Origin: Deltaproteobacteria bacterium
GTDB lineage: Bacteria > Myxococcota_A > Polyangia > Polyangiales > JADJMO01
Direction of reading: 5' to 3'
DNA: 64,000 nt
Assembly: GCA_025363655.1 (NCBI GenBank)
Contig: JANYDK010000083.1
Coordinates: 1-64,000, forward strand
A program made the translations under genes and the position numbers. How positions within the stretch are numbered: the first letter of the stretch is position 1; the number at the start of each line of letters is the position of its first letter. Under the pieces are notes generated by a model. That model saw only the letters and a program-made list of their open reading frames with translations. It did no database searches and had not been told where the DNA came from. Of this stretch, positions 1-64,000 are shown piece after piece.

Positions 1-120
1 CGCACCATCACCCGTCGCTCCTACGGTCTGCACAGCGCCTCGAGCCTCATCGCGATGCTCTTCCTCTGCTGCTCAGGCCTCACGCTGCGCCCAGCGCACG
101 CCGTGCCGAGCTTCCACTAA
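1..120 (+). CDS. C-terminal end of an ISL3-like transposase (cut by window edge)
   Basis: The frame is open from base 1 and stops at 118-120, giving 39 residues. The stretch RRSYGLHSASSLIAMLFLCC resembles the conserved C-terminus of ISL3-family transposases (the 'GFHSA..LIA.IYLCC' block, from memory of the family). Immediately after the stop, bases 121-136 end in GAGAGCCC; read inward on the other strand this is GGGCTCTC, similar to the GGCTCTT-type tips of ISL3 inverted repeats, so the element may end near base 136. The other end is outside the window, so completeness and activity cannot be judged. Confidence 0.55.
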   Translation, partial: RTITRRSYGLHSASSLIAMLFLCCSGLTLRPAHAVPSFH

Positions 121-264
121 ACCTCTCGGAGAGCCCGAAAAAGTGGCCCGACGAAGACTTCTACGGGAGACGGGACATTGGGAAAGGATGTAATCCCCCG
201 CTGACATTCGGGCCTGAAATCTTGGGTGTTCGTCAGTTGGTCGAAATGGGCGACGGCGTTCGAG

Positions 265-340
265 ATTTCTCATTGCGCCAAAGATTGCTTCGCGACTTTC
301 GCCGCTTCGGTCAATCTCGCTCCGCTCGGTTGCCGAAGCT
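265..340. repeat. Dispersed double-hairpin palindromic element, copy A
   Basis: This intergenic element lies directly downstream of the TROVE gene stop (361). It has a weak first hairpin (AAAG near 280 pairing with CTTT near 296) and a strong second one (GCTTCGG at 304-310 pairing with CCGAAGC at 333-339) around a conserved core reading TCAATCTCGCTCCGCTCGG. The same order of hairpins and the same core occur at 6811-6882 and, inverted, at 33437-33555. It may also act as the 3' end structure of the TROVE transcript; no T-run follows. Confidence 0.75.
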
Positions 341-360
341 ACCGCCGTCGCCCATTCGAA

Positions 361-1965
361 TCACACCGCCATCTTCTCGATTTCGGAGATCCAGTGTCCC
401 TCGCCCAGCTCTCCGCGTGCGAACAGCGAGACGAGGTCGAAGACCACGTCCGAGAAGCCACCGATGTTGAGCACGTCTGCGTCGTCTTGCACTTGCGTCG
501 ACGAGTACGGCTGCAAATCGACGAGCACCAGCTTCGCGCCCGGGTTACGGAGCGAGAAGCGCTTCCACTCCTCTGCCATCGGGGTGCCCCCGCGGGGGTG
601 CCCCGACTTGGAGCGGCCGAAGTCGGACCAGGACTGGTTGTCCGAGACGTAGATGACGAGATCGCCGCTGGCTCCCTTCGCGTTCAAGTGACGGAGCGGC
701 GCGCTGCAGGCCGTGCCCCCCGAAGGAAGACTGGCGAGAAACGCGGCGTTGGTCATCACCGAATCGAAAGGGTTGATGCGACGAGGGAGCGGCACGACGT
801 CGTCGGAGAACGGCACGATCTCCGCCGACGGGTTACGCCGGAGGAAGGCCGCGCTGATCAACGCAGCGACGTCGAGGCAGCGCACGGAGCTGGTGGCTCC
901 CTTGCGGTTGCCGGTGACCGCCGATTGCATCGAGCCCGAGACGTCGGGGCAGAGGATGATCTTCTTCCCCGGCAACGACGGCACGTTCTCGATCGCGATC
1001 TCCATCGCCTCCTGCAGCGCGTGGGTCACCTCGGCGGGGATTCCCTCCGTCCCCGAGGCGGCCTTGTACGCGGCCATCAGCTGATAGGGAAAGACCCGCG
1101 CGCGCCGGATCAAGTCCGGGTTGCGCAGCCTCCCTGCGATCATCGACGCCATCGCCTCGCCGCGCTTTCCCGCGAAAACCCCGTGACGCGCGAGCGTATT
1201 GAGGTTCATGCGGGTCTGCGTCCAGCTCATGTTGTTGGCGATCGACTGCCACTTGTCGTCATCGAGCACGAGCGCGGTCAGCATCTCGAAGGGGACGTCC
1301 GGAAGGTCGCCCTCGCCCTTCTTGAAGGCCTCGAAGGCCTGCACGATCTTGGGGAGGTCGGTCTCCGTCACGTCCTTTCCGATCAGCCATCCGTACAGCG
1401 CCGCTCGGGCCGCGTCCTTGTTTCCCGCGGCGTCGGCCGGCTTCGGACGCACGAGCTTGATGACGTCCGAAAGCGATGGGTCATTGCCCAGCGACTGTCG
1501 GAAAATTGCTTCCGGCGATCGGCTTTGAAACCATCTTTGGCAAAGGCGCTTGGGCGCGGTGCCGAGCGACTTCCGGCCGACCACCCCGCTACGGATGATT
1601 TGCACGAAGTTGCGCAGCATCTTCCCGTTGTCGATGACCCGCGGGAAAACAGCCGGAAGGTGCACGCGACCGTGGGCGGCGAGATACGCGGTGAGGAACG
1701 CGGGCATGTCCTTCATGAAGCCGCGCTCACGCGTGTAGAGGGCCGTCTTGGCGACGAAGTCCGGGGAGACCGCGCTACAGAGCTGTAGCGTCTTCTCCAG
1801 TTGGTCCTTCGCTTGCGCGTAGAACGTGCCGTTGAACGTGCCGGTGACGGCGTACTGCGCGAGCGCCCCCTGCGGGGAGAACGCGTAGGCCTTGCCACCG
1901 GCCTCGTTGGTGTCGGAGGTGAAAGGCGCCTTGGGCGCCGAGGCGAAGAGGTGCTTGTTCGACAT
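361..1965 (-). CDS. rsr: TROVE/Ro60-like RNA-binding protein with vWA domain (Rsr type)
   Basis: A 534-residue protein with the layout of bacterial Ro60 orthologues. The N-terminal TROVE (HEAT-like ring) region spans roughly residues 20-310; it opens with the family pattern of a short leader, then 'FSPQGALAQYAVTGTF' and 'FVAKTALYTRERGFMKDMPAFL'-type helices. A C-terminal vWA domain follows, with a MIDAS DVSGSM at residues 341-346 and a later GGTA and VSDNQSW supplying the other metal ligands. Ro60 proteins bind misfolded ncRNA ends and Y RNAs, some of which carry tRNA-like modules; in bacteria they work with PNPase or next to RtcBA repair genes. No rtcB, rtcA or pnp is in this window. The gene is the last of a 7-kb all-minus block of 15 tRNA genes, 100 bp downstream of tRNA-Arg(CCG), with a hairpin between. 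The ATG at 1965 has an AAGGA motif at a long distance (about 12 nt). Confidence 0.9.
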   Translation of the reverse strand: MSNKHLFASAPKAPFTSDTNEAGGKAYAFSPQGALAQYAVTGTFNGTFYAQAKDQLEKTLQLCSAVSPDFVAKTALYTRERGFMKDMPAFLTAYLAAHGRVHLPAVFPRVIDNGKMLRNFVQIIRSGVVGRKSLGTAPKRLCQRWFQSRSPEAIFRQSLGNDPSLSDVIKLVRPKPADAAGNKDAARAALYGWLIGKDVTETDLPKIVQAFEAFKKGEGDLPDVPFEMLTALVLDDDKWQSIANNMSWTQTRMNLNTLARHGVFAGKRGEAMASMIAGRLRNPDLIRRARVFPYQLMAAYKAASGTEGIPAEVTHALQEAMEIAIENVPSLPGKKIILCPDVSGSMQSAVTGNRKGATSSVRCLDVAALISAAFLRRNPSAEIVPFSDDVVPLPRRINPFDSVMTNAAFLASLPSGGTACSAPLRHLNAKGASGDLVIYVSDNQSWSDFGRSKSGHPRGGTPMAEEWKRFSLRNPGAKLVLVDLQPYSSTQVQDDADVLNIGGFSDVVFDLVSLFARGELGEGHWISEIEKMAV

Positions 1966-2028
1966 GTTGGAATACGCGTCCTTTCTCGGCTTTGGGCGCC
2001 GTTCGGGTGATGGGTGGAAGGTGAGTCA

Positions 2029-2059
2029 GTCGACTCGATCTCGTGGGAGACGAGTCGAC
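2029..2059 (-). other. Perfect hairpin between tRNA-Arg(CCG) and the TROVE gene
   Basis: GTCGACTCG (2029-2037) pairs with CGAGTCGAC (2051-2059), and inside it TCTC pairs with GAGA around a 4-nt loop; only one A is bulged. No T-run follows on the minus strand, so it is not a classical terminator. It begins 6 nt after the tRNA CCA end and lies about 64 nt upstream of the TROVE ATG. It could be a processing or attenuation structure of a shared transcript, or part of a small RNA. Y RNA identity is possible but no Ro-binding consensus could be confirmed by eye. Confidence 0.6.
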
Positions 2060-2065
2060 GAGGAA

Positions 2066-2141
2066 TGGAGCCCTCGCTGGGAGTCGAACCCAGAACGTCG
2101 AGTGTCGGAAACTCGCGTCGATGGGACCGATCGTCGAGGGC
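2066..2141 (-). tRNA. tRNA-Arg (anticodon CCG), atypical D arm
   Basis: Acceptor GCCCTCG/CGAGGGC is perfect, with discriminator U and encoded CCA (2066-2068). Anticodon stem CGAGT/ACTCG holds loop TTCCGAC, and the T arm CTGGG-TTCGACT-CCCAG is regular. The D arm is poor: in the standard register GATC and CGAC pair at only two of four positions, with a compact loop. It is the tRNA closest to the TROVE gene. Confidence 0.85.
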
Positions 2142-2165
2142 AAGCGTGCACGGGAAGCGTGCGCG

Positions 2166-2241
2166 TGGACCCCCTGCGAGGAATCGAACCTCGACGGCCG
2201 GTTCCGTAGACCGGCGCTCGCGTATCCAGCGAGACAGGGGG
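2166..2241 (-). tRNA. tRNA-Arg (anticodon ACG)
   Basis: All arms fold: acceptor CCCCCTG/CAGGGGG, D stem CTCG/CGAG, anticodon stem CCGGT/ACCGG with loop CTACGGA, T arm CGAGG-TTCGATT-CCTCG. The discriminator is U and CCA is encoded (2166-2168). A34 would need TadA editing to inosine, as is usual for bacterial Arg(ACG). Confidence 0.93.
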
Positions 2242-2269
2242 AATGAGGATGGGGCGGGGAGCGAAGAGC

Positions 2270-2602
2270 TCAGGCCGGCGGGTTGAACTCGACGAACACC
2301 ATCTCCTCGGAAGGCGGTTCGTCGTCGTCGCAACATCCACCCGCACGGGTGACGAGGAGGCCGGCGCCGGGCCGACGGGTCATGTAGTCGTGACCCCACG
2401 CCTCATCGAGCGACAGGCTCCAGAGGTCGTGTCCGAGGGTGCGAAGCTCGTACATCGCCTCGGTGAAGGTCGTTCCCGAGTCGGAGCTCGCTCGGAGCCG
2501 CTCGGTGAGGATCAACGCTAGACGAAGACAGAGAGTCGCGCGGTCGCCTGCGGCGAGAAACGCTTCGAAGGAGAATTCCTTGCCGATCGGTGCGTGGCTC
2601 AT
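2270..2602 (-). CDS. Small protein of unknown function inside the tRNA array
   Basis: A 110-residue acidic, soluble protein that I do not recognise. The first half is helical and rich in leucine ('FLAAGDRATLCLRLALILTE'-type run); the last 20 residues contain a CCDDDE cluster and an acidic end. An AAAGGAAA Shine-Dalgarno lies 5-8 nt before the ATG at 2602, which supports translation. It sits between tRNA-Glu(CTC) and tRNA-Arg(ACG) on the same strand, with its stop 28 nt from the next tRNA 5' end, so it is probably on the same transcript as the tRNAs. No transmembrane segment or known catalytic motif is visible. Confidence 0.65.
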   Translation of the reverse strand: MSHAPIGKEFSFEAFLAAGDRATLCLRLALILTERLRASSDSGTTFTEAMYELRTLGHDLWSLSLDEAWGHDYMTRRPGAGLLVTRAGGCCDDDEPPSEEMVFVEFNPPA

Positions 2603-2639
2603 CGAGATTTCCTTTCGAGGGTACCGGAAAGTCGCGACA

Positions 2640-2717
2640 TGGTGTCCCCAGCGGGAATCGAACCCGCACCCCTCGATCGAGAATCGAGTGTCCTCGCCGT
2701 TAGAACTGATGGGGACG
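2640..2717 (-). tRNA. tRNA-Glu (anticodon CTC)
   Basis: Acceptor GTCCCCA/TGGGGAC, D stem GTTCT/AGGAC, anticodon stem CTCGA/TCGAG with loop TTCTCGA, T arm GCGGG-TTCGATT-CCCGC, discriminator A and encoded CCA (2640-2642). U33 is present. It lies 37 nt upstream of the small protein gene that ends at 2270. Confidence 0.93.
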
Positions 2718-3077
2718 AGAGAGAAAGGCGTTCGCCGTCGTCGTGGTGGACGGCGTCGAACGCTTCGTCAGCGAAGTAGGTCATCGGGTCATTGCCGAGC
2801 CGTCCCTCCCGAGCGCGGTCGCCTGCGCTCATTGGGAAAACTGCACGCCGAGGTCGCTATGCCGGTGCGCTGTCACGCGTTCTTTACTGGATGGCTGCTG
2901 CTAGGCCCACCTCCCGGCGTTCATCGCTTGCTCGGTGTCGGAGCTCACGTGCATGGCTCGGCCGCGCGGTCCCACCCCGCGAGGTTTCCCCAGCTGCACG
3001 AGAATCTCCCGCTCGGCCCTTTGGGTTGTAGACCCGATGGGCATCTGACGAATGTGCGGGGTGTCGACGACACCCGG
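2718..3077. other. 360-bp stretch without a recognised gene
   Basis: This lies between tRNA-Cys and tRNA-Glu(CTC). I find no convincing coding frame or further tRNA. A minus-strand GGG-TCTACAA-CCC loop near 3030 looks like an anticodon arm but has no matching acceptor or T arm. It may be decayed array DNA. Confidence 0.4.
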
Positions 3078-3147
3078 AGAGCAAGAGGAGAATCGAACTC
3101 CCGTGCGACGGTGTTGCAGACCGCGCCCCTCTCCAGAGGACTTGCTC
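3078..3147 (-). tRNA. tRNA-Cys (anticodon GCA), minimal D arm
   Basis: Acceptor GAGCAAG/CTTGCTC is perfect, with discriminator U; the next bases read CCG, so CCA is not fully encoded. Anticodon stem GCGGT/ACCGT (one wobble) holds loop CTGCAAC. T arm is GGGAG-TTCGATT-CTCCT. The D arm is very short, CCTC-TGGA-GAGG with a 4-nt loop, which makes this one of the smallest tRNAs in the array (70 nt to the discriminator). Its 5' end is 1 nt from the stop codon of the tautomerase gene upstream of it. Confidence 0.87.
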
Positions 3148-3148
3148 G

Positions 3149-3355
3149 TTACTCGGTTTTCCTCTTCAGGCGCGCCAGTTTCTTCGGCTCGCCGCCGACG
3201 CTCCAATGCTCGGGCAAGACCTCGCGGAGAATCACCCGAATGCTCTCGCGCGGCACTTCCAGCGTCTCTTCGGCGGCATCGGTGAGCGCGCGAATGAGCG
3301 CATGTTTACGGGCGGCGGTGCGTCCGGCGAGGAGAGAGACGTCGATGATCGGCAT
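3149..3355 (-). CDS. 4-oxalocrotonate tautomerase family protein
   Basis: A 68-residue protein with the classic family outline: catalytic Pro immediately after Met (MPIIDVSLLAGRT), conserved K/R helices, then 'PRESIRVILREV' and a 'HWSVGGE' end. Family members keto-enol tautomerise 2-hydroxymuconate-type dienols in meta-cleavage pathways; the N-terminal proline acts as the base after Met removal. The start is 9 nt downstream of the esterase stop (3365), so the two are probably translated from one mRNA. Its stop at 3149 lies 1 nt from the 5' end of tRNA-Cys, so the mRNA 3' end must be made by RNase P cleavage if they are co-transcribed. Native substrate unknown. Confidence 0.9.
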   Translation of the reverse strand: MPIIDVSLLAGRTAARKHALIRALTDAAEETLEVPRESIRVILREVLPEHWSVGGEPKKLARLKRKTE

Positions 3356-3364
3356 GGCTGAATC

Positions 3365-4162
3365 TCATTTCGGGAGGGTGACGCGGGCGAGGAACTCTTC
3401 GGCTTCGCGCAGCTCGTCGGGGGCGATGGAGTGGGCAAGGCCGGGATAGACGTGCTTTTCGACTTTCGCGCCCCAGGCCTCGAGCGCGCGCACGCTCGGC
3501 TCGACGACCGAGACGGGAATGACGGGGTCGCTGGTGCCGTGTGCGAGGAACACCGGTGTGGTCACCGAGCCCGGAATGACCGTCTGATCGTCGGCGATGC
3601 GTCCGGAGAACATCACCACCGCGGCCGGCGAGGGCGACCGATGCAAGGCGAGATAGCCACCGAGTATCGAGCCTTGGGAGAAGCCGACGACGACCAATCG
3701 TTCATGACCGAGCTTGCGCGCGTCGAGCTGCGCGTCGATCCATCGCGACACCTCGAGGCCGGCTTCGCGGACGCGCACTGCGCGATTGGCGTCGTCGAGG
3801 CCGACGGTGGAGAACCATTGCCGGCCGGTGGGAGCTTGATCGAAGCGATGAAACCCATCGGGCGTGAGAAAGGTGACGTTGGGCAGCGTCGTCGACATTC
3901 TTCGAGCGATGTCGTGGAAGGAGGCCGCGTCGGCGCCGACGCCGTGGAGCATGACCGCGAGATGGGTCGGCGGACCGCTGGTGGCCTCGAGGGTGAGGAT
4001 GTTCGGCGACGTGGGCATCGGCGTGGAACCGGTGCTGGAGGGAATGTCGGGCACGCTGCTCTTCTCCTGAGAATCCTGCGAAATGCGACGTGACGATGGA
4101 CAGCCGAGGAGCGATGCGAAGGCGACGAGCGTCGTCATGCCGTGCAAGCGCGCGTAGGTCAC
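3365..4162 (-). CDS. Secreted alpha/beta-hydrolase esterase (phospholipase/carboxylesterase family), lipoprotein
   Basis: A 265-residue protein. The N-terminus has a signal sequence ending in a lipobox-like ASLLGC near residue 20. The mature part has the carboxylesterase fold: oxyanion 'LHGVGADA', nucleophile elbow GFSQGS, acid region 'AHGTSDPVIP' and catalytic His in 'YPGLAHSI'. Family members hydrolyse short acyl esters or lysophospholipids. It is the upstream partner of the 4-OT gene (9-nt gap). It lies on the same strand as the tRNAs around it; tRNA-Gly(GCC) ends 23 nt upstream of its start. Substrate cannot be read from sequence. Confidence 0.85.
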   Translation of the reverse strand: MTYARLHGMTTLVAFASLLGCPSSRRISQDSQEKSSVPDIPSSTGSTPMPTSPNILTLEATSGPPTHLAVMLHGVGADAASFHDIARRMSTTLPNVTFLTPDGFHRFDQAPTGRQWFSTVGLDDANRAVRVREAGLEVSRWIDAQLDARKLGHERLVVVGFSQGSILGGYLALHRSPSPAAVVMFSGRIADDQTVIPGSVTTPVFLAHGTSDPVIPVSVVEPSVRALEAWGAKVEKHVYPGLAHSIAPDELREAEEFLARVTLPK

Positions 4163-4185
4163 GCGGCCTAGTCTAACGCGCCCTG

Positions 4186-4256
4186 AGCGATGAGCGGGGA
4201 TCGAACCCGCATCCCGAGAATGGCGTTCTCGGATCCTACCGTTGGACGATCATCGC
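4186..4256 (-). tRNA. tRNA-Gly (anticodon GCC) with C33
   Basis: Acceptor GCGATGA/TCATCGC, D stem GTCC/GGAT with loop AACGGTA, and T arm GCGGG-TTCGATC-CCCGC all fold well. The anticodon stem CGAGA/TCTCG encloses ACGCCAT, so position 33 is C rather than the near-universal U and 32/38 are A/U. No CCA is encoded (discriminator U, then CAG). Confidence 0.9.
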
Positions 4257-4314
4257 GATCCCCTGTGTCCTCCGACGCGCGCATCAGCAGTGCGGGCGAA
4301 AGTGGGCACGAAGG

Positions 4315-4390
4315 TGGAGCGGGCAGTCGGAATCGAACCGACATTCACTGGGTGGAAGCCAGGCGTCCTACCGAATTGGACGATGTCCGC
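4315..4390 (-). tRNA. tRNA-Gly (anticodon TCC)
   Basis: Acceptor GCGGACA/TGCCCGC has one A5-C68 mismatch. D stem GTCC/GGAC; anticodon arm CCTGG-CTTCCAC-CCAGT with position 27-43 unpaired; T arm GTCGG-TTCGATT-CCGAC. Discriminator U and CCA encoded (4315-4317). The two mismatches make it slightly degraded compared with a housekeeping tRNA. Confidence 0.88.
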
Positions 4391-4408
4391 GTGAGATGCA
4401 GTGACTAG

Positions 4409-4479
4409 AGGAACGACGGGGATTCGAACCCCGATCTCTCCCGTGCGGGGGGAGCGTCTTCCCGTTGGACGATCGTCCC
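4409..4479 (-). tRNA. tRNA-Ala (anticodon CGC) with C33
   Basis: Acceptor GGGACGA/TCGTTCC contains a G3-U70 wobble, the alanine identity element, which supports the call. Anticodon stem CTCCC/GGGAG holds CCCGCAC, so position 33 is C. T arm is CGGGG-TTCGAAT-CCCCG. The D stem has one mismatch. No CCA is encoded. Confidence 0.9.
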
Positions 4480-4687
4480 AAGTGGCGAGTCGCAAACTTC
4501 CGACGAGGGGCGTGGAGATCGCCGTCGCATTGCGCCGAGATGTTTCTCGAACGCCGCTCGACCCGCCTGCATCGCTTTCGTGATGCACGCAATCGCTGGA
4601 TCGCCTTCGAGCTCGCGCCCGTACGACGATGTTCGCTACCTTAGGACCGTTATAGTTACGTGTAATCCCCACTACATTCGGAAGCAG

Positions 4688-4759
4688 CGCTCCGTACGGG
4701 GATCGAACCCGTCTCACCCGGTAGACAGCCGGGCTGCGACACCAGTCGCATCACGAAGC
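4688..4759 (-). tRNA. tRNA-Asp (anticodon GTC), pyrimidine 37
   Basis: Acceptor GCTTCGT/ACGGAGC (one T-G wobble), discriminator G as expected for Asp. D stem TGCG/CGCA, T arm ACGGG-TTCGATC-CCCGT. The anticodon loop CTGTCTA has U at position 37, where a purine is almost always found. No CCA encoded. Confidence 0.9.
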
Positions 4760-4786
4760 ATCGGTATTTTCGTTTCGAACGAAGGA

Positions 4787-4861
4787 TGGTGTGACGTAGG
4801 GGAATCGAACCCCTCTCCGCCGGTTCACGGCCGGCCCTCGTGCCCAGACGAGTAACGCCAC
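4787..4861 (-). tRNA. tRNA-His (anticodon GTG), no encoded G-1, C33
   Basis: Acceptor GTGGCGT/ACGTCAC, D stem CTCG/CGAG, anticodon stem GCCGG/CCGGC with loop CCGTGAA (C at 33), T arm AGGGG-TTCGATT-CCCCT, CCA encoded (4787-4789). The base before G1 is C and the discriminator is A. Most bacterial tRNA-His genes encode G-1 opposite C73, the main HisRS identity pair; alphaproteobacteria are the known exception with no G-1 and A73. Confidence 0.9.
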
Positions 4862-4863
4862 GG

Positions 4864-4938
4864 TGGGTCGTCGAGGAATCGAACCTCGTTCTCCCGGGCT
4901 TCAGCCGGGCGCTGTGTCACCAGACTAGCTCACGACCC
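4864..4938 (-). tRNA. tRNA-Phe (anticodon GAA)
   Basis: Acceptor GGGTCGT/ACGACCC, discriminator A as expected for Phe, anticodon stem CCCGG/CCGGG with loop CTGAAGC, T arm CGAGG-TTCGATT-CCTCG. The D stem pairs at three positions (GCT/AGC). Only 2 nt separate its discriminator from the 5' end of tRNA-His, so there is no room for an encoded CCA (CCG follows) or a separate promoter. Confidence 0.9.
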
Positions 4939-4965
4939 AATTGCACATTTCTGCAGACGATAGGG

Positions 4966-5040
4966 TGCCCCCGACGGGATTCGAACCCGCAATACCCCGA
5001 TCGAAAGTCGGGTGTCCTGAAGCCGTTAGACGACGGGGGC
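4966..5040 (-). tRNA. tRNA-Glu (anticodon TTC)
   Basis: Acceptor GCCCCCG/CGGGGGC, anticodon stem CCCGA/TCGGG with loop CTTTCGA, T arm GCGGG-TTCGAAT-CCCGT. D-arm sequence (GTCT...AGGAC) is the usual bacterial tRNA-Glu form. Discriminator A; CCC follows instead of CCA. Confidence 0.93.
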
Positions 5041-5056
5041 GATATGCACACATGAG

Positions 5057-5128
5057 AGCCCTCGCCCGGAATTGCACCGAGTTCTCCCGGGTACGGGCCG
5101 GGCGCTCCACTGTTCGAGCTGCAAGGGC
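5057..5128 (-). tRNA. tRNA-Thr (anticodon CGT), altered elbow and C33
   Basis: Acceptor GCCCTTG/CGAGGGC (one wobble), D stem GCTC/GAGC, anticodon stem CCCGG/CCGGG with loop CCCGTAC (C33). The T loop reads TGCAATT instead of TTCGAAT, giving G at 55, and the D loop GAACAGTG lacks the G18-G19 pair; these are the residues that normally interlock at the tRNA elbow. Discriminator U, no CCA. It may be a degenerate or specialised tRNA. Its 5' end is 5 nt from the acyl-CoA ligase stop. Confidence 0.78.
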
Positions 5129-5133
5129 GAAAG

Positions 5134-6684
5134 TCAGGGACGCGCGCGGAGGAGAAACCGTTGGATCTTCCCGGTCGCGGTCTTGGGGAGCTCGTCGAGG
5201 AAGGTGATGAAGCGCGGACACTTGTAGGGCGCGAGGCGCTCCTTGGCGTGGGCGCGGAGACTCTCGACGAGCGCGGGAGAGCTTGAAATTCCAGCGCGGA
5301 GTGTGATGAAGGCGTGGGCCTTGGTGAGGCCGTCGTCGTCCTCGGCGCCGACGACCGCGCACTCGAGGACGCTCGGATGAGCGAGAAGCGCGCCCTCGAC
5401 CTCGACCGGAGAGACCCAGATGCCGCCGGTCTTGAGCATGTCGTCGCTCCGGCCGCCGTGGAAGAAGAAGCCGTCTTCGTCTTCGAGGTATTTGTCGCCG
5501 GTGCGAATCCACTCGCCGCGGAGCGCGTGCTTGGTGGCCTCGTGCTTGTTCCAATACATCGCCATCGTCGAGTCGCCGCGGACGAGGAGGTCGCCGAGCT
5601 CGCCGCGCGGGACGTCGCCGCCGGTCTCGTCGACGAGTCGCAGGTCGTAGCCGGGTACGGGTTTTCCCGTGGATCCAGGGCGAATTGCGTCGGGTCGGGA
5701 GGAGAGAAAGATGTGACAGATTTCGGTGGAGCCGATGCCGTCGAGGATGGTGAGCCCAGTGCGTTCGCGCCAGCGCTCGAAGATCGCCGCGGGCAAAGCC
5801 TCACCGGCGCTGGCGCAGGCGCGCACGGAGGAGAAGTCCGCTTCCATGCCTTGGTCGATGGCCGCGAGCATGTTGGCGTAGGCAGTTGGTACGCCGAAAA
5901 AGAGCGTCGGCCGGTGACGTTTGACCTCGGCGAACACCGCCTCTGGGGTCGGGCGCCCCTCGTAGAGGACGGCCGAGGCGCCGACGTGCAACGGGAAGTA
6001 CTGCGCGTTGCCGAGGCCGTAGGCGAAGAAGAGCTTGGCGATGGAGAAGCAGCGATCGGTCTCGGTGATCTGGAGAATCGAGCGGCCATAGGTCTCGCAG
6101 CAGATCCACATGTCGTGCTGGAGGTGGACGACGCCCTTCGGCTCGCCCGTGGTGCCGCTCGAATAGAGGAGGAAGGCGAAGCCGTCGCGGTGGGTCGCCG
6201 CGTAGGCCTCGATCGGCGTTGCGGCTTCGAGCGCTGCGATTGCTTCGGCGATGTTGAAGGTCACCGCTCCTTCGGCGACCAGGGCTTTTGCCTGGGAGGC
6301 GTCGACGATGGTCTCGTCGAACACGACGAGCCGGGCGTCGGAGTCGCGAAAGATGGTGCGATGGTCGTGCTCCTTGAGGAGCGTGTTGATGGGCACGGCG
6401 ACGGCGCCGAGGGCGATGGCGCCCCAGAAGCCGATCGAGAGAAGAGGAGAGTCGCGGAGGACGAGCGCCACGCGATCGCCGCGATGAACGCCGGCCGCAC
6501 GGAGCGCGCCTGCGAACTTCCGCACTGCGCGATCGAGCTCGTCGTAGGTCATCGTCGCGTCGGCTGCTTTGCCCAGCTCGCTCGAAACGATGGCGACCCG
6601 TGAGCCCCGTCCTTCGCGAAGATGCCTTCCGACGAAGTGCTCGGCGGCGTTGAAGACCTCGGGCAAATGTTCACTCGCGCGCAT
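5134..6684 (-). CDS. Benzoate-CoA ligase family acyl-CoA synthetase
   Basis: A 516-residue ANL-superfamily enzyme that would activate an aromatic or related acid to its CoA thioester via an acyl-AMP. Visible motifs are the P-loop YSSGTTGEPKG (A3), GIGSTEICHIFLS (A5), 'RTGDKY' (A7), 'GRSDDMLKTGGIWVSP' (A8) and 'PKTATGKIQR' with the A10 lysine near the C-terminus. The GSTEICHIFLSSRP and PVPGYDLRLVDE segments are typical of the benzoate-CoA ligase branch. Length is normal for that branch (about 510-530). It lies between tRNA-Asn (28 nt gap before the mature start) and tRNA-Thr (5 nt after its stop). The 4-OT and esterase in the same block hint at aromatic degradation, but no ring-opening genes are present. 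Confidence 0.9.
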   Translation of the reverse strand: MRASEHLPEVFNAAEHFVGRHLREGRGSRVAIVSSELGKAADATMTYDELDRAVRKFAGALRAAGVHRGDRVALVLRDSPLLSIGFWGAIALGAVAVPINTLLKEHDHRTIFRDSDARLVVFDETIVDASQAKALVAEGAVTFNIAEAIAALEAATPIEAYAATHRDGFAFLLYSSGTTGEPKGVVHLQHDMWICCETYGRSILQITETDRCFSIAKLFFAYGLGNAQYFPLHVGASAVLYEGRPTPEAVFAEVKRHRPTLFFGVPTAYANMLAAIDQGMEADFSSVRACASAGEALPAAIFERWRERTGLTILDGIGSTEICHIFLSSRPDAIRPGSTGKPVPGYDLRLVDETGGDVPRGELGDLLVRGDSTMAMYWNKHEATKHALRGEWIRTGDKYLEDEDGFFFHGGRSDDMLKTGGIWVSPVEVEGALLAHPSVLECAVVGAEDDDGLTKAHAFITLRAGISSSPALVESLRAHAKERLAPYKCPRFITFLDELPKTATGKIQRFLLRARP

Positions 6685-6715
6685 CGGCCCATGGAATCAC
6701 AGGAGTCGCGCGTTG

Positions 6716-6788
6716 CTCCAGCGGATGGATTCGAACCATCGCGGACGCCGGTTAACAGCCGGCCGCTCTGCCTCTGAGCTACGCTGGA
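6716..6788 (-). tRNA. tRNA-Asn (anticodon GTT)
   Basis: A fully canonical tRNA: acceptor TCCAGCG/CGCTGGA, regular D arm with GCTC/GAGC, anticodon stem GCCGG/CCGGC with loop CTGTTAA, T arm GATGG-TTCGAAT-CCATC, discriminator G as expected for Asn. CCA is not encoded. Confidence 0.96.
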
Positions 6789-6810
6789 AAGAACTGGAAA
6801 AAGTCGACAT

Positions 6811-6882
6811 TCTCGTGTCGCCAAAGATTGCTGCGCAACTTTGGCCGTTTCGGTCAATCTCGCTGCGCTCGGTTGCCGAAAC
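6811..6882. repeat. Dispersed double-hairpin palindromic element, copy B
   Basis: Hairpin 1 is CCAAAG (6821-6826) with CTTTGG (6839-6844), strengthened by TTGC/GCAA inside. Hairpin 2 is TTTCGG (6848-6853) with CCGAAA (6876-6881), enclosing the conserved core TCAATCTCGCTGCGCTCGG. The left edge carries TCTCGTGTCG, matching the TCTCGTTTCG seen at the third locus. The element occupies part of the 386-bp gap between tRNA-Asn and tRNA-Lys(CTT), the rest of which (6883-7174) shows no convincing gene. Confidence 0.8.
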
Positions 6883-7174
6883 TGAAACGGGTGCCGGCGA
6901 GAGCGCGAACGAACGCGCCCCGCACGAGGATGCGAAGGACGACTCGGGTGAGCGCGGCCACCGGACGCGAAAATCGCGTCGCGAGGGCGAGCTCTCCCTT
7001 GAGCCGAAGCTGAGGAGAGCGCGCGCCCATGCAGGAACCCCTGCAGGTCGAGTCGTCCATCGAGTCGCCGCGCGAAGGACGAAATCGTCCCTCGCCGGCA
7101 CCCTATGGATGCCAGGTTGTCAAACATCAGTGCCCTCGTGAACGAGAGCGAGCGTCGCGGCACGGAGTGCCGAG

Positions 7175-7248
7175 TGGGTCCAGAGGGAGTCGAACCCTCA
7201 CGATTCCCGGGTAAGAGCCGGGTGCGCTACCAGTTGCGCGATGGACCC
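7175..7248 (-). tRNA. tRNA-Lys (anticodon CTT)
   Basis: Acceptor GGGTCCA/TGGACCC, D arm GCGC/GCGC-type with GG in the loop, anticodon stem CCCGG/CCGGG with loop CTCTTAC, T arm GAGGG-TTCGACT-CCCTC, discriminator A. No CCA is encoded (CTC follows). Confidence 0.95.
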
Positions 7249-7295
7249 CTGCCGCGAAGAGCGCGCACGAATGCGAGCTCGCGGGCGGTGGCGAG

Positions 7296-7368
7296 TGGGG
7301 CGCGAGGGACTCGAACCCTCACGATGTCGGGTTAAAAGCCCGCTGCTCTACCATTGAGCGAGCGCCCC
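7296..7368 (-). tRNA. tRNA-Lys (anticodon TTT), first tRNA of the array
   Basis: Acceptor GGGGCGC/GCGCCCC, regular D arm (GCTC...GAGC), anticodon loop CTTTTAA on a stem with 27-43 unpaired, T arm GAGGG-TTCGAGT-CCCTC, discriminator A, no CCA. It is the most upstream tRNA of the minus-strand block; no clear promoter could be read in the 100 bp above it. Confidence 0.95.
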
Positions 7369-7737
7369 ATGGGTTGGGCGGCGACGGGAAATCACGTTTG
7401 AGTGCCATGAGCTTGCACCTGGAAATGGTGTTTGATGTGTCGGCCACGCCGACACTCCCAGGGAGCTCGGCGGGTGTTACGGAAGCGTCGTCAGTCCCGG
7501 ATTCGGATGGCCCGGGCGACTTTCGAGACCGGAGTTCCAATCGGGCGGGGCGGGAGGCTTGGGATAGCCTCGTCGCGGACCGCGGAGCGCACCTTGGAAT
7601 GTCGAACACGCCCCATCGGAGCGCGTCGCCTGCAATTTTCGCTCGAAGAGGGTGGACATGGGAGGAGCCTCGGGGTGAATGCAACGTGAGAAACGAGTCG
7701 GGAAATCTCGGGGCGGGAGCCAGACCACAAAAGCACC
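7369..7737. other. Unassigned stretch upstream of the tRNA array
   Basis: This 369-bp stretch lies between the array and the small transcription unit. I see no convincing gene. Short tRNA-like strings near 7520-7550 do not assemble into acceptor, D, anticodon and T arms. It should hold the promoter for tRNA-Lys(TTT), but no good -35/-10 pair stands out. Confidence 0.35.
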
Positions 7738-7768
7738 GCGGCCGCCTGGGGTATCCCTGGGCGGCCGC
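7738..7768 (-). terminator. GC-rich hairpin with short T-run ending the small unit
   Basis: GCGGCCGCC (7738-7746) pairs perfectly with GGCGGCCGC (7760-7768), with additional GGG/CCC pairing inside. Read on the minus strand, the stem is followed by GGTGC and then TTTT. It lies 29 nt beyond the stop of the 54-residue frame, where a Rho-independent terminator for that unit would be. The T-run is short, so termination strength is uncertain. Confidence 0.6.
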
Positions 7769-7796
7769 CTGACGTCATGAGACGAGAGACGGGCGC

Positions 7797-7961
7797 TCAG
7801 CGATCACCCTCCACGTTTCCGCAGGGGGTGACGACGCACTCGGCCGAAATCGGCTGCCGATACGATGAACTCTGCGGCAGTCCGCGACCTTCCCCAAACG
7901 ACGGCGCACCAAGGCCGGAGAGGCCTTTCGGTGCTTCGTGGTGTTTGAGAAAGCTGCGCAT
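7797..7961 (-). CDS. Candidate 54-residue peptide gene (or structured small RNA)
   Basis: The frame begins MRSFLKHHEAPKGLSGLG and ends with two cysteines in ECVVTPCGN. An AGGA motif lies 5-8 nt before the ATG, a consensus promoter lies about 40-66 nt upstream, and a hairpin with T-run follows, so a discrete transcript is well supported. The peptide matches nothing I recognise. Third-position GC is lower than in neighbouring genes, and the transcript holds several stable stems (for example AAGGCC/GGCCTT and TCACCC/GGGTGA), so an RNA rather than a peptide is a real alternative. Confidence 0.5.
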   Translation of the reverse strand: MRSFLKHHEAPKGLSGLGAPSFGEGRGLPQSSSYRQPISAECVVTPCGNVEGDR

Positions 7962-7998
7962 GACGGTCCTTGGACGGCTGAGCCGTCGGTGTGTTCGA

Positions 7999-8027
7999 TG
8001 TGTATCGTGACTTCGTCGGCTTGTCAA
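7999..8027 (-). promoter_or_regulatory. Sigma-70-type promoter of the small unit
   Basis: On the minus strand TTGACA (8022-8027) is followed after exactly 17 nt by TACACA (7999-8004). The -35 box is a perfect consensus and the -10 keeps the key T and A positions. Transcription would start near 7992, about 30 nt before the ATG at 7961. Confidence 0.7.
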
Positions 8028-8123
8028 GGAATGGGGAGGAAAAAGAATTCCCCATCGCTTCCAGGATGAGACGCAGGAGAATGGCGAAAGATTCAGACAA
8101 AGTTCTACGACAAACAAGATTGT

Positions 8124-8178
8124 CCCGCGCCCGTACCCCACGCCCGCGCCGGCGCCCGCGCCCGCACCCGCGCCCGCG
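8124..8178. repeat. Hexanucleotide tract (CCCGCG/CCCACG-like)
   Basis: About nine imperfect copies of a six-base unit (CCCGCG, CCCACG, CCCGCA variants) lie between the small unit and the ClC gene, ending about 44 bp before the ClC start. Related tracts occur at 20674-20727 (opposite sense) and inside the receptor gene at 21117-21200. Confidence 0.7.
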
Positions 8179-8221
8179 TTGACCTCTTCTCTCCCCCACC
8201 CTCATCCTCCCCACGCCCCCC

Positions 8222-10141
8222 ATGACCTCCGGCCCACAATCTCGCAAGGGACTTCTGCGCATCCCCGCGCTCGCCCGTGCGCCGGTCGATCTCCGGATCC
8301 TCGGGCGAATGTTTCTCCACGCTGCGATCGTCGGTGCAGCTGCGGGGCTCATCGGCGCGCTCTTCTTCTACGGTCTCGAGTGGACGCAGCACGTCGTCCT
8401 CGAGAGGTTGGCTGGGTACGTGCCGCTGCGGGCGCTCGGGGAGCACGCGAGCGATCGAGGGGAGGCGCACACCTTTCGACCGTGGCTCCTGGTGATCCTT
8501 CCCGGGCTCGGCGCGCTCGCGGCAGGGCTGATTTCTGCGCGATTTGCCGCAGAGACGCAGGGCGGTGGGGGCGATGCGATGATCGACGCCTTCCACAGGC
8601 AAGGCGGCGTCATGCGGCGGCGCGTGCCGATCGTGAAGACGATCGTCTCGATCTTCACGCTCGGCTTCGGTGGCTCCGGCGGACGTGAGGGGCCGACGAT
8701 GCAGATCGGGGCTGCGATCGGCTCGATCACTGCGCGCTATCTCCGCGTCGACGTGCGCGAGCGTCGCATTCTCCTCGTCGCCGGGTGCGCTGCCGGCATG
8801 GCCGCCGTCTTTCGTACGCCGCTCGGCGCCGCGCTCCTCGCCGTCGAGGTGCTCTATCGCGACGACTTCGAATCGGACGCGCTCGTGCCGGCGCTCCTCG
8901 CGAGCGTCGTCTCCTATTCGGTCTTCATCTCGATCTACGGAGAATCAAGGCTCTTCGCGCACGCAGCGCACTACTCCTTCGTCCCAGCTCAGCTCCCGCT
9001 CTATGCGGTGATGGCGCTCGTCATCTCGGCGATGGCGACGCTCTTCCTCGGCACGCTTCATTTCGTGCAGCGTCGCAGCAAGAGCATTCCCGTTCCGGTG
9101 TGGTTTCGTCCCGCGATCGGCGGCCTCGCCGTCGGGATGATCGCGGCCCCGGCCATTCTCTACGTCGGTGAGCGCATCGGTGGCCCCGGACGAGGCTTCG
9201 GCGTGCTCGGCGGTGGGTATGGCGCGGCCGAGGTGGCGATCATCGGCAGCTCGTGGCTCCCGAGCGGTTGGCGCGCGGTGCAGCTCCTCGCGCTCCTCGG
9301 CCTGGTGAAGATCCTCACCACCTCGCTCACCGTCGGCACCGGCGGAAGCGCAGGCGATTTCGGCCCGTCGCTCGTCATGGGCGGCCTCTTCGGCGGCGCG
9401 TTCGGTCGTGCGGCGCAGCTGATCCTCAAAGATCCTTCGATCGATCCCGGCGCCTTCGCGCTCGTCGGCATGGGAACGTTCTACGGCGGGCTCGCGCACG
9501 TGCCGGTGAGCTCGCTGGTGATGGTCTGTGAGCTGGCGGGCAGCTACGATTTGCTCGTCCCGCTCATGCTCAGCGAGGCGATCGCGTTCGTGATGCTGCG
9601 CAAGCGATCGCTTTACCACGCGCAGGTGATGAGCAAGCGCGACAGCCCGGCGCACAGTCACGAGCTCATCTCCGACGTCCTCGAGCAGAAGCGCGTCGCC
9701 GACGTCGTCGAGCGCGATCGTCCCTACGCCTCGTTCTCGCGCACCAGCAAGGTGCCCGAGGTGATGGCGAAGATCGCGCAAAACGCCTGGCAAGACGTGT
9801 TTCCGGTGGTCGACGAGGCCGGGAAGATGATCGGGATCATCGACGCGTCGATCGTCCGCACGCTCGCCACCGAATCCGAGATCGTCGGTCTCGCGGTCGC
9901 CGACGACATCATGCAGCCGCCGATCGAGCTCCGGCTCGACGATGATTTGCACGACGCGCTGGAGGTGATGATGACCCGCGGGGTGCGGGAGAGCCCAGTC
10001 GTCGACGAGCTCGGTGTCATCGTCGGGTTCCTCGACGAGGCCGACATCACCCGCGTTTATCTGGAAACGACGAACGCGATTCCGGAATCCGAGCAGAGCG
10101 AGCCGAGTGAGCGCGTCCAGTCACCCCCCCGCGTTCGCTGA
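8222..10141 (+). CDS. ClC-family chloride channel/transporter with C-terminal CBS pair
   Basis: A 639-residue inner-membrane protein. Residues about 20-455 form the ClC core of multiple helices: the GGREGPTMQIGAAIG segment (about residue 152) corresponds to the GREGP filter motif, and GTGGSAGDFGPSLVMGG (about residue 376) to the GxFxP motif. Two CBS domains follow (about 488-550 and 560-620), the second beginning with VADDIMQPPIEL. CBS pairs usually bind adenine nucleotides and gate the channel. Whether it is a Cl-/H+ exchanger or a channel cannot be decided: the proton-glutamate region needs an alignment. It stands alone on the plus strand, 24 bp upstream of a Ser/Thr kinase start, and may be co-transcribed with it. 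Confidence 0.93.
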   Translation: MTSGPQSRKGLLRIPALARAPVDLRILGRMFLHAAIVGAAAGLIGALFFYGLEWTQHVVLERLAGYVPLRALGEHASDRGEAHTFRPWLLVILPGLGALAAGLISARFAAETQGGGGDAMIDAFHRQGGVMRRRVPIVKTIVSIFTLGFGGSGGREGPTMQIGAAIGSITARYLRVDVRERRILLVAGCAAGMAAVFRTPLGAALLAVEVLYRDDFESDALVPALLASVVSYSVFISIYGESRLFAHAAHYSFVPAQLPLYAVMALVISAMATLFLGTLHFVQRRSKSIPVPVWFRPAIGGLAVGMIAAPAILYVGERIGGPGRGFGVLGGGYGAAEVAIIGSSWLPSGWRAVQLLALLGLVKILTTSLTVGTGGSAGDFGPSLVMGGLFGGAFGRAAQLILKDPSIDPGAFALVGMGTFYGGLAHVPVSSLVMVCELAGSYDLLVPLMLSEAIAFVMLRKRSLYHAQVMSKRDSPAHSHELISDVLEQKRVADVVERDRPYASFSRTSKVPEVMAKIAQNAWQDVFPVVDEAGKMIGIIDASIVRTLATESEIVGLAVADDIMQPPIELRLDDDLHDALEVMMTRGVRESPVVDELGVIVGFLDEADITRVYLETTNAIPESEQSEPSERVQSPPRVR

Positions 10142-10165
10142 GCGGTTGCGCTACACTGGTCGCCC

Positions 10166-11716
10166 GTGGTGGACGATCGAGCACGCGCCAACGCCCGCAT
10201 CGGGCAGGTGCTGAACGACAAGTGGACGCTCGAGCGGCTGCTCGGTCTCGGCGGCATGGCTGCGGTCTACGCCGGGGTCCATCGCAACGGCGCGCGGGCG
10301 GCGATCAAGGTCCTCCATCGTGACTTCGCCTACGACCGCGATCTGCGCGAGCGCTTCCTCCGCGAGGGCTACGTCGCGAACCAGGTCGGCCATCCGGGAG
10401 CCGTGCAGGTCCTCGACGACGACGTGGTGGTGGGAGGCCCCGACGAGGGGAGCGCCTACCTGGTGATGGAGATCCTCGAGGGCGAGTCGGTCGACGATCT
10501 CTTCGCCCGCGAGGCCAAGCCGCTCGGTGAAGATCTGGTGCTGGCGATCGCAGACGAAGTGCTCGGCGTCCTCGAGGCGGCGCACGCGAAGCAAATCGTC
10601 CACCGCGACATCAAGCCGGAGAACCTATTCCTCGTTGCGCGCGCGAAGGAGTCGGGCAAGCGCGAAGGTGATGCTGCTGGTGATGTTGCGGTGGATGCCG
10701 ACGAAGACGACGAACCCGGGCAATTGCGCGTGAAAGTGCTCGATTTTGGCTTCGCGCGGGTCGCGGCGGGGATGCAGACGAAGATCGGCGTCGCCATCGG
10801 TACGCCCTCGTTCATGTCGCCAGAACAGGCCTCCGGCCGTGGTGACGAGGTCGACGCGCGCACCGATCTGTTCGGGCTCGGCGCGACGATGTTCCGACTC
10901 CTCACCAACGCGCGCATCCACGAAGGGAAGAACGGGCCGGACATCGCCGGGAAGATGGCGACGATCCCGGCGCCGACGATTCGCAGCGTCGCGCCGCAGC
11001 TCTCGCAGCCGGTGGCGACGATCGTCGATCGCGCACTGCAGTTCCGCCGCGAAGATCGCTATCCCGACGCGGCGACGATGCGCCTCGAGGTCCGCGCCGC
11101 CCAAGAGGCGAGGTCGCGCGCAGCGAGGCTCGAGAAGCAGTCGACGATGATCGACGTGCAGCGGCCGATCTCCGAGCAGAGCTCGCCCGCGCCCGCCGTC
11201 GTCGGGCCGTCCGCGGTGGTGGTGCCTGCGCGCGGCCCGCGAGCCGAAGCCCGCACGCCCGAGCGAGCGCCCGCATTCATCAAGAAAAAAGGGCCGACTT
11301 CGGTCTCCGCGCTGATCGCCTTCGGCTGGGTCTTGCTCATCACCGCCCTCGGCACCGGCGTCTTCGTCATCCGTGGTCGACTCATCGCCAAGGAGCAGAA
11401 GCCCATCGGCCAGGGCGACGATCCGAGCGAGCTCGCCACCGAAGCGATCTCGTCGGCGAGCACCGACGCGGGTGCGCAAGGCGACGCAGGGCCGGACGTC
11501 GAGCCCGAGCTCGACGCGGACGTCGAGGTCGATGCCACCGTGGACGACGCGCTCATGATGATCGACGACGACGACGATCAAGACGACGATGACGATGCGG
11601 GCGCAGCTTCTGCCGACGGGGGTGGCGACGGCGGCCCCAAACCGTTGAAGAAACCCGGCGCGAAGAAGAAGCCGCCGATCAAGAAGAAGCCGCCGATCAA
11701 GAAGAAGTGGAAGTAG
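10166..11716 (+). CDS. Membrane-anchored Ser/Thr protein kinase (PknB-like)
   Basis: A 516-residue protein starting at GTG. The kinase domain (about 20-300) has the glycine loop GLGGMAAVY, catalytic Lys in AAIKVL, HRDIKPENL (about residue 145), DFGFAR and GTPSFMSPEQ. An acidic insert of about 30 residues lies between the HRD and DFG motifs. A single transmembrane helix follows (about 381-402), then an acidic Asp-rich stretch and a Lys/Pro-rich tail with two copies of PPIKKK. The tail would lie outside the cytoplasm, but has no recognisable sensor domain. Substrates are unknown; the adjacent ClC gene is a possible target only by position. Confidence 0.92.
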   Translation: MVDDRARANARIGQVLNDKWTLERLLGLGGMAAVYAGVHRNGARAAIKVLHRDFAYDRDLRERFLREGYVANQVGHPGAVQVLDDDVVVGGPDEGSAYLVMEILEGESVDDLFAREAKPLGEDLVLAIADEVLGVLEAAHAKQIVHRDIKPENLFLVARAKESGKREGDAAGDVAVDADEDDEPGQLRVKVLDFGFARVAAGMQTKIGVAIGTPSFMSPEQASGRGDEVDARTDLFGLGATMFRLLTNARIHEGKNGPDIAGKMATIPAPTIRSVAPQLSQPVATIVDRALQFRREDRYPDAATMRLEVRAAQEARSRAARLEKQSTMIDVQRPISEQSSPAPAVVGPSAVVVPARGPRAEARTPERAPAFIKKKGPTSVSALIAFGWVLLITALGTGVFVIRGRLIAKEQKPIGQGDDPSELATEAISSASTDAGAQGDAGPDVEPELDADVEVDATVDDALMMIDDDDDQDDDDDAGAASADGGGDGGPKPLKKPGAKKKPPIKKKPPIKKKWK

Positions 11717-11721
11717 GCGAG

Positions 11722-12615
11722 TTACGGCGCAGCGACATCGGTCACGGGCGTCATGAGCCCGAAGCGCATCCACTTTCCTTCCGGCCCCGCGAAATCGAAG
11801 CGCACCCCCGCGCCTGCGCAGGTCATGTGCGCGCCTCCTTCGAATTTCTCGACCTTGCACGTCTTCGGCGCCAGCTTCTTCAGCTCTTCGAGCGACGTCT
11901 TGGTGCCGAGCGGCTTTCCGAAGACGCAGTAGTTCTTCCCCGGCTCGACCTCTTCGTTCACCGGCGTGGTCGGAGTCACCGACATCATCCACGACATCGC
12001 GTGTTGCACGCCTTTTCCAGGCTCGATGCCGACGTCACACCCTGCGGGGAGAGCCTTCGTCGGCGCCTCTGTCGGAGCTCCCGTGTTCGAGCCGCTCGCC
12101 GCAGCGTTCGCGGGAAATGGATGCGTGTCCTTCGGATAGAGGTCGAACGACGAAAACGTCAGCTTCGGTCCGGCGAAGAGCAGGCGAATTCCGCGCGCGT
12201 CGCAGATGACGTGGGTGCCCCCGAGGAGCGGCTCGTGGACGCAATCCAAGAAGAGCGCGTCGACGTCCGCGAGCGCCGTTCCGGCCACGAAATGGACGCC
12301 GGAGAGACAGTAGACGTGACTGGTCTCGATGCCGATGCTGAGCGGCTTTCCTCCGCTCGGCGTCTCGTCTTTCCCTTCCGCAGTGACCTTCTCGCCCGGG
12401 ACGATGGTGACGTCGCACGGCTTGCCTGCTGCCGCCGACGTCGCGCTGATGGTCGAGGTGCTGCTCGAGGGGCTCGCTGAGGAGGCGCTCGTGCTCGCGC
12501 TCGCAGTCGGGTTCGGGCTCGTCGGCGTCGGTTCTTGCGGCCGGTCTTTGCAACCAACCGTGAGCGTGGCGACGACCAGGAAGAGGCCGAATTTCTCGCA
12601 GGCTGAGCGTCTCAT
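11722..12615 (-). CDS. Lipoprotein with a duplicated Cys-containing domain, unknown function
   Basis: A 297-residue protein with a signal peptide and lipobox LTVGC near residue 22, then a Ser/Pro/Thr linker. The mature part contains two related units of about 90 residues, each starting CDV.I.PG, having a central YC(L/V) and ending in a CDARGIRLLFAGP or CAGAGVRFDFAGP motif, so the domain was duplicated. Conserved Cys pairs in each unit suggest disulphides. Its ATG overlaps the stop of the preceding gene by 4 nt (12612-12615), making it the last gene of a five-gene coupled operon. I do not recognise the domain. Confidence 0.8.
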   Translation of the reverse strand: MRRSACEKFGLFLVVATLTVGCKDRPQEPTPTSPNPTASASTSASSASPSSSTSTISATSAAAGKPCDVTIVPGEKVTAEGKDETPSGGKPLSIGIETSHVYCLSGVHFVAGTALADVDALFLDCVHEPLLGGTHVICDARGIRLLFAGPKLTFSSFDLYPKDTHPFPANAAASGSNTGAPTEAPTKALPAGCDVGIEPGKGVQHAMSWMMSVTPTTPVNEEVEPGKNYCVFGKPLGTKTSLEELKKLAPKTCKVEKFEGGAHMTCAGAGVRFDFAGPEGKWMRFGLMTPVTDVAAP

Positions 12616-13082
12616 CCGAGCTTCGCCACCGCTGCGCGCAGGCGAACGAGCTCCTTCTCGAGGGTCGCCGTCGAGACGTCATCGTCCTTGGAGACGCGGG
12701 CCGCGGCTCGTTCCATCTCGGCGAGCGCCTTCTTCACGTCACCACGCGCTTCCCAGACGCCGGCGAAGCGCTGCCAGCCATCGGGCTCGTTCGGAAACTT
12801 CTTCACCATCTCGGCGCTGAGCTTGGCGGCCTCGGCGATTTCCTTCTTCTTCAGCGCGACCTTGGCCTTCTCGGAGAGCTGGTCGAGCTCGTCGAAATCG
12901 ACCACGCCTTCGCCACGCATGTTGAACGGGCTGCCGTCGTCTTCCGGCTCCATCGGCCCGTCGTCGACCTTGGGCGCCAGCGCGGCGACGCGCGCCCGCT
13001 GCTTGGCGGCGAGCTTCTGCGCGGCGTCGCGCTTCTTCTTCGCCTTCTCTTGGTTACGCTTCTGTCCGGGGTTCGCGGGCAT
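12612..13082 (-). CDS. Small TPR-like protein of unknown function
   Basis: A 156-residue cytoplasmic protein. The first 40 residues are Lys/Ala-rich and strongly basic; the rest is helical with a TPR-like pattern (ALKKKEIAEAAKLSAEMVKK then NEPDGWQRFAGVWEARGDVK). No signal peptide. It shares one base with the stop of the substrate-binding gene upstream (13082) and overlaps the next gene by 4 nt, so translation is coupled on both sides. It is probably an accessory factor of the operon; its role is unknown. Confidence 0.75.
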   Translation of the reverse strand: MPANPGQKRNQEKAKKKRDAAQKLAAKQRARVAALAPKVDDGPMEPEDDGSPFNMRGEGVVDFDELDQLSEKAKVALKKKEIAEAAKLSAEMVKKFPNEPDGWQRFAGVWEARGDVKKALAEMERAAARVSKDDDVSTATLEKELVRLRAAVAKLG

Positions 13083-14299
13083 CAGTTTCCTCCGGTGTTG
13101 CGCGTGAAGGTCTGCATCAGGTGCTCGAGCACGGCGCCGTCGGGGGCCGCCGCGATGCGGTTGACGTCGACCTTGATGCCGATGTCCTTGTACTTGTTGA
13201 ACGGATTGTCGGTGTCGGCGGTGATCACCGGAACATCGAGATTTCCCGGTCGATAGCCGCGTTTGAGGGCCGCCTGCTGCACCTTCGGGGTCATCAGGTA
13301 ATCAGCCAGCAGCTTCGCCGCCGCCTTCTGCTCGGGCGTCACCCACTCGGTGTCGAGGAGACAGAGCGGGTGATCGTTCCAGAGGTTGATGTTGGGATAG
13401 AAGACGCGAATGTTCTCCCACCGTCCGACCGCGCGCGGCACCTCGCTGATCGCCAGTGCCTCGTAGACGACGACCACGTCGTAGAGGCTGGGACCGCGCT
13501 GAATCCAGCTCGACATGAACTTGCCGGTCGAGTCGGCGCTCGGATCCATCGAGTTGCGACCGACCTCGATGGTCTTCACGAAGTCTTGGAAACCTTGCGC
13601 GGTGACGTCGTTCACCGAGAGCTGTCCCTGCTTGTCGTAGAAGCCATAGGCCATCAGCGCGAGGGTCTGCAGGCCCGAGTTGCTCTTGGTCGGATCGGTG
13701 TGGCCGAACTTGACGAAGCCCCAGGCCGCGTCGCCGCCGAGGCCCGACCAGCCCTTTTTCGAGGCGACGGCGTCGTCGAGCTTCTTCCAGTTGAACTCCG
13801 TGTCCTTGCCGAGCAACACCTTCGCGCGCGACTCCCAGGCGACGAAGACGAGCGGCGTCAGGAGGAGCGAGCGCGGCCACTTGGTGCCGTCGCGGACGAG
13901 CGGGTCTTTCGACTTCGCGAGCTGCCATTGATTGGTGAAGAGGTTCACCACCAGCGAGTCGCCCGGGCTCCAGAGGACCGGCTTCTTGTCGCCGGAGAGG
14001 AGCGACTTCACCGCGTCGAGGCTTCCCTTGCCCTCGAGTTGGACGTCGATTTCTGGGTGATCTTTCTCGAAGCCGTCGACCGCTTCGCGCAGCCACTCTT
14101 CCTTCTCGGTCGAGAAGAGGAAGGGCAAGACCACCTTCGGGCCCGCTGCCGCCGGCGTGCTGCCCTTGGGCGCTGCGGAGTCGGATGGCTTTCCGGCGCC
14201 GTTGCCGTTGTCGCTGCCCCCCTTCGACTTGAGGTAGACGAGGACGCCTCCGAGGAGGAGGAACACCGCGAGGACGATGAGGCCGGCCTTCTGTTTCAT
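13082..14299 (-). CDS. Membrane-anchored extracellular substrate-binding protein
   Basis: A 405-residue protein with one N-terminal transmembrane helix (about 5-24) and a low-complexity linker, followed by a bacterial solute-binding fold. Typical features are 'FLFSTEKEEWLREAVDGF' at the start, WSPGDS, and FGHTDPTKSNSGLQTL, a motif seen in extracellular solute-binding proteins of the iron/sulfate/molybdate cluster. There is no ABC permease or ATPase nearby. It is clearly related to the N-terminal half of the vWA fusion encoded at 15156-16886, which has the same FGHTHPGYSNSGL motif, so the pair arose by duplication. The start overlaps the upstream gene stop (14296-14299). Confidence 0.85.
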   Translation of the reverse strand: MKQKAGLIVLAVFLLLGGVLVYLKSKGGSDNGNGAGKPSDSAAPKGSTPAAAGPKVVLPFLFSTEKEEWLREAVDGFEKDHPEIDVQLEGKGSLDAVKSLLSGDKKPVLWSPGDSLVVNLFTNQWQLAKSKDPLVRDGTKWPRSLLLTPLVFVAWESRAKVLLGKDTEFNWKKLDDAVASKKGWSGLGGDAAWGFVKFGHTDPTKSNSGLQTLALMAYGFYDKQGQLSVNDVTAQGFQDFVKTIEVGRNSMDPSADSTGKFMSSWIQRGPSLYDVVVVYEALAISEVPRAVGRWENIRVFYPNINLWNDHPLCLLDTEWVTPEQKAAAKLLADYLMTPKVQQAALKRGYRPGNLDVPVITADTDNPFNKYKDIGIKVDVNRIAAAPDGAVLEHLMQTFTRNTGGN

Positions 14300-15129
14300 G
14301 GCTTCTTGTCCTTCCCTACTGCTGGAATCGACGGAGGGGCAGCCCCTTCTTCCATCGCCACTGACTCCTCGAAGACGCTGAGGGTCTCTTTCACCGCTTC
14401 CATGTCGACGCGCAGGGTCTCACCGATGTTGGCGGCGGCGCTCCCGTCGTTGGCCGAGACGCGCAGTCGGATGGTGCGCACCGCGACGCTCTCGAGCGAC
14501 GCCGCGAGGTTCTCCAGTTGCGCGACGGTGCGCTCCCTCAGCGTGCGCATCGCCTCGGCGCTCTTCGCCGACTCTTCGAGCGACTTGGCGGCGTCGAGGA
14601 ACGCCCGCTTGGCCTCCGGATCGGCCACGTTTTCGGCGCGCTTCTTCCGCTCGGCTGCCTCCCACCGCGACTGCTCCGGGTTCATCGCCGTGCTCGCGAG
14701 GGTGATGTCGAGCGCCTTCACCTTGCGCGCGAGCTCGATCGCCATTCGGCCCGCAGTGCGCAGCTGTTGCAGCGTCGAGGCCATCATCCCTCGTGCGCTC
14801 GGCGGCGCCGTCGCCAATTGGTCGGCGAGCCCCTTCTCGTTGTCGGCGATGCGCTTCAGCGGCGCCGTCAGCTCGCCCTTGCCGAGCTCTTCGAGGATCT
14901 CCTTCCAGTCGATCGGCTCACCGACGTCTTCGCCCGTGGCGAGCGCGCGCTGGATGAACTGCGGATCGCGCACGCTCAGATAGACCATCAAGAGATAAGG
15001 GACAATGGCGATGGGAAATACCCACCACGGACCCCACGGCGTCAGCGCGAAGAGGAGACCTGCCCCGGGCGCCAGCAAGTTCTGCGGGCGGAGGAGAGCG
15101 GCGGTGAGGAGCTTTCCGGAACGATCCAT
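14296..15129 (-). CDS. Membrane protein with long coiled coil
   Basis: A 277-residue protein. Two hydrophobic segments lie close together (about residues 12-30 and 36-52), then a long, almost entirely helical Ala/Glu/Lys/Arg-rich region to about 250. The layout recalls XpaC-type proteins, which in other bacteria lie next to vWA/solute-binding genes and TelA, but I cannot confirm homology by eye. It starts 26 nt after the vWA gene stop and overlaps the next gene by 4 nt. A structural or scaffolding role is likely from its shape only. Confidence 0.75.
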   Translation of the reverse strand: MDRSGKLLTAALLRPQNLLAPGAGLLFALTPWGPWWVFPIAIVPYLLMVYLSVRDPQFIQRALATGEDVGEPIDWKEILEELGKGELTAPLKRIADNEKGLADQLATAPPSARGMMASTLQQLRTAGRMAIELARKVKALDITLASTAMNPEQSRWEAAERKKRAENVADPEAKRAFLDAAKSLEESAKSAEAMRTLRERTVAQLENLAASLESVAVRTIRLRVSANDGSAAANIGETLRVDMEAVKETLSVFEESVAMEEGAAPPSIPAVGKDKKP

Positions 15130-15155
15130 AGTCTATTGATTGATCTCGGTCTGGC

Positions 15156-16886
15156 TCAGAAAAATGAGGCAATTTCGTCGTACACCGACTTGATGCTCTT
15201 CGGGTCGCCGTGATAGTACGCGCCGCCCGACTTCTTCGCGATCGCACCGAGGATGTTGGCGTTGGCCTCGTCGCCGTAGCCGATGGTGAAGATGCGCACC
15301 GCGCCCCCCTTCTCCGGCGGCGCCAGCTTGGAGAGCAAATCGTCGTAGGTGATCTTCGAATCGCGATCTTCACCATCGGTGAGGACGACGACCGCGTGGA
15401 TGTGGTTCTTGTCGCTCTTCGCCTCGGTGTCAGCGAGGTCGCGACCCTTGAGGACGGCGTCGTAGAGCGCGGTGCCGCCGTCGGCGAACATCGAGTTGAT
15501 GCCGGGGATGATCGAGCCCGGCGCACCCTCCGGCGACGGCGGATCGATGACGTTGTTGAAGGTCATCAGCTGGACCTTGTCGCTCGGGTGCAGCGTCTCG
15601 ACGAACGAGAGGAGACCTTGCTTCGCGCCGGCGATGCGATCGCCCATCATGCTGCCGGAGCGATCGACGACGACCACCAAGTCGACGCCGCGCTTGGTGT
15701 TCTTCCACTGATCGAGCACCGCGCGGAGCGTGCGCAAAGAGGGCGTCGCGAGGAGCGTCTGCGGCTCCTTCGGATCGGCGCCGTGCGCGACATCGACCGG
15801 CGCGCCGAGCGGAACGTCGGTGAGCGCAGGGCGAAATCCGTACTCCGAGAGCGCGCGCTCCTGCACCTTGCGTGAGAGGAGATAGGCCTTGAGCTTGAGC
15901 GCGGCGTCCTTCTCCGCCGGCCCGACCCACGGCGCGTCGAGGATCGCGTACGGGTGATCGGCCCACATGGTCCCTTCGCGCGGATAGAGCGCGACGAGCG
16001 GGAAGGGGAGCGGCGTCGCCGGCGGATGGATGGTCGAGCCGATGACGACGTTCTCGTAGAGGACCGCCGCCGAGAGATACCCCGGACCGTGCGCCGTCAA
16101 ATCGTCGTAGAAGAAGCCGGTCGAACGACCGTAGTGCACGACCGCACCTTCGATGGCGCGGACGAAGTCGAGCGTCTTCTGCGCGTTGACGTCGGTGACG
16201 TCGAGGTCGCGCTGCTTGTCGACGGCGGCGTAGTTTTCGGCGAGCACCGCGATGAGACCGGAGTTGCTGTACCCCGGATGGGTGTGACCGAACTTGAAGT
16301 CACCGAACTCGGGATGCCCCTTGGCCTTCCAACCTTCGGGCGACTTCGCGAGTTCCACAAGCTCCTTCCAACCGACCTTTTTTGCCGGGTATCCGAGCGA
16401 TTCGGCCATCGGCTTCCACATCGCGATGACCACCGGCGAGAGCACCAGCGGCTCGCTCGAGCCGACGATCGGCTTCGCGGTCGCGCCCTTCGCGCCCGTC
16501 CATTGATCGTTGAGGAGCGGCAGCACCAAGCTCGAGGCCGGCGAGAAGACGTGCGGCTTGATGGTGCCGGCGATGATCTGATCGATCGGCTCGACCGAGC
16601 CGCCGTACGTCGCCTTCACCTGTATGACCTTGCCGTCGGCCGTTTTGGTCTGCGAGGCGTTGAAGTCCTTGATTGCCTCGGCGGCCCAATCCTTCTTCTC
16701 GCTCGAGAAGACGACGTCCAGCGTCAGCATCGAATCGGCCGAGGGCGCGCTCGCGAGCGGCTTGGCCGAGTTGCTCGGTGATGGTGCCGGGTCGGACGGC
16801 TTCTTCTCGCACCCCAGTCCTCCGAAGCAGAGGGCTGCGACGAAGAGCTGGAAGAGCGCCAGCGCGAAAGATGAAGGTCGCTTCAT
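15156..16886 (-). CDS. Lipoprotein: substrate-binding domain fused to a vWA domain
   Basis: A 576-residue protein, first gene of the five-gene operon. The signal peptide ends at a lipobox-like GGLGC near residue 25. Residues about 50-380 are a periplasmic solute-binding domain (FSSEKKDWAAEAIKDF at the start, FGHTHPGYSNSGL in the middle). Residues about 390-575 are vWA with MIDAS motif VDRSGSM, GGTALYDA and LTDGEDRDS, all metal-binding positions present. 'Substrate-binding and vWA domain' proteins are known in Bacillus and proteobacteria beside tellurite-resistance-type genes, without transporters. A role in assembling an envelope complex is plausible. vWA domains usually bind partner proteins. 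Confidence 0.88.
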   Translation of the reverse strand: MKRPSSFALALFQLFVAALCFGGLGCEKKPSDPAPSPSNSAKPLASAPSADSMLTLDVVFSSEKKDWAAEAIKDFNASQTKTADGKVIQVKATYGGSVEPIDQIIAGTIKPHVFSPASSLVLPLLNDQWTGAKGATAKPIVGSSEPLVLSPVVIAMWKPMAESLGYPAKKVGWKELVELAKSPEGWKAKGHPEFGDFKFGHTHPGYSNSGLIAVLAENYAAVDKQRDLDVTDVNAQKTLDFVRAIEGAVVHYGRSTGFFYDDLTAHGPGYLSAAVLYENVVIGSTIHPPATPLPFPLVALYPREGTMWADHPYAILDAPWVGPAEKDAALKLKAYLLSRKVQERALSEYGFRPALTDVPLGAPVDVAHGADPKEPQTLLATPSLRTLRAVLDQWKNTKRGVDLVVVVDRSGSMMGDRIAGAKQGLLSFVETLHPSDKVQLMTFNNVIDPPSPEGAPGSIIPGINSMFADGGTALYDAVLKGRDLADTEAKSDKNHIHAVVVLTDGEDRDSKITYDDLLSKLAPPEKGGAVRIFTIGYGDEANANILGAIAKKSGGAYYHGDPKSIKSVYDEIASFF

Positions 16887-17031
16887 CGGGCGAATCTAAG
16901 GCCACAACGCCGATCTGCCGGTGACAAAACGGTGAACGCAAGGTTTACACCATGTGACGCAGGCCCTGGAGTTCGATACGTTCATCGGCGGCATCGCATG
17001 CGCCAATTTGCGCATGCGTGGGGAGGGGAAG

Positions 17032-17916
17032 ATGAACGTGATTTCGAATCGAGGGCCGTGGTGTGGCCGGGGTGGCTTCAGGTCGGTGCTCCTGGTGTCG
17101 ATCCTCTCCGTCTTCGCTGCGACGCAGCTCGGCTGCGACAAAGGCAAGTCGGATGACGACAAGTCGTCGAGCAAGGACAAGGACAAGGACGGGAAGGACG
17201 GGAAGAAGAAGAAGAAGTCGAAGAAGTCGGCCGACGACGACGACGACAAGTCCTCCGGCAAAGGCGAAGACAAGAGCAAAGACGACGACGACGACGATGA
17301 CGACGCGCCGAAGAACGTCGAGGTGCCCGGGACCAAGGGCTTCGTCGTTCCGCCGGGTGGCAACTACAAGCACAACGTCTTCGACATCGGCGATCAGAAG
17401 GTCGTGCTCGACAGCTACGAGTACCCCGTCAAAGACTTCCCGCGCCCGGCGCTACGTAAGTCGTTCGGCAAAGCGGCGAAGGACGCCGGCTGGAAGCTCG
17501 ATGGAGAAATCGCCACCGCCCAGAGCTTCACTGCTCGCAAAAAAGGGCAATCCATCACCGTGATGTTCGGCGAGAACAAGCCGGAGTCGACGATCATCAA
17601 CGTCGCGCCGCCGATCCCCGACGACAGCGGCGGCGATGGTGACGGTGCGCCGGCCGAAGATTTCACCGGCGTCTACAACACCAACTTCGGTGTCGCGACG
17701 GTCACGCAGACCGGGAGCAAAGTGAACTTCAAATACCCGATCGGCACCGGCGCCTGCACCGCCGCCGGCAAGGTCCTGAAGTGCCATTGGATCGAGTCGA
17801 ACGGCAGCGGCGACGCCATCCTCACCAAGCAAACGGACGGCAAGCTCACCGGCACGTGGGGCAACGGTCAGAGCGCCACCAACGGCGGTGGTTGGACGTT
17901 CACCCCGAAAAAATAG
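17032..17916 (+). CDS. Lipoprotein with long charged linker, unknown function
   Basis: A 294-residue protein. I take the ATG at 17032 because GGGAGGGGAAG directly precedes it and it begins a proper signal peptide with lipobox near residue 35 (TQLGC). About 65 residues of Lys/Asp/Ser repeats follow (KDKDKDGKDGKKKKK and DDDDDDD type), probably a flexible spacer through the envelope. The globular remainder (about 110-294) has no family I recognise; its last third (FTGVYNTNFG...GTWGNGQS) reads like a beta-sheet domain of secreted proteins. An upstream in-frame extension exists but lacks support. Confidence 0.8.
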   Translation: MNVISNRGPWCGRGGFRSVLLVSILSVFAATQLGCDKGKSDDDKSSSKDKDKDGKDGKKKKKSKKSADDDDDKSSGKGEDKSKDDDDDDDDAPKNVEVPGTKGFVVPPGGNYKHNVFDIGDQKVVLDSYEYPVKDFPRPALRKSFGKAAKDAGWKLDGEIATAQSFTARKKGQSITVMFGENKPESTIINVAPPIPDDSGGDGDGAPAEDFTGVYNTNFGVATVTQTGSKVNFKYPIGTGACTAAGKVLKCHWIESNGSGDAILTKQTDGKLTGTWGNGQSATNGGGWTFTPKK

Positions 17917-17937
17917 CGAAAAATTCGGGTAGATCGA

Positions 17938-20184
17938 TCACGTCGCGCGCTCGACGCGGGCCGCGACGTGCTTGTGCCATGGGGTCCCGACGAACGGATC
18001 GCGATCGGTCGCCGACGTCAGCTCGTTCGGAGCGACGCCCGTCGTTCGCTCGCCGCCTTCCGTCGGATAACGAAGTCCGAGACCGTTGGGGAGCGACACG
18101 TGCCCACGTTGCATCGTGTCGCTGACCTCGACGACGACGAGCACCGAGTCGCGTTTGGTGGTGAGTCGCACCGTGTCGCCGCTGACCACCCCGAGCGCGG
18201 CTGCGTCGTCGGTGCAGAGTCGCAAGGCGCCTTCGCCGTCGGTCTTTCGCCAGCTCGGATCGCGGATGATCGTGTTGGCGGTGAACGAGCGTCTTTCCCC
18301 GGCCGAAAGCACGAAAGGAAACGCCGGATCGACGGGGCCGGCGTCGCTCTTCAAGACGTTCGCCAGCTCGGTCAAAAGATCGGGGAGCGCGAGGTGAATC
18401 TTCTTGTCGGGGGTGGCGATGCGCCCGAGGACGTCGCTCCATTCGTCGACGGAGAAGACGACTCCCGACGTGCGTTCGAGCATCGCCGAGAAGAGCGCGA
18501 AGGCCGCCTCGAACGTCGAACCGGCGAACCCGGCGCGCGCGACCGACGCAGGATGCTCCATCGCCATCTTCAACGCGAGCCCCAGGAGCACCGCGCCTTC
18601 CTTCTGATCGGCCGGAATTTCCAGGGTGCGGTAGAGGAACGTGGGTGCGTGCGGGGCGAGGCGCGGATTGCCGAGGATGCGCGCCATGAACTCTTGCGCA
18701 TACGCCGCCGGGCCGTTCGCCATCGCTGTACGCAACGGCGCCAGGTCTTCTTCGACGACGGCGCCGAGCGCTTCGGCGAGCCGCGCGTGAATCTCGGCTT
18801 CGGGCAGCGGCCCCGGCGGCGGCTCGAGCAGCCTTGGGCGAAGATGGAACACGTTCTCCGGAAAGTCGAAGTTGAAGAACGTGGCCTCGGCCTTCTCGAA
18901 CTGCGTCGAGGCGGGAAGCACGTAGTGGGCGAGCTGCGCCGTCTCGCTCATCGCCACGTCGATGACGACGACCGTGTCGAGCGAACGGAGCGCCTCGCGG
19001 AAGCCTTTGCTGTCGGCGAGCGAGTGCGCAGGGTTCGCCGCCTCGACGATCATCGCCCGGTAGCGCTTCGGGTGATCGGTGAGGATCTCCTCGGCGATGA
19101 CGTTGCACGGCACGAGCCCGCCGACGATGCGCGCGCCCACGACCGGACTGACCCGCGAAGACGCCCCACCAGCGATGTTGACGAGCGGCGACGGAATGTA
19201 ATGCGAGCCTTTTTTTCCGAGGCTTCCGGTGAGAAAGATGAGGAGTCTATGGAGATAGCTGACGAGGGTCGAGCTGCGGTTCATCTGCACGCCGAGATCC
19301 TCGAAGCTGCTCAGCGCCTTTGCCGCCGCGAGCACCCGCGCCGTCTTTCGCACCAGCGCCGGATCGAGACCGGCCCGCACCGCGCACGCGTCGACGTCGA
19401 TCGCGCCGAGCACCTCGCGCACCGTCTCGAGCTCCACCGCATACGTCGCCAGGAACTCTTTCGCGATCAAATCTTCGGTGACGATGACCCCGAGGATCGC
19501 CGCGAGCAGGAACACGTCGGTCCCCGGCCGCACCTGCAGATGGATGTCGGCGAGCTCGGCCGTCTCGGTGCGCCGCGGGTCGACGACGATCAGCGTGCGC
19601 GCCGGATCTTTGGCGATCTCCTTCAGCGTCACCCGCGCCCGCGGAATCGAGTGCGAATGCCACGGATTCTTCCCGAGGAAGAGGGCCACGTCGCAGTGCT
19701 CGAAGTCGGCGCGCGTGGCGCTCCCGAGCATGCGATCGCTCACCCAGAACTCGCCCGTCTTCTCCTGCGCGAGCGCGCTCGAACGATGGCGTGATCCGAG
19801 CGCACGCCTCGTTCCCGCCGAATACGCGCCCGGCAGGTGATTCCCTTGCCCGCCGCCGCCGTAATAGAAAATCGACTCGCCGCCATGGGCGTCGCGCACC
19901 GCCGCGAGCCGTTCGGCCACTTCGCGAATCGCGGTGTCCCAGTCGATCTCCTCGAAGGTGCCGTCGCTCTTGCGCCGCAGCGGCTTCGTCAGCCGATCGC
20001 GTCCGTTTTGGTAGTGATCGAGCCGGTGCGCCTTCTCACACGCGTAGCCGCGTGAGCTCGGGTGTGCCTTGTCACCACGCAGCTTCACGAGCCGTCGCCC
20101 GTCGTCTCCGCCGAGCTTCACCTCGAGCCCGCAATTGCACTCGCAGAGGATGCACGCGGTCGGTTTCCAATCGGCTTCGGCCAT
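17938..20184 (-). CDS. Molybdopterin-dependent oxidoreductase (formate dehydrogenase/BisC type)
   Basis: A 748-residue catalytic subunit of the DMSO-reductase superfamily. The N-terminus carries a [4Fe-4S] set: C11-x2-C14-x3-C18 and a further Cys near residue 50 in YACEKAH. Mo-bis-MGD domains follow (FEEIDWDTAIREVAE, YGGGGQGNH, GKNPWHSHS, VVDPRRTETA), then a C-terminal MopB-binding barrel (GDTVRLTTKRDS). No obvious Cys or selenocysteine Mo ligand is present at the usual place. No Tat signal, so it is cytoplasmic. No accessory electron-transfer gene is adjacent. It is divergent from an HxlR-type regulator that starts 46 bp away and probably controls it. Confidence 0.9.
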   Translation of the reverse strand: MAEADWKPTACILCECNCGLEVKLGGDDGRRLVKLRGDKAHPSSRGYACEKAHRLDHYQNGRDRLTKPLRRKSDGTFEEIDWDTAIREVAERLAAVRDAHGGESIFYYGGGGQGNHLPGAYSAGTRRALGSRHRSSALAQEKTGEFWVSDRMLGSATRADFEHCDVALFLGKNPWHSHSIPRARVTLKEIAKDPARTLIVVDPRRTETAELADIHLQVRPGTDVFLLAAILGVIVTEDLIAKEFLATYAVELETVREVLGAIDVDACAVRAGLDPALVRKTARVLAAAKALSSFEDLGVQMNRSSTLVSYLHRLLIFLTGSLGKKGSHYIPSPLVNIAGGASSRVSPVVGARIVGGLVPCNVIAEEILTDHPKRYRAMIVEAANPAHSLADSKGFREALRSLDTVVVIDVAMSETAQLAHYVLPASTQFEKAEATFFNFDFPENVFHLRPRLLEPPPGPLPEAEIHARLAEALGAVVEEDLAPLRTAMANGPAAYAQEFMARILGNPRLAPHAPTFLYRTLEIPADQKEGAVLLGLALKMAMEHPASVARAGFAGSTFEAAFALFSAMLERTSGVVFSVDEWSDVLGRIATPDKKIHLALPDLLTELANVLKSDAGPVDPAFPFVLSAGERRSFTANTIIRDPSWRKTDGEGALRLCTDDAAALGVVSGDTVRLTTKRDSVLVVVEVSDTMQRGHVSLPNGLGLRYPTEGGERTTGVAPNELTSATDRDPFVGTPWHKHVAARVERAT

Positions 20185-20229
20185 CCCACGAGCGTGGACA
20201 ATTTGGTCTCTTCATGCAACTACATTTCG

Positions 20230-20673
20230 ATGCGCCGCAGCCTCGCCCGAGAAAACTGCTCCATCGCCCGCGCCCTCGAAATCCTCGGCGACGCCTGGAC
20301 CATGCTCGTCCTCCGCGACGCCTTCCTCGGCACCCGTCGCTTCGCCGCCTTCGAAGCCAACCTCGGCATCTCGAAGAACGTCCTCACGCAGCGGCTCACC
20401 CACCTCGTCGACCACGGCATCCTCGAACGCGTCGACGTCGGCGAGCACGGCACGCACTACGAATACGTGCTGACGAAGATGGGGAAGGATTTGGCGACGG
20501 TGCTGACGGCGCTGCGTCAGTGGGGAGATCGATGGATTTTCGGGGAGGGGAAGGAGCCGGTGGTGGTGGTGGATCGGAGGACGGGGAGGGCGATCCCGAA
20601 GGTGAGGATTTTGGATGAGGAGGGGAGGGTTTTGGGGGCGAGGGACATGGAGGTGAGATTGAGGGAGAAGTAG
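20230..20673 (+). CDS. HxlR-family winged-helix transcriptional regulator
   Basis: A 147-residue regulator starting at the ATG at 20230, the first Met that gives a normal HxlR N-terminus; the frame runs further up but would overlap the divergent gene. It shows CSIARALEILGDAWTMLVLRD (conserved Cys and the W-x-L helix), 'FxxFExxLGISKNVLTQRLxxLVxxGIL' wing-helix and YxLTxxGxDL. HxlR proteins sense electrophiles, redox state or small metabolites, often through the N-terminal Cys. The divergent arrangement with the molybdopterin enzyme suggests it is the local regulator. Confidence 0.9.
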   Translation: MRRSLARENCSIARALEILGDAWTMLVLRDAFLGTRRFAAFEANLGISKNVLTQRLTHLVDHGILERVDVGEHGTHYEYVLTKMGKDLATVLTALRQWGDRWIFGEGKEPVVVVDRRTGRAIPKVRILDEEGRVLGARDMEVRLREK

Positions 20674-20727
20674 CGCGGGGGCGGGCGCAGGCGCAGGGGG
20701 GGGCGTGGGCGTGGGCGCGGGCGCGGG
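20674..20727. repeat. Hexanucleotide GC tract between HxlR gene and receptor gene
   Basis: Imperfect repeats of GGGCGC/GGGCGT units fill the intergenic space. They are the reverse complement of the tract at 8124-8178 and of the coding tract 21117-21200 in the next gene. Confidence 0.65.
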
Positions 20728-20750
20728 GTTTGGGCGATGATGCCGGCGGG

Positions 20751-23078
20751 ATGCTCCGGCCACTACGACGTTCGAGACGAGCTGGACTTCGACGCAGATA
20801 CATAGTTGGACTATGTTTGTCGTTCGCGGCGCTGCTTTTCGTGCCGAATGCGGCGGCGCAGGCGGAGCTCGTGGCGCCTCAGCTCGTCGCTTCTCCGCCG
20901 GTGGCCTATCCCGAAGGGGGGACGGGGAGCGCGGTCGTCGTCGTGCGCCTCACCGTCGGAGTCGATGGCGGAGTGACGAAGGCAGAGGTCGTGAGTGGCG
21001 ATCCGCCGTTCGCGGAGGCAGCGCGAGTGGCGACGTTGGGGTGGAAGTTCGTGCCGGCGAAGAAGGAGGGGAAGGCCGTCGTGGCGGTGATACGCGCCAA
21101 GGTGACGTTCGCTGCGCCCACGCCCACGCCCACGCCCACGCCCACGCCTACGCCTACGCCCACGCCCGCGCCCACGCCCACGCCTGCCCCCACGCCCGCC
21201 CCCATCGAGCTCGTCGTCGAAGGCGAACGAGTCGAAGTCGGCCAAACCATCACCTCCGGCGCCGAAGTCCGCATCCTCCCGGGCGCTTTCGGCGATCCCT
21301 TCCGCGCCATCGAGGCCCTCCCCGGCGTCACCCCGGTGGTGAGCGGACTCCCCTATTTCTATATCCGCGGCGCCCCGCCGGGAAATACCGGGTATTTCAT
21401 CGACGGCGTGAAGGTGCCACTGCTCTTTCACCTCGGCGCGGGTCCGTCGGTGCTCGCGCCGTCGATGGTCGATCGCGTGGACTTCTTCCCAGGCGGATAC
21501 CCCGTGGGGTATGGGCGCTATACCGGGGGAATCGTCGCCGGGCAGACGAAGGGGCCGAGTGACACTTTGCGCGGCGAGTGGAATCTGCGGCTCTTCGATG
21601 CCAGCGCGATCGTCGAAGCGCCGAGCGATGGGGGAAAGACCGACGCGCTCGTCGCCGGGCGTTATGGGTATCCCGCGCTCTTGCTCTCGATATTTTCGCC
21701 CGACGTATCGCTGCAGTATTGGGATTATCAATTGCGGGCCGGGCGCAAGATTGGCGAGCGCGATCGCATCTCGGTCTTCTTCTTCGGGGCCTACGACAAG
21801 CTCGTCGACAAGAAGAGCAACAAGACGCTCTTCGACACTCAGTTTCATCGCGCCGACCTTCGTTGGGATCGGCAATTGTCGGGTGGGGGCATGCGTCTCG
21901 CGCTCAACGTCGGGACCGAGCGGACGGGGCTCGCCGACAGCACCGAGAGCACCGCCAACGACTTCGCGATTCGCAACTACGGCGCGCGTCTACGTTTCGA
22001 GCTCGACCAGCGCATCGGCGATTCGCCCGATTACCGCCTTCGTTTCGGCGCCGACGCTTCCGTCGACCGATACCTCCTGAACGCGGGGTCGAGCGCAGGA
22101 GACGCGCGCGACGATTTTCCGACGCGCACCGACTACGCCACCGGTACCTATCTCGATACGGTCTTGAGGCTCGCGCCGCGTGTCGAAATCGTTCCGGGAA
22201 TTCGGCTCGATTTGTATCACTCGAAGTCGACCACCGTTGGCGCGGTCGAGCCTCGATTGGCGGCGAGGGTCGGTCTCGGCGCCAAGGTGACGTGGCTCTC
22301 CTCGTTCGCGCTCGCGCACCAGCCGCCGGCGTTCTTCATTCCGGTGCCCGGCTTGCAACCCGATTTGAGCGGCGGATTGCAGCAGAGCTTCCAGATGAGC
22401 GAGGGCGTCGAGGTCAAGCTGCCGGAGAAGATGGTTTTGACGGCGACCGTCTTCCGTCACGTGCTCCTCCACCTCAACGACTTCCTCGCCACCTGCATCG
22501 GCCTCGGCGCCACCAAGAGCTCGAACGACTCCGGTAGCTCGGGGAGCTCGGGGAGCAGCAAGACGAGCGATCGATTCTGTGATCTCAACGACCGCGCCAC
22601 CGGCGTGAATCACGGCCTCGAGCTGATGCTGAAGCGAGATCTCACCCAGCGCTTCGGGGGATGGATCTCCTACACGTTGTCACGTTCGACGCGCACCTTC
22701 CACGGAGTCACCGGCCTCTCGGCGTTCGATCGACCGCACGTCTTTTCGGCGGTCGGGAGCGTCGATCTCGGTCACCGCTGGCGCTTCGGAGCGCGCTTCT
22801 CCTATCTGAGCGGCCGCCCGATTGGCATTCAGGCCGCGGACTACTTCGAAGTCCGGAGGTTGCCTGATTTCTACCGGCTCGATTGGCGACTCGAGAAGCG
22901 TTGGCAATGGACGCAGACCAGTTGGACGTCTCTCGTGTTCGAGTGGTTCAACACCACCTTCCGCAAGGAGGCAGTCGACTGGGAGTGCAACTACACCGGC
23001 GGCGTCCCCCCGAAGTGCGACCCCAACGAGATCGGCCCGGTGACCATTCCGAGCATCGGCGTGGAGGGGGCGTTTTAG
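20751..23078 (+). CDS. Outer-membrane TonB-dependent receptor with N-terminal TonB C-terminal-type domain
   Basis: A 775-residue protein if it starts at the ATG at 20751; a TTG 21 nt upstream is possible. After a signal peptide (about 18-40), residues about 45-122 are a TonB C-terminal-like domain (GSAVVVVRLTVGVDGGVTKA, then a W-K-F-x-P-A end), normally found on the inner-membrane partner. A Pro-Thr repeat linker (about 123-150) follows, then the plug (FRAIEALPGVTPVVSG, YFYIRGAPPGNTGYFIDGV) and a beta-barrel to the C-terminus ending with aromatic-rich strands and F. The fusion order TonB-like, linker, plug, barrel is recurrent in myxobacteria as far as I know. Substrate unknown. Confidence 0.88.
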   Translation: MLRPLRRSRRAGLRRRYIVGLCLSFAALLFVPNAAAQAELVAPQLVASPPVAYPEGGTGSAVVVVRLTVGVDGGVTKAEVVSGDPPFAEAARVATLGWKFVPAKKEGKAVVAVIRAKVTFAAPTPTPTPTPTPTPTPTPAPTPTPAPTPAPIELVVEGERVEVGQTITSGAEVRILPGAFGDPFRAIEALPGVTPVVSGLPYFYIRGAPPGNTGYFIDGVKVPLLFHLGAGPSVLAPSMVDRVDFFPGGYPVGYGRYTGGIVAGQTKGPSDTLRGEWNLRLFDASAIVEAPSDGGKTDALVAGRYGYPALLLSIFSPDVSLQYWDYQLRAGRKIGERDRISVFFFGAYDKLVDKKSNKTLFDTQFHRADLRWDRQLSGGGMRLALNVGTERTGLADSTESTANDFAIRNYGARLRFELDQRIGDSPDYRLRFGADASVDRYLLNAGSSAGDARDDFPTRTDYATGTYLDTVLRLAPRVEIVPGIRLDLYHSKSTTVGAVEPRLAARVGLGAKVTWLSSFALAHQPPAFFIPVPGLQPDLSGGLQQSFQMSEGVEVKLPEKMVLTATVFRHVLLHLNDFLATCIGLGATKSSNDSGSSGSSGSSKTSDRFCDLNDRATGVNHGLELMLKRDLTQRFGGWISYTLSRSTRTFHGVTGLSAFDRPHVFSAVGSVDLGHRWRFGARFSYLSGRPIGIQAADYFEVRRLPDFYRLDWRLEKRWQWTQTSWTSLVFEWFNTTFRKEAVDWECNYTGGVPPKCDPNEIGPVTIPSIGVEGAF
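21117..21200 (+). repeat. In-frame hexamer repeat encoding Pro-Thr linker
   Basis: About 14 copies of CCCACG and close variants encode (PT)n/(PA)n. Since the unit is 6 bp, slippage changes linker length without a frameshift. Confidence 0.85.
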
Positions 23079-23197
23079 CCCCTGACGGCGCCCTTCAGCA
23101 AGGAGCTCGCCAGCGGTCGTAACGTCGAGAATCTCTTGTTTTTGGGCACTTCGGTGCGCCGCAGCGCCGTCACGCGACGTCACGTGTCGTCACTCGT

Positions 23198-23971
23198 TCA
23201 CTTCTCCATGAACAGCGCCGCACCCCAGGTGATGACCCGACGGGGAAAAAAGCGCAGCCAGAACATCATCAGGGTGTTGAGAAACCCACTGACGATCAGC
23301 CTTCGCCCGCCGAAGAGCGCCCGCAGCCCGATGCGCGCGCAGCGATCGGCCGACATGAACGCCAGCTTCTCCACCGCGCTGATTTTCTGCCCTGCGACGT
23401 CGATGAACTCGGTCTCGGTCGGGCCCGGACAAAGGCAACAGACGCGCACCGAAGTGCGTCGCAGCTCGTGCGCCAGCGCCTCCGAGAAATTGCGCACGAA
23501 GGCCTTCCCAGCGGCGTACGTGGCATATCCGGCGACTGGCATGTAGGCGCCAATCGAGGCGACGTTGAGGATGTATCCGCGGTCCCGCGTCTTCATCTTC
23601 ACGAGGAACCGATGGGTCAGCTCGGTGAGCGAGAAGATGTTGAGCCGCATCTGCTCCGAGGACTTGCTCCAGGGAATGTCCGCGAACTGGCCCTGCGTCC
23701 CGAATCCGGCGTTGTTGATCAGCACCTCGATCTCGGTCCCCGCCCCTTCGGTCGCCTCGTAGAGCCGTTCGGCCGCACCTTCCGCGCTCAAGTCGAGCGC
23801 CAGCACCTCGACCTTCACCTTCGACTTCGCCTCGATCTCTTCCTTGAGCTTCTCGAGCCGCTCCTTCCGACGAGCGACGATCACCAAGTTCATCCCACGC
23901 TCGGCGAGCTGCCGTGCGGCACATTCACCGATGCCGCTGGAGGCGCCGGTGACGATGGCGGTGGAGGGCAT
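23198..23971 (-). CDS. Short-chain dehydrogenase/reductase (SDR)
   Basis: A 257-residue classical SDR. The N-terminal TGASSGIG cofactor loop, the following VARRKERLEKL (Arg after beta-2 suggests NADPH), DLSAEG, NNAGFG, catalytic Ser in LNVASIG and YATYAAGK (Tyr/Lys) are all present. The C-terminal 40 residues are hydrophobic ('MMFWLRFFP'), as in membrane-associated SDRs of the DltE/YqjQ type. I chose the ATG at 23971; an upstream GTG adds five residues. Monocistronic, convergent with the receptor gene. Confidence 0.9.
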   Translation of the reverse strand: MPSTAIVTGASSGIGECAARQLAERGMNLVIVARRKERLEKLKEEIEAKSKVKVEVLALDLSAEGAAERLYEATEGAGTEIEVLINNAGFGTQGQFADIPWSKSSEQMRLNIFSLTELTHRFLVKMKTRDRGYILNVASIGAYMPVAGYATYAAGKAFVRNFSEALAHELRRTSVRVCCLCPGPTETEFIDVAGQKISAVEKLAFMSADRCARIGLRALFGGRRLIVSGFLNTLMMFWLRFFPRRVITWGAALFMEK

Positions 23972-24206
23972 GGGGAGAACGTACACGCGCTCGGCATCCG
24001 TATTTTCCGCAGGAACTCATCCAGGGGTTACCTCAGGCAAGGCAATCTGCACGATGAGTCGTGGAACTTTGTCTCGCGGTGGGGCGAAATGGTCTCCCAA
24101 ACTATTGAATCTACTAAGATAAATTGCCGGCTCTCTCGCCCTTGCGCGGATGCAGTCGCCGATGTAGGTAAGAGTCCTCTACTCACTCCCCTCTTGGAGG
24201 AACCGC

Positions 24207-24896
24207 ATGCGCTCATCCATTCTCTCTGCCCTCTTCGTCGTCTCGTCCCTCGCTCTCGCGGGTTGCGCCGCCGACTCGCAGCACGCCAACGAAGACGGCG
24301 ACACGCCGAGCACCGTCCAGGCGGACGCGCTCTCGAAGTTCGGCAAGACGATCGTCGGCAGCTACCAGTCCGCCGCGGTCTACCCGCGCTTCGAGCTCAA
24401 GGCCGACGGCACGTACACCTGGGACACCGGCATCCGCTGCGTGCGCGCCCCGTGTCCCTCGGGCGACGCCGGCACCTTCACCATCTACACGGGCTCTTCG
24501 GGTTCGCACTATGTGAACCTCGTCTCGAAGCCGGCCGCTGCCGATCGCTGGTTCCGCATCTTCGACGGCCCGCCGGTCGTCCTCAAGGGCGTCTTCGGCA
24601 CCGACGGCACCTTCACCAAAGAGTCGCCGATCACCAAGTGCATGACCGTCCGCTGCGCTGCTGGCTACGTCTGCCAGGACGACGGCACCACCGCCGGCTG
24701 CGTGCCCCTCTCGAAGGATTTCTGCACCGTCGACGCCGACTGCAAGCTCGTCGACGACTACTGCGGCGGCTGCAACTGCCTCCCGCTCGCCAGCTGGGCC
24801 GCGCCGCCGAGCTGCACGACGCCGGTCAACTGCTTCGCCGAGCCCTGCATGAACAAGAAGGTTGCCTGCGTCAGCAACCACTGCGTCAAGAAGTGA
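24207..24896 (+). CDS. Cysteine-rich lipoprotein, unknown function
   Basis: A 229-residue protein with GGAGGA 5 nt before the ATG and a lipobox LALAGC near residue 20. The mature part has a beta-rich region (about 45-150: GSYQSAAVYPRFELKADGTY) and a Cys-rich end with about 14 cysteines in patterns such as CTVDADCKLVDDYCGGCNC, likely disulphide-bonded and found in many secreted myxobacterial proteins. An AT-rich block at 24100-24125, unusual for this genome, lies upstream and probably holds the promoter. Confidence 0.85.
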   Translation: MRSSILSALFVVSSLALAGCAADSQHANEDGDTPSTVQADALSKFGKTIVGSYQSAAVYPRFELKADGTYTWDTGIRCVRAPCPSGDAGTFTIYTGSSGSHYVNLVSKPAAADRWFRIFDGPPVVLKGVFGTDGTFTKESPITKCMTVRCAAGYVCQDDGTTAGCVPLSKDFCTVDADCKLVDDYCGGCNCLPLASWAAPPSCTTPVNCFAEPCMNKKVACVSNHCVKK

Positions 24897-25078
24897 TGCG
24901 CGCCGCGTCGGTCTGACGCTCGCGTCGGTCGCGCGGTTCGTGAACGATGAGGCTCCGTGTTCGCACGGGGCCTCGTCTCTTTTTGTCTCTGACGCGCCGA
25001 GCTCGTTCCTGCCGCGTTGCGTCGCGAAACGCCTTGTTTTCATGAGCGACAAGCGTAACTCGTGGTAGAGTCACGGTG

Positions 25079-26080
25079 ATGTCGCTGCGCCGATCCCTCG
25101 CCCTCTCCGCGCCCGTCCTCGTCACGTGTCTCGTCGTCGGCTGCGCCGGTGGAGACGATCCAGGCACCGCGACCACCGACACCGGCGCGGTCGTCGACAG
25201 CGGCGGTCTCGACATCGCCGACACGACCATCCCCGACGGGGCGATCCCCGACGCGCACGACGCCGGCGACGGAGGTGGCAGCGACGCGGTCTCCGACACC
25301 AGCGCGGACGTGACCGACGCGACCGACGCGACCGATGCAACCGATGCAACCGATGCAACCGATGCAACCGACGCTGCGAAGGACACGGCTCCCGACGCCG
25401 TCGTCGATTCGGGCGTCGAGGTCGGCTCCGACACGCGCGATGCGGCGGCCGACGTCGTCGCCGACTCGGCGGCTGCGTATCGCCACACCATCGTCATCGA
25501 CGGCACCAACGACTTCACCGCCGCCGAGAAATTCACCACCACGTCGGCAGCCTTCGATGCCTACGTGACGTGGGACGCGAGCGCGCTCTACGTCGGATAC
25601 AACGGGCCCGACATCGCCGGGGCGACGACCAGCCCCGGCACCAAGTGGGTCTTCGTCTATGTCGACACGGGGACGGGCACCGGCACGAGCGTCGGACCGA
25701 CGTACAACACCGAGGCGCCGTCGTTCCCCACCGGGCTCAAGCCGGGCTTCTATCTCCGCTGGAAGATCGACGACTCGTTCATCACCCTCGAGCAATATGG
25801 CACCGGGTGGACGACGCTCGCGACGGCCGGCGTCACGCATGCTCGCAGCGGCACGTTCGCCGAGTTTCGCATTCCCCTCGCCGCGCTCGGATCGCCGACC
25901 GCGATCTCGACGACCACCTTCATGATGAATGAATTGGGCGGCGCCGAGGCTTGTTTTGCCGGTCTCTACAGCGGCAACTTCACCGACGGCTACCACGCGA
26001 CGCTCGGGGTCACCAAGTGGCTTTACGCCGACTTCGCCACCTCGCTCGCGCCCAACGACGCGGCGCGCGCGCGTCCGTGA
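25079..26080 (+). CDS. Lipoprotein with Asp-Ala-Thr linker and beta-sandwich domain
   Basis: A 333-residue protein; the ATG at 25079 directly follows an in-frame GTG. The lipobox is LVVGC near residue 20. A long Asp/Ala/Thr linker (about 30-140) includes tandem DAT repeats. The C-terminal domain (about 140-325: HTIVIDGTNDFTAAEKF, AYVTWDASALYVGYNGPDI, AEFRIPLAALG) resembles the DOMON/CBM9-like sandwich that often binds carbohydrate or haem; the match is by pattern only. Confidence 0.82.
   Translation: MSLRRSLALSAPVLVTCLVVGCAGGDDPGTATTDTGAVVDSGGLDIADTTIPDGAIPDAHDAGDGGGSDAVSDTSADVTDATDATDATDATDATDATDAAKDTAPDAVVDSGVEVGSDTRDAAADVVADSAAAYRHTIVIDGTNDFTAAEKFTTTSAAFDAYVTWDASALYVGYNGPDIAGATTSPGTKWVFVYVDTGTGTGTSVGPTYNTEAPSFPTGLKPGFYLRWKIDDSFITLEQYGTGWTTLATAGVTHARSGTFAEFRIPLAALGSPTAISTTTFMMNELGGAEACFAGLYSGNFTDGYHATLGVTKWLYADFATSLAPNDAARARP
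25316..25369 (+). repeat. Six 9-bp tandem repeats encoding Asp-Ala-Thr
   Basis: Two GACGCGACC units are followed by four identical GATGCAACC units, in frame, inside the lipoprotein linker. Identity of the four shows recent expansion. Confidence 0.9.
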
Positions 26081-26089
26081 CCCGAGAGG

Positions 26090-26911
26090 TCAGCGTCCCG
26101 TGTAGCCCTTGCCGCCGATCCATGTCGCCAGATCGCCGAGCGCGATCCAGTACGTGCGTGGCACCGCGGTCCATCGACTGCCTCCCGCGCCGTCACCGGC
26201 AGGGTCGGCGATCTCCACTTTCTCTCCACCGTCATCGAAGCCGACGATGGCGACGTAGTGATAGATGGTGCCTGACGGATAGCCCGGTGGACGCCAACCG
26301 CTGATGACGTTGGCGACCATCGGCCAGCCATCGCCGACGAGCGCGACGATGTCGGTCTTGAGCTTCGCGTGCTGCGCGGCGGTCGGCGGATCGTAGATGT
26401 CGATCGACTTGTAGCGTGTCGTACCGAGATAGTGGTTGAGAGCGCCGGCGACGAGGCCGATGGAATTGGTGCCGTCGGTCGTGGTCCCGAGATATCCCGC
26501 GAGGGTGGTCTGGCTCGGCAACGCGGCCGCCGACAGACGCGTGCTCAAGGCCATGCGCGTCGCGCCCGGTCCACACCAGTAGCCGGTCTCTTGTCCCTTC
26601 CATGTGACAGCGAGGACGACCTTCATCACCGGTGCCGGTGCGGTGTCGACGGGGGGAGAGCTGTCCGGAGCTGGGCGCGTGTCGACGACGATCACGCCTG
26701 AATCCAAGCCGTTTTCCACTTCGAAGAGCGGCGTCGTGTCGCTGGCGGAAGCGTCGTTTCCGCTCTCGAAGGCGGCATCTTCGAGACCGGCGCCGTCTTT
26801 GCCGTCGCCGCCGTCGTCGCCGACCGCGCCGATGCAGCCGCTGACGCAGCCACTCACGAACATGATCGCGAGACCCGCGCGCCAGGAGCGAGCTATGCTG
26901 ATGGTCACCAT
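26090..26911 (-). CDS. Lipoprotein with C39-like papain-fold peptidase domain
   Basis: A 273-residue protein starting at 26911. Signal peptide with two possible lipobox cysteines (FVSGC, VSGC). After an Asp/Ser-rich linker, the domain from about residue 100 has the Cys-peptidase pattern: Gln-x5-Cys in GQETGYWCGPGATRMAL, His in YHYVAIVGFDD and Asp in IADPAG. This fits the peptidase_C39_2 group. A long upstream in-frame extension overlaps the divergent AraC gene and is not coding. It probably degrades or processes extracellular peptides; no ABC exporter or leader peptide gene is nearby. Confidence 0.85.
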   Translation of the reverse strand: MVTISIARSWRAGLAIMFVSGCVSGCIGAVGDDGGDGKDGAGLEDAAFESGNDASASDTTPLFEVENGLDSGVIVVDTRPAPDSSPPVDTAPAPVMKVVLAVTWKGQETGYWCGPGATRMALSTRLSAAALPSQTTLAGYLGTTTDGTNSIGLVAGALNHYLGTTRYKSIDIYDPPTAAQHAKLKTDIVALVGDGWPMVANVISGWRPPGYPSGTIYHYVAIVGFDDGGEKVEIADPAGDGAGGSRWTAVPRTYWIALGDLATWIGGKGYTGR

Positions 26912-27004
26912 GCTCGACGGATAGCCGACGAGCGAAATGCCGCAAGGGACTCCGCGGCCAAACACGTTGCCATTGGCGGCCAGGCCTCGGGTGAAACGGA
27001 CACG

Positions 27005-28036
27005 ATGGTTCTCGAGCTCGACGCGCCCCTCGTCCCCGCCACCTATGCCGCTCGCTGGCTCGCCTTGCTCGAGACGCGTGGCATCGACGACGGACGCGCG
27101 CTCGAGGGCACCGGGCTCACGCGCGAGATGATCGACGAGCCGTCGAGCCGTCTCAACCTCGTGTCGGTGGCGCACCTCCTGTGGAAGGGTGTCGAGCTGG
27201 CGAGCGATCCGTCGCTCGGCCTCGAGCTCGGTCTCGGGCTCATGCCGACTTCTCACGGACAGCTCGGCGTCGCGCTCATCAGCTGCGACTCGCTCGGCGA
27301 CGCGATTCGTCTCGGCGAGCGCTACATGACCCAACAGGCCATGCCCTGGGGCGTGCGGCTCGTCGTCGAAGGCGACGTCGCGGTCATGCAGTTCGTCGAG
27401 AACGTCACGCTCGGACCGATGCGCACCTTGGTGCTCGAGATCGTCCTCGGGGGCGTCGTTCGTCTCGGCGAGCACATGCTCGGCATCTCCTTCGCCAACC
27501 CCGACATCGAGTTTTGGGCCGATTTTCCCGAGCAGCCGCATCATGCGCGCTTTCATCCGCGGATGCCGCGCGTGCTCTACGAGCAGCCGATTCTCTGCGC
27601 GCGCTTTCCCGCGTCGTGGCTGACGAGGCCGCTCGCCTGGCGTGAGCCAGTCGCCAAACGCGAAGCGGTGGCCGCGCTCGAATCGGAGCGGAGGTTCCTC
27701 GCGACGGCCGACGCTGGGGACTACGTGGAGAAGACGAGGGCGCTCCTCGCCGATCCGAAAAGGCGCTTCCCCGATCTCGACGAGGCCGCGGCGCTCCTTC
27801 ACGTCACGAGCCGAACGCTGCGAAGGCATCTGCAGCGCGGCGCGGTCACCTTCCAAGTGCTCCGCGACGAGGCGCGACGCTCACGCGCGATGACGCTCTT
27901 GGGACAGTCGGCGCTGACCATCGACGACATCGCGAGCGAGCTCGGTTACGCCGACACGGCAGGTTTCACGCGCGCCTTCGTTCGTTGGACGGGTGGAACT
28001 CCGAGCGCCTATCGCCGCAAGATCCGCACGCTCTGA
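27005..28036 (+). CDS. AraC-family transcriptional regulator (OruR-like)
   Basis: A 343-residue regulator with an N-terminal arabinose-binding-like domain of the type found in OruR/ArgR-like AraC proteins (GLELGLGLMPTSHGQLGVAL). The C-terminal double HTH (about 245-340) has LHVTSRTLRRHLQRGAVTFQ and IASELGYADTAGFTRAFVRW with the conserved Pro-Ser-Ala-Tyr-Arg end. It is divergent from the C39-like peptidase gene (93 bp apart), a likely target. Inducer unknown. Confidence 0.92.
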   Translation: MVLELDAPLVPATYAARWLALLETRGIDDGRALEGTGLTREMIDEPSSRLNLVSVAHLLWKGVELASDPSLGLELGLGLMPTSHGQLGVALISCDSLGDAIRLGERYMTQQAMPWGVRLVVEGDVAVMQFVENVTLGPMRTLVLEIVLGGVVRLGEHMLGISFANPDIEFWADFPEQPHHARFHPRMPRVLYEQPILCARFPASWLTRPLAWREPVAKREAVAALESERRFLATADAGDYVEKTRALLADPKRRFPDLDEAAALLHVTSRTLRRHLQRGAVTFQVLRDEARRSRAMTLLGQSALTIDDIASELGYADTAGFTRAFVRWTGGTPSAYRRKIRTL

Positions 28037-28177
28037 GCGGGTGAATCGCGCGATCGCTCACGTGACTACCGACTCATCGACATGACACCTTTGGCAATGG
28101 CGGCCTCGTGCACTGTCATCTGTGGCCAACCTGGATTTACCGGGAGACGAGCGCGATTCGTTTCGTAGAGTGGACCG

Positions 28178-29896
28178 ATGAAGTCTTCGATGCGCGCGTT
28201 GTCTTCTCTCGCTTTGCTCTCGTCTCTCGGCCTCGTCGCCTGCGCTGGCGGTGACGCGCCGGAGTCGATCGGCACGACGGAAGAGGCGGTCGTCGTCTGC
28301 GCCAAGGGAGCGACGGTCGAAGGCATCGACGTCAGCGTCTGGCAGGGGAGCAGCATCGACTGGAACAAAGTGCACGCCTCCGGTCGCGTCTTCGGCATCG
28401 CCCGCATCAGCTACGGCACCGGCACCCTCGACGACACGTTTGCCGGCAATTGGAGCCGAATGAAGGCCGCCGGGATGATCCGCGGCGCCTACCAGTGGTT
28501 TCGTCCGGCGCAGGACGCGAAGGCGCAGGCCGACATCGTCGTCGCCCACGTCGGCAAGCTCGGCCCCGGGGACCTCCCGGTCACGGCCGACGTCGAAGAG
28601 ACGCAAGGCCTCGGCGGCGGGGCGATCACCGCGGCGTTGCACACGTGGATGGACCGCGTCGAGGCCGGCACCGGCAAGCGGCCGATCATCTATTCGGGGA
28701 AGTATTTCTGGAACGACAGCGTCGGCAGCAAAGATTTCGCCGGATATCCCTATTGGATTCCCGCGTACGGACCGACGTGTCCCGATTTGGCGACTGCGTG
28801 GAGCAATTGGAAATTCTTCCAATATACCGACAAGGCCTCGGTGCCCGGCGTCTCCGGTGGCGTCGATGGCGACAAGTTCAATGGTTCGCTCGCCGAGCTC
28901 GAAGCTTTCGCCGGCATCGTCCACAACGCGGAGCCGACGGGCTCTCTCGACGCCGTCACGTGCGACAAGATCGACGGCTGGGCGCAAGATCCCGACACCA
29001 AGACCACGGGCATCGACGTGCACCTCTATTTCGATTCCAAGGCAGGCGACGCCGGCGCCGTCTCCCGCGGGCTCCATGCAGGCACCGATCGAGCTGATCT
29101 CTGCGCCAAGCTCGGCTCCTGCAACCACGGCTTCGCGACGACGCCGCCGCTCTCGCTCTTCGACGGCAAGCCGCACACGGTGCACGCCTACGCCATCGAC
29201 TCCGGCGGCAAAGGGCCGAACCCGGAGCTCGGCGGCAGTCCCAAGACCTTCACCTGCGCGCGCCCGACGTTGCCCGACGGCGTGCGTCGCCACGTGCCCT
29301 CGCCGGACGTGGTCGCGGCTTGGAAGTTCGATCTCTTCTTCGACATGATCACCGTCGACGACGCCACGCTGGGCAAGCTCCCGATCGGTCGCGATTTGCA
29401 GAAAAAACCGCTCGTCGTGAGCACTCCCGACACCAAGGTGGGAATCCAGCTCGTCGATGGTGCGATTCATCGTCACGTGCAGAGTCCGCTCTCGATGGAC
29501 GCCTGGCGCTTCGCATCGGCAGACGTCGTGAAGTGGACGGCTGCAGACTACGCCGCGCTCAAAGAGGGTCCCGAGTGGCGCCTTCGTCCGATTCTCGTCA
29601 AGGGAAGCGGCGCAGCGGTCTATCTGCTCGACGATCGAACGAGCGAAGATCCGACGACCTCGGAGCCCGATGGCGGCACCGAGGCGGACGGCGGCTCTCA
29701 TGCCGACGGTGGATATGGCTCGAGCGCCGATGCGGGGAGCGATGCCGAAGCGGGAGTCGAAGCCAGCGCGAGCGAGTCGGGCGGTTGTTCGATGGGGGCG
29801 CGTGAGACGTCCGGCTCGACCTACGTGGGTGCCCTCGCGATGATCTCGCTGGCTGGATTCGTCGGCCTCGCTCGCCGCCGCCGAACCCGCCGCTGA
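28178..29896 (+). CDS. Surface GH25 lysozyme with lipobox and MYXO-CTERM-like tail
   Basis: A 572-residue exported protein. Signal peptide with a lipobox-like LGLVAC near residue 22. The GH25 muramidase domain (about 46-245) has GIDVSVWQG, FGIARISYG, the catalytic Asp-x-Glu in ADVEETQ and FFQYTD. A beta-sandwich region follows (about 250-365, TCDKIDGWAQDPDT) and a third domain (about 370-490). After an acidic linker the C-terminus reads GGCSMGAR, a hydrophobic helix, and ARRRRTRR, which matches the MYXO-CTERM sorting layout (Cys, helix, Arg tail). It would cleave peptidoglycan of prey or self at the cell surface. Confidence 0.9.
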   Translation: MKSSMRALSSLALLSSLGLVACAGGDAPESIGTTEEAVVVCAKGATVEGIDVSVWQGSSIDWNKVHASGRVFGIARISYGTGTLDDTFAGNWSRMKAAGMIRGAYQWFRPAQDAKAQADIVVAHVGKLGPGDLPVTADVEETQGLGGGAITAALHTWMDRVEAGTGKRPIIYSGKYFWNDSVGSKDFAGYPYWIPAYGPTCPDLATAWSNWKFFQYTDKASVPGVSGGVDGDKFNGSLAELEAFAGIVHNAEPTGSLDAVTCDKIDGWAQDPDTKTTGIDVHLYFDSKAGDAGAVSRGLHAGTDRADLCAKLGSCNHGFATTPPLSLFDGKPHTVHAYAIDSGGKGPNPELGGSPKTFTCARPTLPDGVRRHVPSPDVVAAWKFDLFFDMITVDDATLGKLPIGRDLQKKPLVVSTPDTKVGIQLVDGAIHRHVQSPLSMDAWRFASADVVKWTAADYAALKEGPEWRLRPILVKGSGAAVYLLDDRTSEDPTTSEPDGGTEADGGSHADGGYGSSADAGSDAEAGVEASASESGGCSMGARETSGSTYVGALAMISLAGFVGLARRRRTRR

Positions 29897-29897
29897 C

Positions 29898-31658
29898 TCA
29901 CTTGCAGGCGTCGTGACCCGTGGGAAAACAAGCGCGATAGGCATCGAGCGTCTGCACGCACAGATGGGCGCCGGTGCTGTAAGGGCCGAGCCCGGTGTCG
30001 GCGGTGTCGCCGCCAGAGAGTCCGACGACATACCCCGCGGGGTATACGGTGCCCGTCGACGTCGCGTATTGATACGCGGGTCGGAGGTGGAGGAAACGAA
30101 AGCGATGTCCGGTCACCAAATCGGTGAACTCGGGCATGTAGCCCCAGCCGTAGACGCCGTGTTTGTCGAGCCGTGAGTCGTGGCGCAGTTGCACCGGCGT
30201 GCCCGAAGACACGGCGAGATCGGTGTCCCACCATCCATAAGACATGTAGGGACCGTAGGTGAGCGCGCTGTTCCACCATTGCACGTGGCTGCAGCTGAGC
30301 GTGTGCGGAAGCTCTTTGCAGTACGCGCCGTCGCACGCCGAGGTGGCGTCGCAGCTGCCGCACGAGCCGCCGCAGCCGTCGGCTCCACAGCTGTGATCGC
30401 CGCAGCTCGGGAGGCATCGCACTTCCACGGTGTGCGCGGGGCTCGGCTCGTCGATGGCAGAGGCTCCATCGTGGACGACGGTCCATCGATAGGGGTGCGA
30501 GCCGGTGCCGGGTGCGTGGCCGTGAATCGGCGCGGTGACCGCGAATCCCGGGGCGATCGTGAAGGGAAGCACGATGCGTCCTGCGCTCCACACGCCGTCG
30601 TTGCTCGGGCTCGCGGCGCCGACGTGGAAGGCGGCGTCCCAGTTGGCGGTGCTGCAATTGGCGAACGTCACGCTGGCGGCGATGGCCTCGCCGGGATTGA
30701 CCAGCGAGGGCACGCCGTCTTCACGAACGAAGCGAGAGAGCGGTCCGCCGCTGCCACAGTCGTACGGTTCGAGCGCGGTGATCGTCGCCACCGGCGTCGG
30801 CTCGTCGACCCAGCTCACGCCCTCTTGCACGAGCTTCCAGGCGAAGGGATAGGCGCCTGGTGTCTTCGGGGCCGTGACCTCCAGGGGGATCGTCACCTGC
30901 GTCTGCGAGGGCACGTCTTTGGGCAACTCGATGCGACGTACACCCCAAAGGATGTTGTCCGGTTCGGCCTGGGAGCCGAGCGAGTAGCCGCCCACGGTCG
31001 TCCAAGTGACGGAGCTGCAATTGGCATAAGTGATGGTCGCGGTCACCTTTCCCGAAGTGGCGACGAAGCGGGGAAAGGTCCAACCCTGAAAGCGCGCAGG
31101 CGGTCCTGGCTCGCTGCAGTCAGCGCTGAAGCGGACGTCGACGGTGACGAGCGGTGAGTGCTCCTCGAGCATGCCGACCGCGTCGCCGGCGATGCCCCAG
31201 GTGAACGGATAGATGCCAGGCGCATCGGGCGCCGTGAGCTCGAAGGGAATGGTGACGCCCGTGCCGTCGGGCACGTCGGCAGGCAACGCGACGCGGGCGA
31301 TCGCCCAGGTCGACTCGTCCAACGGAGCCGCCGGCCGAAGCGAAAACGAGCTTGTTTTCCAGATGGTTCCGCTGCAGTTGTCGAAGGTGACGCTGGCCCA
31401 TCCGCGGCTGCCGGGGCGTAGGTCGACGGGGGGCGTCTGTGCGCGAAACTGCGCCGAGGCTTGTCCTGGTCGGCAGCTCGCGGCGCGGAGGCAAGTCGTG
31501 CCGACGCACGCCGGGGAGCCCGAGCCGAGGTGCGTCGGCCACGCCGAGCCACCGTCTTGCTCGTCGACCGGTTGATTCGCCGGACCATACGAACAACCGA
31601 CCAAAGCGAAGCTCACGAGAGCCCCGAGATTGGCAATCAGCCCTTGGGAGTGCTTCAT
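29898..31658 (-). CDS. Lipoprotein with tandem NBR1-type Ig domains and LytM-like C-terminus
   Basis: A 586-residue protein starting at the ATG at 31658. Lipobox FALVGC near residue 22. Three related units of about 100 residues (about 65-175, 180-290, 295-405) each show a 'VTFDNCS..W' strand and an 'IPFELTAP..PG.YPF.W' ending, the pattern of the NBR1 FW-type Ig domain. A Cys-rich segment follows (SCGADGCGGSCGSC), then a region like M23/LytM peptidases (FRFLHLRP, VYPAGYVVGLSGG, GAHLCVQT). The M23 HxH zinc motif is HLC here, so it is probably not catalytic and may only bind cell wall. The gene is 8 bp downstream of the RCC1 lipoprotein gene on the same strand. Confidence 0.82.
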   Translation of the reverse strand: MKHSQGLIANLGALVSFALVGCSYGPANQPVDEQDGGSAWPTHLGSGSPACVGTTCLRAASCRPGQASAQFRAQTPPVDLRPGSRGWASVTFDNCSGTIWKTSSFSLRPAAPLDESTWAIARVALPADVPDGTGVTIPFELTAPDAPGIYPFTWGIAGDAVGMLEEHSPLVTVDVRFSADCSEPGPPARFQGWTFPRFVATSGKVTATITYANCSSVTWTTVGGYSLGSQAEPDNILWGVRRIELPKDVPSQTQVTIPLEVTAPKTPGAYPFAWKLVQEGVSWVDEPTPVATITALEPYDCGSGGPLSRFVREDGVPSLVNPGEAIAASVTFANCSTANWDAAFHVGAASPSNDGVWSAGRIVLPFTIAPGFAVTAPIHGHAPGTGSHPYRWTVVHDGASAIDEPSPAHTVEVRCLPSCGDHSCGADGCGGSCGSCDATSACDGAYCKELPHTLSCSHVQWWNSALTYGPYMSYGWWDTDLAVSSGTPVQLRHDSRLDKHGVYGWGYMPEFTDLVTGHRFRFLHLRPAYQYATSTGTVYPAGYVVGLSGGDTADTGLGPYSTGAHLCVQTLDAYRACFPTGHDACK

Positions 31659-31666
31659 TTTCCAGC

Positions 31667-33307
31667 CTACCAGCTCACCGGGACAGGCCCGAGCTGCGGA
31701 GAGAAATGACCGACGCCGAGCGCGCCCATTTGATTGGAGCCCCAGCAACGCAAGCTGCTGTCGCTCATCACCGCGCACGCCGACGAGAGGCCCGCGCGCA
31801 CGCGGACCACACCCTGCAGGGGATTGGTGGGGGCTGCGCCAGGGGAGGCGATGACCATCGCCGGGCCACGGGATTCGCTGGTCGTGAGACCGTCGCCGAG
31901 TTGATCGACGCCGTCGGCTCCCCAACAACGGACCGTGCCGTCGCCGATGCGGAGACAGCTGAACCCACCTCCGGCAGCGAGCGCCCGACCGAAGTTGCCG
32001 AGCGGGGTGCTCGTGCCGCTCGTGCCCGTGTCCGTGCCGGTCGAGCCATTGCCATCGGCGTGCGTGTCGGCGCCACTGTCGGATTTCGTCGTCACCTTGG
32101 TATCGTCGCCGCCATCTCCACCACCGCCGCCTGCGCCGGTGTCGGCGCTCGTCTTCGCGTCGGTGGCGCTCGTCGCGTCGGCGCCCTCTGGTGCATCGTC
32201 GCCCGCATCGTGTTTCGTAGGCCCGCCATCCTCGTCGCCGATCGTCGGCAGCACGCTCGGGAGGCCCGAGACCTCGACCGCGAGCGTGGAGCAGGGGCCG
32301 GTGCAGCTCACGAGGCCGGAAGCGGGCGGTGGCGCGCCGAGCTCGCGATGATCGTCGCGTCCCCAACAGTGCACGCGTCCTCCGTCGACGAGCGCGCAGG
32401 TGGCATCGCCCGCGGCGCTGATCGAGAGCACCGCGCCGAGTGGTTCGTCGAGGCCCACCAGCACCGGACGTCGCATGCCCCAGAGCGGTGCGTCGGCGTG
32501 TCCCAAGCCGAGCTGTCCATAATCGTTGTGACCGAAGCAGACGACGCTGCCATCGTCGATGCGCGCGCAGGTGTGTCCGTCGCCGGCCGTGACCTCGACG
32601 ACGTGATCGAGGCCAGGCACCTCGACGGGCTGCATCGCGCACGCCATTCCCGTCGCGCCGCTCCCACCACCCGAGCCCGTCCCACAGGTGGTGCTGGTGG
32701 TGACGCCGAGCTGACCATGATCGTTGGCGCCCCAACACGAGACCTTGCCGCCGTGAAGCGCGCACGCGTGCCGACTGCCGAGCGCGAGAGCCTCGACGTT
32801 CGAGAGCGAGGACGTCGTCACCGGGGCTTGGCTCGTCAGATTCGAGCCATTTCCAAGCTCGCCGTGAATGTTGCTGCCCCAACAACGGACGCCGCCGTCG
32901 ACGAGGATGGCGCAGCTGAAGGCCTCACCGGCGCTGACGGCCGTGGCGCCCTCGAGGCCGACGACGCGAAAAGGAAAGGTGTGGCACGCGACCGAGCGCG
33001 TCTTTCCGCCGCCGACGTCGTCGGGACAGAGATCGGAGGTGGCGTAGCCGAGCTGTCCTTGATCGTTGCGACCCCAGCACCAGACGCTTCGGTCGGCGAA
33101 ACGCGCGCACCCGAAGCCGGCGCCGACGGCGACGTCGCTGACGCACTGACTGCGGAGCCCCTCGGGGCACGTCGGCGGAGGTTCAGCGACGCTGCTGGCG
33201 ACGTTGCAACCCATCGTCGAGAGCGAGCTGACCGTCGCGAGCGCGGCGATGGCAACGAGGCCGAGCGTGATGACGACCGAGGAGCGGAGGATGGACTTCG
33301 AGGACAT
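31667..33307 (-). CDS. RCC1-repeat (beta-propeller) lipoprotein
   Basis: A 546-residue protein starting at 33307, with a transmembrane-like signal and lipobox SSLSTMGC near residue 30. At least seven RCC1 blades are visible by their W-C-W-G-x-N-x-x-G-Q-L-G pattern (VWCWGRNDQGQLG, SCWGANDHGQLG, VCFGHNDYGQLG, RCWGSNQMGALG), interrupted near residue 385 by a Thr/Asp/Gly-rich linker with GTDTGTSGTST. Each blade has paired Cys, so disulphides are likely. RCC1-like lipoproteins are common in myxobacteria, where they probably bind proteins or glycans outside the cell. Likely co-transcribed with the downstream NBR1-type protein (8 bp). Confidence 0.9.
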   Translation of the reverse strand: MSSKSILRSSVVITLGLVAIAALATVSSLSTMGCNVASSVAEPPPTCPEGLRSQCVSDVAVGAGFGCARFADRSVWCWGRNDQGQLGYATSDLCPDDVGGGKTRSVACHTFPFRVVGLEGATAVSAGEAFSCAILVDGGVRCWGSNIHGELGNGSNLTSQAPVTTSSLSNVEALALGSRHACALHGGKVSCWGANDHGQLGVTTSTTCGTGSGGGSGATGMACAMQPVEVPGLDHVVEVTAGDGHTCARIDDGSVVCFGHNDYGQLGLGHADAPLWGMRRPVLVGLDEPLGAVLSISAAGDATCALVDGGRVHCWGRDDHRELGAPPPASGLVSCTGPCSTLAVEVSGLPSVLPTIGDEDGGPTKHDAGDDAPEGADATSATDAKTSADTGAGGGGGDGGDDTKVTTKSDSGADTHADGNGSTGTDTGTSGTSTPLGNFGRALAAGGGFSCLRIGDGTVRCWGADGVDQLGDGLTTSESRGPAMVIASPGAAPTNPLQGVVRVRAGLSSACAVMSDSSLRCWGSNQMGALGVGHFSPQLGPVPVSW

Positions 33308-33436
33308 CGCGTCTACGATGGCGCCACGATCTGCCTGCAAACAAGCTCGATCCGCGCTTCATCGACAGTTGGCCGCTGATGACAACCGGCGTGGCCGCGA
33401 TGAGCAAAGAGGTCACGTCGACGTGACGTCTCGCCA

Positions 33437-33555
33437 ATGAGACGCCGAAGCTGCGGAGCAGTCTTCGGCGAAACGAGACTGTCCGGCGACCGAGCGAAGC
33501 GAGATCGACCGGACGGCCAAAGTTGCGGAGCAATCTTTGGCGAAACGAGACTGTC
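33437..33555. repeat. Dispersed palindromic element, copy C (tandem, inverted)
   Basis: Three hairpins lie in a row: CGCCGAAG with CTTCGGCG (33443-33470), GTCCGG with CCGGAC (33481-33514), and CCAAAG with CTTTGG (33517-33540). The phrase CGAAACGAGACTGTC occurs twice as a direct repeat (33469-33483 and 33541-33555). Core sequences match copies A and B in reverse complement. It separates the RCC1 gene from the MBL-fold gene and touches the stop of the latter. Confidence 0.82.
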
Positions 33556-34354
33556 AGCCCGCGAAGAGCGACAGCTGACGCATCTTCCGCGCTTCGTTCG
33601 GCGGACAAGCTTCGATGTGGAGGAGCCCGCGCGCCGGCGCCACCATCACCTCGACCCGGGCCGGCAACGCGTCACGCGCGGTCTCGAGCGCGAGGTCTTC
33701 GCGGTTGTTGGTGCGCGAGAGGTGCATGAGCACCACGGTGTGCGTGCGCTTCGTGACGCGGCGAAGGAGCGCGTGCGTCTGCAAGTTCGAGAGGTGCCCG
33801 CGCGCGCTGCGCATCCGGTTCTTGAGGAACTCGGGGTAGGGGCCGCGTTCGAGCATCGCCACGTCGTGATTCGACTCGATGAGGAGCACGTCGCAGCCAG
33901 CGAGGTGCGCCGCCAATCCAGGCGGAATTTCCCCGAGATCGGTGACGATTCCGGCGCAGGCGTGGCCGTCGGAGATGGTGAGCGCGACCTGCGCGGCGTC
34001 GTGCGGCACCGGGAGCGGCGCGAGCTCGAGATCGCCGATCGCGAACGGCTCGCGGTTGTCGTAGGTGCGCACGTCGAGCTTGCTCGAGAGGAGCGTCGCC
34101 TTCGCCGTCGCGCGCGTGACGTAGAGCGGAATGCGCAGTCGCTTGGCGATGCGCGGCGCCTCTCCGACGTGATCTTGGTGCGCGTGCGTGACGACGATGG
34201 CGTCGGGCAACGGGAGCCCACGCTCTTCGAGGGCCGTCTCGAGGGTGCGAGGAGCGACGCCACCATCGACGAGCACGCTCGTGCGATCGCTGGTGAAGAG
34301 GGTGGCATTCCCGGCGCTGCCGCTGGCGAGCACGGTGACGGCGAGCGGGCGCAT
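33554..34354 (-). CDS. MBL-fold metal-dependent hydrolase (YycJ/WalJ-like)
   Basis: A 266-residue protein from the ATG at 34354. The N-terminus LASGSAGNATLF and the metal motif THAHQDHVG, then GEIPP, LIESNHD and HLSRTNN are all typical of the YycJ (WalJ) group of cytoplasmic MBL-fold nucleases/hydrolases. Metal ligands are intact. An upstream in-frame extension overlaps the divergent GH92 gene and is not used. Single gene, about 90 bp from the divergent mannosidase start. Confidence 0.92.
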   Translation of the reverse strand: MRPLAVTVLASGSAGNATLFTSDRTSVLVDGGVAPRTLETALEERGLPLPDAIVVTHAHQDHVGEAPRIAKRLRIPLYVTRATAKATLLSSKLDVRTYDNREPFAIGDLELAPLPVPHDAAQVALTISDGHACAGIVTDLGEIPPGLAAHLAGCDVLLIESNHDVAMLERGPYPEFLKNRMRSARGHLSNLQTHALLRRVTKRTHTVVLMHLSRTNNREDLALETARDALPARVEVMVAPARGLLHIEACPPNEARKMRQLSLFAG

Positions 34355-34446
34355 ACGCAGCGACGATCGCACGAGACGCACCCGGCCGAAAGCGTAGCGG
34401 ACGGACGGCATGGCTTCGAAAGGCGATCTGGGTACGATCGGCCTCG

Positions 34447-36807
34447 ATGTCGCTCGCGTCTCGTCGCGCTCTCTTTCCCCTGATCGTCCCTGCGTCGTTT
34501 GCGCTGCTCCTCGCGTGCAAACACGAAGACTCGTCATCACCCGTGACGGGCGCCGACGCAGCTACCGACGTCCCCGAAGACGTCCCTCCGCGTCCACGCT
34601 CCCCCGCCGTCAGCCCAGTGCTCGTCGGTACCGGTGGCTTCGGCTACGGCGTCGGCAGCGCGTTTCCCGGCGCGGTGGCACCGAATGGTCTCGCCAAGAT
34701 CGGCCCTGACACCAAAGGACCTTGGGGCACCATCAACTTCCTCCACGAGTCGGGCTACTGGTACGGCGACGACACCATCCAAGGCTTTTCGCATCTGCAT
34801 CTCCACGGCACCGGAGCGAGCGATTACGGCGTACTCGGCGTCATGCCCCTCGCCAGCGGCGAACCGCTCGACGTCGCGCACACCACCCCCGCGGGGTACG
34901 AGTCGAAGTTCGCGAAGGCGAGTGAGTCGGCGATCCCGGGGAAATACGCGGTGACGCTCGATCGTGGCCAGATCGGCGTCGAGCTCACAGCCACCCCGCA
35001 CGCGGGTCATCATCGGTTCACCTGGCCGAAGGGCGCGACCGATGGACGGGTGCTCTTCGATCTCGATCATCACCTTTCGGGGGGAGCGATCAGCGCCGCC
35101 GAGGTCACCCTCCATCCCGCCGAAAAGCGCGTCCGCGGCCTCTTGCACAGCCTCGGTGGCATGTCGCGCGGCTTTGGTGGCTACGACGTTTACTTCGAGA
35201 TTCGCGCGGCGCGCGCCTGGAAATCGTCGAGCGTGTGGAGCGGCGGCGGCGGGCCTGCTGCGGGCACCACCGCCAGCGGCGCTGGTGTCGGCTTCACCTT
35301 GGAGTTCGATCTCGCCGCCGACGCCTCGCCGGTCGAGACGCAAATCGGGCTCTCGTTCGTCTCGGGAGACGCCGCTGCGCAGAATCTCACCGCCGAGATG
35401 CCGGCCTTCGCCTTCGACACCACCGCGAAGAAGACGGCCGCTGATTGGCAATCACGACTCGACCTCGTGAAGGTCACCGGAGGCAATGACGATCAGCGGA
35501 CGATGCTGACCGCGGCGCTCTATCACTGTTTCCTCATGCCGACCGTCACCTCCGACGTCGACGGCAGCTACCGCGGAGTCGACGGCGCGGTGCACCTCGC
35601 GAGTGGGTTTCAATACGTCACCGACATGTCTCTCTGGGACACCTATCGCACGCTCCATCCCTTCTATTCGCTCGTCGCCCCCGATCGCGCGAGGGACTCG
35701 GCGCGTTCGCTCGTCGAGATGGCGAAGGCGCGCGGCTCGTTTCCCCGCTGGCCCATCGCCACCGGCGAAGCAGGCACGATGATCGGCGCCAGCGCCGACG
35801 TGGTCCTCGCCGACGCAGCCCTCAAGCACGTCGCCGGCTTCGATCCGGCAGAAGCCTATCCGCTCTTGCGCGCCGCTGCCCTCGACGCCACCGCGCCTCC
35901 GGGCGGGCGCGGAGGTCGTGACGACGCCGACGTCTACATGAAGCTCGGCTACGTACCGGCCAGTCACGGCGGCTCGGTGTCGCGGACCCTCGAATACGCA
36001 CAAGACGACTACGCCCTCGCCCAGCTCGCCACGTTTCTCGGCAAGGCCGACGACGCCAAGGTTCTCCTCGAACGCAGCCGCGGCTGGCGTCAGCTCTTCG
36101 ATCCATCGAGTGGTTATCTATGGCCCAAGGCCGAAGACGGCAGCTTCCCCGGCGATCACTCGAGCCCGAGCAATTTCACCGACGCCTTCGTCGAGGCCAA
36201 CGCCGAACAGACCCTCTGGGGTGCTCCGCACGACCACGATGGTTTGATCACGCTCCTCGGCGGCAAGGCGGGATTCGTCACCAGGCTCCAAGACTTCATG
36301 GAGAAGGGCAAAGCCGATTACGACGCGCTCGATCCGAGCGACACCCTCGCCTCCGCGGGAATGCGTCCCTATTTCTGGGCAGGTAACGAGCCCGACATCC
36401 ACGCGCCGTGGCTCTTCTCGCTTGCCGGTCGGCCCGATCTCACGCAGAAGTGGCTGCGCTGGGTGCTCAACGAACGCTTCGGCTCCGGCGCCGACGGCAT
36501 TCCAGGCAACGACGACGGCGGCACGATGTCGGCCTATTGGCTCTTCGGCGCCATCGGTCTCTATCCCATCGTCGGCTCCGATCGCTATCTCGTCGCCGCG
36601 CCGCTCTTCCCGCACGTCGAGGTGGCAGTGAACGGCGGCACGTTCACCGTCGACGCCACCGGGCTCGCCGACGACAGCTTCTACGTGCAGAGCGCCACCC
36701 TCGACGGCGCCCCGCTCACCCAACCGATGCTCACCCATGCGCAGATCAAGGCCGGGAGCAAACTGGCCTTCGTGATCGGCAAGTCGCCGAGCGATTGGGG
36801 CAAATGA
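34447..36807 (+). CDS. Secreted GH92 exo-alpha-mannosidase, lipoprotein
   Basis: A 786-residue protein with lipobox ALLLAC near residue 20. It has the N-terminal beta-sandwich and C-terminal alpha/alpha barrel of GH92: GFSHLHLHGTGASDYG, SDVDGSYRGVDG, DMSLWDTYRTLHPFYSL, ATGEAGTMIGASADVVLADA, and the hallmark PYFWAGNEPDIHAPWLFS and IPGNDDGGTMSAYWLFGAIG (calcium and acid/base region). GH92 enzymes remove alpha-1,2/1,3-linked mannose with inversion and need calcium. In a soil predator it would trim fungal or bacterial mannans. It stands alone on the plus strand. Confidence 0.94.
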   Translation: MSLASRRALFPLIVPASFALLLACKHEDSSSPVTGADAATDVPEDVPPRPRSPAVSPVLVGTGGFGYGVGSAFPGAVAPNGLAKIGPDTKGPWGTINFLHESGYWYGDDTIQGFSHLHLHGTGASDYGVLGVMPLASGEPLDVAHTTPAGYESKFAKASESAIPGKYAVTLDRGQIGVELTATPHAGHHRFTWPKGATDGRVLFDLDHHLSGGAISAAEVTLHPAEKRVRGLLHSLGGMSRGFGGYDVYFEIRAARAWKSSSVWSGGGGPAAGTTASGAGVGFTLEFDLAADASPVETQIGLSFVSGDAAAQNLTAEMPAFAFDTTAKKTAADWQSRLDLVKVTGGNDDQRTMLTAALYHCFLMPTVTSDVDGSYRGVDGAVHLASGFQYVTDMSLWDTYRTLHPFYSLVAPDRARDSARSLVEMAKARGSFPRWPIATGEAGTMIGASADVVLADAALKHVAGFDPAEAYPLLRAAALDATAPPGGRGGRDDADVYMKLGYVPASHGGSVSRTLEYAQDDYALAQLATFLGKADDAKVLLERSRGWRQLFDPSSGYLWPKAEDGSFPGDHSSPSNFTDAFVEANAEQTLWGAPHDHDGLITLLGGKAGFVTRLQDFMEKGKADYDALDPSDTLASAGMRPYFWAGNEPDIHAPWLFSLAGRPDLTQKWLRWVLNERFGSGADGIPGNDDGGTMSAYWLFGAIGLYPIVGSDRYLVAAPLFPHVEVAVNGGTFTVDATGLADDSFYVQSATLDGAPLTQPMLTHAQIKAGSKLAFVIGKSPSDWGK

Positions 36808-36828
36808 CCCTCGAGGGGTCAGCGCGAA

Positions 36829-37587
36829 TCAACCTTTGAGCACCCGCTCGAACATCTCCAGCGCAATCGCCCAACCGAGGTTCGCCAGCGCTGGATCGTG
36901 GCGAGGACCTTCGTCGCGCATGAAGGCGTGGACGGCGTTCACCTCGTGCCAACTGAAACGCACTCCGGCGGCGCGCAACGTCTCGAGGATGCGCGTGCGT
37001 CCCTCGTCGGGGACGTGCGGATCTTGCCGTCCCCACATCATCGTCAGCTCGCCTCGGACGTCGCCGGCGCGGGGGAGCGAGTCGCTCTTCTTTCCCTCAC
37101 CGAGCGTGTCGCCGTGGACGTCGGTAGCGTAGAAACAGGCGGTCGCCGCGACGTCCGGCTGGAGCGCCGCGCGATAGGCGAGGTGGCCTCCGAGACACCA
37201 GCCAATGGCCCCTAGGCGCTGGTTGCTCTTTGGATGATCCCGCAGGAAATCGAGCGTCGTTCGCGCGTCAGCGTCGTAGGTGGCGAGCCGTGTGGCGTAT
37301 TTGTACCGATTGCCTTTGTCGGTCCCTTCGGCGTCGTAGGCGAGGACGGTACCGAGCGGCTCGTGCTCGTGAAAGACCTCGGGAACGGCGACGAGATACC
37401 CGTGCCCGGCGAGCCTCCGTGCCGAGCGTTCGATGGGGCCGGTGCGTTGGTAGATCTCCGAATAGAGGACGATGCCCGGATGGCGCGCGTCGTCCCGTCC
37501 CGCGTTTCCCGCTTTGGGCACGTAGGTGTGGACGCGCATGAGACCGGCGGCGGTGGGGAGATCGACGTGGCCGTCTTCGAGGAGCAT
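36829..37587 (-). CDS. Dienelactone hydrolase family protein
   Basis: A 252-residue alpha/beta hydrolase with the DLH triad: Cys in AIGWCLGGH, Asp in GRQDPHVP and His in NAVHAFMRD. The N-terminus LPTAAGLMRVHTYVPK and VLYSEIYQRTGPI (Glu of the DLH network) fit the family. Family members open dienelactones in chlorocatechol routes, but many act on other esters. Cytoplasmic; no ring-cleavage genes adjacent. Convergent with the mannosidase gene. Confidence 0.9.
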   Translation of the reverse strand: MLLEDGHVDLPTAAGLMRVHTYVPKAGNAGRDDARHPGIVLYSEIYQRTGPIERSARRLAGHGYLVAVPEVFHEHEPLGTVLAYDAEGTDKGNRYKYATRLATYDADARTTLDFLRDHPKSNQRLGAIGWCLGGHLAYRAALQPDVAATACFYATDVHGDTLGEGKKSDSLPRAGDVRGELTMMWGRQDPHVPDEGRTRILETLRAAGVRFSWHEVNAVHAFMRDEGPRHDPALANLGWAIALEMFERVLKG

Positions 37588-37618
37588 GGCCCGAGCAGTC
37601 TACATGTATATAAATTTG

Positions 37619-38422
37619 CTATGCAAGACGCTCGCAGGCCTTCGCCGTCGCGTCGTCGAGCGGGAAATAGCTCTCGATGCGCAGCTCGTCGAGCGTCACG
37701 TTCTGCGGCGCGCTGAACATCGTGATGGTGGTGAGGAACGAGAGCTCGACCCCGTCGAGGCGGAGCCGGAGGACCAACGTCGGCTCGCTCGGGAGCGTGA
37801 AATCGGCATGGCGGAAGCTCGCCGGCACGTCGGGATACTCGAGGAGCGAACGGACGAGCGCGGCGAGGGCGACGTCGCCGCTGCGGGCCAAGGACTCGCG
37901 ATGGAGTCGCGAGAGGAGCGCGCGCGCCGTACGTTCCCAGTCGATCACTGCGCTGCGTCCGAGTCGTGGATCGAAGAGCAATCGAAAGAGATTCGGCCTC
38001 GCGCCGAGCCCGCTCGGATCGACGACCAACTTGCTCATCAGCCGCTGCGCCGCGCCGTTCGCCTGGTGCAAATCGTAACGTCGATCGACCACCACCATCG
38101 GATACGGCTCGTGCTGCGCGAGCATGCGCGTGAGCACCTGTCCGATCGCCGGCGGCATCCCTTCGACCAACGTCGGCTCGGAGAATTCGGGCGAGAAGCC
38201 GGCGGCGTCGAGGAGCGAGTTCTGATCGCGGAGCGGCAGGTCGAGCACCGCGCAGAGGCGCAGCACCATCTCGCGACTCGGCTGGGCGCGCGCGGTCTCG
38301 AGGAAGCTGATGTGACGTGAGGAGACGTCGGCGGCGATCGACAAGTCGAGCTGCGTCTGCCCGCGACGGGTTCGCCAATGCCGGAGCAGCGCAGGAAAGA
38401 GCCGTGTTTCGTCGCGCGCCAT
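37619..38422 (-). CDS. XRE-family regulator with MmyB-like ligand-binding domain
   Basis: A 267-residue regulator from the ATG at 38422 (two in-frame Met codons precede it). Helix-turn-helix at about 5-60 (RTRRGQTQLDLSIAADVSSRHISFLETARA), then the MmyB-type domain from about 90 (YPMVVVDRRYDLHQANGAAQRL, NLFRLLFDP, FTLPSEPTLVLRLRLDGVEL, FFPLD-like end). MmyB domains bind fatty-acid-like ligands in characterised cases. It is divergent from an alpha/beta hydrolase gene, with a perfect palindrome between the two. Confidence 0.92.
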   Translation of the reverse strand: MARDETRLFPALLRHWRTRRGQTQLDLSIAADVSSRHISFLETARAQPSREMVLRLCAVLDLPLRDQNSLLDAAGFSPEFSEPTLVEGMPPAIGQVLTRMLAQHEPYPMVVVDRRYDLHQANGAAQRLMSKLVVDPSGLGARPNLFRLLFDPRLGRSAVIDWERTARALLSRLHRESLARSGDVALAALVRSLLEYPDVPASFRHADFTLPSEPTLVLRLRLDGVELSFLTTITMFSAPQNVTLDELRIESYFPLDDATAKACERLA

Positions 38423-38458
38423 GGCCATCACTGTACTCGTCGTCGCCCTCTCCGTCCC

Positions 38459-38473
38459 TTACCTGTCAGGTAA
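38459..38473. promoter_or_regulatory. Perfect palindrome, likely operator of the XRE/MmyB regulator
   Basis: TTACCTG-T-CAGGTAA is a perfect 7-bp inverted repeat with a one-base centre, in the 100-bp gap between the regulator (start 38422) and the hydrolase (start 38523). Its place and symmetry fit a repressor binding site covering both promoters. Confidence 0.7.
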
Positions 38474-38522
38474 TGGAGTCTCGCCGCTTCGGCCTCACAG
38501 TGGTGGCTCCGGAGGACACCCC

Positions 38523-39455
38523 ATGGAATCCATCACTGCTTCGTCGCCAAGCCGCACCACTCCCATCTCCCTCGCCGACGTCACCGCTGCGTTTCACGCG
38601 CCGCCACCGGCGTACGTCGACGTCGGTCACAGCCGCCTCGCCCACTGGAAATTCGGCCGCGGTCCCGACGTCGTCTTCGTGCACGGATGGCCGCTCCACT
38701 CGGCGACGTTTCGCGCGATCGTTCCGCACCTCGCGAGCTCGTACACGTGCCATCTCCTCGATCTCCCCGGCGCGGGACGCACCGAGTCGGACGACGACGC
38801 CCCCATCGATCTCCTCGGTCACGTGCGCACGTTGCGTCACGCCATCGATCGACTCGGGCTCGATCGCTACGCGCTCGTCGCGCACGACAGCGGCGGCTTC
38901 ATCGCCCGCGGGGTCGCTGCCGATGATCGACGCGTGACCGGTCTCGTCCTCGGAAACACGGAAATTCCCGGTCACAACCCGTGGCTGGTGGTGATGTACG
39001 CACTCCTCGTGCGGATGCCGGGCGGCGGCACGCTCCTCTCCGACTTGATGAAGTCGCGCTCCATTCGGCGCTCGTTCCTCGGTTTCGGCGGCTGCTTCCA
39101 CGACCGCGCGCTGCTCGACGGCGACTTCCATCGCTTCTTCGTCGAGCCGCTGGTGAGCTCACCCCTGCGCAGTCGGCAGACGATGAAGCTCCTCTCGTCG
39201 GTGTCGGCGAGGGCTCTCGAATCACTCCGTGACTATCACGCGCGCATGAAGGCGCCAGCACGTCTCGTCTGGGGCGTGGGCGATCCGTTCTTCCCGCTGG
39301 AAAAGGCGCGACGGATGTTGCCGCAATTCGGAGGAGGCGCCGACCTCGTGGTGCTCGAGAAGAGCAAGCTCTTCGCCCACGAAGAGCGACCCGAAGAGTT
39401 CGCTGCGCACGCGAGCGAATTCCTTCGGCGCGTCTTCCCGAGCACGCGCGCGTAA
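38523..39455 (+). CDS. Alpha/beta-fold hydrolase
   Basis: A 310-residue enzyme. The ATG at 38523 is preceded by GGAGGA at 7 nt, so I prefer it to an upstream in-frame Met at 38421 that would overlap the regulator. Oxyanion loop FVHGWPLHS, nucleophile elbow LVAHDSGGF (Asp as in haloalkane dehalogenase/epoxide hydrolase, or Ser; not resolved), acid in GVGDPFFP and His in FAHEERP. The substrate is unknown; the divergent MmyB-type regulator suggests a lipid-like inducer. Confidence 0.88.
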   Translation: MESITASSPSRTTPISLADVTAAFHAPPPAYVDVGHSRLAHWKFGRGPDVVFVHGWPLHSATFRAIVPHLASSYTCHLLDLPGAGRTESDDDAPIDLLGHVRTLRHAIDRLGLDRYALVAHDSGGFIARGVAADDRRVTGLVLGNTEIPGHNPWLVVMYALLVRMPGGGTLLSDLMKSRSIRRSFLGFGGCFHDRALLDGDFHRFFVEPLVSSPLRSRQTMKLLSSVSARALESLRDYHARMKAPARLVWGVGDPFFPLEKARRMLPQFGGGADLVVLEKSKLFAHEERPEEFAAHASEFLRRVFPSTRA

Positions 39456-39484
39456 TCGCGTAGTCGCGTAATCGCGTAATCGCG
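39450..39484. repeat. 8-bp tandem repeat (CGCGTAAT)
   Basis: About four copies of CGCGTAAT, one as CGCGTAGT, overlap the last codons of the hydrolase and run past its stop. The first stop codon TAA lies in the first unit. Confidence 0.8.
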
Positions 39485-39521
39485 GGCTACTCCGGCAACT
39501 CGCGACCGATCGCGTCTACGG

Positions 39522-39887
39522 TCAGGTCGTCGGATTGCCAGGTCCGTGCGGACAGGGCGGCGCTTGGCCGTTCGGCCCAGTTTGCCCGTCGATCGTCGTC
39601 GAGGTCGATCCGCTCGGCACCGGTTGCGGTTGCGTCGGCGGCGCTGCGCCACCGAGCGGCATGGGATCGATCGGCGCAATCCCACCCGGCGGACGCGCAT
39701 CACGGGTCGCACATCCGGCCATCATGCCGATCGGGGCGATCACCAACGCGATCCCGACCGCAGCCATCACCGCGCTGTACGCCGTGTTCGTGGCTCGGCT
39801 CGCACGCGTGAGGGCGCGCGGCTCGTTGGACCTACTCGGCCGCAGCAGCGGCGCCGGTGAGACCTTCTTTCGAGGTGTTGGGTGCAT
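39522..39887 (-). CDS. Small proline-rich lipoprotein or membrane protein
   Basis: A 121-residue frame. Residues about 40-60 form a hydrophobic segment ending in IGMMAGC, a plausible lipobox, and the remaining 60 residues are Pro/Gly/Thr-rich with no domain. The first 40 residues are basic; the true start may be the Met about 18 residues before the Cys (39767), and no Shine-Dalgarno decides it. Unknown function. Confidence 0.5.
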   Translation of the reverse strand: MHPTPRKKVSPAPLLRPSRSNEPRALTRASRATNTAYSAVMAAVGIALVIAPIGMMAGCATRDARPPGGIAPIDPMPLGGAAPPTQPQPVPSGSTSTTIDGQTGPNGQAPPCPHGPGNPTT

Positions 39888-39925
39888 GGAAGGACAACGG
39901 CCTTGCGAGCCGACGCCTTACAGTC

Positions 39926-40510
39926 CTAATCCTTGCAAATCCAGCGCGTTTCTCGCATCAAGCCGTTCGGCGTGGTCGTCGTTCCGAGCCATCCCTGGCA
40001 GCCGAAGGTTTTCTGGAAGTCGGCGCACTGCCCCCAAGGCAAGCCGACGTTGGCGCCGGGACCGATGCAGTAGTCATCGTTGCACTGCGTCTTGCCGTGA
40101 CTCATCGCGACGTCCCACGGGAGACTGCAGGCAGTGCTCGTGCAATCGCGCTCGTCGCGACACGGCTTGCCCGCTTCGGCGGTCGGACACGCGCAATGAC
40201 CGACCCCGAGCATGCCGACATCCCACTTTCCGCCGCACCGTTCGCATCGCCCTTCGTCGATGGTGCTGCTGCACGACCCACACGCGACGTCCCAATGCGT
40301 CGTCGGCCAGGCGTTCGTCGGCATCGGTTTCGCGACGTTCGCCACGGCCCCTTCGGGAAGCTTCTTCGGCGCCGCGCTCGCAACTGCCTTCGTGCTCGCC
40401 GAAGTGGACGCCGAGCTCGACGGGGGCACGACGAGCGCTTTCGGTGGCGCGCTGGTGCTGCAGGCGACGCCGAGGGGCGCGAGCCAAATCCACGCCGCGT
40501 GGAGCTGCAT
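39926..40510 (-). CDS. Cysteine-rich lipoprotein, unknown function
   Basis: A 194-residue protein beginning MQLHAAWIWLAPLGVAC, a short signal peptide with lipobox. A Ser/Ala linker follows, then a domain with 14 or more cysteines in pairs (CGSCSS, CERCGG, CACPT, CRDERDCTSTACSLPWD), probably disulphide-rich. The frame runs further upstream but the signal peptide fixes the start. It is divergent from the ion-channel gene (about 100 bp apart). Confidence 0.75.
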   Translation of the reverse strand: MQLHAAWIWLAPLGVACSTSAPPKALVVPPSSSASTSASTKAVASAAPKKLPEGAVANVAKPMPTNAWPTTHWDVACGSCSSTIDEGRCERCGGKWDVGMLGVGHCACPTAEAGKPCRDERDCTSTACSLPWDVAMSHGKTQCNDDYCIGPGANVGLPWGQCADFQKTFGCQGWLGTTTTPNGLMRETRWICKD

Positions 40511-40613
40511 GACGCCGATCGTACCTTTTTTGCAGGCGCTTTCGAGCGCTTCTCCCGAGCCGAGCGATCGTGATACCGCTCGACCTACCGGTCCTTCGCC
40601 GGCGGGAGACACG

Positions 40614-41708
40614 ATGACACGACGGCTCTTCTCGTTTTTCGTGATGTTCCTCGCACTTCAGCTCGGGACGTCTGGCGCGCTCGCCGACGAGTCGAGCGAC
40701 GATCCGGTGGTGCCCGCGGCCGGAGAGCCGATGAAGGCACCCGACGAGAAGAAAGACGAGAAGAAGGACGAGAAGAAGGACGAGAAGAAGGACGAGAAGA
40801 AAGAAGAGAAGAAAGACGACAAGAAGGACGAGGCCAAAACCGACGAGCCGTCCGACGGCAAGGGTCCGAAGAAGATCAAGGTCGGCGTCTTCGTCGAGAA
40901 CATCGGCAAGCTCGATCTCGCGACGGGCTCCTTCCAAGTCGAGCTCTACGTGGCGATGACGTGCGCCTCGGGCGGCACCGGCGAAGCGTGCTCGACGGGC
41001 ATCGACTTCGGCAACGGCAAGCTCTCGGGCAAGGAAGAGGTCATCGAAAGCAGCCCGAATCTAAGGGTCGTTCGCATCAAGGGCGAGCTCAACGCCGACG
41101 TCGACCTCGCCGAATATCCCTTCGACACGCAGACGTTGCTCATCGACCTCCACGCCGAGAGCGGCGACGTCGATCAAGTCGTCTTCGAGTACGCGGCCGA
41201 CTCGAGCGGCATCGACGAGGCGGCCAAGCTCCCCGGATGGATCGTCGGCAAGCCAGAAGGCAAGGTCGGTCTCCACGCGGTCGGAGGCGCCGAAAAAATC
41301 TCGGTGGTGAGCCTCTCGATTCCGATCAAGAGGCCGCCCGCGACGCCGCTGAAGGGCATTCTTCCCGTCGTCTTCATGGTGCTGGTCGGCTTCAGCGCGC
41401 TCTTCATCCCGGTGAAGAACGTCGCCAATCGCCTCGCGATGTCGACCGCTTCGCTGCTCGGCGCGGTCACGTATCACATCAGCTCCACCGCCGCCTTGCC
41501 GCAGGTCGGCTACCTCACGCGCACCGACAAGTTCATGATCGCGACGTACTCGATCTGCCTCGCCAACATCATCTCGTCGGTCCTGATGTTCCACTACGAC
41601 GAGAAGAAGGCCGATGCGAGCGTCACCAAAGTCCATCGCCTGGCGAAGATCATCGTCCCCGCGTACGGCCTCTTGGTGTGGGTGCTGGTACTGCTCGTGC
41701 GGCTCTGA
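40614..41708 (+). CDS. Pentameric ligand-gated ion channel homologue (Cys-loop receptor family)
   Basis: A 364-residue protein. Signal peptide (about 1-24), then about 50 residues of Asp-Glu-Lys repeats, an extracellular beta-sandwich (about 85-240) containing the family's EYPFDTQTLLIDLH motif near residue 167 (GLIC has YPFDSQTL), and four helices: TM1 about 243-265, TM2 about 270-290 (RLAMSTASLLGAVTYHIS), TM3 about 305-330 (TRTDKFMIATYSICLANIIS), TM4 about 343-364. A Cys pair lies in an insertion (TCASGGTGEAC). Prokaryotic members are proton- or amine-gated channels. RBS GGGAG precedes the ATG. No obvious ligand pathway next to it. Confidence 0.88.
   Translation: MTRRLFSFFVMFLALQLGTSGALADESSDDPVVPAAGEPMKAPDEKKDEKKDEKKDEKKDEKKEEKKDDKKDEAKTDEPSDGKGPKKIKVGVFVENIGKLDLATGSFQVELYVAMTCASGGTGEACSTGIDFGNGKLSGKEEVIESSPNLRVVRIKGELNADVDLAEYPFDTQTLLIDLHAESGDVDQVVFEYAADSSGIDEAAKLPGWIVGKPEGKVGLHAVGGAEKISVVSLSIPIKRPPATPLKGILPVVFMVLVGFSALFIPVKNVANRLAMSTASLLGAVTYHISSTAALPQVGYLTRTDKFMIATYSICLANIISSVLMFHYDEKKADASVTKVHRLAKIIVPAYGLLVWVLVLLVRL
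40743..40826 (+). repeat. Seven 12-bp tandem repeats encoding Asp-Glu-Lys-Lys
   Basis: GACGAGAAGAAG units, mostly identical, code for a highly charged spacer between signal peptide and sensor domain of the channel. Confidence 0.9.
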
Positions 41709-41711
41709 AGA

Positions 41712-42050
41712 CTACGTCGCGCGCGCGATCACCCGCCGCCGCCGCACGAGCCGCGGAAGCCACGCGAGCGCGATCGCCACGTCGCCCACGCCGCAAGCAA
41801 AGAGCGACGGCCCCCACGGATGCGCCGCGCGGGCCTCGGCCAGCTCTCCGCGCGCGACGTGGACGAAGCTCGTCGTCAGCCCGCAAGCGACGCATCGACG
41901 TCCTTCGGTTCTCCGCAGCTCGCAGGTCGGCACCAGCCGATCGAGCACCTCGCTCGGGAGCACGCGCGAGGAGATCAGCGCGAGCGCCACCGGCACGCTG
42001 AGCAAGAGCCAGGCGTAGAAGAACGCCGCGCGTACGTCGTCACGGCGCAT
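41712..42050 (-). CDS. DUF2752 family membrane protein
   Basis: A 112-residue protein with two hydrophobic helices (about 8-28 and 83-103) and the DUF2752 signature: CVACGLTTSFVHVARGEL followed by AHPWGP. The family is widespread and has no established function. Its start is 3 nt downstream of the stop of the following membrane protein gene, so they form a pair. Confidence 0.88.
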   Translation of the reverse strand: MRRDDVRAAFFYAWLLLSVPVALALISSRVLPSEVLDRLVPTCELRRTEGRRCVACGLTTSFVHVARGELAEARAAHPWGPSLFACGVGDVAIALAWLPRLVRRRRVIARAT

Positions 42051-42053
42051 GGC

Positions 42054-42464
42054 TCAGACGACGCCCCCGCCGGCGATGAGTCGGAGGATGCCGAAGACCG
42101 TCGCGACGCCGCAGCAAGAGATTCCGGTGATCGAACCCGCACGCGCGCGCAGGCCTGGTTTTGCCGTCTGCACGATGCTGACGATGAGCCCCGCGAGCGC
42201 GAGCGGGACGTTGATCCAGTTGAGCGCGCCGAGGCAGGGAAAGAGCGCGACCAAGAAGAAGACCGCACAGACGATGCCCCAGACCATCGTCACGATCTGC
42301 ATCGTGTCCATGCCCGGTGGAGCCGCCACCACGTACATCGGCGCCGGACCTTGCGGGTAGGGGTTGTAGGGCTGCTGCGGCTGCTGCGGCGGATACCCCG
42401 GCGCGCCGTATGGATTTTGCCCTCCCGGATATCCCGGCGGCCCTTGATTTCCATTGCCTTGCAT
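42054..42464 (-). CDS. Small membrane protein with Pro/Tyr/Gly-rich N-terminus
   Basis: A 136-residue protein starting at 42464. The first 45 residues are PGYP/PQQP-type low complexity and cytoplasmic; two or three hydrophobic segments follow (about 55-80, 84-102, 112-132) with a CCG motif in the last. The layout matches DUF4190-like proteins that often accompany DUF2752. Unknown function; probably an operon with DUF2752. Confidence 0.75.
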   Translation of the reverse strand: MQGNGNQGPPGYPGGQNPYGAPGYPPQQPQQPYNPYPQGPAPMYVVAAPPGMDTMQIVTMVWGIVCAVFFLVALFPCLGALNWINVPLALAGLIVSIVQTAKPGLRARAGSITGISCCGVATVFGILRLIAGGGVV

Positions 42465-42487
42465 GGCTCCGACCGTAACAGCATGCC

Positions 42488-43243
42488 TCAGACCGATGAC
42501 AGCTCCGAGGCGCGTTCGCGGTAGCGTGGCGGTGGACAGCCGTAGCATGCGCCCGAGCCGATGTAGGCGACGTGTCCCGAGGTCGACTCCGAGCACGACC
42601 ACTTCAGCCCTGACCATGCGACCGCGACGCCGAAATCGCAGTGGCAGTTGAGACACTCTTCGCATGCAGCGGTCGTCGTCGCGTCGGTCTTCCCAGTCGT
42701 TGTGTCGGTGAATGACCATGTGCTCGGCGTCGAGTCAGGGACGTTCGCTCGGCAGGTCGACGCCCCGCAGGTGAAGGCATGAAAGTCCGCCACTGGGCAG
42801 CCCGCGCCAGAGTCATGGACGTCGGTCGCGTCGGTCGCGTCCGTCACATCGCCCCCATCCGTGGCGTCCGCGCCGTCAGGCACATCCGTCAGGTCAGATC
42901 GATCGTCAGCCGCGTCAGCCACATCGGTTCGATCGATCGCGTCGCTCGGGTTGGAGTCGTGCGACGTGGTGTCCTTCGCGACGTCGATGTCGGTGTCAGC
43001 GAGCTCGCGCGTGTCGTCGCCGACGTCGCTCACGGCCGCCGATGGGGCCGCCGAAGGCGAGCATCCGAGGAGCGCGACAGTCGAAAGCCAAGCTCCGCGG
43101 CTGAGGCGAACCCCCGCCCGCGCAAGGCCCAGCGCCAGATGTCGATGCCCGCTCGGGACCGGCATCGTGACGGAAGCACGACAGAATGGACACGCCCGCT
43201 CGCTCAGCTTGATGTGCCGTCGACAAGTTCGACAGATTTGCAT
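42488..43243 (-). CDS. Zinc-ribbon-headed Asp-rich secreted-type protein
   Basis: A 251-residue protein. It starts with a zinc ribbon (CRTC-x13-CPFC), then a hydrophobic segment ending in STVALLGC (about 50-62), an Asp/Thr/Val-rich linker of about 85 residues, and a Cys-rich end (CPVADFHAFTCGASTC, CEECLNCHC, CYGCPPP). A cytoplasmic zinc ribbon in front of a lipobox-like segment is odd: if the Cys is processed, the ribbon would be lost; otherwise the helix is an uncleaved anchor. Met at 43243 is the first giving the ribbon. Confidence 0.75.
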   Translation of the reverse strand: MQICRTCRRHIKLSERACPFCRASVTMPVPSGHRHLALGLARAGVRLSRGAWLSTVALLGCSPSAAPSAAVSDVGDDTRELADTDIDVAKDTTSHDSNPSDAIDRTDVADAADDRSDLTDVPDGADATDGGDVTDATDATDVHDSGAGCPVADFHAFTCGASTCRANVPDSTPSTWSFTDTTTGKTDATTTAACEECLNCHCDFGVAVAWSGLKWSCSESTSGHVAYIGSGACYGCPPPRYRERASELSSV

Positions 43244-43379
43244 TGTGTGACCCCGACGATGGGTCTTCGCGCGCCGCAGGGTCGTTACATCGCATTCACG
43301 CACCGACCTGTGTTGGCGCAATCGAGGAAACTCCGCCGCGATCGGGAACTTCGCGCCACAATCATCGCTTCTCCCTACC

Positions 43380-44102
43380 ATGCCCCTTCGTTTCACCCGC
43401 TCCGCGCTTCCTCTCTCGGCGTTCATTGCGCTCGTCGCGAGCCCGGGGTGCGACTTTCCGCCGGTCAACGACCGAGAGCCGCCGGCCGTTTGGGAGACCT
43501 TCGACTCCATCGGCGACGCCATCGTCCGGGCACGTCCTGGCGACGAGAGCGCACGCGCGCAAGCGGCCATCGACTTCACCTGTCCGCTCGCTCAGCTCAC
43601 CGCCGCGGTGGTCGTCGAAGAACCCGACGTCAAGGGTGCCAAACAGCCCGTCCTCGTGCGCATCGAAGGTTGCGGACGCGGCGGGGTCTACTTCGCGATC
43701 CTCGCGCTCGGCACGGCCGGCAAAACCACCGCTGCGATCGGCAGACCCTCCGCGCTACGCCTCCTCGAGATCCGCCGCTTCGTCGACGTTTCGAGCGACG
43801 ACGCACCGGCAGCCGTCGCCACGCTCGATCGCCAGGCCGCGACGCTCCCCTTCGACCAACCGCAACACGTCGGTTGGCTGTACGTCGGTGTCGTCCGTCG
43901 CTATGTCGAATTGGGTAAGGTCGCCGCCACCGATCTCTCGTGCGCGCGCGAGACCTTGGCTCTCGAGGTCGTCACCCACAATCGCGCGCCCAACGTCTAT
44001 CTCGTCGAAGGATGCGGATTTCGCGCGACGTATGTCGAGTCGGCGACGGGAGCCTTGGTGATCAGCGCACGCGTCGCGCTCGCGCCGCCGACTGCCAAGT
44101 AG
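43380..44102 (+). CDS. Lipoprotein, unknown function
   Basis: A 240-residue protein with a signal peptide and a lipobox-like VASPGC near residue 24. The mature part is soluble with four further cysteines (FTCPLAQ, IEGCGRGG, LSCARE, VEGCGFRA), two of them in repeated 'V.L.EGCG.R..Y' phrases, suggesting a duplicated fold. I do not recognise it. It is followed 57 bp later by malQ on the same strand. Confidence 0.75.
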   Translation: MPLRFTRSALPLSAFIALVASPGCDFPPVNDREPPAVWETFDSIGDAIVRARPGDESARAQAAIDFTCPLAQLTAAVVVEEPDVKGAKQPVLVRIEGCGRGGVYFAILALGTAGKTTAAIGRPSALRLLEIRRFVDVSSDDAPAAVATLDRQAATLPFDQPQHVGWLYVGVVRRYVELGKVAATDLSCARETLALEVVTHNRAPNVYLVEGCGFRATYVESATGALVISARVALAPPTAK

Positions 44103-44158
44103 CGCCGCCTTGGGCCCCGCCCGCTCCCATGCTAGTAACTCACCTCAGAGACACTATC

Positions 44159-45733
44159 ATGCCCCCCTCCCGCACGGCTGGCCTCCTCATCCCCCTCTTC
44201 TCCCTCCGCTCGCCGCGCTCCCTCGGCATCGGTGACATCGCCGACCTCCCCTCCTTCGCCCAATGGATCCACGACGAGGGCGGGCAGAACCTCCTCCAGC
44301 TGCTCCCCATCGGCGACCTTCCGGGCAGCGAGACCTCGCCGTACTCGGCGGCCACGTCGTTCGCGATCGATCCCATCTACATCGCCATCGATCGTCTGGA
44401 AGACGTCCGTGACGCCGATCGCGCTGGTTTTCTCGGTCCGGATGGGCAGGGGGTGGTCGACTATCTGCACTCCACCGCGGCGGTCGACTACCCGACGGTT
44501 CGCAAGACCAAGTGGCGCTATCTCCGCGCCGCGGCCGAGCGCTTCTACGCCAACGAGTGGGGAAAGAATTCATCGCGCGGTCGCGCCCTCGCCGAGTTCG
44601 TCGACGCACATCGCGCTTGGCTCGACGACTACGCCGCCTTCCGGGCGCTCAAGGCTCGCTTCGGCGACAGCTGGTGGCGTGCTTGGCCGGCGGGCGTGCG
44701 CGATCGCGATCCGCGCGTCCTCGGCGAGCACCTCGACGAGCTTCGCCTCGAGGTCTTCGTCCACAAATACGTGCAGTGGATCGCGCACGCCCAGTGGAAA
44801 GAGGCGCGCAAGGCGGTGAACGCGATCGGCGTCGAGCTGATGGGCGATCTCCCCTTCATGGTCGGCATCGACAGCGCCGACGTCTGGCAGCGGCGGCACG
44901 AGTTCCAACTCGACGCCACGCTCGGCGTCCCTGGTGACGCGCTCGCCCCCGAGGGGCAAGACTGGGGTCTCCCCGCCTACGACTGGGCGGCGATGGACGC
45001 CGCCGGTCTCGATTGGGTGCGTCGTCGCAGCCAGGCGATGGGCGAGCTCTTCGATCGCTTTCGCGTCGATCACCTCGTCGGCTACTACCGCCAGTACGTG
45101 CGCCCACGCACCGGCGGAAAGCCTGGTTTTCAGCCTGATCAGGAGCCGGAGCAAATCGCCCGCGGCGAATCGGTGCTGCGCGCGATCATCGAAGCGGCGA
45201 AGAGCGCGTCCGCGCGCGTGGTCGCAGAAGACCTCGGCACCATTCCGCCCTTCGTCCGCACCTCGCTGGCGAAGCTCGAGCTCCCTGGATACAAAGTGCT
45301 CTGCTGGGAGAAAGAGGGCGACACCTTCCTCGACCCGGTGACCTATCCCCGCATCTCGCTCGCGACCTCGGGCACGCACGACACCGACGCGCTCGCGACC
45401 TGGTGGGAGAGCCTCCGCTTCGACGAGCGTCGTCACGCCCTCGTCGACCTGCCCGCGCTGCGCCCTTTGCAGACGCACCGCGACGTCGATCGCTTCACCC
45501 CCGAGGTGCACGACGCGCTCCTCGACGCGCTCTACGGTGCTGGCTCCGAGCTCGTGCTCCTGCCGATTCAAGACGTCTTCGGCACCAAAGATCGCATCAA
45601 CGTGCCCGGCGTCGTCGGCTCCAGCAACTGGAGTTGGCGTCTGCCGATGCCGCTCGACGAGCTCCGCAAAGACCCGAAGATCGCCGCGCGGATGCGCTCG
45701 GCGAAAGAGCGCGCGAAGAGACACGGGCGCTGA
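44159..45733 (+). CDS. malQ: 4-alpha-glucanotransferase (amylomaltase, GH77)
   Basis: A 524-residue enzyme starting at 44159, transferring maltooligosaccharide units between alpha-1,4-glucans in glycogen/maltodextrin turnover. All GH77 landmarks are present: PLFSLRSPRSLGIGD at the N-terminus, GDLPFMVGIDSADVW, nucleophile Asp in RVDHLVGYYRQYV, acid/base Glu in VVAEDLGTIPP and transition-state Asp in GTHDTDALATWW. Length matches the short bacterial amylomaltases (about 500), without the extra N-terminal domain of enteric MalQ. It is convergent with the TreZ-like gene; together with GlgX it completes debranching of glycogen. Confidence 0.95.
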   Translation: MPPSRTAGLLIPLFSLRSPRSLGIGDIADLPSFAQWIHDEGGQNLLQLLPIGDLPGSETSPYSAATSFAIDPIYIAIDRLEDVRDADRAGFLGPDGQGVVDYLHSTAAVDYPTVRKTKWRYLRAAAERFYANEWGKNSSRGRALAEFVDAHRAWLDDYAAFRALKARFGDSWWRAWPAGVRDRDPRVLGEHLDELRLEVFVHKYVQWIAHAQWKEARKAVNAIGVELMGDLPFMVGIDSADVWQRRHEFQLDATLGVPGDALAPEGQDWGLPAYDWAAMDAAGLDWVRRRSQAMGELFDRFRVDHLVGYYRQYVRPRTGGKPGFQPDQEPEQIARGESVLRAIIEAAKSASARVVAEDLGTIPPFVRTSLAKLELPGYKVLCWEKEGDTFLDPVTYPRISLATSGTHDTDALATWWESLRFDERRHALVDLPALRPLQTHRDVDRFTPEVHDALLDALYGAGSELVLLPIQDVFGTKDRINVPGVVGSSNWSWRLPMPLDELRKDPKIAARMRSAKERAKRHGR

Positions 45734-45752
45734 GCCGAGCCGCGACCGAACC

Positions 45753-47738
45753 TCAGCTCTTGAGCACGACCGCGCCCGCGCTCTTCAAAATGAGCTCTTT
45801 TCCGCCGAGAAGGACCGCCTGGGCCTCACCGCCGAAGCGTACGTCTTCGGTGTCGAGCACGATCGACCATGGCTTGCCGGGGCGCGCGCGGGTGGTCGAC
45901 TCGCCGCCGAGGTGCAGCTGCGTGCCGGCACCGAAGGCGATGACGAAGAGAAGATGCGGTCCGTCGGCGAGCGGGCGGCGGCGCACCAGCACGGCGTCCT
46001 TGCCGAGGGCGACGGTCTCGAGCTCACCGCGCCCACGGGCCTTCATCGCCGGCTCGTGACGACGAAGCTCGATGAGCGAACGGCAGAGCTCGATCGCCAG
46101 CTTGCCCGGCGCCCGCGCGGCCTCCCCGTGGTCGATCTTCGCGCGATGAAACGTCTCGAGGAGCTGCGGATCGGGGATCGACTTGCGCGCCTCTTCGTTC
46201 CCGAAGGCGCGCAAGGAGCTGAAGCGTGCGCGAGCCGAACGCGTGCTCGCCTGCGCGAAGGGCCCACTCAAGTCGGAGAACAGCGCGAAGGGCGCGAAGC
46301 TCGCGTGCTCGTCGCCCATGAAGAGGAGGGGCGTATAGGGGAGCGCGAAGAGGAGCGCCGTCGCTGCACGAAATGCCGGCAATCCAGCGCGACTGCGTAA
46401 CCTCTCGCCACGCGGCTTCTGCAAGAGCGAGGCGCGATCTTCGAGGAAGACGACGATGCGCGGAGGTCCGACTTCGAACGAAGGCGTGCCGCGTCGCTTG
46501 CCGGTGGACGGCGCGACCTGTCCTTCGAAGAGCCACCCTTGGCGTGCGATCTTCGCCACTTCGACCGCGCTACCGGCGAAATCGCCGTAAGGACCTTCGT
46601 CGTCGAGCGTGATCAAACGCTGGATCGATCCGTGGAGATCGCCCGCCATCATCGCGTCGAGCCCGAGCCCGCCGTGCGCTGCTTCCCGCACCAGGCGCGC
46701 GTCGTTGCGCAGCGTCGGACCTTCGACGCGTTCTTCGCCGGCGCCGGCAATGACGATGACCTCGCGCTCGGAGGCGCAGGCCCGCGCTGCATCGGCGATG
46801 TGGGAGACGAGAGGTCGCTCGTCCTTCTGACCTTCGCCGGGATGCGTGTGCACGCAGAGCCCATCGACGCGGTAGTCACGCACGAAGAGCTCGACGTTCT
46901 CGAGGACGAGCGCGCGCATCGCCTCGCGGTGGGGCCCGTCGACGTGAAGTCGATCACCGCTCGGCGCGAAACAGGCCGGCGTCACCTGCCCGAGCGCGTT
47001 TCCCTCGGGCCCGAATCGATCGAAGGCGACGTCGAGGATCACCGCCATTCGATGCGCGTGGGCCGTGTCGACGAGCGCGGCGAAATCCTCCGGCCTCCCG
47101 TACCCGTGGGCTGGCGCGAACGGCAAGACGACGTCGTCGCCGACGCCGTGGTTGCCGGGAGCCTCGCCGATCGGCAGGAGCAGCACGGCGGTGAAGCCGA
47201 TCTCGGCGATGCGCGGCAACTCGGCAGCGAGCGCGCGGAACGTCCCCTCGGCGGTCGCGGCGCCGACGTGCACCTCGTAGATGATCAGCTCCTCGAGCGG
47301 CCGACCACGGAACTCGGTGTGCGTGAAGGGAAGATTCCGTAGATCGATCACCTCGGAGGGACCGTGCACCCCTAGAGGTTGATGACGCGAAGCCGGATCG
47401 GGCAGAGGCCCTTCGCCGTCGACGATGAATGCATAACGAGCTCCGGCGCCGATGCCGCGCACGGTGGCCGCATGAAAACCGTCCTTGCCCTTGAACATGC
47501 GGACGCGCTTGCTCTCTTGCGGACCGACTCTCTCGTAGAGCACGAGGTCGACGGCAGTGCGCAGAGGCGCATAGAGACGAAAGACAGTCCCCGCGCCATC
47601 GAGCATGAGACGCGCGCCGTGCGAGGGAAAGCCCGCGCCAGGGAGCGCACCGACCGACGTACGCAACGTCGAGGGAGCCCCGTCGTCCGTATCGTCCCAA
47701 GCGTCGTCCGGCGGATTCGTGTCGGGCGGCGGCGGCAC
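45753..47738 (-). CDS. TreZ-like GH13 protein with lost catalytic residues (pseudoenzyme)
   Basis: A 661-residue protein with the build of maltooligosyltrehalose trehalohydrolase: CBM48-like N-terminal domain (GTVFRLYAPLRTAVDLVLYE), TreZ-type barrel start (IIYEVHVGAATAEGTFRAL) and FGPEGNALG, C-terminal sheet. Yet each conserved GH13 region is altered: region I DVAFDR (normally DVVYNH), region II VDGLCVHTHP (normally VDGLRLDAVH, so Arg and nucleophile Asp are gone), region III VIAGAGEE (normally LIAEN..., acid Glu gone), region IV FLEDRASL (normally NHDQIGN). The frame is intact over 2 kb, so it is kept by selection and not a decaying gene. Probably a glucan-binding or regulatory protein. Confidence 0.85.
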   Translation of the reverse strand: MPPPPDTNPPDDAWDDTDDGAPSTLRTSVGALPGAGFPSHGARLMLDGAGTVFRLYAPLRTAVDLVLYERVGPQESKRVRMFKGKDGFHAATVRGIGAGARYAFIVDGEGPLPDPASRHQPLGVHGPSEVIDLRNLPFTHTEFRGRPLEELIIYEVHVGAATAEGTFRALAAELPRIAEIGFTAVLLLPIGEAPGNHGVGDDVVLPFAPAHGYGRPEDFAALVDTAHAHRMAVILDVAFDRFGPEGNALGQVTPACFAPSGDRLHVDGPHREAMRALVLENVELFVRDYRVDGLCVHTHPGEGQKDERPLVSHIADAARACASEREVIVIAGAGEERVEGPTLRNDARLVREAAHGGLGLDAMMAGDLHGSIQRLITLDDEGPYGDFAGSAVEVAKIARQGWLFEGQVAPSTGKRRGTPSFEVGPPRIVVFLEDRASLLQKPRGERLRSRAGLPAFRAATALLFALPYTPLLFMGDEHASFAPFALFSDLSGPFAQASTRSARARFSSLRAFGNEEARKSIPDPQLLETFHRAKIDHGEAARAPGKLAIELCRSLIELRRHEPAMKARGRGELETVALGKDAVLVRRRPLADGPHLLFVIAFGAGTQLHLGGESTTRARPGKPWSIVLDTEDVRFGGEAQAVLLGGKELILKSAGAVVLKS

Positions 47739-47828
47739 TGCGCCATCTTACGGAGTGAAGGAGCAAAGCGATCACGGATTCCGCAGCTGAGCCGCGTTTG
47801 CCCGCTCTAGACACACTCTCTCGTCTGC

Positions 47829-48759
47829 TCAGTGCACCAATGTCATCGAAGCCTCGGGAAAAAGCCTACCCTTCGCGTCGTCTCGCGCGGTATCGAGAAC
47901 GTGTACGACCGTCTGCCACTCGGTGGCCGGGCTCGCCGAGACACTGACGCGGTCGTCGTGCGTGCCCTCGGCCAATTCACGCAAAGTGCGTAGGCAGCTC
48001 TTCAGTGTGTCGAAGTCGTGACCGTCCTGGCCAATCGGCACCGTCGGTGCGAGCGAGCCCGAGGCGTCGAGATCCGACGACGTCAGCGAGCAACCCGGTC
48101 CCACCGGTCGCCCGAAGGCGCGCACCATCAAGCCACGTTCGGTGATGGCTATCCCCAGGGTGACATTCGCACCCTTCGGTACCTGACCCCCGGGGGTGAT
48201 CTTCGGCGCGTCGGGGAGCGGCGGCGGCGGACGGACGCCGGTAGAGAGCGTGATCGCCGAGAGCTTTCCGTCGCTCCGGACGACGACGAACATCCGTTCG
48301 AAGCGCGCGTGCTGCACGGTACCGATCAGCTCGGCGACCGCGCGAAAGGGCGTCTTCGCGTCGACGACGAGCGCGGCCGGCACCCACTCGGCGAGCTCCT
48401 TCGCCTTGCGTAGCTCGGTCACTGCGTCGGCGAGCGGACCGAGCGGTGTCCCGTCCCCCGTCTTGTAGCTGGCGCCGAAGCCGCCGACGCCGAGCGTCTT
48501 CTGATCGTCGATCGCGATCAGTTGCTTCTTCTCTTCACCGAAGAGCAGCGCCTTCGACGTCACGTAGACGGCGATCCCATCGGTCGGCATCGGCTCTTTC
48601 GAAGTCGACGTCGGCACCGCGAGCCCTGGCACCTCGGCGAGGTGCATGGTGCTCGGTGACTCCTTCGAAGGAGCCTTTTTCTCGTCCGGTTTCGGTTTGC
48701 AACCGATCACCGGGAGGGTGAGGACGAGGGCAAGGAGGGGCGCAAGAAATCGATCGCGT

Positions 48760-48767
<8 letters not shown>
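47829..48767 (-). CDS. Lipoprotein with ExbD-like periplasmic domains
   Basis: A 312-residue protein with lipobox LPVIGC near residue 23. Two parts resemble the periplasmic domain of ExbD/TolR: 'IAVYVTSKALLFGEEKK...VVDAKTPFRAVAELIGTV' and 'VSVSASPATEWQTVVHVLDTARD'. Match is by pattern only. The start overlaps the glgX stop by 8 nt, so translation is likely coupled to glgX, an odd partner for an envelope lipoprotein. Confidence 0.7.
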
Positions 48768-50964
<2,197 letters not shown>

Positions 50965-51095
50965 CACCCAGGCGCCTCGGCTCGGCCCGCTCGCTTCACG
51001 CGAAAGTTGGCCCTCACTTGCGGCAACTGACAGCGGCGTGAAGACACCACCACAAAATTATCGCCCATTCTCGCCATCCGAGGCAGGATAGGCAC

Positions 51096-51518
51096 GTGCC
51101 CAAGGCGGTCGTCGTCCAAGACCTCACCCGCGTGACGTTCGATCATAGCGGGCTGGTCTCGCTCACCTATACGACCGACGGAATCGTCGTCGCGGTGCAA
51201 GACGACGATCCACGCACTCGCTGGCGCTACAAGTTCGCGACGGTTCAGGCCGTTCGCGTGACGACGAGCGACTGCTTCGACTACACGGGGGTGCTCATCG
51301 ACAACAAGCTGTCGAGACGCCTCGTCGAGATCCTCGGCTCCTCGTGGCTCAAGGCGCTCGCCGCCGAGCTACGCGAGCACGACGCCTCGGCCACCTTCAT
51401 GGACAAGTCAAGACACTTCGTCCTCGCCTTCCACGAGCAGGTGATCGAAATCGCCGCGTGGGTGGTCGAGGCCGAGCCTGTCCAGCTGCGCTACGCCGGC
51501 GGGCAGTGGGTCGAATGA
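51096..51518 (+). CDS. Protein of unknown function (140 residues)
   Basis: Starts at GTG with GAGGCAGGA 6-13 nt upstream. A soluble mixed alpha/beta protein, no signal peptide or transmembrane segment; opening strands VVVQDLTRVTFDHSGLVSLTY, later DDDPRTRWRYKFATVQAVRV and the closing VIEIAAWVVEAEPVQLRY. Cytoplasmic, not recognised; the shape could be a small ligand-binding fold. Confidence 0.65.
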   Translation: MPKAVVVQDLTRVTFDHSGLVSLTYTTDGIVVAVQDDDPRTRWRYKFATVQAVRVTTSDCFDYTGVLIDNKLSRRLVEILGSSWLKALAAELREHDASATFMDKSRHFVLAFHEQVIEIAAWVVEAEPVQLRYAGGQWVE

Positions 51519-51842
51519 GCCCCAGGCCTGCGAAGGCCTCCGGCGACAATCTCACGCGAGCGGGCAAGCGCGAGCGACCAGTTTCGGTGAAGCTGGAGTG
51601 TCGCGTCGCGCATCGTCACTCACCTCGACCGTAGCAAGATGCGACAACGCTCTGCACCCGTCGCGCTCGAGCCATTGCACGGGCCGGGTCAGCACGGCCC
51701 ACGGCGACGGCCGGGAATGCAACGACCCAACAGATGAATCGGAGCGGGCTTTTCGTGGGCTCGCTCGACAAAGCCCATGCGACCGTCCGCAAACCCTGGC
51801 GCGTCTGTCACGCGGGCCGGCAGGCTGCTAGATTCGACGCCA
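51519..51842. other. 324-bp intergenic stretch
   Basis: It lies between two small plus-strand genes. A hairpin of two AGGCCT palindromes (51522-51540) follows the first gene stop. Otherwise no gene, tRNA or repeat was recognised. Confidence 0.4.
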
Positions 51843-52100
51843 ATGGGACGGGGGGCTCACTACACGGCGGCCGAGCTCGGGGCCATCGACGTGGAGCACC
51901 GCTCTGGAAAAGGCGCGCGTTGCCCGCATGACGGCAAGCCGCTCGTGACCACCGCTTGGAAGGGCAAGCTACGGATGGTCTATTTTCTCTGTCGCGCCTG
52001 CACACGCATCGGCGCCATCGGGTACGAAAGCGAAGACCCGACCTTGCCTGGCCGCATCGCTGCGCACTCCACACCGTCGTCGCGCCCTCCGGGTCGCTGA
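51843..52100 (+). CDS. Small zinc-ribbon protein
   Basis: An 85-residue protein with two knuckles, CPHDG near residue 24 and CRAC near residue 50, hence a possible Cys3-His or Cys4-type zinc site, flanked by basic residues. No family recognised. Its stop codon lies inside a large inverted repeat (52091-52147). Confidence 0.65.
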   Translation: MGRGAHYTAAELGAIDVEHRSGKGARCPHDGKPLVTTAWKGKLRMVYFLCRACTRIGAIGYESEDPTLPGRIAAHSTPSSRPPGR

Positions 52101-52147
52101 CCGCTCGCTCCTGGAAGCATTTCCAGGAGCCAAGGCGTCAGCGACCC
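52091..52147. other. Nested perfect inverted repeats (57 bp)
   Basis: Outer arms GGGTCGCTGAC (52091-52101) and GTCAGCGACCC (52137-52147) are perfect over 11 bp; inside, CTCCTGGAA (52108-52116) and TTCCAGGAG (52121-52129) are perfect over 9 bp with a 4-nt loop. It lies between convergent genes (zinc ribbon, plus; KGG protein, minus). A bidirectional transcript-end structure is likely; no T-run is present on either side. Confidence 0.75.
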
Positions 52148-52192
52148 GTCACGGAGGCGTCGAGCCTGACGGTGGGTCGAATCGACCCCACC

Positions 52193-52513
52193 TCAACCCT
52201 CGGCGCGACCTGCCCGGCGACGAAGCGCGCTGCCACCTTTGCGGCCGGCTTCACGAGCTTCTTCGCTCGTCCACTTGTGCGCGGTGCCATTTTCGTGCGG
52301 GCGACGGCCGGCTTGGCTCGCAGTTTCCGGCGTGAATTTGTTCGCCGTTCCACGCTCGTGGGCGGTTCGGCCGCCTTTGCTGCCGAGGGCGCGGCGCTGC
52401 TCGGGCGTCATGCCTGCAAAACCGCGAGGACGCGGCGGCGGCGAGGCCTCCGTGGCTCCCTCGGGTTCACTGGCCGGGGCTTCGGGTTGGTGATTCATGG
52501 CGCGTGCGTTCAT
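52193..52513 (-). CDS. KGG-motif (stress-induced repeat) small protein
   Basis: A 106-residue hydrophilic protein. The C-terminal half contains repeats of the 'KGG' family: RRALGSKGGRTAHERGTANKF, ETASQAGRRPHENGTAHKW, EEAREAGRKGGSALRRR. Such repeats are known in bacterial acid/stress-induced proteins and resemble plant LEA-type hydrophilins. An AGGA motif 7-10 nt upstream of the ATG at 52513 selects that start over the Met at 52498. Probably a desiccation or stress protein. Confidence 0.82.
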   Translation of the reverse strand: MNARAMNHQPEAPASEPEGATEASPPPRPRGFAGMTPEQRRALGSKGGRTAHERGTANKFTPETASQAGRRPHENGTAHKWTSEEAREAGRKGGSALRRRAGRAEG

Positions 52514-52674
52514 GGGGTTTTCCTTTCCAGTATCCGGGCTCGACGCCGCCGGTCATCCAGCGGTTGGGGACGGCTACTGCAGGATGCGCGCCGGTCGCGT
52601 TCCGCCATTCGACAGTGAGGTCGAGCGCGCAGAGTATAGTGGTCGCGCTATGCTTCGGCGGCTCATCGCCTCCG

Positions 52675-53424
52675 ATGGCGCGCGATACCTTTGACCAACC
52701 TTTGACCCATCGTCCGACTCCCATTCCCCGCACCACGGCTGCCATCCGTGCTGTCCGACCGGTGCGGCCCTCCCTGACGGCGCTCAGGGCCGGCAAGACC
52801 ATCCTGCGACGCGCGCTCGCGAAGACGCTGGGCGATGCCGAGGCCGCCGAAGAGTTTCTCCGCGAGGTGCTCGAGGAGGTCGAGCTCGCCGAGGTCCCGG
52901 AAGGACGCGAGCCCTTCGTCGCCTTCGTCCGTGAAGAGCTCCTTCCCCGCTTGATGCCGTTGGTGCGCCTCCACGAGCTCCACGACCTCGTGCGACGGAC
53001 CATCGGCGACGAGGAGAGCCTCCATCCGCCGCCGCTCAAGCCGCTCGGTTCGGCGCCGGGGACGCGTCGCACCGAACGGCCGCGGGTCGTCATCGTCGAG
53101 CCCGACGCCATGCGCCGCATCGCCACCGCGCGTCGTCTTCTGCGCGAGGGCTTCGACGTCGAGGCAGTGCCGCGCGCGGAGGACGTCCTCTCGCTCGAGC
53201 CGTTCCATGCGCTGGTGATGCCGCTCGACGCCGAGGGCGAGCGGGTCGTCGAAGCCCTCGCCAAGCGAGGAATTCGGGCCGGATTGGTGGCGATGGAGAC
53301 CGAGAACGGACGCGACGCCCTCCGTCGGACCATCGATCGATGGCCGACCGATCGCGTCGCCGTGGTGCCTCGTTCGGCCGCGCCGGACTCGCTCGGCTCA
53401 CGCGTGCGAATCGTGCTCGAGTAA
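52675..53424 (+). CDS. Degenerate receiver-domain protein
   Basis: A 249-residue protein starting at 52675. The N-terminal 100 residues are helical (AKTLGDAEAAEEFLREVLEE). The C-terminal 120 have a receiver-like beta/alpha pattern: RPRVVIVEPDAMRRIATARR, REGFDVEAVPRAEDVLSL, FHALVMPLD, RAGLVAMETEN. The usual phosphoacceptor Asp at the end of strand 3 is Met (ALVMPLD) and the Lys is not obvious, so it is probably a pseudo-receiver. No output domain is present. Confidence 0.7.
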   Translation: MARDTFDQPLTHRPTPIPRTTAAIRAVRPVRPSLTALRAGKTILRRALAKTLGDAEAAEEFLREVLEEVELAEVPEGREPFVAFVREELLPRLMPLVRLHELHDLVRRTIGDEESLHPPPLKPLGSAPGTRRTERPRVVIVEPDAMRRIATARRLLREGFDVEAVPRAEDVLSLEPFHALVMPLDAEGERVVEALAKRGIRAGLVAMETENGRDALRRTIDRWPTDRVAVVPRSAAPDSLGSRVRIVLE

Positions 53425-53427
53425 GCC

Positions 53428-54243
53428 TCAGGACTTCACGTTGTGCGAGCGGGCGTGGGGAAGGCAGTAGACGGTCGGCTTGCCGCCGCACACTTCCTTG
53501 CACGTGCAGACGCGGAGATCGGCGCCGTCGTCTCCGTCGGAGAGGCCGCAGAGCACGCACTTGCGCGTCACCTTCTCGCGTACTTCGCGCGGTCCTTCGA
53601 CGAACTCGGAGCGCTTCTTCGCCCGCACGATGACGGTGGCCTCGCCGCGGACGAGCCGGAGGAGGTGCCCGGTGAAGAACAGCAAGTAGTTGCCGAAGGC
53701 GACGGCGATGGCGACGCGACCGACCGTCGACGACTCGATGGCGAGGTACGCGAGGAGCGCGACATCGAAGAGCCCGAGCCACTTCGCCTTCACCGGAACC
53801 AGGAAATAAAGGCGTATTTCGTAGTCGGGGAAGAGCGTGGCGAAGGCGAGGAAGAGCGACAGGTTGAGGAACATGTTGCTCGTCCCGATGCCGAGGACGA
53901 ACGCCGACGCGACCGTGAGCAAGGCCCCGAGCCCGTAGTAGACGTTGAGCTTGAACGAGCCCCACGACTCTTCGAGCGAGTTGCCGATGAAGACGGTGAA
54001 CATCGTCGCGAAGACGAACCAGAGCACGCTGTCGGTCGTCGGTATGAAGAGGAACGTGAAGATGCGCCAGAGCTGGAGCTGATGGACGACCAGGTTGGGG
54101 TCGAAATAGAGCGCTCGCGTGAAGCTCGGCTTGAAGAGCTGGAGGACGAAGACGACCCCCGAGAGGCCGGCCACCCAGTACATCAAGTTGGGAATGGCGA
54201 AGCGCCCGAGGCGACGTTCGAGCCGGGCAAGCAGGCGCTCCAT
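53428..54243 (-). CDS. Rhomboid-like membrane protein with Cys-rich cytoplasmic tail
   Basis: A 271-residue protein starting at 54243. Six hydrophobic segments fill residues about 20-205; LVVHQLQLWRIFTFLFIP and the G-x-x-x-E-E-S-W-G phrase recall the rhomboid/Derlin fold. The protease motif GxSG is not clear (GTSN near residue 120), so proteolysis is doubtful. The C-terminal 55 residues have eight Cys/His (CVLCGLSD, CTCKEVCGG, YCLPHARSH), a likely zinc site. GGAG-type SD upstream. Family role unknown. Confidence 0.75.
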   Translation of the reverse strand: MERLLARLERRLGRFAIPNLMYWVAGLSGVVFVLQLFKPSFTRALYFDPNLVVHQLQLWRIFTFLFIPTTDSVLWFVFATMFTVFIGNSLEESWGSFKLNVYYGLGALLTVASAFVLGIGTSNMFLNLSLFLAFATLFPDYEIRLYFLVPVKAKWLGLFDVALLAYLAIESSTVGRVAIAVAFGNYLLFFTGHLLRLVRGEATVIVRAKKRSEFVEGPREVREKVTRKCVLCGLSDGDDGADLRVCTCKEVCGGKPTVYCLPHARSHNVKS

Positions 54244-54339
54244 CACGGCTTCCCTACTCCAGGCCCGAGCGGCCTGCACCCTGGCGTGTAGAAGGCTGCC
54301 ATCCGAGGAGCCCTTCGCTTAGACTGCGGTTTCCGCACG

Positions 54340-55854
54340 ATGCCTCGCCACATCCGCTTCGATGCCGTACGGCCGGGCAGCGTCTTCGCCGAGCGCTATT
54401 TCGTCGTCCGTCCCATCAAAGCGGGCGGCATGGGCGCCGTCTTCGAGGTGCAGCACACGCGTACGCACAAGCCGCACGCGCTCAAGGTGATGCACCCCGA
54501 CGTCATCGCGAAGAAGGGCGCGCGCGAAAAATTCGAGCAAGAGGCGTACGTCGCGGCGCGCATCCAGAGCGCCCACGTGGTCGACGTCACCGACGCCGGC
54601 GTCGACGAGGCGCAAGGTCTCCCCTACCTCGTGATGGAGCTCCTCATCGGCGCCGAGCTGGCGGCGATGATCGAGAAAGAGGGCCCAATTCCCGCCGATC
54701 GCGTCGTCGTCTACCTCGAGCAGGTGGCGCGCGCGCTCGACAAGGCGCACTCGCGCGGCATCGTCCACCGCGATCTCAAGCCCGAGAACATCTTCGTCAC
54801 CCAGACCGAAGACGGCCGGCCGTTCGTCAAAGTGCTCGATTTCGGCATCGCCAAGATCGTCGAGGGCGCGACGCGTGAGGGCACCGACGAGACGGGTACG
54901 CCGCTCTACATGGCCCCCGAACAGACCGCGCGAGGGCAGCTCATCGGCGCCGCCACCGACATCTGGTCGGTCGGCATCGTCGCCTACGAGTGTCTCGTCG
55001 GTCAGCCGTACTGGCGCGCCGGCTCCGTCGCCGAGTTCTATCGCGAGCTTCTCTTCGATCCGCTCGCGTCCGCCATCGAGCGCGCGCGCGAGGACGGCGT
55101 GGTGCTCCCTCCGGCGTTCGACGAGTGGTTCTTCGGCGCCGTCAACCGCAAGCCCGAGAAGCGCTACGCGACGGCGATGGCAGCGGTCGAGAAGCTCGCC
55201 GAGCTCTATGGGCTCGAGCTCTCCGCCGAGAAATCGGGCGCCTACGATCCGGCGCCGGCCTCGCCGGCTCCCGTCCGCGAAAAAGCACGTCCGACGCCGG
55301 CAGCGGGGGCCGCGCCACCGCCGCCAGCGACTTCGCACCCCAGCGCGTTGCAGGTCACGGGTCCGACCGAGGCGATGCGCGCCGAGCTCGACGCGATGGG
55401 CGACGCTCCCTTCGGCCGCGATCGACGCAAGGCCTACACGATCGTCTTCTTGCTGCTCCTCGTCGCCGGCGCCGTGGGTGCGTTCGTCTACGTGAAGCAG
55501 CAACAGGTGAACCTCCCGCCGCCGTCGCCCTCGGCGAGCCAGACGAGCGCCGGCCCGGCCCCGACGCCGAGCGGACCTCCGGTGAAGGTCGAGGACGCGC
55601 TCACGCTCGTGCGACCGATGAAGATGAAATGCTACGACGCCGCGAGAAAGCGGAAGCCGGGGCTCAGCGGCAAGGTCGTCATCGACTTCAAGCTCGCCGA
55701 CGACGGCACCGTTTCCGAGGCGAAAATAAGCTCATCCACGCTCGGCGACAAAGAGACGGAAGACTGCCTCGTCGACGCCATCAAGTCGGTGAAGACCGCG
55801 CCGCTGACGAAAGACTCGCCGAAGGAATTCTCCGACAGCACCGAGCTGTCCTGA
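54340..55854 (+). CDS. Ser/Thr protein kinase fused to an AgmX/PglI-type C-terminal domain
   Basis: A 504-residue protein. Kinase domain about 15-285 with KAGGMGAVFE loop, HALKVMH (Lys), HRDLKPENI (about 142), DFGIAKI and GTPLYMAPEQ. Pro/Ala-rich juxtamembrane linker, transmembrane helix about 365-387, Pro/Ser linker, then a domain (about 427-497) with CYDAARKRKPGLSGKVVIDF and 'CLVDAIKSVK', the AgmX/PglI C-terminal pattern related to TonB-C. This domain in gliding/adventurous-motility proteins lies in the periplasm, so a TonB-like reach to envelope partners could regulate kinase activity. Confidence 0.9.
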   Translation: MPRHIRFDAVRPGSVFAERYFVVRPIKAGGMGAVFEVQHTRTHKPHALKVMHPDVIAKKGAREKFEQEAYVAARIQSAHVVDVTDAGVDEAQGLPYLVMELLIGAELAAMIEKEGPIPADRVVVYLEQVARALDKAHSRGIVHRDLKPENIFVTQTEDGRPFVKVLDFGIAKIVEGATREGTDETGTPLYMAPEQTARGQLIGAATDIWSVGIVAYECLVGQPYWRAGSVAEFYRELLFDPLASAIERAREDGVVLPPAFDEWFFGAVNRKPEKRYATAMAAVEKLAELYGLELSAEKSGAYDPAPASPAPVREKARPTPAAGAAPPPPATSHPSALQVTGPTEAMRAELDAMGDAPFGRDRRKAYTIVFLLLLVAGAVGAFVYVKQQQVNLPPPSPSASQTSAGPAPTPSGPPVKVEDALTLVRPMKMKCYDAARKRKPGLSGKVVIDFKLADDGTVSEAKISSSTLGDKETEDCLVDAIKSVKTAPLTKDSPKEFSDSTELS

Positions 55855-55869
55855 CCCGTCCGCGATCGC

Positions 55870-56979
55870 TCAGGCCTTCACTTCGACGTCGACCGAGGCG
55901 CCCTTCGCGGTGGCACGCAGCCTCGCGGTGAGGCGCTTCCAGCGGCCGTTTCCTTCGCGGGCGTCGTCGCCGATCATCTTGCCGGCGGTTTCGAAGAGCT
56001 CGCGCGACACCTCGAGCGAGACGAGATCGCCTTGCGCGTCGCTCGCCACGAAGTGCACGTAATAGCGCCACTTGGTGTCTCGCATCTCGAGCGCGAGGAC
56101 GAGGAGGGCCTGCCGGAATCCGGGGCACGACTGCGCGACCTGTGCGAGCGCCATCTGCGCCAGTGGGAAGAAGGTCGCGCGTGAGGGCTCGCGAATCGGA
56201 GCGCTCGGGGCGGCGGCGGGCGGCATCGCGGTCGCACCGGGAATCGCCGTGTAGGCAGGCTCCTGCGTGAAGACCGACTCCTCCGGCGCGGAAATGCTCA
56301 TCGGATCGCGCGAGAGCTCGACGGGCGCGACCGGTTCGGCGAGCGAGCGCGGCACCGCCGACGGACGACGCATCGACGCGGGCGGAGGAGCCGCAGCCGG
56401 CGCACCGGTGTACGGATTGATGCCGCGCGCGTCGCCGACGACGGCAGGACGAAAGTGCCCCGCCGGATACTGACTCGCCGGCTGTGAGCTGCCACGTGCG
56501 CCGTGACCACGCGGATCGGGCGCGACGTCTCCGGGCTGGCCGTCGAAGAGCGCATAGAAGATGACTCGTGTGCCTTCGACGTGTCGCAGGACGCCTTCGC
56601 ACGCGACGAAGCTCGAGGCGACGTCGACGATCGTCTGCACGTCGAGCTCTTCCTCGAGGGTGATCTGATCGCACGCGATTTGCGCCAGTCCATAGCGCTG
56701 CGCCTCGCGAAAGGCGGCATCGACGCGGCTCCGCTCGCCCTGGCTCACCCCACGACCCGCCCATCCCCAGCGCATCAGCCCGAGCTCAGGAGCCCAGTGC
56801 GCCAAGAGCTCGACGCGCGCACGGTGCACGAGGCCCCGCCCGCGCCGGAAGAGCACGACGCCGTCCTCACCGACACTGACCGCGTCGTGGCCGGCGATGT
56901 TGCCAGTGAGCCGCTCACGTCCGCGCGCGACGTCGGGCTCCACCGCGGCAGCGATCTTCCTCACTCTTTCGTCGAGCAT
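55870..56979 (-). CDS. Protein of unknown function with DUF6882-like N-terminus
   Basis: A 369-residue cytoplasmic protein. The N-terminal 160 residues ('LLAHWAPELGLMRWGWAGR', then ITLEEELDVQTIVDVASSFV) resemble DUF6882-type proteins by pattern. A Pro/Ala-rich linker spans about 160-265; the C-terminal 100 residues form a second mixed domain (MALAQVAQSCPGFRQALLVLAL, RYYVHFVASDAQGDLVSLEV). Not otherwise recognised. Convergent with the kinase gene. Confidence 0.65.
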   Translation of the reverse strand: MLDERVRKIAAAVEPDVARGRERLTGNIAGHDAVSVGEDGVVLFRRGRGLVHRARVELLAHWAPELGLMRWGWAGRGVSQGERSRVDAAFREAQRYGLAQIACDQITLEEELDVQTIVDVASSFVACEGVLRHVEGTRVIFYALFDGQPGDVAPDPRGHGARGSSQPASQYPAGHFRPAVVGDARGINPYTGAPAAAPPPASMRRPSAVPRSLAEPVAPVELSRDPMSISAPEESVFTQEPAYTAIPGATAMPPAAAPSAPIREPSRATFFPLAQMALAQVAQSCPGFRQALLVLALEMRDTKWRYYVHFVASDAQGDLVSLEVSRELFETAGKMIGDDAREGNGRWKRLTARLRATAKGASVDVEVKA

Positions 56980-57024
56980 CGGCGCGAGCGTACCGATCCT
57001 GCGGACTCGGTGTGAAGTGGAGAG

Positions 57025-59145
57025 TCAGAGCCCCGCCACGGCCGCGAGAATCGAGGTCGGGTGGTCGTGGATGAGCGAGCGCAACTTCTTGTCGCGCCCC
57101 TCCCAGACCTCGGCCGCGGCCGTGTCCGAACGCCAGCGAGCAGCCTCTGCCCGCGCCGCCATCTCGGCGCGACCACCGCGCGCCATGTCGACCGCGAAGA
57201 CGTGATCGAGCCACACCTCGACGTCTCCCGCGCCTTCGACCGATTTGCCGATCACGTAATAGAACGCCGGCAGAACGAGCTGAGACGGAATCACCGACGA
57301 CACCCGCTGCCGACGCGCGATCTTTCGTTGCTCTTCCGGAAGCTTCGCCCGCGCCAACCAGGGCGCGAGGGCTTCGGAGAGAATGCCAGGCTCCGGCGCG
57401 AGCACCTCGTCGCCCTTGCCCACGCGAAGCGCGAGCGCGGCGTGCAACCAGGCGATGTCGTTGATGAGGCTGGTCGCCGCGTCTCCCGTGCCGAGCCGCG
57501 GGGCGAGCAGGTGCGCCGTCTTCGCGACCTCGTTCGCCTCCTCGAAGCGTCCTTGTGCGGCCAGCGCGAGCGCGAGCTGGACGTCGGCGATCGCCCGATC
57601 GGCGGCGTGCGCATCGGCGGCGAGCGGACCACTGACGAGCGCTTGCCCGAGCTCACTGGCGCGCTTCGCGTCACCGATCGTGAGAAAGAGCGTGATCGCC
57701 GTGATCCTCGCCGCCGCCTCATTTTCGAGCGTCAACTTCATCGCTCGCTCGACGTCGGCGCGCGCCTTGTCCCGCTCGCCGCGCCTCGCCCACTCCGTCG
57801 AGGCCGCGATCCACATTCCCCACGCGGCGTTGCGGAGGTAGACCTTCGGGTGCTTGCGCATCTCGAGGAGGTGCGTGTCGTACGAGGCCTCGGCTTCGTC
57901 GTATCCGTCCTTGTCCTTGCCCGGAGGATAGGTCTCCTTCGCCCCGTCCGCGGTCGTCTCCAGCAGCGCCGCGGCCGCTTCGAGGGGCGCCGGATCGCAT
58001 GCATAGGGCTGATCACCGAAGAGGCCGGTCTCGGGACGGAGCAACATGCTCGGCGTCAGCTGCAGCGACTCCTTCGGCACCACCACCAGCGAGCCACCTT
58101 GGAAGGTGTGCGAATCGACGAGCGCGAGCGTGCCGAGGACGTCGTGCTTCTTCTGCGTCAGGGCTTGGGCGACGAAGGGCAGTCGATCTCCCGGCTCGAG
58201 AAATTCTTCCTTGAGGTGCCGCTCGGCGGCATCGAGCGCCGAGGGATCGACGCTCTCGACGAGCGCGTCCATCTCGTGCTGCTCGAACTCGCCGACGCGT
58301 CGCGGGTCGAACCCGAGCGCTTCCGACGGCTTGGCACCGCAGGCCACGATCGCGAGTCGCGCGTTGAGCCACCCCGAGCGAGCCGACGTGATGTCGGTGC
58401 GGTACTCGGTGTCCGCGACCGCGAGCGCGGCGATGCCGTTCTTCCGATCGCCGAGCAAGCAGAGCCACGCGCCACGCTGCAGGTTGTAGTCGTAGGCGTA
58501 TTTTTCCGAGCGAACGACGCTCGCCGCGCGACGGATGGCGTCGAAATCGGTGACGGCAACGCTTGCCTGCAAGACGTTCAGCCAATCGCCATGATCACCG
58601 ATGCCGGCGTCCGTCGCAGCGAGCTCGGCGAACGCGCCGCTCAGCCACGCATGTGCGAGCGACGCCGATCGGCCGTTCGGCAGGAGCGGATCGTTCCCGG
58701 CCTGGAGGAGCGCGAGAACGGCGCTCTTGCGCGCAGCTGCGTCGGGATGGGTCGCGACGGCGTCGGTGAGCACGTACTCGTAGCCGCTGTAGAGCGAGCT
58801 CGCCTCGTCGGCCAACGCCTCTTTGCGCGTCGATGGCCAGAGCTTCGGCAGCCAGTTCCACCAGCGCTGCCTGCCGACGCACGACATCGGGTCGCTACTG
58901 GCGTGCTCCCAATGCTCGTTGAGGCAGTCGACGGCGGCCTTGTGGCCCCGCTCGAACATCCAACGCGGCAAGTGCGCGCCGGTGAAATACAGTGCGTAGA
59001 GAATGGCCACGGCCGCGGCGATGCGCCTCGTCAGCGCACGCCGCCGCAGCACCTTCCGCTCGGCTTCGGCGAACGGATTGTCCTCATCGCTCGGCTCACC
59101 ACGGTTCCCCGGCAAACCAGTGTGACCGAGCGGATTCTGGTCCAT
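57025..59145 (-). CDS. Large membrane-anchored helical-repeat protein
   Basis: A 706-residue protein. A single transmembrane helix (about 36-58) near the N-terminus, followed by a long mostly helical region with TPR-like spacing, for example ERDKARADVERAMKLTLENE and ADVQLALALAAQGRFEEANE, and many Ala/Leu/Glu. No catalytic motif seen. Probably a periplasmic or cytoplasmic scaffold; topology uncertain. It starts 9 bp after the DUF2505 gene stop and may be in an operon with it. Confidence 0.7.
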   Translation of the reverse strand: MDQNPLGHTGLPGNRGEPSDEDNPFAEAERKVLRRRALTRRIAAAVAILYALYFTGAHLPRWMFERGHKAAVDCLNEHWEHASSDPMSCVGRQRWWNWLPKLWPSTRKEALADEASSLYSGYEYVLTDAVATHPDAAARKSAVLALLQAGNDPLLPNGRSASLAHAWLSGAFAELAATDAGIGDHGDWLNVLQASVAVTDFDAIRRAASVVRSEKYAYDYNLQRGAWLCLLGDRKNGIAALAVADTEYRTDITSARSGWLNARLAIVACGAKPSEALGFDPRRVGEFEQHEMDALVESVDPSALDAAERHLKEEFLEPGDRLPFVAQALTQKKHDVLGTLALVDSHTFQGGSLVVVPKESLQLTPSMLLRPETGLFGDQPYACDPAPLEAAAALLETTADGAKETYPPGKDKDGYDEAEASYDTHLLEMRKHPKVYLRNAAWGMWIAASTEWARRGERDKARADVERAMKLTLENEAAARITAITLFLTIGDAKRASELGQALVSGPLAADAHAADRAIADVQLALALAAQGRFEEANEVAKTAHLLAPRLGTGDAATSLINDIAWLHAALALRVGKGDEVLAPEPGILSEALAPWLARAKLPEEQRKIARRQRVSSVIPSQLVLPAFYYVIGKSVEGAGDVEVWLDHVFAVDMARGGRAEMAARAEAARWRSDTAAAEVWEGRDKKLRSLIHDHPTSILAAVAGL

Positions 59146-59154
59146 CGTCGGCGA

Positions 59155-59685
59155 CTACGCAGAACCCTTCTTCTGCGCCAGGAACTCGCCGACGCACTTG
59201 GCCTCGCCGTCGAGCAGCTTCTCTGCTTCGGAGCGGATGATGCGCTCGGCGATGGCGGTGAGCGGACGGAGCAGGAAGCTGACGTTGACGATCTCGAGCG
59301 TGCCCTCGATGGTGCGCTCGGTCTTCCCGCCCGGGAGCTCCTTCAGCGACATCGTGCCCTTGTTGACGAGGTGCTTCTTCACGCCGTCGCGCACCGCCGC
59401 GTTGACGAAGGAGCCCTTGAACGTCTGCTTGTCGAACGACGACTCCTCGACGAAGGCGAGCATCTCCGGCGGGATCTCTTTCGGGCCGACCTTCTTGATG
59501 ATCGGACGCGGGCGATACCGGACCTTGCGGCGGACGACCGTCCCCTCCTCGATGCGCTCCTGGGGAATGGCTTCCTCCATGAGCGGGTGGTTCTTGAGGA
59601 GGAACGCCGGCATCTCGGGATCGAGCATGGCTTCGGCGACGGCGCTCGGGGGAGCGTCGAACGTGTGGACGATCGAGAACTTCAT
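59155..59685 (-). CDS. DUF2505 family protein (START/SRPBCC-like)
   Basis: A 176-residue protein starting MKFSIVHTFDAPPSAVAEAM, the usual DUF2505 opening. The rest (EGTVVRRKVRYRPRP, ELPGGKTERTIEGTLEI, ERIIRSEAEKLLDGEAKC) follows the SRPBCC beta-sheet with a long C-terminal helix, a fold that binds hydrophobic ligands. Ligand unknown. Starts 57 nt after the DAG-kinase stop and sits 9 nt upstream of the next gene. Confidence 0.85.
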   Translation of the reverse strand: MKFSIVHTFDAPPSAVAEAMLDPEMPAFLLKNHPLMEEAIPQERIEEGTVVRRKVRYRPRPIIKKVGPKEIPPEMLAFVEESSFDKQTFKGSFVNAAVRDGVKKHLVNKGTMSLKELPGGKTERTIEGTLEIVNVSFLLRPLTAIAERIIRSEAEKLLDGEAKCVGEFLAQKKGSA

Positions 59686-59742
59686 GACGTGGGTCCTCAT
59701 GCGGCAGGTCGGCGCAACGGGATACTGCTGCGCGTGCGTGGC

Positions 59743-60864
59743 TTACGAGGCAAACGCTCCCGGCGCAAGGATTCGGAGGCGGTCTCCGCGCGAAATGGCG
59801 ATTCTTCGTGCGGCGCGTAGGTCGCCGTCGAGGACGTAGGGGCCTCTCCCGTCGGGGAAACGGACGATCAACGTCTTCACCAGGCCGTCGAAATGCGCTT
59901 CGCGGCCGAGGCGTTCCGGGGGTTCTCCGTCGCGTCCGCCCGGTCGCGGGTCGGTGTGGGCGTCGAGGGAGAACGGGGCATCGCTGATCGGTGCGCCCCG
60001 CAGCACCCGCACCATCCGCGGCCCGAGCGCGCGAGGTGTGAGGCCGCTGACGACCGCGTGCACGCGCGACTCGTCCTCCGTCGCGCGAGGAGTGACGCGC
60101 ATCCCGAGCCCCAAATCTTCGAGGATCGACGCAGCCACGAGGCTCGAAGCGCGCCAAGGCAAGCGCACCTCGCGGCCGTTCTCGTCTTCGACGGCGACGT
60201 CGCAGCGCAACGGCGACAACACCTGACGTGCGAGCGCACCACCGTAGAACGACTGCACGAAGACGCGCGCGACGATCGATGCCGCGCCGATCAAGCCAGT
60301 GCCTTGCGACGGACCCTCGAGCTCGTCGCCCGCCTCACTCGCGGCCGCGCGAGGATCGTAGAGCGCGAAGAAAGATGCCACGAGGCCCGTCCCGAAGATG
60401 AAGCCGAGGCTCTCTGGATGATCGTCGGCGCGCACCGAGAGCGCGCGTCGCTCGAGGAGCTTCGGTCTCGTCGCGCACGCAGCCTCGAGCACCGCGCCGA
60501 TTTGGTCGCGCGTCCGATGCTTCGAGAGCAAGGGTACGTGCGGCGTGAGCTCGAGCGAACGCGCCACCGTGCCGACGGTGCCGCCGGCAGCGAGGGCGAG
60601 GATCGGCATCTCCGCCCCGAACGCGACGGCTGCGCGATGCAGGGCGGTGGCGCCCGCTGCGTAACTTCCATCGCCGCCGCAGAGGACGACCGTCTCGACC
60701 GCGCCCTCGGCGAGCTCTTTCGCCACGGCATCGAGCTCGGCACGTGTGCGCGTCACGTGGACCGTCGCCCGCGTCCCAGCGAGCGCCTTCACCTCGTCGA
60801 CGAGGCCGAGATCCTCGACGAAGCGTCGCGCGTTGGCGTTGACGACGAGGGCCACGCGGGACAT
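59743..60864 (-). CDS. Diacylglycerol/lipid kinase family protein
   Basis: A 373-residue protein of the DAGK catalytic family. N-terminal VALVVNANARRF, the nucleotide loop VLCGGDGSYAAGATAL, and PILALAAGGTVGTVARSLEL (GGT.N-like) are the family motifs. The C-terminal beta-sandwich carries a sheet pair (VEDENGREVRLPWRAS, YVLDGDLRAA). Phosphorylates a lipid alcohol; the asparagine usually at the end of the GGT motif is absent here, so activity and substrate need testing. First gene of the minus-strand run to 57025. Confidence 0.88.
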   Translation of the reverse strand: MSRVALVVNANARRFVEDLGLVDEVKALAGTRATVHVTRTRAELDAVAKELAEGAVETVVLCGGDGSYAAGATALHRAAVAFGAEMPILALAAGGTVGTVARSLELTPHVPLLSKHRTRDQIGAVLEAACATRPKLLERRALSVRADDHPESLGFIFGTGLVASFFALYDPRAAASEAGDELEGPSQGTGLIGAASIVARVFVQSFYGGALARQVLSPLRCDVAVEDENGREVRLPWRASSLVAASILEDLGLGMRVTPRATEDESRVHAVVSGLTPRALGPRMVRVLRGAPISDAPFSLDAHTDPRPGGRDGEPPERLGREAHFDGLVKTLIVRFPDGRGPYVLDGDLRAARRIAISRGDRLRILAPGAFAS

Positions 60865-60957
60865 TTCCCGCGCTTCTTAGCACGAGGAACGCGCCGCCTC
60901 GGCGAGGTCGTGTTTGACCGGTTTGCCAGACCCCGACAAAGTCATAGAGTTCTCCAG

Positions 60958-62298
60958 ATGAAGTCCTTACGCCGTGCCGCTGCGATCTTCGCTCCCCTCG
61001 CCCTCGCCGCTGCTTGCGGCGCCGATCCCGCGGTTCGCGCCGCGCAGCACGGCGACATCGCTGCGCTCGGTCGCGAGCTCGACGAACGCGCCGCGCAAGG
61101 CAAGCTCGATGAAGGCACTGCTCGCAAGGTCGCCCGCGCGCTCCTCGCCCACGACCTCGAGCGCGTCGAAGGCGACGCCGGTGCTACCAAGGTCGGCTCT
61201 CTCGGGATGTGCGCGCGCGCCCTCGAAGATCCCCTCCGCGATCTCGCCTCGGGTACCGACGTGGCCAGCGCCGCCGCCGCCGAGCTCCTCGTCGACGTCG
61301 ATCTCGCCGCAGTCGACGCCTACACGCCTGCCCACGCCGACGATCCGGTCGCTCGATGGCGCGCCGTCGCCACGCGCGGAATGCTCGGCGTCGCGAACGC
61401 CGACAAGCGCGCCGCTCGCAGCAAGTCCGACGATCGCTTCATCCGTCTCGCCGCCGTCGAGGCCGCCGGTGACAGCGGTTGCGCCTCGGATTTTCCACTC
61501 CTTCTCGACTCGGCCCGCCGCGATCCCGAGGTCATCGTCCGCGTCAGCGCGGTACGCGCGCTCGCCCGCGTCGCCGATCGCCTCGAGGGCGACGTCGTGC
61601 GCGCCGAGATGGTCGATCGCTTGGTCGAGCTCGCCCATGGTCGCGACGAAGCGCTCCGTGGCGCGGTGGCACGCGCGCTCGCCGTGCCGGCGCTCTTTCC
61701 CAACGGCGGTGAGCGAGCGCTGAACGAGCTCGTCGGCAAGGAGACGGGACACGTCGCCATCGAAGCCGCGGCGGCGTTGATGATGGCCGGAAGCGCCGAA
61801 GGACCGGTGCGTCTCGGTCAGCTCGCGACCGCGGGCGATGGCGCGGTGCGAGCACACGCCTTGCGCCTCCTCGATCCGCAACGCCCCGAGCACCTCGATG
61901 TCCTCGCCGCAGTCCTCTACACCCAAGGCGCCGAGACCAGCGAGCTCCGCTACGTCGCCGCCAGCTCGCTCGCGCACCTTCCCGCGGGAACTGCCGCCAG
62001 TCTCCCCAGGCCGAAGGGCGAAGACCTCCAGGGCAAGGCCTTCGCGGTCCTGGCGCAGCTCGCGCTCGACAAAGACAAGGTCGGTACCGACGCCGCCATC
62101 ACGCTCGCGGAGCTCGGACACGACGAGATTCGTCCGCGTCTCGCCGAAGAGCTGAAAATTGCCTCGCCGATGCGTCCGCGCGTCGCGGCTGCGCTCGCCC
62201 ACCTCGGTCACACGGCCGACGCACGCGCGCTCCTCGCGGCCGGCGACGTCGATCTACGCGACGCCGTGGCGTGCGCAATTCTCGGTGCCGGCCGCTGA
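60958..62298 (+). CDS. HEAT-repeat lipoprotein
   Basis: A 446-residue protein with a signal peptide and lipobox-like LAAACG near residue 18. The mature protein is an Ala/Leu-rich superhelix of HEAT-like repeats (RFIRLAAVEAAGDSG, EVIVRVSAVRALARVA, ALRGAVARALAVPALF, HVAIEAAAALMMAG), probably 9 or more. Such scaffolds mediate protein contacts in the envelope. Specific role unknown. Divergent from the lipid kinase gene. Confidence 0.85.
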   Translation: MKSLRRAAAIFAPLALAAACGADPAVRAAQHGDIAALGRELDERAAQGKLDEGTARKVARALLAHDLERVEGDAGATKVGSLGMCARALEDPLRDLASGTDVASAAAAELLVDVDLAAVDAYTPAHADDPVARWRAVATRGMLGVANADKRAARSKSDDRFIRLAAVEAAGDSGCASDFPLLLDSARRDPEVIVRVSAVRALARVADRLEGDVVRAEMVDRLVELAHGRDEALRGAVARALAVPALFPNGGERALNELVGKETGHVAIEAAAALMMAGSAEGPVRLGQLATAGDGAVRAHALRLLDPQRPEHLDVLAAVLYTQGAETSELRYVAASSLAHLPAGTAASLPRPKGEDLQGKAFAVLAQLALDKDKVGTDAAITLAELGHDEIRPRLAEELKIASPMRPRVAAALAHLGHTADARALLAAGDVDLRDAVACAILGAGR

Positions 62299-62323
62299 GA
62301 AAACTGTGCCTGTGCCTCTGCGC

Positions 62324-62830
62324 TCAGCCGCCGCCGCAAGTCGCCTTGCAGGAGCTCGCCCCGCTGGTATCGAGCACCGAGGTGCCGCCACTGTCCTTGC
62401 ACGTATAGGCCGCCGAGAGGCAGTCGTAGAACGACGTGAGATCGCAAGCCGACTTGGTGTGGGTGCACCCCATCGCCGATGGTTCGTAGGGCGTGGGCAC
62501 GCAGGGGAGCGTGTTGATGGTGTCGACCCACGCGCTGCACACGTTGTAGTTGTCGAAGCTGGCGCTGCTGCCGGTGTCGACGACCACGGTGCCTGTGTCC
62601 TTCGGCGTCGACGTGCCGGTGTCGTTGTGCGTACCGGTGCCGGTGTCGGCGGTGGGGTTGCTGGTCTGGCCGGTGCCGACGCCACCAGGCCCGAGCACCG
62701 ACGAGACGCCGCCCGCTTGGCCGAAGCCGCCGGGAGGACCGCCGATGGAGGGCGTGCCGGCGCCGCCGCTGCTGCAAGCGATGAACGCGGCCACGGGCGT
62801 GAAGAAGGCAAGTGCGTGGAGGATGCGCAT
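62324..62830 (-). CDS. Cys-rich lipoprotein with Thr/Gly linker
   Basis: A 168-residue protein with lipobox AAFIAC near residue 20, a Gly/Thr/Ser linker (GTGTHNDTGTST), and a C-terminal domain with eight cysteines (CSAWVDTINTLPCVPTP, CTHTKSACDL, CLSAAYTC, CKATCGGG). Starts 11 nt after the beta-barrel gene stop, so likely one operon. Unknown function. Confidence 0.8.
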   Translation of the reverse strand: MRILHALAFFTPVAAFIACSSGGAGTPSIGGPPGGFGQAGGVSSVLGPGGVGTGQTSNPTADTGTGTHNDTGTSTPKDTGTVVVDTGSSASFDNYNVCSAWVDTINTLPCVPTPYEPSAMGCTHTKSACDLTSFYDCLSAAYTCKDSGGTSVLDTSGASSCKATCGGG

Positions 62831-62841
62831 GGTCGTCGACC

Positions 62842-63621
62842 TCAGAAGTAGTAGATGGCAGCGACGTTCCCGCTGAAGATGTTCCAGGGGTTCGACATGG
62901 TGAACGTCGAGATGGTGGTCTTCGAGGCCGACTGTTCGACCGAGTCGGTCTTCGTCTTGCCAGACACCGTATCGAACGCAAGTCCGACCGAGCCGACCAG
63001 CGCCAGCTCCGGAATACCGATGAAACCGAACTGGATTTCCGCACCCGCGGTGGCGCCGACGGCGATGCGCGTGCCGCTGAGATCGGTGTTCGGACCGGTG
63101 CCGGTCGGTTTGATGGTCTGCGTCGCGTAGCCGATGATCGCCTGCGGCTCCAAGACGAACGTGTAGTGCTTGCCGGTCGCCAGCGCGAGGGCGACGCCGC
63201 CTTTGAGCGCGAAGGCCGTCGCCGCCGGCCCGTCGCTCGTGTTGCCGGCAGCGGTCGTCGACGAAGATGTCGAGCCGAACCCGAGGCCGCCAGTGATCGC
63301 GAGCGTGGGGCTCGTCCAGTAGCGCATGCCGAGGATCTGCGCCGGCAGCGAGGCGCCGAGACCAAGGGGGATGTCGAGCTGCCCGAGGTAGCCGATGCCG
63401 ATCTTGCCGACGACCAAATCGTGGTCGTTGGGACCCGCGGCGGCCGCCGGCGTCACGGTGCTCGTCGACGCCACCGAGACGGAGGCCGCGGCCACCTTCG
63501 GCTTCGGTGCCTCTTCTTCCTCGCTCTCCTGGTCCTTCTTCTTGTCGTCGTCGGCAGCGAAGGAAGGAGCGGCGACCATGACGGCGGCGGCAAGTGCGGA
63601 GAAGATCAGCGAGATGCGCAT
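62842..63621 (-). CDS. Outer-membrane beta-barrel type protein
   Basis: A 259-residue protein from the Met at 63621. Cleavable signal peptide (ending AAPSFA), acidic Lys/Glu segment, then alternating beta-strands (VVGKIGIGYLGQLDIPLGLG, MRYWTSPTLAITGGLGFG, FALKGGVALALATGKHYTFV, IAVGATAGAEIQFGFIG) and a C-terminal aromatic end (YYF), which fits an 8- to 10-stranded barrel. Typical of small porin-like proteins in myxobacteria. Upstream partner of the Cys-rich lipoprotein. Confidence 0.85.
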   Translation of the reverse strand: MRISLIFSALAAAVMVAAPSFAADDDKKKDQESEEEEAPKPKVAAASVSVASTSTVTPAAAAGPNDHDLVVGKIGIGYLGQLDIPLGLGASLPAQILGMRYWTSPTLAITGGLGFGSTSSSTTAAGNTSDGPAATAFALKGGVALALATGKHYTFVLEPQAIIGYATQTIKPTGTGPNTDLSGTRIAVGATAGAEIQFGFIGIPELALVGSVGLAFDTVSGKTKTDSVEQSASKTTISTFTMSNPWNIFSGNVAAIYYF

Positions 63622-63865
63622 GGATGACTCGTTTCGTGGAGGAGAGGAGCGCCAGACTGCGTTGGCGCCCCTACCTAATCGCCCCCAACCTCGCGTCAAG
63701 CGCACCAACCTACTTATTTTCAGGCATTTGCGCATTTGAATATCGACGCCGAACAAGCGTCTCCCGTGGTTTCGCCGAGCGCCCACGCCGCCGTGCCCAT
63801 GCTCGCGCCCGCTCCCGGGGATCCCCCTTGACGCATTCGCCTCCCGCCCGCTACGCCACTCGTCC

Positions 63866-64000
63866 ATGCGTCGCCCTTCTCCCCTCGCGCTCTCCCTCAC
63901 CCTCGCCCTCTCTCTCGGCACCTCCGGCTGCATCAAGAAGATGCTCGTCGACGGCCAAATCGAGGGCACGCGCAAGGGCTCGGCGGCGATGAACGGCACC
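63866..64000 (+). CDS. TatT-like lipoprotein, 5' end only (cut by window edge)
   Basis: Begins MRRPSPLALSLTLALS with a lipobox SGC near residue 22, then IKKMLVDGQIEGTRKGSAA. This start matches the 'TRAP transporter TatT component family' lipoproteins of myxobacteria as I remember them (TPR-type periplasmic partner of a TRAP transporter in spirochaetes). Only 45 codons are in the window. Confidence 0.55.
   Translation, partial: MRRPSPLALSLTLALSLGTSGCIKKMLVDGQIEGTRKGSAAMNGT

What the first reader, a model, noticed from the sequence alone, without database searches (positions are those of the whole stretch)
361..7368. TROVE/Ro60-like gene at the end of a 15-tRNA array on one strand
All tRNA genes and protein genes from 7368 to 361 point the same way, ending with a Ro60-like RNA-binding protein 100 bp after the last tRNA. 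Ro60 proteins bind misfolded RNAs and tRNA-like Y RNAs; bacterial rsr genes usually neighbour RNA-repair genes, but here the neighbours are tRNAs, several of them abnormal. A working idea is that Ro60 chaperones, stores or checks these tRNAs, for example under tRNA-cleaving attack. tRNA arrays are known in other bacteria and phages; I know of none tied to rsr. The functional link is inference.
Basis: partly seen in the sequence, partly recalled or inferred. Interest (0 to 1): 0.85.

Follow-up and report, generated by a model that had tools for sequence, protein, structure and literature searches.

The report
Ro60 with ribosome-mimicking Y RNAs
A bacterial relative of the human Ro60 protein sits in a cluster of spare tRNA genes together with its partner Y RNAs, two of which carry copies of working parts of the ribosome's 23S RNA, suggesting an RNA-protein particle that poses as the translation machinery.

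Summary
In detail: 15 tRNA or tRNA-like genes (13 by ARAGORN, 2 more by Rfam) and five ORFs run in one direction from 7368 to a Ro60-family gene (361-1965) that starts 100 bp after the last tRNA. The link is real and wide: 51 of 160 fetched homologous Ro60 loci, in several bacterial phyla and in virus-classified contigs, carry at least 4 tRNAs (783 on the Ro60 strand, 9 opposite). Myxococcus phage Mx1 has it too. It is not wholly new: a TROVE gene in 20 of 29 archaeal tRNA clusters was reported in 2019. Nor is it obligate: two relatives have such arrays without Ro60, and many homologues lack tRNAs.

The window has one behind Ro60 (145-214) and two long ones inside the array. One (4497-4684) encloses a mimic of 23S rRNA helices 69-71, with 29 of 29 bases identical to 23S rRNA. 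The other (2766-3050) encloses the 23S GTPase-associated centre. The helix-69 class recurs in 13 loci with strong covariation. Most other Y RNAs carry a tRNA-like module.

Best reading: a Ro60-Y particle whose Y RNAs are baits or tethers that imitate tRNA and ribosome parts. The anatomy is shown by computation; the function is inference.

The parts
361..1965 (-). Ro60-family protein, 534 aa (TROVE ring plus vWA domain with DVSGSM MIDAS motif)
   Evidence: vWA_Ro60 6.9e-15, TROVE 22.9 bits; PDB 2nvo by sequence 1.2e-17; AF2 model, top 11 PDB matches all Ro60/Rsr/TROVE
145..214 (-). Short Y RNA directly behind Ro60 (GGCC-CGAATG..GGGGGATTACA..GTCTCCCG..TCG-GGCC)
   Evidence: Y-stem search, 8/8 core pairs; ends read from the sequence; Rfam YrlB only 21.5 bits, below its cut-off
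4497..4684 (-). Long Y RNA enclosing a mimic of 23S rRNA helix 69 to helix 71 (29 of 29 bases identical, 4632-4660)
   Evidence: covariation over 11 relatives
2766..3050 (-). Long Y-like RNA enclosing a mimic of the 23S GTPase-associated centre (H42-44; core 2865-2918)
   Evidence: blastn 81% to 23S; nhmmer 7.7e-17 (model includes this sequence); closing stem CATCGGGTC/GACCCGATG and CGTCAG/CTGACG read in the sequence
7295..7368 (-). tRNA-Lys(TTT)
7174..7248 (-). tRNA-Lys(CTT)
6715..6788 (-). tRNA-Asn(GTT)
5057..5128 (-). tRNA missed by ARAGORN
   Evidence: Rfam tRNA 37.9 bits
4964..5040 (-). tRNA-Glu(TTC)
4862..4938 (-). tRNA-Phe(GAA)
4787..4861 (-). tRNA-His(GTG)
4688..4760 (-). Degenerate tRNA, anticodon loop reads CTGTCTA (Asp-like), missed by ARAGORN
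   Evidence: 38.5 bits to the tRNA-Sec model; matches elements in other arrays
4408..4479 (-). tRNA-Ala(CGC), keeps the G3:U70 identity pair
4315..4390 (-). tRNA-Gly(TCC)
4185..4256 (-). tRNA-Gly(GCC), C33 instead of U33
3076..3147 (-). tRNA-Cys(GCA)
2640..2716 (-). tRNA-Glu(CTC)
2166..2241 (-). tRNA-Arg(ACG)
2066..2141 (-). tRNA-Arg(CCG)
5134..6684 (-). Passenger: benzoate-CoA-ligase-family protein; no relative in other arrays
   Evidence: TIGR02262 9.4e-177; absent from the other array loci
3149..4162 (-). Passengers: carboxylesterase (3365-4162) and tautomerase (3149-3355); no relatives in other arrays
2270..2602 (-). Passenger: 110-aa ORF without known family

Best explanation
This is a Ro60-Y RNA particle module lodged in a mobile, phage-type array of supernumerary tRNAs. 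Shown by computation: the Ro60-family protein, same-strand Y RNAs with the conserved Ro60-binding stem, and effector modules that mimic tRNA (a permuted T-arm/D-arm module, as in YrlA) or two working parts of 23S rRNA (helices 69-71, and the GTPase-associated centre). Inferred: each Y RNA is held on the Ro60 ring by its stem, while the module presents a copy of a tRNA or of the factor- and tRNA-contacting face of the 50S subunit. It would work as bait: it attracts proteins or small molecules that recognise those RNAs and either soaks them up or brings them, or their damaged targets, to Ro60. Candidates are tRNA- and rRNA-attacking nucleases or modifying toxins, translation factors, and thiopeptide-like drugs at the GTPase centre. 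Ro60 could then pass damaged RNA to a nuclease such as PNPase. The array tRNAs are a separate cargo that can also occur without Ro60 and may replace lost tRNAs.
For: Ro60 fold. 275 Y stems on the Ro60 strand in 117 of 180 loci, none on the other strand and none in shuffled sequence. The outer four pairs, not required by that search, pair in 95/95/92/78% of 260 unique Y RNAs against 49/59/44/50% when shuffled. Rfam YrlA above its cut-off inside array L047 (70.1 bits, cut-off 69). 170 of 275 carry a tRNA T-arm. Helix-69 Y RNAs in 13 loci; 11 aligned: 21 of 33 pairs with double changes, covariation 0.528 against 0.198 shuffled, 0/500. GTPase-centre RNA in window, G240 and G171, with A1054-U1105 changed to G-C on both sides in two of them. 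The two array loci without Ro60 have no Y RNA. Array tRNA-Ala keep G3:U70 in 34 of 40. A published suggestion that the tRNA-like part of YrlA competes with an anticodon nuclease (PMC7790460).
Against: No binding, expression or phenotype data. Most Ro60 loci lack rRNA-mimic Y RNAs; the strict helix-69 pattern is in only 4 of 290 class genomes, rising to 6 with the two variants known from the arrays. The helix-69 terminal loop, the best-known drug and modification target there, is lost in several members, so the conserved ligand must be the H69/H70/H71 junction. The GTPase-centre class rests on three genomes of one family plus an odd viral case. Two genomes keep the helix-69 Y RNA away from Ro60 and tRNAs, and two viral contig fragments with it show no Ro60.
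Confidence: 0.5

Rival explanations
1. One reading: Ro60 chaperones, stores or checks the array tRNAs themselves.
For: Recurrent co-location on one strand; array tRNAs are divergent and some lack U33, so misfolding is plausible; Ro60 is known to bind misfolded RNAs (established knowledge; PDB titles).
Against: Arrays with the HNH gene but without Ro60 persist in two relatives; many Ro60 of the clade have no tRNAs but do have Y RNAs; Y RNAs, not tRNAs, follow Ro60.
Confidence: 0.2
2. Tether for ribosome and tRNA turnover: the Y modules recruit ribosome-binding or tRNA enzymes to Ro60 so that damaged 23S rRNA and tRNA are degraded or matured. This resembles the Deinococcus Rsr-Y RNA-PNPase machine, with no decoy role.
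For: Deinococcus Rsr is tethered to PNPase by Y RNA (stated in PMC7790460). The mimics copy factor- and tRNA-contacting 23S sites (established ribosome structure) and keep covarying folds.
Against: Among the array genes compared, no nuclease or repair gene was found to recur apart from the HNH gene; the window neighbours are unrelated passengers.
Confidence: 0.3
3. Hitchhiking: tRNA array, HNH gene, Ro60 and Y RNAs travel together in phages and integrated elements, and their proximity says nothing of joint function.
For: Mx1 phage and many virus-classified contigs carry the same assembly; HNH genes are linked to arrays (19 of 51 loci with tRNAs against 2 of 109 without); the pieces can separate.
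Against: The assembly recurs in several phyla and keeps Y RNA structure by compensatory change; tRNA-module Y RNAs and rRNA-module Y RNAs share one theme.
Confidence: 0.3
4. DNA-level role: tRNA genes and the I-CeuI-like 23S site are targets or attachment sites for integrases and homing endonucleases, and are kept as DNA bait.
For: The 27-bp I-CeuI site is present exactly; an HNH endonuclease gene is common in arrays.
Against: Stems change in compensated pairs, which only RNA needs; the part best kept in all members is short and the helix-69 loop is lost in some; G248 and G231 arrays have the HNH gene but no helix-69 element.
Confidence: 0.05

Closest known systems
Rsr-Y RNA systems (Deinococcus; Salmonella rsr-yrlBA-rtcBA)
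   Same: Ro60-fold protein with a Y RNA encoded next to it; Y RNAs with a Ro60-binding stem and a tRNA-like module
   Different: No rtcBA neighbours; embedded in a tRNA array; extra Y RNAs with 23S rRNA modules; protein far below the Rsr equivalog cut-off (78 of 900 bits)
YrlA, bacterial tRNA-mimicking Y RNA (Rfam RF02553)
   Same: Y stem plus permuted tRNA module; one array member passes Rfam's cut-off (L047)
   Different: The window's own Y RNAs do not match YrlA; two of them carry rRNA pieces, for which Rfam shows no family
tRNA gene clusters with TROVE genes in archaea (Morgado and Vicente 2019, PMC6333295)
   Same: TROVE gene within dense tRNA arrays, pseudogene-like tRNAs, mobile-element genes nearby
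   Different: Archaea; the term Y RNA does not occur in that paper; here bacteria and phage, with Y RNAs
tRNA arrays of jumbo phages (e.g. RsoM2USA with 44 tRNAs and a TROVE gene, PMC8504454; Mx1)
   Same: Many tRNAs plus a Ro60-family gene; in Mx1 they lie on one strand and Ro60 is 47% identical over its full length
   Different: The window is chromosomal with metabolic passenger genes; I saw no link proposed between TROVE and tRNAs in the passages read of the RsoM2USA paper

Membership tests
Ro60/TROVE family | HEAT-repeat ring plus vWA domain | tested here: met
   AF2 model; top 11 PDB matches are Ro60, Rsr or TROVE, E 4e-18 to 1.7e-14; vWA_Ro60 6.9e-15
Ro60/TROVE family | Pfam TROVE gathering score (23 bits) | tested here: inconclusive
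   22.9 bits, matching only part of the profile
Rsr equivalog (NF041674) | Curated cut-off 900 bits | tested here: not met
   78.1 bits: a distinct clade, not the standard Rsr
Y RNA | Paired Ro60-binding stem with conserved CGAAUG..ACUACA and YUUGUCG strands | tested here: met
   275 against 0 in controls; outer pairing well above shuffles. The motif as defining feature is partly from memory of YrlA
Y RNA | Encoded next to a Ro60 gene | tested here: met
   Window 145-214 behind Ro60; 72 of 81 genome loci and 29 of 80 viral loci have one; exceptions G159, G185
Y RNA | Physical binding to Ro60 | not testable with these tools
   Needs CLIP or a gel-shift assay
YrlA (RF02553) | Rfam gathering score 69 | tested here: not met
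   No YrlA hit in the window; met by L047 (70.1 bits)
tRNA array | Many closely spaced tRNA genes beyond the housekeeping set | tested here: met
   15 in 5.3 kb; housekeeping copies with the same anticodons elsewhere in the genome for most
23S rRNA mimic (not a degenerate rRNA gene) | Short functional rRNA piece in non-rRNA flanks with structure kept by compensation | tested here: met
   Helix-69 class; GTPase-centre class has only three close members

The most novel reading that the evidence does not exclude
A new class of Y RNA uses Ro60 as a handle for copies of ribosomal RNA working centres (H69-H71 and the GTPase-associated centre) beside tRNA copies, forming a sponge or bait that protects translation against ribotoxins, tRNases, antibiotics or phage takeover in bacteria, and is used by phages too.
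Probability: 0.35. Interest if true: 0.92.

Novelty: new variant of a known kind. Interest (0 to 1): 0.78.

Why it matters
Bacterial Y RNAs are known to imitate tRNA, but what their effector modules do is open. Y RNAs that imitate two 23S rRNA sites, in some of the same arrays as tRNA mimics, suggest a common rule: the module copies whatever RNA the particle must attract partners of. It gives a testable handle on Ro60 function in bacteria and phages, with Myxococcus phage Mx1 as an isolated carrier of the array, Ro60 and a tRNA-module Y RNA. It also offers a possible reason why Ro60 genes sit in tRNA arrays in archaea, bacteria and phages.

Tried and rejected
A repeated element at 306-333 and 6849-6876 looked like a candidate array RNA but is a dispersed genome-wide repeat with about 100 copies. 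The first Y-stem search, with rigid spacing, missed most members and was replaced. GTPase-centre regex hits in L241-L243 lie inside the Ro60 coding sequence and were dropped. RNA folding of a '-TACACGCAA-' repeat in the G191-type arrays gave no structure beyond chance. Searches for 16S and other rRNA sites (sarcin-ricin loop, decoding site, 530 loop) in arrays found no convincing case. Rfam at relaxed threshold named none of the long Y RNAs. Window passenger genes were tested as part of the system and rejected. A MazF-type target was considered for helix 69/70 and set aside, because the UUCCU cut site known to me is absent. H69-loop ligands such as viomycin, TlyA or RluD are unlikely, because the loop is lost in several members. 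The key bacterial Y RNA paper that I know (Chen et al. 2014, RNA) is not in the library, so novelty against it rests on memory.
Full report
Setting. The window is the first 64 kb of a 222.7-kb contig of a 9.0-Mb draft genome. Its closest named Ro60 homologues are in Labilithrix and other Polyangia (Myxococcota).

Observation. ARAGORN finds 13 tRNAs on the minus strand between 7368 and 2066. The ORFs between them and the terminal gene share the strand. The terminal gene is a Ro60-family protein: vWA_Ro60 6.9e-15, TROVE 22.9 bits (cut-off 23), Rsr equivalog 78 of 900 bits. Its AlphaFold2 model has only Ro60, Rsr and TROVE structures among its first 11 PDB matches. It is a Ro60-family member of a separate clade.

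Recurrence. In 290 genomes of the class, 76 have some homologue, and about three dozen have the close clade. Wide regions show conserved arrays of up to 35 tRNAs with Ro60 inside and a recurring order (Lys-Lys-Gln-Asn-Thr...) in four families of the order. Scans fetched 80 genome loci and 80 virus-classified loci. Of these, 51 hold at least four tRNAs (16 genome, 35 viral), 783 on the Ro60 strand and 9 opposite. Myxococcus phage Mx1 has 37 tRNAs on one strand around a 47%-identical Ro60. A TROVE gene in 20 of 29 archaeal tRNA clusters was reported in 2019 (PMC6333295).

Independence. Two Ro60-negative relatives have elevated tRNA counts. Their arrays, 30 tRNAs in G228 and 17 in G115, carry the HNH gene found in most Polyangia arrays but no Ro60 and no Y RNA. 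Conversely, most Ro60 loci of the clade have few or no tRNAs. The metabolic genes between the window's tRNAs have no counterpart in other arrays.

Array tRNAs. They are extra: housekeeping copies with the same anticodons lie elsewhere in the genome for most of them. Mean RF00005 counts are about 59 in Ro60-positive genomes of the order and about 46 in Ro60-negative ones (my average). They are divergent but fold. U33 is kept in 86-92% in the large Ro60-array sets, 77% in the window and 100% in Mx1 and in housekeeping tRNAs. Array tRNA-Ala keep the G3:U70 identity pair in 34 of 40. This mix fits charged or chargeable tRNAs under relaxed constraint and does not by itself point to decoys.

Y RNAs. 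A motif CGAATG..GGACTACA, paired with GTCTC..CTTGTCG, recurs near Ro60. It matches the Ro60-binding stem of bacterial Y RNAs as I know it. A search with the 8-bp core gave 275 hits on the Ro60 strand in 117 of 180 loci, none on the other strand and none in shuffled sequence. The four outer pairs, not used to select hits, pair in 95, 95, 92 and 78% of 260 unique RNAs against 49, 59, 44 and 50% when partners are shuffled. 170 of the 275 contain a T-arm, in examples read followed by a D-arm as in the permuted tRNA module of YrlA, and one array member passes the Rfam YrlA cut-off. The window's own short Y RNA is at 145-214, behind Ro60.

Ribosomal modules. The window has an exact I-CeuI/helix-69 sequence at 4632-4658, the only copy found in the draft genome, so its own 23S gene appears to be missing from the assembly. 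Blast against rRNA operons of relatives gives 29 of 29 bases for it, and 81% over 54 bases of the GTPase-associated centre at 2865-2918. Both lie inside long RNAs closed by a Y stem. The helix-69 one spans 4497-4684, with 8 of 8 core and 4 of 4 outer pairs. The GTPase-centre one spans 2766-3050, closed by CATCGGGTC/GACCCGATG and CGTCAG/CTGACG. Helix-69 Y RNAs occur in 13 loci: window, G171, G191, G269, G159, G185, a Labilithrix MAG, an Undibacterium genome and five viral contigs. On 11 aligned members, 21 of 33 pairs show double compensatory changes. The covariation score is 0.528 against 0.198 (sd 0.021) in shuffles, 0 of 500 as high, and 0.08-0.16 for slid partners. The parts kept in nearly all are GGUCCUAAGGUAG, a following hairpin where 23S has helix 71, and a strand like 23S ACGAAUGGC. 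The helix-69 loop itself is lost in some. In the strict genome search the four positive genomes all carry the close Ro60 clade, but in G159 and G185 the RNA is not beside Ro60. The GTPase-centre RNA is in window, G240 and G171. In window and G240 the A1054-U1105 pair has become G-C on both sides, and A1067 is kept in all three (E. coli numbering from my own knowledge). A viral contig, L244, has a split version.

Mechanism. Shown by computation: the protein fold, Y stems, modules and structure conservation. Inferred: binding, and a bait or tether role. The sites copied are those where 23S meets tRNA and translation factors (established ribosome knowledge), beside tRNA copies, so partners of the translation machinery, or agents that attack it, are the natural targets. 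A published suggestion is that the tRNA-like part of YrlA competes with an anticodon nuclease (PMC7790460). The same paper states that Deinococcus Y RNA tethers Rsr to PNPase. I weigh bait or sponge and turnover tether as close rivals.

Novelty. Ro60 beside tRNA arrays and tRNA-like Y RNAs are known. I found no report of Y RNAs with rRNA modules in the library searched, but that library lacks most subscription papers. I file it as a new variant of a known kind.

Noticed in passing
L032:12150-12760, L041:7100-7720, L036:6900-7500, L047 (reverse strand): A roughly 190-aa HNH endonuclease gene is conserved in most Polyangia arrays, in the two Ro60-less arrays and in phage Mx1, but is absent from the window's shorter array.
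   Followed up: partly
L047 and L046 (G269, G174); examples L046:1260-1365 and 1730-1830: A roughly 85-nt non-tRNA RNA element with two strong hairpins occurs in at least seven copies across the two arrays (fold z about -3.4); identity unknown.
   Followed up: partly
window 306-333 and 6849-6876: Copies of a dispersed repeat (GCAACCGAGCGnAGCGAGATTGACCGAA) with about 100 copies in the genome.
   Followed up: yes
L318:314-341 (IMG/VR contig, 50 kb): A GTPase-associated-centre-like RNA with compensated closing stem in a virus-classified contig that shows no Ro60.
   Followed up: partly
L244:10322-10742 (viral contig): GTPase-centre-like halves separated by about 360 nt, downstream of a Y RNA.
   Followed up: no
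array tRNAs in many loci: A base other than U at position 33 is concentrated in tRNA-Gly(GCC) (17 of 29) and tRNA-Val(GAC) (10 of 15); housekeeping tRNAs have none.
   Followed up: partly
L033 (G248): G248 has a second Ro60 copy with only two tRNAs nearby, besides the full array.
   Followed up: no
several Y RNA 5' strands, e.g. L153:1447 and L188:11941: The Y 5' strand CGAATGCCGGTGA matches 13-14 bases of 23S rRNA near E. coli position 980; may be chance.
   Followed up: no

Follow-up and report, generated by a model that had tools for sequence, protein, structure and literature searches.

U33 is near-universal in elongator tRNAs, and the locus described here raises the question why four tRNA genes in close vicinity carry C at this position. 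It lies within a stretch of 64,000 nucleotides (the window), which is the start of contig C58 of assembly G000 (9.0 Mb, 96% complete). An earlier note on this DNA had listed 15 tRNA genes, with C33 in tRNA-Gly(GCC), Ala(CGC), His(GTG) and Thr(CGT) and with U37 in Asp(GTC). It had considered selection, shared relaxation and a non-translational role as possible reasons.

The C33 genes and their array

ARAGORN alone identified 13 tRNA genes within the first 7.4 kb of the window and Infernal added two, Thr(CGT) and Asp(GTC), in agreement with the count of 15. Together they form an array of 5.3 kb on a single strand (minus, 2066–7368). All four genes reported to carry C33 were confirmed on this strand with the anticodon loops noted before. 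tRNA-Gly(GCC) (4186–4256, loop ACGCCAT) and tRNA-Ala(CGC) (4409–4479, loop CCCGCAC, G3:U70 retained) matched RF00005 in cmscan with 49.0 and 49.9 bits, respectively. The corresponding match of tRNA-Thr(CGT) (5057–5128, loop CCCGTAC) amounts to 37.9 bits, and this gene additionally has G55 in the T loop (TGCAATT). tRNA-His(GTG) (4787–4861, both limits being approximate, loop CCGTGAA) has an encoded CCA and A73 and is devoid of G-1; it is called by ARAGORN, and cmscan returned only a weak tRNA-Sec match of 26.3 bits, under the threshold of that family. ARAGORN passes over weak genes, and Thr(CGT) was missed at its default threshold and showed up in a much relaxed scan; at 60% threshold ARAGORN returned mainly noise, and this run was discarded. 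tRNA-Asp(GTC) (4688–4760, minus strand, Infernal) has U33, and its loop CTGTCTA bears out U37. U37 in place of A37 recurs in the array Asp(GTC) genes of G002, G089, G289 and G348 as well as in phage Mx1.

The anticodon stem closing the C33 loop is a perfect 5 bp helix in Gly, Ala, His and Thr. A register shift restoring U33 was ruled out, as position 32 is occupied by A or C in each gene. Thermodynamic folding gave the cloverleaf as the minimum-energy fold for Gly, His and Asp. For Ala and Thr the minimum-energy fold is not a cloverleaf and both calls rest on the covariance model, which counts against the explanation favoured below, as does the lack of the G-1:C73 signal in the array tRNA-His of the window.

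The other ten array genes have U33 and are likewise located on the minus strand. Arg(CCG) (2066–2141) and Arg(ACG) (2166–2241) were called by ARAGORN, and Glu(CTC) (2643–2716), Cys(GCA) (3078–3147), Gly(TCC) (4318–4390), Phe(GAA) (4864–4938), Glu(TTC) (4966–5040), Asn(GTT) (6716–6788), Lys(CTT) (7175–7248) and Lys(TTT) (7296–7368), the first gene of the array, by ARAGORN and Infernal. The array is interrupted by genes for a carboxylesterase-like hydrolase (3365–4162) and an AMP-binding ligase (5134–6684), for which no counterpart was noted within the arrays of relatives. Beside tRNA-Asn, at about 6810–6883, lies an element of about 74 bases with at least 40 copies in the genome at 89–96% identity, partly in tandem (contigs C14, C51, C70 and C145).

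Further array genes are found at the end of contig C94. On the strand that would extend the array, it encodes Val(GAC), Leu(CAG), Tyr, Ile, Arg(TCT) and Pro(TGG), along with weaker Ser and Val matches; C33 is present in Val(GAC) (TCGACAT) and Pro(TGG) (TCTGGGC). Contigs C94 and C58 likely abut, because the order Cys, Glu(CTC), Arg, Arg, then Val, Leu is common with the relative G004. The whole array thus probably comprises about 25 divergent tRNAs, composed of the 15 in the window and those on C94.

For comparison, the housekeeping tRNAs of G000 were drawn from search matches in what is, like the other assemblies, a draft genome. Each of the 40 housekeeping tRNAs found has U33. The genome-wide search suggested in the earlier note showed that canonical U33 copies of all four anticodons exist outside the array, with the loops TTGCCAA for Gly (contig C108), ATCGCAC for Ala, TTGTGGT for His and TTCGTAA for Thr. 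It is thereby ruled out that the array holds the sole copies of these anticodons, and the array, a dense one-strand tRNA array unit, is additional to the housekeeping set. Cys and Glu(TTC) are missing outside the array of G000. This is probably an assembly gap, because the non-array set of G340, a nearly closed genome of the same order (2 contigs), has both; its 45 non-array tRNAs all have U33.

Distribution of C33 and integrity of the array tRNAs

Across the arrays of 21 genomes from 7 families, C33 occurs in 68 of 409 tRNAs, as opposed to none of 85 non-array tRNAs (40 of G000 and 45 of G340; Fisher p = 1.2e-6, to be taken as indicative since the genes are related). Other non-U bases at position 33 of the 409 array tRNAs are A and G, with two cases each. 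The distribution over isoacceptors is uneven. C33 was observed in 9/10 Pro(GGG), 6/7 Val(GAC), 4/6 Val(CAC), 9/16 Gly(GCC), 5/12 His, 6/15 Tyr and 6/15 Leu(GAG), and in none of the Lys (26), Gln (21), Asn (19), Asp (16), Arg(ACG) (13) and Cys (9) genes (0/104 together). Array Gly(GCC) carries C33 in each of the four arrays from the window's family, so that the earlier idea of four independent local changes has to be abandoned; the same base is further found in three of four arrays of family f12 and once each in f2 and f7.

Plasmid arrays found via the HNH gene (see below) have C33 as well, namely in Gly(GCC) of Nostoc, Val(GAC) and Phe of Acidiphilium, Pro(GGG) and Leu(GAG) of Methylibium, and His and Ser(GCT) of Variovorax. 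With the C33-prone isoacceptors picked from the chromosomal arrays alone, C33 is seen in 5/26 of these tRNAs in the plasmid arrays versus 2/155 of the others (p = 7e-4). Between the two processes proposed earlier, selection is favoured: C33 is isoacceptor-specific, recurs across families and plasmid arrays, and resides in intact tRNAs. Plain relaxation fares worse because it should have reached Lys, Gln, Asn, Asp, Arg(ACG) and Cys as well.

A full anticodon stem is present in 65 of the 68 C33 tRNAs, and the GC content of these stems is the highest (0.81 versus 0.76 and 0.73). Between same-family array orthologues, both sides of a stem pair have changed 320 times and one side 56 times, a ratio conditional on only called pairs being counted. 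G3:U70 is retained in 25 of 27 array Ala tRNAs, and position C56 is retained in the array tRNAs. The discriminator base is kept with few exceptions in Leu, Val, Tyr, Ile, Asp, Ser, Cys, Trp, Thr and Pro, while it is variable in His. In terms of amino-acid coverage, the array of G348 reaches 20/20 and those of G003 and G004 reach 19. As most discriminator bases fit the isotype and Ala G3:U70 persists, a wholly non-translational role is less likely than the earlier note allowed for. Judged by their intact stems, the C33 array tRNAs are maintained and not decaying. The array tRNAs form a set separate from the housekeeping tRNAs, with stems evidently kept by paired substitutions and most of the predicted charging signals retained.

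A second deviation concerns the elbow. G55 occurs in 42 array genes, and C at this position in one. The GG of the D-loop is lost, typically to AG, in 35 of the 42 G55 genes versus 4 of the 366 others. The combination is found in several families (L122–L141, L078, L079) and is evidently a coupled change of interacting elbow positions.

RNA-repair neighbours and the upstream region

Directly downstream of the array tRNAs, after tRNA-Arg(CCG), lies rsr (361–1965, minus strand), encoding a Ro60-like protein of 534 aa. The protein matched vWA_Ro60 with 55.8 bits and TROVE with 22.9 bits (cut-off 23) and qualifies as a Ro60 orthologue. It is about 50–52% identical to TROVE proteins encoded between rtcR and rtcB on Methylosinus and Rhizobium plasmids, and 63–65% identical to Rsr within the arrays of the same-family genomes G002–G004. 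Two Rsr lineages of about 24% identity (L122–L131 and L136 versus the window gene at 361–1965) each occur inside tRNA arrays, which suggests either replacement or repeated association.

Contig C94 holds further genes of interest among its array tRNAs. These comprise an RtcB ligase (PF01139, 292 bits), a Band_7/slipin gene, an HNH endonuclease and a YrlA-like Y RNA. The latter scored 62.4 bits, under the Rfam gathering score of 69, and candidates in three other arrays scored 36–54 bits. Near other arrays, RtcB was not found by tblastn, L132 excepted. The same-family arrays of G002, G003 and G004 hold Rsr and YrlA-like RNAs, and a similar gene order was observed in four species of the family. 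Inside the arrays of L080 (4801–7347) and L081 (6479–9095), a two-gene pair encodes a protein of 524–562 aa and an ARPP-1 protein; the G003 and G004 arrays contain an ARPP-1 gene.

On the level of the phylum, TROVE genes occur in 38 of 377 genomes, many of them flanked by tRNA arrays, the larger of which have about 20–35 genes. tRNA arrays around Rsr are found in the window's family and in six other families. The HNH gene (L078, 5656–6171, and homologues) is present in most arrays and is also encoded in phage Mx1; in the majority of cases checked it adjoins a Leu tRNA. Relatives of this gene mark tRNA arrays on plasmids of Nostoc, mycobacteria, Acidiphilium, Methylibium and Variovorax; several plasmid and phage HNH matches are not located near tRNA arrays.

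Just upstream of the first array tRNA, a candidate operator/promoter doublet TCAAACACCATT...TCAAACGTGATT was identified at 7390–7435 (minus strand). When five genomes of the family were searched for this pattern, it turned up where the array begins in G000, G002 and G003, with one unrelated repeat besides, and the reversed-pattern control gave 0 matches. G004 has one clear copy of the element. The search for a sigma-54 promoter upstream of the arrays revealed nothing convincing. RtcR is above threshold in 14 of 20 array genomes, and the array and Rsr of G261 adjoin rtcR. Within the window's family, RtcR was found in none of G000, G003 and G004, and G002 gave a sub-threshold match only. The absence of RtcR from this family and of a sigma-54 site counts against the explanation favoured below.

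A proposed spare tRNA set and competing explanations

With moderate confidence, the four genes are attributed to a chromosomal, stress-deployed spare tRNA set within an RNA-repair island (array, Rsr, YrlA-like RNA, RtcB and HNH), in which C33 perhaps serves to evade tRNA-cutting toxins. Such a set would probably keep protein synthesis going when normal tRNAs are damaged. This reading is proposed because the island joins parts of the Anabaena trn and Salmonella rsr systems and the loop changes resemble those of phage tRNAs. The array would be silent or low until translation or tRNA-damage stress sets in, and would then be transcribed and supply charged tRNAs during the repair or clearance of damaged housekeeping tRNAs. 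With less certainty, C33 may remove part of the sequence or U-turn shape that tRNA-cutting toxins recognise in anticodon loops, at a cost in decoding speed that could be acceptable in an emergency set. The non-consensus loops, together with the elbows, probably make the set a poor nuclease target. Nuclease escape fits the RNA-repair neighbourhood (Rsr, YrlA-like RNA, RtcB, and RtcR at one array) and the published analogues, and it would be the most economical reason for a specific and recurrent departure from U33, next to which relaxed constraint and decoding tuning are possible reasons of lower probability. PrrC and colicin E5 are the best-known anticodon nucleases, with targets including Lys, Asn and Asp; that C33 spares these tRNAs counts against nuclease escape. 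A broader version, according to which the phylum carries a parallel tRNA set unlike the housekeeping tRNAs at U33 and the G18–U55 elbow pair, co-encoded with RNA repair, and translation switches to this nuclease-resistant pool during attack, is put forward tentatively and is somewhat doubtful.

Alternatively, a rarely used set under weak decoding selection may simply tolerate U33 to C33 transitions. Such relaxed constraint would be in line with the much faster divergence of the array tRNAs, which show a mean identity of 0.68 among orthologues of one family compared to 0.87 for housekeeping tRNAs between families, and with the predominance of C, the transition product (68 versus two A and two G). 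Conversely, the strong isoacceptor specificity, the recurrence in unrelated plasmids and the retention of stems, charging signals and C56 are difficult to reconcile with it, and position 55 shows the transversion to G, coupled to the loss of the D-loop GG, instead of the transition to C. We regard relaxed constraint as unlikely. Less likely still is a tuning of decoding, in which C33 weakens over-strong codon pairing or alters the reading-frame or wobble behaviour of certain anticodons. C33 is indeed commonest with G34 (48/171) and somewhat more common with G/C at positions 35–36 (26/110 with both, 12/107 with none), and its anticodon stems are the GC-richest; yet the strong Arg(CCG), Ala(TGC) and Thr(GGT) are without C33, whereas the weak Tyr(GTA) often has it.

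The two remaining alternatives are both considered very unlikely. Array tRNAs could represent non-translational RNAs, that is, tRNA-shaped decoys or scaffold ligands for Rsr/PNPase or nucleases, as in the case of YrlA. Their position next to Rsr and YrlA-like RNAs agrees with this, and elbow changes of the G55/D-loop kind mark the non-translational tRNA-Gly of Staphylococcus. Near-complete amino-acid coverage, conserved anticodons, G3:U70 and the discriminator bases argue for a role in translation. As for a cargo array left behind by a phage or plasmid and devoid of host function, related Rsr and HNH genes accompany the tRNA arrays of Myxococcus phage Mx1, HNH-marked arrays exist on plasmids, and ordinary metabolic genes interrupt the array in the window's genome. 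The gene order of the arrays, which is similar among four species of the family, the Rsr arrays in six other families and the paired stem substitutions speak against such a remnant.

The arrays add hundreds of intact natural tRNAs in which C33 is common, limited to certain isoacceptors, and confined to extra sets, being absent from the housekeeping sets checked. They make the role of U33 in living cells testable, including that of a handle for tRNA-cutting toxins. Linkage of the arrays to Rsr, Y RNA, RtcB and, once, RtcR ties bacterial tRNA arrays to RNA damage and gives both a testable function. The link between array and Rsr may have been described before.

Among known systems, the trn operon of Anabaena sp. 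PCC 7120 comprises 26 tRNAs, stays silent as long as translation is not under stress and has a repressor in common with rtcB, HNH and slipin genes (PMC10272220). Common to both is a second tRNA set besides the housekeeping one, linked to rtcB, HNH and slipin genes; moreover, Nostoc plasmid arrays carry a related HNH gene, and one has C33 in Gly(GCC) as observed here. The Anabaena operon is plasmid-borne and repressed by TrcR, whereas the present array is chromosomal (large non-plasmid contigs) and physically linked to Rsr, YrlA-like RNA and RtcB; its tRNAs show C33 far more often, along with coupled elbow changes. The Salmonella rsr-yrlBA-rtcBA operon is induced by cleaved tRNAs (PMC7790460). 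This operon and the alphaproteobacterial rtcR-rsr-rtcB loci resemble the island in Rsr (52% identity to the alphaproteobacterial protein), RtcB and the candidate YrlA-like RNA. The alphaproteobacterial loci have no annotated tRNA array, and none is mentioned in the searched text of the Salmonella paper (PMC7790460). In contrast, 20–35 tRNAs are added here, and the window's family has no RtcR above threshold.

Mycobacterial tRNA array units, which hold about 30 tRNAs and an HNH endonuclease (PMC5966550, PMC9569102), are similar in size and in the HNH gene. They differ in being tied to GOLLD RNA, phages and plasmids, and the tested plasmid array of Mycolicibacterium alvei has no C33. Phage tRNAs show anticodon-loop changes at nuclease sites (PMC10264068) and likewise constitute divergent extra tRNAs with altered anticodon loops; Myxococcus phage Mx1 additionally encodes an Rsr of 47% identity and the HNH gene. 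Unlike phage arrays, those described here lie on the chromosome and show synteny across the host family. C33 is found in 0 of 37 tRNAs of Mx1, which counts against the proposed spare set, but in virus Rctr197k (L211, KX853510.1), which has no G55, 5 of 11 tRNAs carry C33.
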